From: Amoebophrya sp. AT5.2
Lineage: Eukaryota; Sar; Dinophyceae; Syndiniales; Amoebophryaceae
Assembly: GCA_005223375.1 (NCBI GenBank)
Contig: RXOD01005876.1
Location: 1-12,172 of the forward strand
DNA: 12,172 nucleotides
Direction: 5' to 3'
Numbering within the stretch: the first letter of the stretch is position 1; each line of letters begins with the position of its first letter. The notes beneath the pieces were generated by a model. It worked only from the letters and a program-made list of their open reading frames with translations, was not told the DNA's origin and did no database searches. Below, piece after piece: positions 1-12,172 of the stretch. The position numbers were made by a program, and so were the translations under genes.

Positions 1-85
1 TCATACCAGACCAACTACCAGACGAACCACAAGACCGCCACCACCAGAACAATGGCCAGGAAAATGGGTTGACCCCCCCCTTAAC

Positions 86-919
86 GACTTCGCCACCGAG
101 TCCTCGGTGACCAGTTTGGACAACCCGAAGTCCGCGACCTTCACGTCGAAGTAGGTGGTCAGCTTCCCGTTCTCCTTCACGGAAACCTCCTTTCCGACCA
201 GGATGTTCTCCGGTTTCAGGTCCCGGTGGATCACGTGCGCGGCGTGCATGTAGGCGATGGCCTCGATGAGCGGTTGAAACACGTACTTGGCCTCCACCTC
301 CGCAAGCCCCTTGCGCTCCGCAATCTTGTCAAACAAGTCGCCGTTGGACACATACTCCATCACCAGGTACACATGCTTGGCGTCGCGGAGAGTCTCGATC
401 AAGTTCACCTGTGTGTTGTTCGTTCATCCGTGCGCTTCATCCGATTTTTGCAGTGATATCATGATCATGATGCTGCGACTACTACAACAAACATATACGC
501 ACAAGTCTCCTAAGGACCAATGAATCCCTGGTCAACGGCTGCCGATTGAAGTCCATACTCGATCCATCGATCCATCACAACTGAGTTGAACTCCGACGTT
601 AACGATCACCATCAAGCTCAATTTTCAAAACAAGCGAACAAATCCAAAGTACGATTTTCGGATGGTGCAAGTTCTGCAGGATCTGCGCTTCCTGCAGCAG
701 GTGCGCGACCTGGGTTTCGCGCTCCGTCTCGTCCAAAACGCGTCTGTGTTCCACCACCTTCACTGCGTACGGGGTTTCGGTGTTCACGTCAGACTTCTTC
801 CTGCACTTGAACACGCGCGCTTGCATCCCGCCGCCCAACTCCTCCAGCAGGACATAGGGGTATGCCGGATCCCCGAACGTGTGCACCTTCAGCGCCGAAC
901 CAGAAGCACGAGGGTCCAT
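86..919 (-). CDS. CAMK-like Ser/Thr protein kinase, N-terminal part (two exons, runs off the left edge)
   Basis: Transfers phosphate from ATP to Ser/Thr of a protein substrate that cannot be deduced. Exons: 919-653 (89 codons) and 408-86 (phase 2 at the end). Start is the first true ATG, at 919; the frame is open just upstream but has no other ATG. Visible: glycine-loop region LGGGMQARVF (residues 29-38; third glycine replaced by Ala), YAVK with the ATP-binding Lys54, probable alpha-C Glu77, hinge VMEYVSNGDLF (about 105-115), HRDLKPEN (150-157, catalytic Asp152) and DFGLSK (Asp182). A 20-residue stretch between HRDLKPEN and DFG is longer than usual. The exon 1/exon 2 join gives HHPKI-VNLIETL, as expected for a kinase. 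After residue about 196 the family expects a CGTPxYxAPE-type segment; the open frame instead runs into an eight-G tract and Gly/Val-rich sequence, so an intron probably starts near 85 (GTTAAG) or 75 (GTCAAC). The CDPK and CHK2-like subfamilies are both possible. The start and the C-terminal boundary are the weak points. Confidence 0.85.
409..652 (-). other. intron 1 of the kinase gene (244 nt)
   Basis: Donor GTACTTTGG and acceptor ACACACAG, phase 0. Removing it joins HHPKI to VNLIETL, which restores the contiguous alpha-C to beta-4 region of the kinase fold. Confidence 0.85.
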
Positions 920-2116
920 CTTCGCGAAGTCGTGGCTCACCTTGTGGCTGGTGTGAGGGGCTGTACGTAGGTACTAGCTTGGTGCCCGGGGGTAGAGCAT
1001 GCAGCTTGATTTTTAGCGCGCACCAAAAATCCAGCCCAATTGGACTGGAAGGATGGAGCAGCAGCAGAGAGAACGTAATAAACCTCCGACACAAAGGTTT
1101 AAAACGCACACAGTGCCGTAATACCGTACTAGTGTAGTCCACAAGGAGTTGCAGCAAAATGAATCAATTATAGATGCGATGTAGTTGGAAATTGGTGGTA
1201 AAAACCACTGCGACGCCGACGTCCCATCAGATGGACTTCGTTGTTGTATCTTCTTTTCTTGTTCTACTTGGACCACGTGCACAAAATGTGGGCGTGGACC
1301 ACTTACGATGTTGTGAGAAGTCAGATGCTGTAGTAAATCAAAACTTATTTTAAAAATACCACTTTTCGTGTGGCCAATGCAATCGGCTCGTAACCAACGA
1401 GAATGAATGAATGTTGATCAAGCGATGATAAAAACGAACCACGTCCTCCAGGGCAAGAGAGTGCAAGAAGGTCTGATCTTACGGTAACTTGTAAGTAGAC
1501 TTACTCGAACACGCCAGAGCTTCTCCTACTGAACGGCTCGACAACCGATCGGAGGGGCAGTAGCGAACACCGCTCTTGGTTGTCGCGCCAGCGCAAGGGT
1601 CGGCCGCATCGCCTCTGTTTACGTAGGTATCGGTGAATTGATCTTCTTGGAAATAAAAGTAAATGGGAGTGCAAACGGAGAGTTGCTCATCAAGGTCTTC
1701 AGGGCGGCTGCCTCGCGGCCGCGGCGCGGGAGTACTTAAAGCCCAAGCCCCGAGCACGACGCGAGCGCGCCTGGCTTACTCACGTACGTAGGTTTTCCCG
1801 GCACCAGACAGCAGAACAACTTGTGCTTGTTGCGTTGTCGAATGTTGTCGAACCGAAGTCCATGTCCAAGACCATAGACCAAGTTGGAATACGTTCGGTT
1901 CCGGTTCCCGTTGTACTTGTATGTTGCCAAATGAGAATGAGTTGTGCTTGTTATCATTGGCGAGGGCGAGTACTTATTCACAGTCAGTTGTCCTCGCCGC
2001 ACGTGCTAAAGCAAGGAACGAACCAGTGGAGTTCCTTTCAGAACAAGAATTTTTCTTCAACAACCGTCCTCCAAGCTGCACGGCTTCGGCTCCGCGTCCG
2101 CGTCGGAGCTAGAGCT
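920..2116. other. spacer between the kinase start and the palmitoyltransferase stop
   Basis: I see no gene I can defend in these 1197 bases. It should hold the kinase promoter and 5' leader and the palmitoyltransferase 3' UTR. The word ACGTAGGT occurs three times (965, 1621, 1786). A GC-rich patch at about 1700-1775 lies within a minus-strand frame open for some 90 codons (1479-1757), but that frame shows no known domain and has no ATG. A small hairpin (GCTCCG 2089-2094 against CGGAGC 2104-2109) sits 8 nt past the palmitoyltransferase stop. No AATAAA is seen there. Further 5' exons of the kinase could be hidden here. Confidence 0.6.
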
Positions 2117-4387
2117 TTACACGGTCCTTTCGGCGGAACCCGCGGTCGTACTTGATTCCGTGTCCTCCTCAGGCGGGCCTTCGGCTTGTGGCGCGGTAAT
2201 TCCGAGCTCCTCGTACGATTTGGTTTGCAGGCGGGATCCCTCCTCCTGCCACTGGAGAATGCGCATTCTAATCTGCTCTGCTGCGTCGGGCGAGCATGGC
2301 TGCGGTTTTGTTTTCATTTTCGTACTCGTACATGATCTCTTCTCGAATGAGAAGACAGAGAAATAACCCAAACCCTTACGCTTTATCTGTCCTCATCCTG
2401 CTCATCGTCCGGTTCGTTCGTGTTCCTGTCGCCGGTTACGTTTCTATTTAGCGGTGGACGTGTATCCATCTATTTTTTTACTTAGAAACTCCACACGACT
2501 ACATCTTCATTCAAGTACCGGGTCGTATGCCAGCATTTTCCAATCCACGTCTCCTCTCACCGGCAGGAAGAGTCGCTGGAGCCAATTTCTCCCCAGTACT
2601 TGCTTGAAGTTCGTCCAGGAGCTACGCATGTCGTAGAAATGCGGACCGATTGGGCAGAAGACCTGGTCGGAAATCTCCACATATTCGTTCAGCTGGGGAA
2701 GATTGTACTCAAGCGCCGTTACGTTCACCGTCGCGAAGTAGACCGCCGGGCCGCCACAAGAGGTCACGATGAGAAAGAAAATCACTTCGAGAACTGTCGT
2801 CGGTTTCGGTTTAGGCATGCAGCTTTTCTCAAACTCCTCATGGTCCTGGTCGACGTACCACTTATTTCTTACAACAGTGACCATACACTTACAAGAATCA
2901 GCAATAGAGTACTTCTCTGAGTATCAAACAATCTATCGATAAAAAAGGACAGAGTACCGCAGAAGATGATGACGTCCAACCCGACGAACTGCACCATGGC
3001 CATGGCTATTGCGTAGAGCTCCGTGGCCAAGAACATTGGGTTCAGTGCGGTCAGCATCGAAAACGAGTTCGGCGACGTCGCCCACTTCTGCGAGACCTCC
3101 ATCAGAATCCTCTGAAAGCTCTCGGCGTTCTGCCTTAGCGCGAGCTGGATAACGACGACAGCGTGGAGGGCGCCCCACAGCAGGGCGACCATGGCGAAGC
3201 AGTACATCAACACGAAGTGCCCGTGGTTGTTCACCTGTCGTGTTCTTGTGCTATAAAGCATGGTGGAAGCAAGCGGACAAGATGTTCTCGCTCGCTCGAC
3301 GACAAGAACGACGTCCACGTCGGTCGAGAAAAAGAAAATTATATTTAAGGTCGTTCTTTTTTTAGAACAAGCATAGGCATAGCGATAGGTACCGCGATCA
3401 CGTTCCCTGTGAATGGGCAGTAGTGGTCCATGCGTAGCACGCACTTTCCTGTGATGCTGTCGTGGTGCGACCGCGGCGGCTTCCACACTTGGCACTTTTC
3501 GCAGAACCGCGGCGCGTACCACAAATCGAGCGGGCGCTCGTCCTTCTGTGCTTTTTCTTTCCTCTGGGCCACTGGGTTCTTTGCCTCGAGTTCGGCGTCC
3601 ATGCGGATCTCGTCGGATTTTGTTTTTGATGTGCCTTTGTTCGTGTCTGCGTTTTTTCCAGCACCCTTCGAGTCTTCATCTGCAACCGCGAGCTTGTACT
3701 TGCCGCGACGGGGGTTGGGCGGCGGAATGTACTGGTCGGCGACGTAACCGGGCTCCAGGATGGAAGCCATCACGAAGTTGTAGATTATCTGTGCGATCGG
3801 TGTTGGGTGTAGGGCGAGTAGGCGACCGATGCGACTGCTATCAGTAAATGTTGATGACGAGAAGAAGAAAACAAAGGAAGAATCGAATGTACCAGTCCGC
3901 AGAGCCAGAGCGTCACGACGAAGTTACCGTAGTACGCGAGGCCGCCGACCTCGAAGCCCATCTTCCGCATCATACTGTCTAACGCCAGGATTCCGGCTAT
4001 TGGTGTGGAGCTCACCAGTGACCACGGGAGGATCTTGAACGACCAGTGCCGCGTCCAACGTATGCACCATGGCAGCTGCTTTTTCTTCCCGCCCCTTCCG
4101 TGCGCGCCGCCCTTTGTAGTTGGCCCGCCGCCGTCGTCCTGTCGCCCTATACCGAACGAGCTTCCACCGCCGCACCCCGAGCTCACTTCGGTGTTGTCCA
4201 CGCGCTTCTGCGTGCGGAAAGAATTGGTGTCGTCGTAGTTCTGTTTCGGTGCGGGCGGTTTTCCACGCCGCTGCATGGTGGTCATTTCGATTTCGTCCCC
4301 CCCGCCCATACCGCTCGCCTGGGGCGGCGCCATGATGGTCTGAGACGGCGGCGCCGTGCTGCTCTGCGAGTTGCCGAAAGTCTCCAT
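2117..4387 (-). CDS. DHHC-family (DHYC) protein S-acyltransferase, five exons, 611 aa
   Basis: Membrane enzyme predicted to attach palmitate to cysteines of cytosolic proteins by way of an acyl-enzyme on Cys289. Exons: 4387-3893, 3788-3393, 3234-2958, 2916-2519, 2386-2117; all phases agree. Start is the first in-frame ATG; the first 100 or so residues are Gly/Ser/Gln-rich and basic just before the first membrane segment. Order: TM1 about 119-140, TM2 about 150-176, cysteine-rich domain 258-303 with CEKC (261-264), KPPRSHHD (268-275), C281, DHYCPF (286-291) and NNHGHF (299-304), TM3 about 304-330, TM4 about 364-389. An extra hydrophobic stretch lies at 431-452, then a PaCCT-like block FYDMRSSWTNFKQVLG (483-498) with LFLP. 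The tail is hydrophilic and ends SAERTV. Tyr replaces the second His of DHHC; D286, H287 and C289 remain. The second zinc site is missing (see findings). The first exon-5 residues depend on the acceptor chosen at 2387. Family assignment is firm; substrate and organelle are unknown. Confidence 0.9.
2387..2518 (-). other. intron 4 of the palmitoyltransferase gene (132 nt)
   Basis: Donor GTACTTGAA after AYDP (phase 0), acceptor GAGGACAG before IKRKGLGYFS. The donor is clear. A second phase-0 acceptor about 40 nt downstream (TTCGAG) would remove some residues of exon 5, so the acceptor is less certain. Confidence 0.7.
2917..2957 (-). other. intron 3 of the palmitoyltransferase gene (41 nt)
   Basis: Donor GTACTCTGTCC, a T6 run, acceptor GATACTCAG, phase 1. 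It joins VIIFC to EKYSIADS and links two frames that otherwise do not meet. A 32-nt alternative (GTAAGT at 2905 to AAATAAG) also keeps frame but breaks the GTAC...CAG pattern, so I prefer the 41-nt intron. Confidence 0.7.
3235..3392 (-). other. intron 2 of the palmitoyltransferase gene (158 nt)
   Basis: Donor GTACCTATC, acceptor CACGACAG, phase 0. Splicing joins PFTGNVIA to VNNHGHF, recreating the family motif that follows the active site (NxxxxxNHxxF). Confidence 0.9.
3789..3892 (-). other. intron 1 of the palmitoyltransferase gene (104 nt)
   Basis: Donor GTACATTCG, acceptor GATCGCACAG, phase 0. Splicing joins TLWLCGL to IIYNFVMASIL, completing the second membrane segment. Confidence 0.88.
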
Positions 4388-5509
4388 CCTGCTGTCGCTC
4401 TGCAGTTTCGGCTCTGTCTTGGCGAACGTGAAGGGGGCTCGGGAGTAATTTACCTTTGCCGGCGAAGTAGTCCAACGAACGATGTATTAGCAGGCGAAGG
4501 TGGTCATTGTCATAGTCATTCTCAGTTGTCTGGAAATCATAAACCGCAAAAATCAGAGTCCAAGAGGCGGGGAATGGGAAAGCAACCGCGAAATAATTCT
4601 TTCCAAAGCGGACCTACACTTACTTCTTTCTGCTACAACGTAGTGCACGACATTCAAACGGAAGCGTCCGTCGAAACAACCCGAATCCGAATAAATCAAA
4701 AAATCAAGAACGCGCCCTGCTAGTAGCTGTAGCATGCGATAAGACCACTCGAATCGATTTTGATTTCCTCAAACAATGACTCACGCGAACGAGCTGCGCA
4801 ACAGAAAATCGAGAAGATCGCTCGTGACATTTTTATTTGATCTTTCAATCAAATTTAGCAGATCAAGATCGATGTTGAGGTCGCGTACACTTCACGTCAT
4901 CCACACGACAAATTTTGGTCATGAGTTTGAGCTTCAGTCAAACGACCTCGCCCTCGGGCTCTGAATCCGTACCAGAACATCCACGAACTGTTCGAGATCA
5001 CGCGTCCCGGAATCTATTTCTACGCCACCCTCTATCAAGAATGCACTAAATTTGAATTGTGATCCAGGTCGTGATGCAGATCACTCACGCAAGAATTGTC
5101 TTGTTTCATTCTACAAAATCAAAATGTTGTACTTGTACGTAGTACCCTTTTTTACACACTCTCGGCGACGTAACAACGTTCGTCGGAAAGGAAACGCGTA
5201 TGGCTGTGCCCCGCTAGGCCTCACCTGAAAGAGAGGAAGTCAAAAATCAAGGGCGACAGCAACCGATCAGGAGTGTGACCACGAGTGACCCTGCAGGCGA
5301 CACGTGATCTCTACCTAGTTTTCTGCTGCTGCTGTCCGTTGTTCTTGTTTTGATTGAATCCAACGACTTAATCGAGGCAACGCCCATCAAGGAGATCTTC
5401 TTCAAAAACTATTTTTTTGACTTGAATTAAATTTACTTCTCCCGCTTTTGTCAGTGCATCAAGAGCTTCGCTGAAATTGAACAATAATTCACCGCCTTAG
5501 ATTGCAGCG
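4388..5509. other. spacer between the palmitoyltransferase start and the E1-E2 fusion stop
   Basis: 1122 bases with no recognisable coding sequence. All long frames are short, interrupted and without family features. It should contain the palmitoyltransferase promoter and leader and the 3' UTR of the fusion gene. AT-rich stretches occur at about 4835-4870 and 5400-5440. One partial ACGTAG word lies at 5137. No AATAAA is seen just downstream of the fusion-gene stop. Confidence 0.6.
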
Positions 5510-8500
5510 TCAGCTCAAGGTTTCCGTTTTCCCAATTAGGTCCAGGAATAGGACGGCGCCCTCGGCGCCAGTTAGCGTCGCGTGGCACACGTTCATTGTG
5601 AACTTGCTGCGCAGCACAACGTTGCCCTTCGCGTCTAATCTTTCCTGCGTTCTCCCCACGCCCAAAATCGCGGTAGTACCCCGGGGGAGAGTCGGGTTCA
5701 CTTCTTCCGGGGCGCTCTTGCCGAGCGTCGTCAGCACGTAGCAAACCGTAGAGAGGTCCTGGTCGGCCAGGGATAGCTTGCTACCCTTGGCCTTCAACGC
5801 CTGAATGTCGTCGGAGATCTCGCGCACGGTTTTCTTGTTCACTTCCCTGAGAAGCGCGACGCGGAGCTGGTTGTCCACCGTGATGGCCAGACCTGGTGGG
5901 TGTTGGTTCGTGGGTTGGCGAATCTACATCATCTACCGTAGAACGTACGAATCTTCACCAACATCACCACGCATGTGTTCTTGTTTCTTCAGCACTGCGA
6001 AGGAATGCAATGCACCACCACAGAAGCAAGTACCTAAATCTACTTTTTGTCCCTCGTTGAAGTCGAGAAAGGCGTCTCTGCTCTCGTTTAGTTTTCGGTT
6101 CAATTTCGTTGCGGCGATTGCGTCTGCAAACAGCTTCGCCATGACCGTGGTTGGCGAGACGCCCTGTTCCTTACTCTTTTGCAGCACTGACGTGAACGGT
6201 ACTTTCTCGGAAACGCCGAATATCAAGCTGTCTGTCGGCCGAACCGTCATGTTGCTCACCATCGCTCGCTGCATCGTCGTCAGTGGCTGCAAGACGGGAG
6301 AAGCGGCAGGTGGGGCGTCTCCTGGGGCTGGGGCTGCTCCCGCAGCCGGAGCTTCTACTACTGCTGCTGCTGCCCCTCCCCCTGCCTGAGCGCCACCCGC
6401 GCTTGACGGAGAGGGCGTGATCGTGCAGATCTTTGTATCTTCCGTCACATTTATTTCCGCGAGCTCTGCCACGTGAAACGCCTCCACAACGCCGTCGTAC
6501 GGGGCAACGATTTCGATCGTCGCTTTGTCCGTTTCCAGTTCGGCGACGGCCTCGTCGGCCGCGACCGCCTCGCCGGGCTTCTTCAAAAATTTTATCAGAG
6601 CGTTTTCCGCCTCGATCGGGGCCGTCACCGGCTCGACATCGGCTGCGTCCTGGGGTGTTGCAGATGCTCCCGTTGAGGACGTTGGTGTTGAAGACGCTGT
6701 CGATGTGGGTGAAGTTGACGCTGAGGTTGCCTCGGTAGTTCCTGCCAACCCCAGTTCCTGAAGTGACTGAACCAAATGGTCACTATTGAGCAGCATCTTT
6801 CCCAGCCCGTAAGGCACAAACGACGGCTCAGTCGTGCACTCCGAGAACGAAAGCGCTGTTTTCGCTTCCGGCGTCAGCTTTCGGCGAAGCGCAGCGGCAA
6901 CAGGCGCCAGAATAGCGGCATTCGGGTTTGGGTCTACAAGCAGAACGTCGTGCTTGCTCCCCGCGGACGCAGCTGCTGCCTCGTTGAAGTGTCTGGCCAG
7001 TGCGTTTGGCGCGTACGCGTACGACAGCACGAAAAGGTTGCACTCTACATTCGCCGCCGCGTTTTTCATTTGGTCTTGCAGCGTTTTGGCGACCCATTTA
7101 CTGTCCGGCCCCCAGGTCACGACGGAGAGCTTCCTCGTGCAGCTTCCCCCGACATCACTGCCGCCGTCCCCACCCGCACTGATTCTCACCCTGAGGACGT
7201 CCTGGCAGGTGATTCCCCGCTCGGACTCGATCATCTCTCTCTCCTCATCACCAACGTCCGCCAACGGTATCTTTCCGTGCAGCAGACCAAAAGCCGCCGT
7301 CGGCGCGAAGCACACGACCATCCTCCCCACGTCGTGCAGTTTGACCATCGCGGGGAGCATGCACTCGAACAGGTTCATGTCGATTGGCAACGCGCAGATC
7401 GTGTTCGCGTCTCCCGTGTACGAGCTGTATTCTGGTGTGTTGTGGTGCTCGCCGACCCGCGCGAGGATGATATCCCGCGTCTCCGTAGAAGTTCCTCCCC
7501 CAGCACTCGTCCCACCACCTCCTTCAGGATAATTCATCACCTTCTCCACCTCGCGCATCGCCAGACTGCCCCCGTCCATGATGTAGATGAAGTTCGCGAG
7601 TTCGCCCGTGTCGTACATGCGGAAAGCGGCGTACTTGATGTGGTCGCGCGCGTGCTCGTTGAAAATGGTGTGCGGGCCCTTCACGATCACCACGTTCTTT
7701 TCCGGCAGCGTCGTCCGCAAACCCGCGCCCACCTGCGCAACCTGCGCCTCGTTCGGAAGCAGCGCATGGAAGTTCCTTCCCAAATATTTCGCCTCGACGT
7801 TGTTCAACTCGCCGTAGACGCCGCCGCGGGTGTCGTTCGTGTTCGGCGTGTGGTTCTCCTGGTGCACGTAGCGCGCCTCCCGGTTTTCGGCTTCGCACCG
7901 CGAAAAGAGGCGGTTCAGCGCCTGCGCATACACCTCCGCGCCGAGGCCGGCGAACTTCTTCGTCTTTTTCTTATCCCCCAAAGCTGCGACCCCGCCCGCG
8001 GCACCTCCGCCTTTCCCTGTGAGGTAGGATGCGTCCAGGTCCAGCACATACCCTCCGTCCTCCGCATCCGTTTTCTCAATGCCGAGTGTGGACAGCCGCA
8101 GGATCTGCTCGTTGCTCAGCTGCGAGTTTCCGTGCATCGCTCTTTCCACAGCACTGTCGATGTTCTCAGAAATTGACGCGAGCTCCTGCGCGAGCGCCTC
8201 GCCCGAGGTGCCGAGGTCGGCGGCGGTGGTCACTTGGTTGAAGATAGAGGCCTTGAACGTGTCGAATTGGTACAACAGGAAGGGATCTGCCCCAGGGTGC
8301 CCGTCAGACGCATGCCCGAGAGGCCGGAAGGGGTAGGAGGAAATGCAATACGTTGGCTTCCTGCGAGTGCGATGGGAGTATATCATGCTGTGCTTGTTGG
8401 AAGAGCTTATGGCCGATCTTCTAGTACTTCTCTAAATTATTTTTTTACGACGTGCTTACTTTGGATTTTTTTTCTGCATCGATTGGTGCACGAAAACATG

Positions 8501-10325
8501 TGAGATGTTGAAGATATTGGTCGTGCTGCACGGCGAAAGTCTCATTTTAGTTGTACCCGGTCTCCAGGACATCGTCCACACATTTTCGGATCGCCTCCAG
8601 CCCTCCCGCCACGTCTTCTGCTTGCGTGACCCTTCCCGGCGTCATCAGGTCTCCGAAGGATTCGAACCGGTCCACTATTCTCTGCACCGCCACCTCCGGG
8701 TCTTCCTCGAAGGAGAGGCGGGAGCTAATGGAGGAGTTGTTCGCGTTGACCAGGAAGATAAGTGGCATCCGGAAGCCGCGCTCGCGTGCTTCAATGATGT
8801 GCTGAAACGCATGGACGGAGCCATCGGTGAACGCGCCCGTGTCCCCGTAGTTCACGACAGTCACGGGGGGGTCGGAAACACCCTCGGCGCCCATGGCGTA
8901 CAGCCGCGCGGCCTGGAATTCGGTCTCGCGCCTGAGAAATTATAAATCTGATCGCGATCTTCAAGGTGGATGGAGGTTGGAGAGCAGCGTTTCGAGTGAA
9001 GCGTAAAATCATGACGCATGGTCATCAAATCGCCCTGGTTCTTGTCGTCACTCATCCATTGCATTTTCCTTTACCCATCGCTCCTCTTCAGGAGGTACAG
9101 TTCCCGACCATGAGCCCGAATTTTATATTCCAATCTAAAAGTTGTACCCTAGATCGTTGCTTCCGGTGACCACGTGTGCTCCCTGCGGATAGAACACGCG
9201 CACCAGCGGGTTGAAGACCAGTGGGTCCTTTTCGAACCCCCCGCTCCAGTACTGGAGGAAGAAGGCCTTTGCGATCGCCTCGTTCCGCTCCTCCTCGGAG
9301 TACCCCATGCGCGCTAGCTCTTCCACCAGTATTGGCGAGCGGTAGTAGTTCGCGAACAAAAAGTCCTCGTCGCGGTAGAAGGTCGGCGTTCTGTAGAAAG
9401 GGCTCCCTTTCATCGCGTCGAACTTGAGTTTTCTACTGATGTCTCGTTTATTTTCATCATCTCCGGCGCGTGGTCCTCCTGCTCCACCTCTTCGGGCGAG
9501 CACGTAGTTGGTAAGGCCGGCAAACATGTGGCTGTACACCGCGCTGCCCGTCGTTGGCAGCGCCAGCGCCGACTTCGCGAAGTTGGCCGATACGGGCTTC
9601 GAGAACGCGACGTTCGTAAAAATCGTCTTGCGGTGGTACTCCCGCTCCTCCTGCGTCAGAATTTTGCCGATGCGGGCCCGCTGGTCGTTGCTGTCGATGT
9701 TGACGCTTCGCGCCGCGGAGGACGGCGGGGAGGAGGTGGCCAGAGTACTATTGTTGAGGGACGAGCTCCCTGCGGTCACAGTCCCCATTGTGCGGAAGTC
9801 GTGCTTCAACCCCTCCATGAGCTGATTAAAGAACTCAGGAGGCTTTCGGATCATCTTCAAGAAGGTTGCCTCATCCCCGTACCGCAGGTAATTTTCGCCA
9901 CCAGCGGAGGAGGAAGAAGCGGCCTCCGCTGTTGATGACGAAATAGATGATGAAGATGATCCACCCGCGGATGATGCATGAGTTGAAGTAGGACCATCTC
10001 CTGACGAGGATGACGAGGACGAAGCCGAAGGGGCGTCCCCGCCGCTAGCTCCACCTCCGCCGTCAGCCGCTCCCGCTGCCTTGGAGGATCTAGTACTTCC
10101 CGCTGATGCCGCCGAAAAATGCCGCACCATAGGACCACATCCTGCAACCCCCGAGGCACGAAGTGGCTTCCTCGGATGAAGCCCTCCGTCCGGTTGAAGA
10201 TACGTCTGCGGCCGCGCGTCTGCATGATACGTGCTCGACGAGAGGAGGTTTTCTCTCGACGTTTGAACCAGCTGGTGCCGCCGGCGCAGAGTTCCCGTTC
10301 CTTGTCGTGCCTTCGACCCCCACAT
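5510..10325 (-). CDS. fused 2-oxoacid dehydrogenase: E1-alpha, E1-beta, lipoyl domain, E2 acyltransferase (1420 aa)
   Basis: Predicted to decarboxylate a 2-oxoacid with thiamine diphosphate, pass the acyl group to its own lipoyl-lysine and hand it to CoA. Exons: 10325-9148, 8931-8557, 8360-6034, 5892-5510; all phases agree. Residues 1-75: Arg/Ser-rich, almost no acidic residues, with MVRHFSAAS (66-74), like a mitochondrial presequence. 76-145: Ser/Gly low complexity. About 300-640: E1-alpha, with YR motifs (311, 317, 328), the diphosphate site NYGDTGAFTDGS (420-431) to NANNSSIS (455-462), and YPFRPLGHASD (527-537). About 660-1054: E1-beta, with probable cofactor-activating Glu722 (LPNEAQ), HH 823-824, and a C-terminal domain ending PSFVPYG. 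1094-1166: lipoyl domain, ETDKAT, Lys1130. 1207-1412: E2 catalytic domain, with LPRGTTAILGVGR and active-site His1397. Ser/Thr- and Ala/Pro-rich linkers separate the modules. Substrate (pyruvate or branched-chain oxoacids) is undecided. Start ATG 10325 is the first in this exon; an upstream exon is possible. Confidence 0.88.
5893..6033 (-). other. intron 3 of the E1-E2 fusion gene (141 nt)
   Basis: Donor GTACTTGC after KVDL plus one base, acceptor CACCCACCAG, phase 1. Splicing gives KVDLG-LAITVDNQLRVALL, which matches the E2 pattern of a short beta strand followed by (I/L)A(V/I)-type sequence, so the join carries the E2 fold across the intron. Confidence 0.9.
8361..8556 (-). other. intron 2 of the E1-E2 fusion gene (196 nt)
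   Basis: Donor GTACAACTAAAA, acceptor CGCACTCGCAG, phase 2. Splicing gives DVLETG-KPTYCISSYPFRPLGHASD, the usual E1-alpha passage into the loop near the active site. Confidence 0.9.
8932..9147 (-). other. intron 1 of the E1-E2 fusion gene (216 nt)
   Basis: Donor GTACAACTTTTAG, acceptor TTTCTCAG, phase 2. Splicing gives GSNDLG-RETEFQAARLYAMG, leading into the diphosphate-binding motif. Unspliced, the upstream frame stops three codons later (at 9135). The first eight intron bases are the same as in intron 2. Confidence 0.87.
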
Positions 10326-10352
10326 TGCGTTTATTGCGGCTCGTCGCGAATG

Positions 10353-10520
10353 CTGGGTATCTCTTCTTACGTGTGGAACGCGCCGAGGCCAGCTGCGAGT
10401 TTTCTACCAAGCCTTGGCGACTAAGTATTTGATTTTTTGGAACTGGTGCGATAGCTGCGATTGGCATAAATATTAATATTTATACTAATAAGTAGATGAT
10501 ACTGTTACTACTACTAGTAC
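10353..10520 (-). other. possible 5' intron of the E1-E2 fusion gene (168 nt)
   Basis: A GTAC donor at 10520 and a CAG acceptor at 10353 (GATACCCAG), both phase 0, would join the short upstream frame ending RRSRRLVV to HSRRAAINA-MWGSKA. It fits the GTAC...CAG pattern of the other introns but has no family motif across the join to confirm it. Confidence 0.35.
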
Positions 10521-10529
10521 TACTACTAG
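10506..10529. repeat. two perfect copies of TACTACTACTAG
   Basis: A 12-base unit repeated twice with no mismatch, itself a TAC microsatellite. Copy junction 10517/10518 lies inside the GTAC that would be the donor of the candidate leader exon. A looser related tract is at about 10981-10997 (TACTGGTACTACTACTAA). Confidence 0.85.
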
Positions 10530-10652
10530 GCGTCTACTCCGTCGCGCTCCGTGGGTTCTGGCTGCGCACACTCCCAGTGCTGCTGCTGCCATTCCTCCTC
10601 TCGTTTCGCTAACAACACGCCGCATCCGCAACCTACATGGCTTCGCTCGCAT
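10521..10652 (-). CDS. candidate first coding exon of the E1-E2 fusion gene (Arg/Ala-rich leader)
   Basis: An open minus-strand frame with ATGs at 10652, 10625 and 10592 and a TGA directly before the first. From 10592 it reads MAAAALGVCAARTHGARR and then SRRLVV, with no acidic residue: a typical amphipathic, arginine-rich mitochondrial presequence composition. Splicing at 10520/10353 keeps frame into the fusion protein and would lengthen it to 1453 aa from ATG 10592. Alternatively this is 5' UTR and translation starts at 10325. It is too short to judge by coding statistics. Confidence 0.35.
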
Positions 10653-12172
10653 TCATCTGATAAAGATAAGAATAAGGATTAATATATGCACTCACGACGG
10701 CAGTTTCTCGTTCAGTTCTTCTCTCTGATGAACAGCTAATTTTTCCAGAGGCATTTACACTTTTTCCTTTGGCTTTGTTTCGGTTTCGTCTGAGTCTGTG
10801 CAACCTAAGTAAAAAATATTAGAGGTACTTCCACCTCTCCTCGATGAAATTTCGACAAAGACTACAAAGCTAAACGAACTCGAAAATTAAGCACATTCAC
10901 CAGTTTCTTGTGGCTGAGAGGGACCGCCTTCCCTGCCGGCGCTCCTGCTGCCGCAGCCAGTGCCCGGGAGCGGGACAGCGTACTGGTACTACTACTAACA
11001 TCCGTGTCCCGACCGCCTGCAAACAAGCAAGCTGTGCGTGTGAGGTGTACCCGCATGCCAGATAAAAGAACGGCTGTATGCTCACTTACAAAAAAAAAAC
11101 AAACTAACAATAAAGTGCCGATCGCGCTATGATTTTTTTTTTCTTTTTTGTTTAGCGAGAGGTCGTGCATACACATGCTATAGTGAAGAACTTACTGAAG
11201 AGGATGATCCGAAGAACATCTAATCTTCAGAAAGGTCGAAGAGCTAATACAAATATTTTTTTTAAACATTTTACTTTGGCAATGATAGTACTGACGACCC
11301 GACGCTTTCGCTGTACTTCTTCTACAGAAAGAAATTATAAATCAAGAACACGCCACAATTTTAATTATACCATTACCATAGATACCATACCATGACGCAC
11401 AACTAGAAGTAAAACTAACTCTAAGTCTGACTACGATACGACAATATCACCATCCTTCTTGCCACTTTCTCAGCGATGGGAGAGTCGATCGACGCGGCGG
11501 CCCCGAGTGTCGCCGCCGCGGTCGGTCGTTGTCGGTTCTTCTAGCTTGGTAGGTTTACCGTTGGTTGAACTACCCGCTACTTGCGCGCTGCTTTATTTGT
11601 TCCCCGCCCCTCGTAACAAGTCTCTACGGCATCGCGTACCCCTAGTAGCGTAGTGCGGTGGGCCGCGGCCACGTTGTCCGTGTCCCGTGCCATAGATAGG
11701 ACACCATAGACACGTTGGGACATTTCACATCCGCATACTTTTCCTTGTTTCAGCCGTCGTCTTAGGGTTGCTGGTCGCGTCCACTTGGACTTGGTGGGAC
11801 CCTTACGACTTATTTTTGTTCTTTATCGGACGAGCCTAGTGCGCTCGCTTAATAATCCGTGCGAGTGTGCGTTTTACTAGTCCGTCGTTGGCATTTTCCT
11901 TTTCTTCTCGTTGAACGATGAGCCTCCCGCTGTTGTAAGAGTTGTGGGCGCTCCCTAGCTGAATCCGCGTTGGGGTTGGCTTTCCCTTTCGTTGAGTTCG
12001 TCGTTGTTTATAAGAATACCACCACCAAGCGCAGATCCCGATGTTTGTAGAACTAGATTTTTTTTTTTTTTTTGTAGATCCGAGCTTACCCCCTATAAGC
12101 TGGCTCGGAAGGTCACCCACGACGCAACTCTTCCCCAGGGTGCCGACCTGGAGAAAAGAGCTATACCAGCTC
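10653..12172. other. upstream region of the E1-E2 fusion gene, no defensible gene
   Basis: 1520 bases that should include the promoter and leader of the fusion gene. A GC-rich island at about 10905-11030 lies in a minus-strand frame (11176-10862, 104 codons) that starts with a true ATG. Its hydrophobic N-terminal part comes from homopolymer A/T tracts, and its later part is Arg/Ala/Ser-rich (ALAAAAGAPAGKAVP). I do not recognise it. AT-rich sequence at 11150-11400 is followed by a second GC-rich patch at about 11480-11700 and a T16 run at 12058-12073. No tRNA, rRNA or repeat family is seen. Confidence 0.55.
11493..11520. repeat. GC-only inverted repeat, 9-bp stem, 10-nt loop
   Basis: CGCGGCGGC (11493-11501) pairs perfectly with GCCGCCGCG (11512-11520). 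It would form a very stable hairpin in DNA or in RNA of either strand. Surrounding sequence is much less GC-rich. Function unknown. Confidence 0.7.

What the first reader, a model, noticed from the sequence alone, without database searches (positions are those of the whole stretch)
5510..10325. One polypeptide carries E1-alpha, E1-beta, lipoyl and E2 modules of a 2-oxoacid dehydrogenase complex
Seen: four exons with matching phases make a 1420-codon frame. It contains an E1-alpha diphosphate motif (420-462), an E1-beta region with LPNEAQ and a transketolase-C-like end, a lipoyl ETDKAT (Lys1130) and an E2 catalytic end with His1397. Known: in pyruvate and branched-chain complexes these are separate E1-alpha, E1-beta and E2 proteins. 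Fused E1-alpha/beta proteins exist in some bacteria, and actinobacterial OdhA joins E2-type and E1 domains in the opposite order for 2-oxoglutarate. Inference: a single-chain enzyme that channels substrate from E1 to E2 within one chain, with fixed 1:1 stoichiometry. I do not recall this E1-alpha/E1-beta/lipoyl/E2 order being described.
Basis: partly seen in the sequence, partly recalled or inferred. Interest (0 to 1): 0.88.

Follow-up and report, generated by a model that had tools for sequence, protein, structure and literature searches.

The report
Single-chain E1-E2 oxoacid dehydrogenase of Syndiniales
A marine parasitic dinoflagellate related to Amoebophrya carries on one protein chain the two enzymes (E1 and E2) that normally work as separate parts of the complexes feeding the Krebs cycle, and this may explain how such parasites manage although they were reported to have lost those complexes.

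Summary
The gene is real. Four minus-strand exons (10325-5510) joined by three GT-AG introns give a 1420-codon frame: E1-alpha-like, E1-beta-like, one lipoyl domain (Lys1130), E2 catalytic domain (His1397). The same order occurs in Amoebophrya A120 and A25, in 14 unnamed jgi/lgn proteins and in one bacterial MAG, so mis-assembly and chance are out.

The genome has at least two paralogues, an E3 and a lipoate-ligase-like gene; no canonical E1 was found, a weak absence. PDH, BCKDH and OGDH are reported as lost in Amoebophrya. My best reading: this divergent single-chain E1-E2 fills that gap.

Oddities: the E2 motif DHRxxDG has become CHAxx[T/N/S]G, and no E3-binding domain is seen. Substrate and activity are unknown. 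It is a new variant of a known kind; actinobacterial OdhA, the closest analogue, has the opposite order and uses lipoyl groups in trans.

The parts
9148..10325 (-). Exon 1 (codons 1 to 393, split): presequence-like N-terminus, Ser-rich region, first part of the E1-alpha-like module
   Evidence: in-frame ATG at 10325; donor GG|GTACAAC
8557..8931 (-). Exon 2: core of the E1-alpha-like module with the ThDP-type motif
   Evidence: junctions 1 and 2 align without gaps to P0001 and P0002
6034..8360 (-). Exon 3: end of E1-alpha, whole E1-beta, lipoyl domain, first part of E2
   Evidence: AF2 model of this exon
5510..5892 (-). Exon 4: rest of the E2 catalytic domain, stop codon included
8932..9147 (-). 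Intron 1, 216 nt, GT-AG, phase 2
8361..8556 (-). Intron 2, 196 nt, GT-AG, phase 2
5893..6033 (-). Intron 3, 141 nt, GT-AG, phase 1
8057..9683 (-). E1-alpha-like module, about residues 215-619 (spans introns 1 and 2)
8736..8846 (-). ThDP/Mg-type motif GD-x33-NN, residues 422-458
   Evidence: Gly422, Asp423, Asn457 and Asn458 identical in 19 of 19 aligned proteins
6746..8023 (-). E1-beta-like module (pyrimidine domain and transketolase-C-like domain), about residues 631-1056
6425..6616 (-). Lipoyl domain, residues 1100-1163
   Evidence: PF00364, 41.3 bits against a cut-off of 22.1
6524..6526 (-). Codon of Lys1130, expected lipoylation site (ETDKAT)
5555..6289 (-). E2 acyltransferase catalytic domain, residues 1209-1406 (spans intron 3)
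   Evidence: PF00198, 66.4 bits against a cut-off of 23
5582..5584 (-). Codon of His1397 in the altered motif CHATLTG (DHRxxDG in E. coli SucB and AceF)
10236..10325 (-). Candidate mitochondrial targeting sequence, about residues 1-30
   Evidence: 7 Lys/Arg and 2 Asp/Glu in the first 40 residues; 8 and 2 in P0001, 5 and 2 in P0002; composition only, no predictor run

Best explanation
The gene encodes a single-chain E1-E2 of a 2-oxoacid dehydrogenase complex in an Amoebophrya-like syndinian. The N-terminal E1-alpha/E1-beta pair binds ThDP, decarboxylates a 2-oxoacid and passes the acyl group to the lipoyl group on Lys1130. The lipoyl arm, on Ser/Thr/Ala/Pro-rich linkers, swings to the C-terminal E2 domain, which transfers the acyl group to CoA. 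A separate E3 re-oxidises the dihydrolipoyl group. Shown: one frame, module order, conservation across species, predicted E1 and E2 folds, conserved key residues, E3 and lipoate-ligase-like genes in the same genome. Inferred: mitochondrial location, activity, substrate, oligomeric state. I propose that the paralogues of this family do the work of the PDH/BCKDH/OGDH complexes reported as lost in Amoebophrya; which paralogue takes pyruvate, 2-oxoglutarate or branched-chain oxoacids is open.
Against: No Pfam or NCBIfam E1 model and no PDB sequence matches the E1 half, not even with a profile, and hhalign with E. coli SucA gave 0.3% probability. GDG is GDT (18 of 19) or GDS (1). In E2 the Asp of DHRxxDG is Cys; in E. 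coli E2o changing that Asp to Ala leaves 2.1% activity (PMC5986005, passages). No E3-binding domain seen. Transket_pyr, which transketolase too should match (recalled), gave nothing in G000, so absence of canonical E1 may reflect introns, the exon-wise first look or missing contigs. A25 paralogue P0018 lacks lipoyl and E2. No expression data were examined.
Confidence: 0.72

Rival explanations
1. The E1 half is catalytically dead or altered; the protein works mainly as a lipoyl-E2 scaffold or in another acyl transfer, and a canonical E1 supplies activity in trans.
For: E1 half unrecognisable to sequence profiles; altered GDG and DHR motifs; G000 may be incomplete, so a canonical E1 could be missed.
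Against: Metal, ThDP and catalytic positions invariant in 19 of 19 proteins. In 15 of the 17 relatives that have both parts the E1 part is more like the window than the E2 part; P0001 (by 1 point) and P0017 (by 2) are the exceptions, P0018 left out for want of E2. Full E1 fold predicted. Farhat et al. report no mitochondrial PDH, BCKDH or OGDH complex in A25 or A120 (passages).
Confidence: 0.15
2. The fusion is a gene-model or assembly artefact: adjacent E1 and E2 genes joined by wrong splicing.
For: No transcript for the window was seen; P0018 (A25) ends after E1.
Against: E1-beta, linker, lipoyl and the start of E2 lie in one uninterrupted exon of 2327 nt; same order in A120 and A25 and in 14 unnamed jgi/lgn proteins whose single frame fills 72-98% of their longest contig of 3.7-6.0 kb, as well as in a bacterial single ORF.
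Confidence: 0.03
3. An ordinary PDH or BCKDH split-subunit complex also exists and this is a minor specialised enzyme, for example for an unusual 2-oxoacid.
For: Several paralogue clades; the bacterial MAG with the fused gene also has canonical E1_dh matches over the cut-off (159 and 22.5 bits, cut-off 22).
Against: No canonical E1 found in G000; complexes reported as lacking in A25 and A120.
Confidence: 0.1

Closest known systems
[quoted passage not shown]
   Same: E1 and E2 activities on one chain; OdhA 8p5v_A is the top Foldseek match of the P0004 model, E 1.3e-18.
   Different: Sequence identity 13%.
Mitochondrial BCKDH and PDH (E1-alpha/E1-beta heterotetramers plus E2)
   Different: Normally separate E1-alpha, E1-beta and E2 proteins with an E3/E1-binding domain in E2 (recalled); here one chain, no such domain seen, about 12% identity in E1 (24% to the E2 core 9j1w_A).
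Fused E1-alpha/beta proteins of some bacteria; alphaproteobacterial PdhB with a lipoyl domain (recalled; PRK11892 appears only through its lipoyl part)
   Same: Partial fusions within the same machinery.
   Different: None recalled that goes on to a complete E2; no sequence match to E1 here.
MAG protein P0027 (NCBI name: 2-oxo acid dehydrogenase subunit E2)
   Same: Same order E1-alpha, E1-beta, lipoyl, E2 in one 1316-aa ORF; 27-33% identity in every module.
   Different: Bacterial, a single ORF; NG instead of NN, and SHREFTG at the E2 end.

Membership tests
2-oxoacid dehydrogenase E2 (PF00198 family) | Catalytic-domain profile above curated cut-off | tested here: met
   66.4 bits against 23
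2-oxoacid dehydrogenase E2 (PF00198 family) | Lipoyl domain with conserved DK-A/S/T motif | tested here: met
   PF00364 41.3 bits against 22.1; ETDKA at 1127
2-oxoacid dehydrogenase E2 (PF00198 family) | DHRxxDG active-site motif | tested here: not met
   CHATLTG in the window; His kept, Asp-1 is Cys, Arg+1 is Ala, Asp+4 is Thr, aligned with E. coli SucB and AceF
2-oxoacid dehydrogenase E2 (PF00198 family) | Peripheral subunit-binding domain (PF02817) | tested here: not met
   Not among the 4 families for the window at E<=1 nor in the 25 of 27 families shown for 18 relatives; a non-match, so a very divergent domain is not excluded
ThDP-dependent 2-oxoacid dehydrogenase E1 | Pfam E1_dh / Transket_pyr / Transketolase_C profile match | tested here: not met
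   Absent at E<=1 in the window; not among the 25 of 27 families shown for 18 relatives
ThDP-dependent 2-oxoacid dehydrogenase E1 | E1 fold (alpha and beta halves) | tested here: met
ThDP-dependent 2-oxoacid dehydrogenase E1 | Mg/ThDP signature GDG-x(25-35)-NN (pattern recalled) | tested here: inconclusive
   GD and NN kept with 33 residues between in the window, invariant in 19 of 19 proteins; third residue T (18) or S (1), never G
ThDP-dependent 2-oxoacid dehydrogenase E1 | Decarboxylase activity with ThDP | not testable with these tools
   needs the protein
Actinobacterial OdhA-type two-in-one enzyme | E2 domain N-terminal to E1 | tested here: not met
   Order here is E1 then E2
Actinobacterial OdhA-type two-in-one enzyme | Lipoyl group supplied in trans | tested here: not met
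   Own lipoyl domain
Amoebophrya fused E1-E2 family (P0001, P0002 and kin) | Full-length homology over all modules | tested here: met
   64-65% in E1 and 57-65% in E2 to P0001 and P0002

The most novel reading that the evidence does not exclude
Syndinian dinoflagellates replaced all split-subunit mitochondrial 2-oxoacid dehydrogenases by one duplicated family of single-chain E1-E2 enzymes (at least three clades), with an E1 beyond sequence recognition, an E2 that works with a Cys-His-Ala motif instead of Asp-His-Arg, and an E3 recruited without the usual binding domain. The gene moved between a marine small-genome bacterium and this lineage. The reported loss of PDH, BCKDH and OGDH in Amoebophrya would then be a detection failure.
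Probability: 0.45. Interest if true: 0.88.

Novelty: new variant of a known kind. Interest (0 to 1): 0.78.

Why it matters
Amoebophrya is a plankton parasite with active TCA genes but, in print, no complex to make acetyl-CoA from pyruvate or succinyl-CoA from 2-oxoglutarate in the mitochondrion (PMC7789003 and PMC9478091, passages). A divergent single-chain E1-E2 present in all three Amoebophrya-type genomes that gave sequences here (A120, A25, G000; AT5 and Kv not seen) makes that gap directly testable. It would also be the first all-in-cis E1-lipoyl-E2 chain that I know of, useful for asking how lipoyl swinging arms and E2 cores depend on separate subunits.

Tried and rejected
Assembly or splicing artefact: rejected by exon 3 and by independent genomes.

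Sequence route to known E1s: Pfam, NCBIfam, PDB phmmer and profile, hhalign with E. coli SucA all failed or were not significant (in one search the best 25 of 30 and of 32 families are shown for P0012 and P0016). The structural route settled it.

Viral source: IMG/VR scan, 39 stretches matched a pattern, 0 relatives. Prokaryote source: scan of one genome per 84,980 species, 77 stretches matched a pattern, 1 relative; the two required peptides limit its reach. In the order of that MAG 1 of 5 held genomes has it, the MAG itself. Direction of transfer: two FastTree runs put the bacterial pair on a very long branch at different places; no direction claimed.

The protein searches are word-limited. 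The search with the bacterial protein returned 2 proteins and none from Amoebophrya, and searches did not return the bacterial ones; in each only the 7993-7996 best candidates were scored. Missing lineages are therefore not shown to lack the family.

Third paralogue clade in G000: the P0006 search hit only C2080 and C1220, so two paralogues are shown for this genome, the second (C1220) cut by the contig start.

Organism: the 18S search never gave an answer. I rely on 18 exact and 50 total (up to 2 mismatches) dinoflagellate spliced-leader sites against 0 in the reversed control (the leader sequence is recalled) and on identity to A120/A25. G000 has 50.7 Mb in 2759 contigs, so it may be partial.

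Results against or limiting: 7 of 26 family proteins (P0018, P0021-P0026) lack lipoyl/E2, and P0019 and P0020 start inside E1; P0022 ends in what looks like a frameshifted tail. P0006 has an aberrant E2 end. P0019-P0026 were left out of the 19-protein alignment; P0010, P0013, P0014 and P0018-P0026 were left out of the alignment with the bacterial pair. The window exon-3 model has only pLDDT 66. That the 3.7-6.0 kb jgi/lgn contigs are environmental cDNA is inference.

John et al. 2019 on Amoebophrya AT5 (recalled) is not held; I have not seen it. PMC4102578 was seen only in a search listing.

Full report
WHAT IS THERE. On the minus strand, 10325-9148, 8931-8557, 8360-6034 and 5892-5510 join through three GT-AG introns (216, 196, 141 nt) into 1420 codons followed by a stop. 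E1-beta, the linker, the lipoyl domain and the first part of E2 lie in one uninterrupted 2327-nt exon. The product is 150.6 kDa.

MODULES. Pfam sees two modules above cut-off: lipoyl PF00364 at 1100-1163 (41.3 bits, cut-off 22.1) and E2 PF00198 at 1209-1406 (66.4 bits, cut-off 23). It sees no E1 family at E<=1. NCBIfam, run on exons 1-3, and phmmer against the PDB likewise match only the lipoyl-E2 part, apart from two weak unrelated NCBIfam hits in exon 1 (E 0.06-0.08). A profile of eight E1-only sequences finds no E1 in the PDB (two unrelated chains, E 1.4 and 1.5).

KEY RESIDUES. In 19 aligned proteins (the window and P0001-P0018) Gly422, Asp423, Asn457, Asn458, His534, Glu722, His823 and His824 are identical in 19 of 19. 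Lys1130 and His1397 are identical in 18 of 18 that have lipoyl and E2 (P0018 has neither). Their catalytic roles are assigned by position from recalled E1 and E2 biochemistry. Two motifs are altered: GDG is GDT (18) or GDS (1), and DHRxxDG of E. coli SucB and AceF is CHAxx[T/N/S]G in 17 of the 18 (P0006 aberrant). In E. coli E2o, Asp374Ala leaves 2.1%, Arg376Ala 56% and Asp379Ala 9.5% of activity (PMC5986005, passages). The E2 chemistry here must differ or have been compensated. No E3-binding domain was seen; since that domain also tethers E1 in some complexes (recalled), its loss fits a chain that carries E1 covalently, but how E3 docks is open. The window's chain ends 6 and 4 residues before SucB and AceF; C-terminal residues make inter-trimer contacts in classical cores (recalled), so a trimer rather than a cube is conceivable.

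FAMILY. Two searches of 5.8 billion proteins returned 26 family proteins: two from Amoebophrya A120 (P0001, P0006), three from A25 (P0002, P0018, P0022), and 21 with jgi, lgn or merc as source and no organism given. 17 of 26 carry E1 through E2 on one chain, with one to three lipoyl motifs. 7 lack lipoyl/E2 and 2 start inside E1. A FastTree tree of 19 proteins groups the window with P0001 and P0002 (support 1.00), P0006 with P0012 (0.997), and P0016 with P0018 (0.998). G000 has a second paralogue at the cut edge of contig C1220 (65% to P0016). A120 and A25 together thus show at least three clades.

A BACTERIAL RELATIVE. A scan of one genome for each of 84,980 prokaryote species found one relative among 77 pattern matches: MAG casp150-mb.112, L036. 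It is a single 1316-aa ORF with the same order, 27-33% identical to the window in each module, beside a RimO gene (390 bits, cut-off 357). A search with it returned only itself and one 93% relative, so that search did not bridge to Amoebophrya either. Its genome (1.9 Mb) also has canonical E1_dh matches (159 and 22.5 bits). In its order 1 of 5 held genomes, itself included, has the fusion. Transfer between bacteria and syndinians is plausible; the direction is not known.

ORGANISM AND CONTEXT. The genome has the dinoflagellate spliced leader (18 exact, 50 with up to 2 mismatches, 0 in control), and its closest named relatives for this protein are Amoebophrya A120 and A25. It holds a lipoamide dehydrogenase (465 bits, cut-off 408.8) and a lipoate-ligase catalytic domain (162 bits, cut-off 27; the equivalog TIGR00545 scores 190.7, below its 280). 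No E1_dh or Transket_pyr match was found in it; since Transket_pyr should also catch transketolase (recalled), this absence is weak. Farhat et al. state that Amoebophrya lack mitochondrial PDH, BCKDH and OGDH complexes and the canonical routes to thiamin and lipoic acid (PMC7789003, passages), with annotation by InterProScan and KEGG (passages). A transcriptome study shows TCA genes and the mitochondrial pyruvate carrier on in dinospores and a question mark at OGDH (PMC9478091, passages). A divergent E1-E2 family could explain both.

HOW IT WORKS (inferred). E1-alpha/E1-beta of one chain, or of two chains in a dimer, bind ThDP-Mg; the oxoacid is decarboxylated; the acyl group goes to lipoyl-Lys1130; E2 makes acyl-CoA; soluble or weakly bound E3 closes the cycle. 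Scavenged lipoate would be attached by the ligase.

WHAT IT IS NOT. It is not an OdhA: order and lipoyl supply differ. It is not filed as a standard PDH, BCKDH or OGDH: their E1 profiles and the E2 motif are not met.

Noticed in passing
window 1-973 (-): Two open frames of a serine/threonine protein kinase (PF00069, 93 and 34 bits), separated by an intron-like gap.
   Followed up: partly
window about 3345-3923 (-), probably within a gene at about 2500-4486: DHHC palmitoyltransferase match (PF01529, 56 bits); two neighbouring frames (2872-3675, 3788-4486) had no Pfam match.
   Followed up: partly
L005:1-1112 (G000 C1220): Second paralogue of the fused family, cut by the contig start; lipoyl and E2 parts remain, with an intron-like break in E2.
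   Followed up: partly
L005:1947-4820 (+): Open frame of 957 codons next to that paralogue; not identified.
   Followed up: no
L036:13-960 (-): SDR gene of the bacterial MAG with an in-frame insert HSSESWNPV...SGMT that resembles palindromic repeat inserts known from intracellular bacteria (recalled).
   Followed up: no
window introns 1 and 2 (9147 and 8556): Both introns begin GTACAACT, eight identical bases after GG; intron 3 begins GTACTTGC. Could be a donor preference or related intron elements.
   Followed up: no
P0018 (Amoebophrya A25, 1014 aa): Paralogue with the whole E1 part but no lipoyl or E2: either a truncated gene model or a stand-alone E1.
   Followed up: no
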